From NCBI GenBank assembly GCA_938091475.1, contig CALLJI010000071.1, forward strand, positions 1-11,118: DNA of 11,118 bases, in the 5' to 3' direction. A program made the translations under genes and the position numbers. Source of the DNA: an uncultured Caldimicrobium sp. GTDB taxonomy: Bacteria; Desulfobacterota; Thermodesulfobacteria; Thermodesulfobacteriales; Thermodesulfobacteriaceae. This document shows positions 1 to 11,118 of this stretch, in pieces. The notes beneath the pieces are model-generated. The model saw only the letters and a program-made list of their open reading frames with translations, did no database searches and had not been told where the DNA came from. Position 1 is the stretch's first letter; every line of letters starts with the position of its first letter.

Positions 1-156
<156 letters not shown>

Positions 157-160
157 TTAA

Positions 161-168
161 CTCACCCC
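161..168 (-). promoter_or_regulatory. Ribosome binding site of mreB
   Basis: On the minus strand GGGGTGAG lies 4 nt before the ATG at 156 and matches the anti-Shine-Dalgarno consensus. It supports this start. A TTGATA hexamer further upstream (about 227-232 on the minus strand) has no convincing -10 partner, so I do not call a promoter. Confidence 0.75.
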
Positions 169-328
169 TTTTTTACCTAAATTTTAATCCTTTAATGTAA
201 AATTTAAAGCTCTATTCTTACTACCCTTATCAAGGCTTTGTAATGGTTACATTGCTGGTATTTATGAATAATTTTGTTATCCCTATCATTAGTTAAACAC
301 AAGGGAGTTCCGCTTTCTGACAAAATTT

Positions 329-383
329 GTAGGGGCACGGCACTGCCGTGCCCAGATTGGGCAGCCACAAGGGCTGCCCCTAC
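329..383 (-). repeat. 55-nt two-hairpin composite unit, inverted copy
   Basis: Two hairpins (333-353 and 359-379) lie between GTAGGGGC on the left and GCCCCTAC on the right, with only 5 nt between them. Read on the minus strand the unit is 55 nt long and matches the unit at 4427-4481 at 48 of 55 positions, by my base-by-base comparison. Both hairpins, their order and their spacing are shared. Inverted termini around two hairpins resemble REPINs, which are paired inverted REP elements. Confidence 0.8.
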
Positions 384-896
384 GGATTTTTTTATTTTTT
401 TGGGCAAATCGTGATTTGCCCCTACGGCTTATGAATTCTTTGGGCTCAGCATGCTGAGCCCCTACTAATTTTTACTTCTGGGCAAATCCTGATTTGCTCT
501 ATAAATCGAGGCAATTCGTGAATTGCCCTACTTTTTTGATATTCCTTAGGCACAGCAGTGCTGTGCCCCTACAGATCTTTTAATTCCAGAATTATAAAAT
601 TAGTAGGGGCACGACATGTCGTGCCTCTACGATGTTTTGATCAAAAAATTCTGTAGGGGTACCCCTTGCGGGTGCCCAGAACTGTATGGCACAGCATGCT
701 GTGCCCAAAAGATTTAAAGAGTTAAATTTGTAGGGACAATTCAAGAATTGCCCAAAGGTTTCATCCGTAGGGGCGATTCACGAATCGCCCCCCAAAAATT
801 TGTAGGGGCACGGCACTGCCGTGCCCAAGGGAGTTTTATCTGTAGGGGCGGTTCACGAACCGTCCACAAATTAGGAGGGGCTGGGCTTGCCCCCGC
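329..896. repeat. Hairpin array 1: about 15 short palindromes with GTAGGGG/CCCCTAC flanks
   Basis: This gene-free stretch between mreB and the DUF429 gene holds about fifteen inverted repeats of 18-21 nt. Positions: 333-353, 359-379, 402-421, 442-461, 480-499, 509-528, 549-567, 607-626, 657-677, 688-705, 734-753, 771-790, 806-826, 846-865 and a decayed copy at 877-896. Outer bases are usually GGGC...GCCC. The inner arms differ between copies, for example CACGGCA/TGCCGTG, AAATC/GATTT, TCAGCA/TGCTGA, AATTC/GAATT, ACGACA/TGTCGT and GATTC/GAATC. Copies from 359 to 572 carry CCCCTAC (or a near match) on the right, or no clear flank. The copy at 603-630 has both flanks. Nearly all later copies carry GTAGGGG on the left. 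Spacers are AT-rich and unrelated. Function is unknown; transcription ending, RNA stabilisation or selfish REP-like spread are all possible. Confidence 0.9.
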
Positions 897-991
897 TTAC
901 TATATTAACCCTAACAAGCTCTCCTAAAAGGAGCAATGCTCTTAACTCTGTTCTTGGTGATGGTGTACACAACTTTCCCTTTTGTGGAAAA

Positions 992-1678
992 TTAGGTAGT
1001 ATTATGAATCACTCTTTTGTTTAAAACAACAAAGGGGCCAAATCCTTCTAAATTTTTATCTTGTGCTAAGAAGTGAAGTTTTTCTGGGGCCTTTATGAAA
1101 AATAAGGCACATAAGGCACTAAAGAAGGCATCTACCAGCCCCTCATAAAGAAAGAGTTCTTCTTTTAGTTTTATTTGTACCTCCCTTTCAATAAACTCTG
1201 CAAGCCATTGCCTCTCACTAAGATTTAAGCCTTCTTTTTTATATTTAAAGGCAAGAAATTTTTTTGTTTTTGGCAAGAGAAAATAAAAGTTAGCCCGGGG
1301 ATGTGTTTCAAGAATAGCGCCACAGTATGGACTTAAAGCCTTTGCAAGAAGATAACTTCTTATAGGAATACCCATAAGAGCATGATAAGAAACAACCCAA
1401 TTCTTAGCTTCCTTAGGTAATTGTTCTCTTAGGGCTTTATCTGCTCTCCTTAAACCTCCTTTAATTTCAAGAGAAAAGCTAAGAGGGGCATCTATGGTTA
1501 AAACCAAAACTCTCTTTTTCTGCACAAAAGAGATTAACTCTGTTAAGCTTACTGGAGGATAGAGATTTTTTAAAGACAAGGAATTTTCTAAGAGCTTAAG
1601 TTCTCTTCCCTTTTCTTCTATAGCTATAGCCCAAGTATTTTTTTCTCCTCCTATATCTATTCCTAAGTAATAAAACAT
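992..1678 (-). CDS. DUF429 family protein (predicted RNase H-like fold), function unknown
   Basis: This 228-residue protein has the landmarks of the DUF429 family (PF04250): GIDIGGEKNTW at residues 6-16, TIDAPLS at 61-67, RRADKALR at 77-84, ETHP at 124-127, GLVDAFFSALCAL at 180-192 and EGFGPFVVL at 211-219. Conserved acidic residues D8, D63, E124 and D183 sit where a ribonuclease H-like fold would gather metal ligands. That is a family-level inference; no reaction is known to me. The ATG at 1676-1678 is the earliest possible start, because TAA lies two codons upstream in frame. No Shine-Dalgarno sequence precedes it. The gene diverges from the radical SAM gene with 17 bp between start codons. 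Its 3' side runs towards hairpin array 1, and I see no classical terminator in 897-991. Confidence 0.85.
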   Translation of the reverse strand: MFYYLGIDIGGEKNTWAIAIEEKGRELKLLENSLSLKNLYPPVSLTELISFVQKKRVLVLTIDAPLSFSLEIKGGLRRADKALREQLPKEAKNWVVSYHALMGIPIRSYLLAKALSPYCGAILETHPRANFYFLLPKTKKFLAFKYKKEGLNLSERQWLAEFIEREVQIKLKEELFLYEGLVDAFFSALCALFFIKAPEKLHFLAQDKNLEGFGPFVVLNKRVIHNTT

Positions 1679-1695
1679 GTATTACATTTTAAATA

Positions 1696-4071
1696 ATGAT
1701 CAGGGATTATCCAGAGGAAATTCTTCATAAGGTAAAAAAACCCTCTCGCTATCTGGGAAGAGAGCCTTTTTTCGTTTTAAAATCATGGGATGATGCTGTT
1801 CTTAAGGTTTGTCTTTGTTATCCAGATCTTTATGAAGTAGGTCGCTCTTATTTAGGAATAAATCTATTAACAGGTATTATAAATCATTGCCCAACCTATT
1901 TAGCAGATAATGCCTTTGCCGTGGCTCCAGACTTTGAGATGAGTTTAAAAGAGAGAGCGCATCCTCTATTAAGCTGGAATTATAGAAAACCCCTCAGAGA
2001 ATTTGATGTAATAGGGTTCACCTATGCCTATGAATTATTGGTAACTAACATCATTCAAATCTTAGATCTTTCAAAGATTCCTTATAGAGCAGAAGAAAGG
2101 GAAGAGGGCTTCCCTCTGATTATAGCTGGAGGTCCCTGTGTTGGAAATCCTGAACCTATTGCCTCTATCTTTGATGTTATTCACATAGGAGATGGAGAAG
2201 AGGCTATTTTAGAAATTTTAAGAACTGTGGAGTTATGGAAGAAAAATAGGCTTTCCAAAATAGAATTACTTAAAGAATTAGTGAAAGTTGAGGGTGTATA
2301 CATACCACTTTTTAAAAACTCTCCTCGAAAGAGAATATATTTCTTCAATGAGGAAAAGAGAAATCTTAATAAAAGTATTCCAGTTATTCCTTTAGCTCAT
2401 GACAGAATTTTGATTGAGCTATCTCGAGGCTGTACAAGGGGATGTAGATTTTGTGAAGCAGGTTTTTATTATAGGCCTGTAAGAGAAAGGGAACCACAAG
2501 CTGTTTTAAAGGAAATAAAAGAAACCTTTAAAGAAACTGGCTATCGCGAAGCCTCTCTAATGTCTCTATCTGTGGGGGATTATAGCTCTTTAGAGGAGTT
2601 AGTTGATCTATTAGATAGGGAATTTTATCAAAGACCAGAGAAAGAATATATCTTTTCTTTGCCCTCATTAAGAGTAGGAAGCTTAACTCCTAAGCTTCTT
2701 GAATTCATAAAAAAGGGACGCACAACTACTCTTACCATAGCTATAGAAGCAGCCTCTGAAAGATTAAGAAGGATAATTAATAAACAAATAGACTTGGATG
2801 CCCTTACCAGAGATTTAAGCTTAGCTAAAAGGTATGGCTTTAAGAGAGTAAAATTTTATTTTATGCTTGGGCTTCCCAGAGAGGAGGAAGAGGATCTAAG
2901 GGAGATAGTGTCATTATATAAAGAATTAAAGAGGGCTTTTAGGGGTATAGAATTTCTTTTTTCTGCATCTATCTTTGTGCCCAAAGCCCATACACCCTTT
3001 CAATGGGAGAGACAAATAGGTTTAGAGGAGGCTTATGAAAAAATTAGCTTCTTAAAGAGTAGATTAGGCAGAAATTTCAAATCCCACCTTCCCGAGCAAA
3101 GTTTGGTTGAGGGAGTAATTAGCCGTGGTGGAAGAGAGCTGGCTGATTTTATAGAGACCCTCTATCAGAAAGGAGCTCGTTTGGATTCCTGGCAGGAATA
3201 TTTCAATTTTTCAATGTGGGAAGAAGTAAGTAGAGAAAAGGGAATTTCCTTTGAGAATTATCTAAGGGGGAAGGATCCTACTGAGCCATTGCCCTGGGAT
3301 CATATAAACATAGGTGTAAAAAAGGAATTTTTACTTGCAGAGAGAGATAGAGCTTATCAAGCCTTATACACAGAGGATTGTAGATGGAATGCCTGCTCTC
3401 TTTGCGGTGTATGTAGAAAAGAGATTAGAAACATCCTTGTAAAAGAGAAAGAGTATACAGAACCTCTGCACCAAGGAAAAATATTTGATCTTCAAAAAGA
3501 GGATAAGGAGGTTTGGTTTGAAATTGAATTTGATAAAACCGGACCTGCTAAGTTTTTATCCAACCTTGAATTATTAAATCTTTTTGAAAAGGTTTTGAGA
3601 AGAATGGGATTCTTACTTGCTTATACCCAAGGATTTAATCCCCGTATGAAGGTCATCTGTGGAGAGGCAAGTCCAGTTGGTGTAGAGGTAATTAGAGATA
3701 GGATATTTTTAGCTATGAAGAGTCAGGATAACTTGCATACCATTGAGGGGCAAGAAATTTATCCGGGGTTAACTATAAAAAGAGTAAAGCTCATTGGCTC
3801 AAAGAAACCAAACTTAGCAAAGCGTAAAATTTGTTATAAATTTTGGCTAAAGGAAGAGATAAAGGGAATTCTTAATATAAGTGAAGAGGGATTAAGGACA
3901 AGAGACAAAGTTGAGGTTAAGGAGACAGATAAGGGTTTTGAAATTTTTGTAGAGGAAGGTGAGATTTCAATTTTGAATTTCCTTCGGGAAGGTTTGGGGA
4001 TTGAGGATCCTTTAAGTTTAGGAAGATTGATAAAAATTTATTTAAAGGATGAGGATCAAGGCAATTCTTGA
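1696..4071 (+). CDS. B12-binding-like/radical SAM protein fused to DUF2344 (TIGR03960/TIGR03936-type)
   Basis: This 791-residue protein has three parts. Residues 1-200 resemble the N-terminal region of B12-binding-type radical SAM proteins (KVKKPSRYLGRE near the start, IIAGGPCVGNPEP at 142-154, HIGDGEEA at 163-170). Residues 235-480 are a radical SAM core with the iron-sulfur motif C246-x3-C250-x2-C253. The C-terminal domain from about 605 (WFEIEFDKTGPAKFLSNLEL, then TQGFNPRMK) matches DUF2344. Between them lies a second cysteine group, C562-x4-C567-x2-C570-x2-C573, which could hold another iron-sulfur cluster. The fusion is a known family, annotated as uncharacterised; RNA modification is often suspected but I cannot show it. 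An in-frame TAA at 1690-1692 fixes ATG 1696 as the first start, and no Shine-Dalgarno sequence is visible. The stop codon lies in a decayed copy of the array hairpin. Confidence 0.92.
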   Translation: MIRDYPEEILHKVKKPSRYLGREPFFVLKSWDDAVLKVCLCYPDLYEVGRSYLGINLLTGIINHCPTYLADNAFAVAPDFEMSLKERAHPLLSWNYRKPLREFDVIGFTYAYELLVTNIIQILDLSKIPYRAEEREEGFPLIIAGGPCVGNPEPIASIFDVIHIGDGEEAILEILRTVELWKKNRLSKIELLKELVKVEGVYIPLFKNSPRKRIYFFNEEKRNLNKSIPVIPLAHDRILIELSRGCTRGCRFCEAGFYYRPVREREPQAVLKEIKETFKETGYREASLMSLSVGDYSSLEELVDLLDREFYQRPEKEYIFSLPSLRVGSLTPKLLEFIKKGRTTTLTIAIEAASERLRRIINKQIDLDALTRDLSLAKRYGFKRVKFYFMLGLPREEEEDLREIVSLYKELKRAFRGIEFLFSASIFVPKAHTPFQWERQIGLEEAYEKISFLKSRLGRNFKSHLPEQSLVEGVISRGGRELADFIETLYQKGARLDSWQEYFNFSMWEEVSREKGISFENYLRGKDPTEPLPWDHINIGVKKEFLLAERDRAYQALYTEDCRWNACSLCGVCRKEIRNILVKEKEYTEPLHQGKIFDLQKEDKEVWFEIEFDKTGPAKFLSNLELLNLFEKVLRRMGFLLAYTQGFNPRMKVICGEASPVGVEVIRDRIFLAMKSQDNLHTIEGQEIYPGLTIKRVKLIGSKKPNLAKRKICYKFWLKEEIKGILNISEEGLRTRDKVEVKETDKGFEIFVEEGEISILNFLREGLGIEDPLSLGRLIKIYLKDEDQGNS

Positions 4072-4078
4072 AATAGCC
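4060..4078. repeat. Decayed array hairpin overlapping the 3' end of the radical SAM gene
   Basis: GGCAATTCTTGAAATAGCC resembles the GGCAATTC-nn-GAATTGCC hairpin version found intact at 510-527, 4323-4342 and 5766-5783. Its right arm carries an insertion and changes. The TGA stop (4069-4071) and the last codons (Gly-Asn-Ser) fall inside it. Confidence 0.55.
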
Positions 4079-4122
4079 TATAAGTTATTCCTGAAGTAAA
4101 GTCGCACTTTTTATGAAAAACT

Positions 4123-4177
4123 GTAGGGGCAGCCCTTGCGGTTGTCCACATTGGGCACGGCTGTGCCGTGTCCTTAC
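4123..4177 (+). repeat. 55-nt two-hairpin composite unit, copy in array 2 (left)
   Basis: GTAGGGGC, a hairpin with an AGCC...GGTT arm, a 5-nt spacer ACATT, a second hairpin with CACGGC/GCCGTG arms, then a decayed CCCCTAC end (TCCTTAC). It matches 4427-4481 at 51 of 55 positions. Three of the four differences are C-to-T in this copy and leave G-U pairing possible or fall in the flank. Confidence 0.85.
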
Positions 4178-4426
4178 AAAACATTGGGCACGACATGTCG
4201 TGCCCCTACGAATTTTAAAATTTTAGGAAAATCGGAAAAAATCAGTAGGGGCACAGCATGCTGTGCCCAAGGAGAAAAAAAGGTAGCCGCAGGCTTTAGC
4301 CTGCGAAAGGGGTTTGTAGGAGGGGCAATTCAAGAATTGCCCCGATTTTTGGGAATATCACGATATGGTCAAAAATTCAAGAAAAGTAGGGGCTCAGCAT
4401 GCTGAGCCCAAGAATAATAAAAAACT

Positions 4427-4481
4427 GTATGGGCAGCCCTTGCGGCTGTCCACATTGGGCACGGCTGTGCCGTGCCCCTAC
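4427..4481 (+). repeat. 55-nt two-hairpin composite unit, copy in array 2 (right)
   Basis: This is the copy in array 2 with the better-preserved stems: hairpins at 4431-4451 and 4457-4477, spacer ACATT, right end GCCCCTAC intact. The left flank reads GTATGGGC instead of GTAGGGGC. It serves as the reference for the copies at 4123-4177 (direct) and 329-383 (inverted). Confidence 0.85.
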
Positions 4482-4589
4482 GAAAATGGGCTGGGGCAAG
4501 CCCAGCCCCTACAAATAAAACCTTTTGGACACAGCGATGCCGTGCCCCAATACACGAAATCCTTTGTGTAGAGCATATCGTACCCCCTA

Positions 4590-4610
4590 TGTGACATTTC
4601 AAAATAGTAA
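4590..4610 (+). repeat. Short direct repeat just beyond array 2
   Basis: A 21-nt stretch beginning TGTGACATTTCAAAA matches 5957-5977 at 18 of 21 positions in the same orientation. Both copies follow the last hairpin of an array within about 45 nt. It could be the edge of a larger mobile unit or a chance AT-rich match. Confidence 0.45.
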
Positions 4611-4616
4611 CCACCC

Positions 4617-4644
4617 TTGAAAAAGCCGATATTGAAGTTAAATT
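4617..4644 (+). promoter_or_regulatory. Predicted sigma-70-type promoter of rnpB
   Basis: The -35 box TTGAAA (4617-4622) and -10 box TAAATT (4639-4644) are 16 bp apart. The expected start point, 7-9 nt further on, falls at about 4651-4653, exactly where the first strand of the RNase P P1 helix begins. That agreement is the main support. Confidence 0.65.
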
Positions 4645-4652
4645 TTGAAATA

Positions 4653-5043
4653 GGCAAGGGGGATAAGAGGCAGTTGCGCAGGGTGATTATAGTATCACCC
4701 TGTGAGGAAAGTCCGGGCTCCACAGGGGAGGATGCCGGGTAACACCCGGAGGGAGTAATCCCTGGATAGGGCCACAGAAAAGAGACCGCCAGCGGCTGAC
4801 CTCTAAAGAGGCCAGTGCGGGCAAGGGTGAAAAGGTGAGGTAAGAGCTCACCGCAGGTCCAGGTAACTGGACCTGGCACGGCAACCCCCATCCGGAGCAA
4901 GGCTAAACAGAGCCTATGGGTGCCCCGCCCAAATGGCTCGGGTAAGCCGCTTAAGGTTAAGGGTAACCTTAACCTCAGAGAAATAACTGCCCTGAAGGAA
5001 CACCTCCTTCAGAACAGAACCCGGCTTACTTATACCCCTTGCC
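4653..5043 (+). ncRNA. rnpB: RNase P RNA, bacterial type A
   Basis: This RNA is the catalytic subunit of RNase P, which removes the 5' leader of tRNA precursors. About 391 nt can be delimited by helix P1, where GGCAAGGGG at 4653 pairs with CCCCTTGCC ending at 5043. Conserved blocks are visible in order: GAGGAAAGTCCGGGCTCC (4704-4721), CACAGAAA (4773-4780), AGAGACCGCC (4781-4790), GGTAAGAGCTCACCG around 4840-4855, GGTAAG (4941-4946) near the expected CCA-binding loop, and ACAGAACCCGGCTTAC (5014-5029), which closes P4 and P2. Local helices include P3 (4679-4686 with 4695-4702), a 9-bp stem (4951-4959 with 4964-4972) and an 8-bp stem (4992-4999 with 5005-5012). The engB start codon follows 8 nt later without a terminator. 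Open frames on either strand here are not genes. Confidence 0.97.
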
Positions 5044-5051
5044 AGTAAAAT

Positions 5052-5639
5052 ATGTTTAAAAAAGTTGAATTTATAAAGAGCGTTTATAATCTTTCAGATC
5101 TTCCTCCACCAAAATATCCGGAAATACCTATCTTAGGTAGATCTAATGCTGGCAAATCTTCTTTCATAAATGCCCTTCTCAATCAAAGAGGTGTTGCCCG
5201 GGTATCCTCAACTCCTGGATTTACAAGGGCTTTAAATTTTTTTCTCATAGATAGAAAGTTTTATCTGGTTGACCTCCCAGGTTATGGTTATGCAAAAGTT
5301 CCTAAAGAGGTTTATCTTTCTTGGAAAGAACTTATCGAGGGATACTTTAAAAACACTATAAGAGATTTCGCCTTGTTAATTTTGATCTTTGATATAAGGC
5401 GCACTCCTGATTCCTTAGATGAAGCCCTCATTAAATTTGTAAAAAGCTTAAAGTACCCTTACCTAATTTTATTAAATAAAAAGGACACTCTAAAGGAAAA
5501 AGAAGTTAGTAGACAAATAGAGTTATACAAAGAAAGATTTTCTCTGCCCTCTGATGTTTACCCTTTAGCCATTTCCTGCAAAACTAAAGAGGGGATACAG
5601 GAAATTCGCAATAACCTTAAGAAGATTATAGAGCGCTGA
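5052..5639 (+). CDS. engB: Ribosome-assembly GTPase EngB/YsxC/YihA
   Basis: This 195-residue GTPase is the normal length for EngB, which assists large ribosomal subunit assembly. All GTP-binding motifs are present: G1 GRSNAGKSS (29-37), the switch I region SSTPGFTRALNFF (52-64), G3 DLPGYGYAKVP (74-84), G4 NKKD (142-145) and G5 SCK (175-177). DLPGYGYA and STPGFT identify EngB among small GTPases. ATG 5052 is the first possible start, because TAA (5046-5048) is in frame just before it. No Shine-Dalgarno sequence is visible. The start lies only 8 nt after rnpB, so the message is probably a continuation of the RNase P RNA transcript released by 3' processing, joining tRNA maturation and ribosome assembly in one transcription unit. 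That link is an inference. Confidence 0.95.
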   Translation: MFKKVEFIKSVYNLSDLPPPKYPEIPILGRSNAGKSSFINALLNQRGVARVSSTPGFTRALNFFLIDRKFYLVDLPGYGYAKVPKEVYLSWKELIEGYFKNTIRDFALLILIFDIRRTPDSLDEALIKFVKSLKYPYLILLNKKDTLKEKEVSRQIELYKERFSLPSDVYPLAISCKTKEGIQEIRNNLKKIIER

Positions 5640-5683
5640 AATTAAAGAAATATAACACCAAAAATTACTCGGTGTGGCTTTTC

Positions 5684-5950
5684 ACGATTTGCCCAAAATC
5701 ATATAAAAAAAAAATGTAGGGGCTCGTCTTGCTGAGCCCAGAACGGTTTAAAGGTTTGAATTAGGGGCAATTCAAGAATTGCTCAGAACTTCCAAAACCC
5801 GTAGGGGCAGCCCTTGCGTCTGCCCAAAATGCGGTTTAAAACCCCTTGGGCACCCGCAAGCCCAGCCCCTAGAGGGTTTAAATTCATTTTTAGGGCGATT
5901 CGTGAATCGGACCTACGGGTAGAACTTTTTGTGAACGGCGTGCCGTGCTC
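5684..5950. repeat. Hairpin array 3: six decayed palindromes plus a half copy
   Basis: Between engB and the lipoprotein gene, the hairpins are 5720-5739, 5765-5784, 5805-5825, 5848-5868, 5893-5912 and 5931-5950. A half copy, ACGATTTGCCC, lies at 5684-5694. Array 3 is more eroded than the other two: nearly every stem has at least one mismatch. GTAGGGG flanks remain at 5716 and 5801; right flanks are CCCCTAG at 5866-5872 and a damaged CCTAC at 5912-5916. The hairpin at 5848-5868 has arms from two different stem versions. A five-base stem (5655-5659 with 5671-5675) just before the array is too weak to call a terminator of engB. Confidence 0.85.
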
Positions 5951-5956
5951 ATACTG

Positions 5957-5977
5957 TGTGACTTTTCAAAAGAGTTA
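5957..5977 (+). repeat. Short direct repeat just beyond array 3
   Basis: A 21-nt stretch beginning TGTGACTTTTCAAAA is the partner of 4590-4610 (18 of 21 identical, same orientation, same place relative to the array end). Its nature is unknown. Confidence 0.45.
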
Positions 5978-6023
5978 ATAACTGTGCTACATAAAATTGT
6001 TGCCACATTCTCCTTCTTACTGC

Positions 6024-6052
6024 TTGTAATTCTTCAATTTTAAAGTTATGAT
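6024..6052 (+). promoter_or_regulatory. Predicted promoter of the lipoprotein-hisA-nuclease operon
   Basis: TTGTAA (6024-6029) and TATGAT (6047-6052) are 17 bp apart and lie 29 nt before the lipoprotein start. An alternative -10, GATAAT, overlaps at 6050-6055 but gives a 20-bp spacing. The stretch is AT-rich, so this is a moderate call. Confidence 0.5.
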
Positions 6053-6068
6053 AATATAACAAAAACTC

Positions 6069-6074
6069 AGGGGA
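6069..6074 (+). promoter_or_regulatory. Ribosome binding site of the lipoprotein gene
   Basis: AGGGGA lies 6 nt before ATG 6081 and supports that start. It is one of the few clear Shine-Dalgarno sequences in the window. Confidence 0.75.
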
Positions 6075-6080
6075 ATTAAA

Positions 6081-6734
6081 ATGAAAAAGAGCTTCTATTT
6101 AATGATTTTATGCTTACTCTTCTTTTTGATTAGTTGTAGCCAAAAAGACCAAACTATTTCACTACCAACTCATACGGGAGAACGCATAAAGAACATACTT
6201 GTTTTACCCTTTGATTATTACTGTCCAACCGAAAAAGGAATTTCTTTCTACTGTCCAGTTTCTGGAGTTATTCCAGGGGAGATTGAAGTCAATGCAAAAG
6301 AAGTAATGGATAAATTGCTCAAAAAGGAGATTTCAGCCCTCTCATTGAGATATAATTTTTTTTATTTGACTCCTAATGAATATGAAATGTTATTAGAGGA
6401 AGCTTTAGAGAAGATGAAAGAACATCAAGCTTTAGTCAAATATTTTGCGGAAAGGACCCAAACTCAAGCCCTCCTTTATGGCAAAATTTTTCGCTTCAAA
6501 GAGAGGAAAGGTAGTAGTTGGAGTGTAAGTGAGCCAGCCTCAGTTGCCTTCACTTTAATTCTATATGATGGTCAGACAGGCAAGATTTTGTGGCAAAGAG
6601 TTTTTGATGAAACTCAGAAGCCTCTCAGTGAAAATTTGTTAAATCTTCCCTTATATGGAAAAATCAAATGGCTTACCGCTGAAGAATTAGCAGAGAGGGG
6701 GCTAAAAAATATTTTAAAAAGTTTCCCTCAGTAA
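6081..6734 (+). CDS. Predicted lipoprotein, function unknown
   Basis: This 217-residue protein has a lipoprotein signal: Lys-Lys at 2-3, a hydrophobic stretch at 5-17 and the lipobox LISC with C19 as the expected lipidated cysteine. The mature part should be anchored to a membrane facing the periplasm. It starts with a strand-like IKNILVLPFDYY (37-47), contains TQALLYGKIFRFKER (128-142) and SVAFTLILYDGQTGKILW (154-171), and ends ENLLNLP...LTAEELAERGLKNIL. The VLPF start and the GKIL(W) strand recall CsgG/LpoB-like periplasmic lipoprotein folds, but I cannot assign a family. Two further cysteines, C48 and C58, could form a disulfide. It heads an operon with hisA (4 nt gap) and the nuclease gene, a pairing that does not explain its role. 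Confidence 0.85.
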   Translation: MKKSFYLMILCLLFFLISCSQKDQTISLPTHTGERIKNILVLPFDYYCPTEKGISFYCPVSGVIPGEIEVNAKEVMDKLLKKEISALSLRYNFFYLTPNEYEMLLEEALEKMKEHQALVKYFAERTQTQALLYGKIFRFKERKGSSWSVSEPASVAFTLILYDGQTGKILWQRVFDETQKPLSENLLNLPLYGKIKWLTAEELAERGLKNILKSFPQ

Positions 6735-6738
6735 AAAG

Positions 6739-7464
6739 ATGCTCTTTATTCCTGCTATAGACTTAAGATCTGGGAAGGTAGTCCGACTATTTCAAGGAGA
6801 CTATGAGAAAACCAAAGTTTATGGAGAAAATCCATTAGAGTATGCTCTTTTTTTTCAAAGAGAGGGAGCGGAGAGAATTCATATTGTAGACTTAGATGGA
6901 GCAAAAGAGGGCTTACCAGTCCATCTGGAGCTAATTAAGGAGATAGCTAAGGCTCTTTCTGTTCCCCTTCAGGTAGGTGGGGGTATAAGAACTTTTGAGG
7001 TTATAGAGGAATATTTCAATGCAGGTATTGCCCAGGTTATTCTTGGGACTAAAGCTTTAGTTTCAAAAGATTTTTTGAAAGAGGTAACCACAGCCTTTCC
7101 AAAAAGAGTTATAGTTAGCGTTGATGTTAGAGGAGAAAATGTAGCTATCTCAGGATGGCTTAAGACCAGTGAAATAAATTATCTTGATTTTTTAAAGGAA
7201 CTTAATCTTTACCCTCTCTTTGCGATTATTCTCACTCTGATTGAGAGAGATGGAACAAGTCAGGGAATTGAAGTAAATCGTTTGGAGAAGGCTTTAAGGG
7301 TCTCAAAACATCCTCTTATTTTAGCGGGTGGGGTAAGTACTATTGAGGACATAAAAAGGCTTAAAGTTTTTGAAAGGGATGGTCTATGGGGAGTGATAAG
7401 TGGAAGAGCTATTTATGAGGGCACTCTCAACATAAAAGAAGCCATAGAAATAGCCAAAGCTTAG
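6739..7464 (+). CDS. hisA: Phosphoribosylformimino-AICAR ribonucleotide isomerase HisA
   Basis: HisA catalyses the Amadori isomerisation of ProFAR to PRFAR in histidine synthesis, in the cytoplasm. The 241-residue length is normal. The barrel landmarks are present: AIDLRSGKVVRL (6-17) with catalytic D8, HIVDLDGA (48-55), VGGGIR (79-84), SVDVRG (127-132) with the second catalytic aspartate D129, RDGTSQG (170-176) and AGGVST (196-201). Two phosphate-binding half-barrel signatures (GGGIR and AGGVS) are visible. HisA and HisF are close relatives; the first-strand AIDLRSGKVVRL favours HisA. One oddity is L167 in T-L-I-E-R-D-G, where an acidic residue is usual. No other histidine gene is nearby. 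It sits 4 nt after the lipoprotein gene and 8 nt before the nuclease gene; no good Shine-Dalgarno sequence is visible. Confidence 0.95.
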   Translation: MLFIPAIDLRSGKVVRLFQGDYEKTKVYGENPLEYALFFQREGAERIHIVDLDGAKEGLPVHLELIKEIAKALSVPLQVGGGIRTFEVIEEYFNAGIAQVILGTKALVSKDFLKEVTTAFPKRVIVSVDVRGENVAISGWLKTSEINYLDFLKELNLYPLFAIILTLIERDGTSQGIEVNRLEKALRVSKHPLILAGGVSTIEDIKRLKVFERDGLWGVISGRAIYEGTLNIKEAIEIAKA

Positions 7465-7472
7465 ATTTATAA

Positions 7473-9461
7473 ATGTCCTTAGAAACCTTACAGCATTGCT
7501 TAGTAGATGTCTTTTACAAGGAGAAAATCACCGTTGCCTATGTGAAGGAGATAAAATCCAAAAGATTACATCTCCTTCTGCCTACTGGAAGAGAAGAATT
7601 GATTAATCACTCAGCTTTACTTTCCCTTGGGAAGACAAAAATTCTTCCCGATAACCTAAATTATATTGAAGCGCTTCTTAAGGAAAAACAGGCACTAAGA
7701 GAGAAGCACAAGGAATCTTTCGATTTGAAAGAGCTTTGGGAAGTAGTGGTGGATGAGCTTGAAATTGCAGAGGCTTGGGATCTTGTACATCTCATCCTTG
7801 GGAGACCCCCAGATTGTGATGAAGTGGCTGGTTTTATGAGGAAAATTGCCGAAGAGAAGCTCTATTTTTCTATAGAAGGCCCTGATTTAGTCAAAATACG
7901 CTCCCGTGAGGAGGTCGCAAATACACTCCTTCAAAGAGAGAAAGAATTAGAAAGATTGAGATTTATGAGTGAAGCTGAAAATTTTCTTCAAGCCCTTATG
8001 GCTGATAGAACTGATCTAATAGATAGGGAAAGGATTAGCTTTTGGATAAATCTTTTAAAGGAGTATATTCTCAATGAAGAAAATTTTGTCTCTGGTAAGC
8101 TCTTAAGAGAGGTATTACATAAACATCAACTGGCAGATCCTCCCAAATTAGTAGATTTTTTGGTAAAGAAAAATTACTTAGAGGAAGATTGGTTTTATGA
8201 GCTTGAAAAATTCAAATATCCTACTCAATTTTCTCCCCGAGAACTTGAAGAAGTAAAACCTTTGAGTTCTGAAGAGATAGATTTTTCTAAGTATATTGAT
8301 TTAAGGGATCTCTATACCTTTACTATTGATGCCCCAGAGACGGAAGACTATGATGATGCCTTAAGTATCAAAAAAGAAGGGAATGAAGTGGTACTCTTTG
8401 TGCATATTGCAGAGGTGGCAAGAACTATTACTCCATCTTTAGCCTTATGGGAGGGGGCTTTCGAGAGGGCGTCTACTTTGTATCTTCCCGAAACTATCTA
8501 TCCTATGTTACCTTTTCCTCTATCCCATAAAAAATTCAGTTTAAGAATGGGAGAAGTAAAACCAAGCTTAACTTTTAAATTTAGATTTTCTAACTCTGGC
8601 CAAAAGATAGAAGCTCAAATTTTTCCAGCCCTCATTTCTGTAAAAAAAAGATTTACCTATGAAGAAGTAGATCAATACTTAGAAGCAGGAGATCCCTTTT
8701 GGCTTGAACTTTATCAATTACTCAAGCCCTTTAAGGAATTCCGTCATAGTAATGGAGCCTTGGCGGTAATTTTACCAGAGATTTTGGTTAAGGTATTACC
8801 AAATAAAGAAATTATCTGTAAGAAAATTGAAATGACGCCTTCAAGGGATCTCATTGCCGAGGCTATGATTTTAGCTAATTTTTATGGAGCAAAATTCATA
8901 ATGGAGAATAACCTTCCAGGAATTTATCGGGCACAGAAGGCACCTTTTCAAGTGATTGAGGAGAGAGAAACCTCTTTATTTCATCAAATTCTACAATTAA
9001 AATTTATGGCTAAATCTGAGCTTACCCTTGAACCGTCCTATCATTCTGGACTTGGCCTTCCCTATTATACCACTCTTACCTCACCTATTAGACGTTTTTT
9101 AGATTTGCTTAATCAATATCAAATCCTGAGATACTTTGATAAAAAGCCCTTTTTCACTAAGGAGGAATTTTTAAAACTCTTGCCAGATTTACAGAGCAAT
9201 ATAGCTCGAGCACAAATGCTACAGGGAAGAAGAAAAAAATATTTTCTTCTTAAGTATTTAAAAATGTACAAAAAAGAGGAACCCTTAAAAGGTATAATTC
9301 TTGAAACACAAGGAAGGAAATATAGAGTATATCTTCCGGAATACAATCTTACTGGAGAAGTATTGGGTTATAAGGGAGATTTAGAGGCTGGAAGAGAAGT
9401 TAGGGTTAAAGTTGAAAAAGTAAACCCCCATCTTGAGATTCTTCGTCTCTCAATTGATTGA
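7473..9461 (+). CDS. RNase II/RNase R-family (RNB domain) exoribonuclease
   Basis: This 662-residue protein is of RNase II size. The RNB catalytic domain spans about 273-560. Its metal ligands follow the family spacing: D286, D292, D294 and D295 in TIDAPETEDYDDALS (284-298). HIAEVA (311-316) and TSPIRRFLDL (536-545), the signature around the catalytic arginines, are also present. The last 60 residues (603-662) look like a diverged S1/OB RNA-binding domain. The N-terminal 270 residues show no clear cold-shock domains and may hold a helical region instead, so the protein is neither a standard Rnb nor a standard Rnr and I give no symbol. RNB enzymes degrade RNA from the 3' end, releasing nucleoside 5'-monophosphates. 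The start follows hisA by 8 nt without a Shine-Dalgarno sequence, so translation may be coupled. Its last 56 bp overlap the convergent GGDEF gene. Confidence 0.93.
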   Translation: MSLETLQHCLVDVFYKEKITVAYVKEIKSKRLHLLLPTGREELINHSALLSLGKTKILPDNLNYIEALLKEKQALREKHKESFDLKELWEVVVDELEIAEAWDLVHLILGRPPDCDEVAGFMRKIAEEKLYFSIEGPDLVKIRSREEVANTLLQREKELERLRFMSEAENFLQALMADRTDLIDRERISFWINLLKEYILNEENFVSGKLLREVLHKHQLADPPKLVDFLVKKNYLEEDWFYELEKFKYPTQFSPRELEEVKPLSSEEIDFSKYIDLRDLYTFTIDAPETEDYDDALSIKKEGNEVVLFVHIAEVARTITPSLALWEGAFERASTLYLPETIYPMLPFPLSHKKFSLRMGEVKPSLTFKFRFSNSGQKIEAQIFPALISVKKRFTYEEVDQYLEAGDPFWLELYQLLKPFKEFRHSNGALAVILPEILVKVLPNKEIICKKIEMTPSRDLIAEAMILANFYGAKFIMENNLPGIYRAQKAPFQVIEERETSLFHQILQLKFMAKSELTLEPSYHSGLGLPYYTTLTSPIRRFLDLLNQYQILRYFDKKPFFTKEEFLKLLPDLQSNIARAQMLQGRRKKYFLLKYLKMYKKEEPLKGIILETQGRKYRVYLPEYNLTGEVLGYKGDLEAGREVRVKVEKVNPHLEILRLSID

Positions 9462-10386
9462 TTGAGGCAGAATCTACTACATAGGAATTACCCTCTATCT
9501 TTTTAGCCTTATACATAGCAGCATCTGCTCTATTAATTAAATCTGAAACTGATTTTTCAAGCTCTCCTCTATCTATAAGCTGGGCAATACCTGCAGAGAG
9601 TGTAACTGGTTTATATGGCATATGATCCCATTCCTCAAAAATCCTTTCTACAATCTTTATGGCTACCTCATAAGTAGTATAGGGTAAAATAATCACAAAT
9701 TCATCTCCTCCATATCTACAGACCTTGTCTACACCTCCTCTTGTATTTTTGCAAAAGACATTACCTACACTTATCAAAACCTTGTCTCCCTCTTTATGTC
9801 CAAAATTATCGTTGTAGAATTTAAATTTATCTAAATCTATCATAATTAGAGAGAGAGGATATTTTAATCTTATGGCTCGGTAAGTTTCCTCTCTAATGCT
9901 TATTTCAAAATGGCGCCTATTATAAGTTTGAGTTAGGGCATCCTCTACGATAAATCTTTCAATTTTTTTGTTTAAATAAAATTCTTTTAAAAGCTTCCAG
10001 AGTCTTGCTTTAAATTCACCTACTGAGAAGGGTTTAAAAATAACTTCGTCTGCTCCTGCAGTAAAAAGGTTACCAATATCAAAATTTTTATGATAATCTA
10101 TCATTGCATACATAAGTAATTCTTGGTTGACTCTTTTTAATTCCTTTATAATTGTAATTACCTCCTCATCCAGGGTTTCTATGGCAAGGATGACTAAATG
10201 AAAATTATCCTTTAATAGAGTAGAAAATAGTTCTTTCAGGGATGGCACATAGGTACACTCTAATTGGGCAGACCTCAAAATCTCAAGGAGAAGTTCACTT
10301 ATAAAGGGCTCGGGTTCATAAAGTATTGCATTAATCTTCAAACCTAATTCTGATTTTATTTTTTGAATTAATTCAATTAGGTCCAT
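9406..10386 (-). CDS. Diguanylate cyclase-like protein: degenerate receiver plus GGDEF domain
   Basis: This 326-residue cytoplasmic protein has two domains. Residues 17-133 have the pattern of a response-regulator receiver, with [10 protein letters not shown] at the first strand and FKPF (117-120) carrying the conserved lysine. However, the usual phospho-acceptor aspartate is replaced by alanine (LVILAIE, A68), so phosphorylation in the normal way is unlikely. Residues 148-303 are a GGDEF domain with [12 protein letters not shown] (149-160), metal-site [11 protein letters not shown] (183-193), GHKEGD (196-201) and RYGGDEF (224-230), so cyclic-di-GMP synthesis is plausible. The inhibitory RxxD site is altered (R216 and D220 are four residues apart). 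The ATG overlaps the stop of the upstream IMPase-Nudix gene by 10 bp, which points to translational coupling; AAGGG lies 11 nt upstream. The C-terminal 18 codons overlap the convergent nuclease gene. Confidence 0.94.
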
Positions 10387-11118
10387 AAGCCTTTTCCCTT
10401 CAAGTAATCTCTTAAAATTTGGGGATGATCAAAGACAAGTTTATCCCAGGGTATTTCGTCTATTTTAAAGGATTTTGCCCTTTTGGCATCGTCTTGCCCT
10501 CTGAGTTCACCCTTACCTTTGGCAATGAATACAACGGCTAAGGTATGAAACCTTGGATCTCTCTTGGGATCCGAATAACAGCCTAAAAGTTTATCTATTT
10601 CTATATCTAAATTAGTTTCTTCTTTAGCTTCTCTGTGAGCAGCATCCTCTGCCCTCTCTCCATATTCAATAAAACCTCCTGGCAGAGCCCAACCTAAAGG
10701 TGGATTTTTGCGTTCAATCAAAACTATGCCTCCCTCATATTCTATTATGATATCTACAGCTGGAAGGGGATTGCGGAAGGGTTGAAAAGTTTTGGGATGT
10801 TTATGGCTTAAGATTTCAAGCATTTCCTCGTGAATAAAACCGTTTGAAGCAACTATAGTATCCATAAAGGGGTGATAGGGATTTCCTAAATAATCAGTCA
10901 CTCTTCCTCCTGCTTCTTGCACTAAGAGAAAACCAGCTGCAGTGTCCCAAGGTTTTAAATAAGGCTCAAAAAAACCTTCATATCTTCCACAAGCTACATA
11001 AGCCAAATCTAAAGCTGCAGAACCAAATCTTCTAATGCCTTGAGAGCGTTGGATTAACTCTTCAAAGGGTACGATAAAAGGCTTAGCGTTTTCTAAAATT
11101 TTTGAGACTGGAAACCCA
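10377..11118 (-). CDS. Inositol monophosphatase-family protein fused to a Nudix hydrolase (5' end beyond the right edge)
   Basis: The reading frame is open to base 11118 and its start lies outside the window; 246 residues and the last partial codon are visible. The first half is the C-terminal part of an inositol monophosphatase/SuhB-type phosphatase, with [19 protein letters not shown] followed by [15 protein letters not shown]. The WDxAAG aspartate is a metal ligand of that family. After a short linker ([24 protein letters not shown]) comes a Nudix domain with a nearly complete box Gx5Ex7REUxEExGU at 10608-10676. Its catalytic REAKEE is intact, with N where the last G is usual. Nudix enzymes cleave nucleoside diphosphates linked to another group, such as ADP-ribose; the substrate here is unknown. 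No stop codon or in-frame start of note separates the two halves. The frame ends by overlapping the GGDEF start. Confidence 0.9.

Follow-up and report, generated by a model that had tools for sequence, protein, structure and literature searches.

Hairpin arrays in the window

The window, by which we mean the whole 11,118-nucleotide stretch of DNA analyzed, has three gaps that hold 34 hairpins or decayed hairpins (15 + 12 + 7, counted by hand), and the RNase P RNA gene lies outside these arrays (Table 1). The first-pass annotation had reported about 33 hairpins with GGGC/GCCC ends. Our hand count gave 33 of that type plus one of another type, all of the stem versions named earlier are present, and the relic described at the 3' end of a gene was found. 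The observation itself is confirmed and the reading placed upon it is partly supported.

Table 1 Positions of the arrays, selected hairpins and neighboring features in the window. Arrays were read by hand.
Feature	Positions	Strand	Remarks
Array 1	329..895	.	15 hairpins or decayed hairpins; tagged-element finder recovers 11. Order, first half: >ACGG <AGCC <AAAT <TCAG <AAAT(decayed) <AATT <ACAG =ACGA(double tag); second half, after =ACGA: >ACCC >ACAG >AATT >GATT >ACGG >GGTT >TGGG(decayed)
GTAG-tagged hairpin, stem version ACGG	329..353	+	
GTAG-tagged hairpin, stem version AGCC	359..383	-	Tags-outside pair with the 329-353 hairpin, 5 bp between
Double-tagged hairpin, stem version ACGA	603..630	+	
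GTAG-tagged hairpin, stem version GATT	767..790	+	
GTAG-tagged hairpin, stem version GGTT	842..865	+	Foot GTCC
Relic like version AATT	4059..4079 (approx.)	.	Over the stop codon, 3' end of gene 1696-4071
Array 2	4123..4590	.	12 hairpins or decayed hairpins; tagged-element finder recovers 8. Order: >AGCC <ACGG <ACGA >ACAG >(second REP type) >AATT >TCAG >AGCC <ACGG <TGGG + two decayed
Second REP type, GTAG-CCGCAGGC-TTTA-GCCTGCG	4283..4305	+	Slot between ACAG and AATT
GTAG-tagged hairpin, version TGGG	4488..4512	-	Aligns with a GATT hairpin elsewhere that has similar surroundings
rnpB (RNase P RNA, class A)	4658..5042	+	Synteny neighbor
Array 3	5672..5951	.	7 mostly decayed hairpins, resembling versions AAAT, TCAG, AATT, AGCC, TGGG, GATT, ACGG

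Anatomy and versions of the hairpin

The hairpins are GTAG-tagged REP elements and look like a denser and more varied form than is usual of these known small repeats; the kind of element is a known one and this is an extreme variant of it. The unit, 24–25 nt long in its two main classes, has the form of a 20–40 bp palindrome bearing GTAG at one end, and its foot (GGGC/GCCC, as defined in the search) closes the base of the stem with three G-C pairs. Both ends carry tags in 11 of 459 hairpins, a set that comprises hairpins with at least three of the four pairs and that was used for the location, neighbor, and loop counts. Assignment to the CGTC-tagged REPs was rejected, since the sites were defined by a GTAG tag.

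In a 443 kb sample the middle four base pairs are the only freely varying part, and they occur in 11 discrete versions. The inner arms had been described as exchangeable, and this holds for about 11 versions, but the exchangeable part is just four base pairs because the apical C-G pair and the short loop are constant too. Among sites that kept at least three of four pairs, the four middle pairs of the 12-nt class gave 1.3–1.6 bits with mutual information of 1.06–1.43, and the apical C-G pair gave about 0.3 bits although it was not required by the search. Note that conservation of the tag and foot is partly by construction since the sites were found by tag and foot.

Pairing was assessed at 754 tag sites (up to one mismatch allowed) in 81 contigs totaling 442,616 bases. 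A foot was found at 609 of these sites and identical 4-nt arms at 390. A matched control, in which the left arms were redealt before the choice of distance, averaged 34.6 such sites over 200 trials and never exceeded 57 (an earlier, less fair shuffle gave a mean of 41.7 and a maximum of 62), which bears out the claim that the arms of each version are self-complementary. The commonest type (26) of the 219 non-identical arm pairs looks like a register artefact of the AGGG and TGGG versions.

Most versions differ from another version by one compensatory base pair, and one-sided intermediates are scarce (AATT with GATT, 3 + 3; ACGG with ACAG, 3; AGGG with TGGG, 9). Single compensatory links and intermediates present at such low counts would fit quasipalindrome correction, in which arm-to-arm templated repair at replication makes one-sided mutations paired in place, so that the pairing would not depend on a transposase choosing its substrates. 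We consider this origin unlikely, as two-mismatch stems persist (10 copies) and correction leaves unexplained the dispersal of the hairpins, their tag, and the tie between loop and tag strand. Asymmetric loops lie in one orientation to the GTAG tag, 208 forward and 7 reversed (the loops to be counted and the two strand groups were picked after earlier inspection of the data), which gives indirect support to single-strand processing by the RAYT described below.

Distribution in the genome

Hundreds of intergenic copies had been named as support for the earlier reading, and the pattern GTAGGGGC...GCCC gave 921 matches (436 + 485) in the 1.26 Mb assembly, which is 72% complete; the reversed-pattern control gave 1 + 0. 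Hairpins are present in 52 of 81 sampled contigs at a density of about one tagged hairpin per kb, and 7 of 459 hairpin centers fall in ORFs 150 aa or longer (called by length alone) where about 365 were expected. Neither of the outcomes that the first-pass annotation held against its own reading was found: decay of one sequence was rejected as the versions are discrete, and local duplication was rejected given copies in those 52 contigs.

On a crude ORF map, hairpins occupy 15 of 20 divergent gaps, versus 24 of 259 gaps between unidirectional genes and 5 of 26 between convergent ones. This placement and the strongly kept pairing would suit an RNA or DNA function selected by the host, with the hairpins kept paired as terminators, mRNA stabilizers, or promoter-region elements. 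Such a function seems very unlikely to us, given that six species of the same genus have only 0–19 matches each to the pattern, that two relatives sharing this gene order have short gaps upstream of rnpB, and that A-rich DNA lacking a T run follows the hairpin on the tag strand. Intrinsic terminators in particular were rejected for want of a T run, the tag-strand tails being A-rich and the opposite strand continuing with CTAC.

Order of hairpins within arrays

The arrays are an ordered two-strand mosaic. Adjacent hairpins share a stem in only 2 of 369 pairs, compared with a mean of 20 and a minimum of 8 in within-array shuffles, and the same stem was found in 0 of 61 inverted neighbors with tags outside and 0 of 38 with tags inside. 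The gaps between hairpins run from 4 to >100 bp and contain recurring sequences. These properties led to rejection of a CRISPR array (neighboring stems differ, both strands are used, and the gaps vary) and of REPINs, which are inverted doublets of like REPs. The unit types of E. coli BIMEs number two or three, versus about 11 stems in the mosaic here. Assembly breaks were rejected as the source of the neighbor rule: of 162 contig ends, 13 have a hairpin within 100 bp, against 13.3 expected. The rule is not a general law, since stems are shared by 13 of the 36 adjacent pairs at loci of other genomes, a count that omits 8 further pairs from L345, a locus of the genome studied here.

It is conceivable that one RAYT serves an orthogonal set of hairpins in which the tag, foot, and tip are the address and the middle pairs a barcode, with a neighbor filter driving diversification. 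Arrays would then persist only with unlike neighbors, because identical neighbors would pair together or recombine away, and the filter, not the function of any single stem, would drive both the number of barcodes, about eleven, and the ordered mosaic on two strands. We offer this tentatively and think it rather doubtful. The rarity of identical neighbors, direct and inverted, bears on a question left open in the accessible part of Di Nocera 2013 (PMC3733652), namely why heterodimers prevail.

Among 159 site pairs with both neighbors in common, the middle stem was the same in 94, one base pair apart in 39, and at least two apart in 26. Those 26, which differ by 2–4 pairs, could reflect cassette exchange, a swap of the whole stem at a fixed place by RAYT strand transfer or gene conversion, as could unlike stems between like neighbors (L142 near 5214, GATT, versus the window near 4488, TGGG; likewise L076 near 2707, AGGG, versus L142 near 5214). 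Exchange is nonetheless improbable: among the 17 of 159 pairs with well-matched spacers (similarity at least 0.7) 14 have the same stem, 3 are one pair apart, and none differs by more. Moreover, the spacers are AT-rich and resemble one another by chance (background median 0.57, 95% at 0.79), and a slipped mosaic alignment can mimic a swap. In the earlier proposal of whole-stem swaps that keep pairing, the kept pairing stands, whereas most changes are compensatory steps of one base pair and a full swap at any one site is unproven.

A RAYT gene with in-frame REPs

One Y1 transposase was found in the assembly, a RAYT at L006:137-829 that has the HuH and Tyr motifs and has REPs upstream, downstream, and inside, three tagged hairpins lying in frame between PNHIHG and WQRNYYE. 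Fold comparison matched the protein to IS200/IS605 transposases and to 4ER8 (TnpA-REP with a REP hairpin). The protein scored 27.8 with PF01797, over the cut-off of 23, and 61.5 bits with NF047646 (NCBIfam RAYT), under the curated 80, in two stretches that flank the in-frame REPs.

In other genomes a tagged hairpin lies between HuH and Tyr in 19 of 26 RAYT frames examined, with 29 tagged hairpins in 7,332 bases between the motifs versus 1 in 10,056 bases of remaining frame. A frame with both motifs was absent from the 29 loci found by PF01797 alone (L040-L068) and from 5 of 30 RAYT-relative loci (L264, L269, L284, L289, and L291). At the protein level both segment motifs occur in 84 of 120 listed proteins, and a peptide pattern matches 21 of these 84; as that pattern is narrow, we preferred the hairpin count at the DNA level. 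The protein alignment comprised 25 of 120 proteins among the matches listed. In five of seven genomes the commonest dispersed stem is also inside a RAYT gene, and in the other two (G065 and G081) no stems common to the RAYT and the dispersed REPs were found. A search covering 40 of the 80 loci listed, from 39 hairpin-positive genomes, found no RAYT relative in 10 of these genomes, and in G001 hairpins are present with no RAYT found.

Judged by features rather than by a tree, the enzyme appears to belong to RAYT subclass 2.4, given the in-frame REPs, three G-C pairs, and double-foot REPs. In the accessible part of Quentin 2018 (PMC6006769) that subclass likewise has the GTAG tag, three G-C base pairs, double-foot copies, in-frame REPs in the RAYT gene between HuH and Y, and a scattering over phyla, and its long HuH-Y distance (median 88) is matched by 87 here, as measured with our own motifs. 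In-frame REPs within a RAYT gene are thus already published, and novelty was rejected. Unlike the subclass as described there, the present genome has about 11 stem versions for the one RAYT found, one hairpin per kb, and the ordered two-strand mosaic.

Proposed origin and comparison with known repeats

The hairpins are very probably GTAG-tagged REPs the single-stranded form of which is the substrate of a subclass 2.4 RAYT (TnpA-REP, an HuH/Tyr single-strand DNA transposase). On one strand the RAYT would recognize the GTAG guide, the G-rich foot, and the C-loop-G tip; any good stem would do, which would leave the four middle pairs free to change while pairing. Those versions that were still good substrates would have been multiplied, and selection at that step would keep the pairing. 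Inverted pairs and longer composite stretches would be copied too, and an ordered BIME-like mosaic would therefore result. In the accessible part of a biochemical study of two other RAYTs (PMC8266576), pairing was needed, stem identity was minor, and the loop was critical. The proposal has points against it. According to the available text of Di Nocera 2013 (PMC3733652), a genome that has several REP families has REPtrons specific to each repeat; here the 72% complete assembly shows one RAYT for 11 stems. The NF047646 score under its cut-off, the two genomes whose RAYT and dispersed REPs have no stem in common, the hairpin-positive genomes in which no RAYT relative was found, and the 10 copies of a stem with two mismatches also speak against it. 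The hairpins may serve as a natural mutational scan of subclass 2.4 RAYT tolerance, with four base pairs free and the tag, foot, and tip fixed, that spans one genome with one detected enzyme.

Judged mostly by titles, the open-access literature searched gave no title on an eleven-stem ordered mosaic, and among matches to the string GTAGGGGC the titles listed look unrelated. Four peptides encoded by such REPs had no match in that literature. BIMEs and REPINs (described in PMC3116915) also have REPs of alternating orientation with recurring spacers, inverted pairs, and compensatory changes; unlike them, the arrays here contain no inverted neighbor pair with the same stem.

The view that ordinary REP families vary far less in the stem was not supported as worded. 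The GTAG families number 24, and sub-families with alternative complementary stem residues are published for most of them in the text of Di Nocera 2013 available to us (PMC3733652). These families share with the present hairpins the alternative residues, the extragenic position, the occurrence as singletons, dimers, and clusters, and, in some families, a predominance of heterodimers. Most of the published REPs are found between genes that are unidirectional or convergent, whereas on our crude ORF map the divergent gaps are enriched.

Hairpin anatomy and stem versions

The window is a complete contig, and reading it by hand gave 34 hairpins or traces of them in the three long gaps, 33 of the GGGC/GCCC type, in agreement with the first-pass annotation, which had put hairpins with such ends at about 33. 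The usual unit reads GTAG-GGGC-N4-C-loop-G-N4'-GCCC; A-rich DNA comes after it, and in one hairpin class the tip is C-TT-G plus one unpaired base. In an 81-contig sample (442,616 bases) of the window's genome, a search for the GTAG tag with up to one mismatch found the GGGC/GCCC foot at 609 of 754 tag sites; the near-constancy of tag and foot is partly owing to the sites having been located by them. The tag is mostly one-sided, being on both ends in 11 of 459 distinct hairpins. The outer four bases were exactly complementary at 390 of the footed sites, versus 34.6 pairing sites on average, and 57 at most, in 200 trials in which the left arms were re-dealt before the distance was chosen. Eleven stem versions, each with at least 11 copies, account for 383 of these 390 sites.

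Features of the window's genome. Stem versions are counted at exactly paired sites of the sample; L006 is a stretch fetched from the same genome.
Feature	Coordinates	Copies	Remark
Stem version ACGG		83	
Stem version GATT		52	
Stem version AATT		42	
Stem version AGCC		37	
Stem version ACGA		32	
Stem version AGGG		32	
Stem version ACAG		31	
Stem version TCAG		26	
Stem version AAAT		19	
Stem version TGGG		18	
Stem version GGTT		11	
Second REP type	window 4283-4305; L006 about 968-995	22 (sample)	GTAG-CCGCAGGC-TTTA-GCCTGCG
RAYT gene	L006:137-829	1	231 aa
Single open frame	window 10377-11117		inositol monophosphatase-type part, then NUDIX domain

Among sites with at least three of four pairs, the four middle pairs of the 12-nt class had 1.3-1.6 bits per position with mutual information of 1.06-1.43, and the apical C-G pair had about 0.3 bits, though it was no search criterion. 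The C is invariant in the 13-nt class, where its partner varies with the loop type. Many versions are separated by one base pair (ACGG-ACGA, ACGG-ACAG-TCAG, GATT-AATT-AAAT, GATT-GGTT and AGGG-TGGG). One stem, with TCCG on the left and an arm matching ACGG on the right, carries two mismatched pairs and has 10 copies in the sample, indicating that imperfect stems can multiply too.

Asymmetric loops of nine stem-loop types are oriented relative to GTAG in the forward sense 208 times versus 7 reversed. This fixed orientation fits a single strand read with its tag; a symmetric duplex site gives no reason for it.

Copy number, position and array order

The pattern GTAGGGGC N8-20 GCCC has 436 forward and 485 reverse matches in the assembly (1,260,560 bases, 233 contigs, 72% complete), bearing out the expectation of hundreds of copies genome-wide; read backwards it has 1, and six further species of the genus have 0-19. 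Copies inside one genome are related by descent, and several tests were shaped after the data had been seen. Tagged hairpins occur about once per kb in the sample, and annotated E. coli REPs are put at 355 and 697 in PMC12306157. On a crude map with ORFs called by length only, hairpins occupy 15 of the 20 divergent gaps in the sample, compared with 24 of the 259 unidirectional and 5 of the 26 convergent ones, an enrichment in divergent gaps unlike the rule published for other genomes rich in REPs.

Adjacent hairpins (gap at most 120 bp) have the same stem in 2 of 369 pairs, versus 38.8 (minimum 20) after shuffling across all positions and 20.1 (minimum 8) in 5,000 within-array shuffles. The stems form two groups on opposite strands: within arrays, same-group pairs share a strand in 628 cases versus 55, and different-group pairs in 85 versus 589. 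By our summary, the common order (> and <, strand) is <GATT <ACGA, 32 bp, >ACAG, second REP type, >AAAT or >AATT, >TCAG, >AATT, >AGCC, 5 bp, <ACGG, <AGGG, <ACGG, <GATT, from which single arrays depart. As spacer lengths and sequences recur with the hairpin pair, the arrays share ancestry, which alone could suffice for the neighbour rule. The rule is not general, since 13 of 36 neighbour pairs in other genomes have the same stem. Contig ends showed no concentration at arrays. All sampled copies of the second REP type lie within 70 bp of main hairpins, frequently directly after an ACAG hairpin.

Stem change at a site

When sites were aligned at a flank identity of at least 0.7, the 369 mutually non-independent pairs had the same stem in 234 cases, stems one pair apart in 94 and two to four apart in 41, some alignments placing unlike stems within like context. 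With both neighbours alike (n = 159) the stem was the same in 94, one pair apart in 39 and further apart in 26; with both spacers also at least 0.7 similar (n = 17), these figures were 14, 3 and 0. The whole-stem swaps first proposed are not supported in that form: single-pair change in place is supported, and exchange of a whole stem at a site may occur, with the 26 of 159 speaking for it and the 0 of 17 against.

The RAYT and its known relatives

The assembly yielded one Y1 transposase, a REP-associated tyrosine transposase (RAYT) with the motifs PNHIHG and WQRNYYE. REPs flank its gene on both sides, and three more lie in its frame. The protein scores above the cut-off of PF01797 and reaches 61.5 bits against NF047646, under the curated 80; some of its closest homologues among the matches listed are called 'REP element-mobilizing transposase RayT' by their source. 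An AlphaFold model from 25 sequences has a mean pLDDT of 74.6, with low confidence at 105-139, inside the REP-encoded part. Its ten Foldseek matches at E ≤ 0.001 were IS200/IS605 transposases and 4ER8; TM-scores were modest (for 4ER8, 0.41 relative to the query and 0.57 relative to the target). A PDB sequence search gave none up to E = 1.

For RAYT subclass 2.4, Quentin et al. 2018 (PMC6006769) describe REPs whose stem base consists of three G-C pairs, REPs with a double foot, and REPs that lie in frame in the stretch from HuH to Y of the RAYT gene; the window's genome matches the setting printed there. Di Nocera et al. 2013 (PMC3733652) reported alternative stem residues that remain complementary, as well as clusters and heterodimers. 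For two other RAYTs, Corneloup et al. 2021 (PMC8266576) reported that a stem mismatch largely abolishes cleavage, that the effect of pairing-preserving stem changes is small or moderate and that the bases of the loop are critical. Judged by sequence, the hairpins and RAYT of the window's genome belong to a known system, and are distinctive in density, in many stems beside one detected enzyme and in order.

Probable arrival in the lineage

Of 60 genomes searched, 8 yielded the RAYT; among the 30 belonging to the family, the window's genome was the only one that did. The gene order at rnpB is common to the window and genomes G003 and G006, and the gap upstream of rnpB is 586 nt in the window versus under about 50 nt and 120 nt, respectively. 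In the corresponding gap of G001 (about 800 nt) no tagged hairpin was found; G001 has 19 GTAGGGGC-pattern matches, mostly with other stems (AAAC, AGAC and similar), and no RAYT relative was found there. Gain in the window's lineage is the simplest reading.

Other genomes

When named genomes were scanned with GTAGGGGC-N12-GCCCCTAC, at least 80 stretches matched, including, among the matches listed, Cyanobacteria, Chloroflexi, Deltaproteobacteria, Omnitrophota and Planctomycetota. The 85 places among those matches hold 54 distinct 12-mers, and by our count 80 pair over at least four bases, though the pattern did not demand pairing. Of the 39 genomes reached via 40 listed loci, 29 have a RAYT relative. 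Among 26 RAYT frames (that of L006 and those from 25 of the 30 loci retrieved), a tagged hairpin lies between HuH and Tyr in 19; these HuH-Tyr segments carry 29 hairpins in 7,332 bases, versus 1 in the remaining 10,056 bases of the frames. The commonest dispersed stem is also within a RAYT gene in five of seven further-sampled genomes (the G088 stretch contains the RAYT gene, that of G067 may too, and G061 has three sites only); the two stems disagree in G065 and G081. Across genomes, 2 or 3 of 42 comparisons matched by our count.

G032, a genome of the same order, has 22 Y1_Tnp matches, many in frames near 290-300 aa, and few GTAGGGGC hairpins (5 + 0), perhaps reflecting another repeat type. 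In Trichormus sp. NMC-1 (stretch L279, from the genome behind L199), a RAYT frame of 590 aa carries, in the part from HuH to Tyr, a long tandem repeat of one peptide unit, ALAKQDFSQSFSEVEGE.
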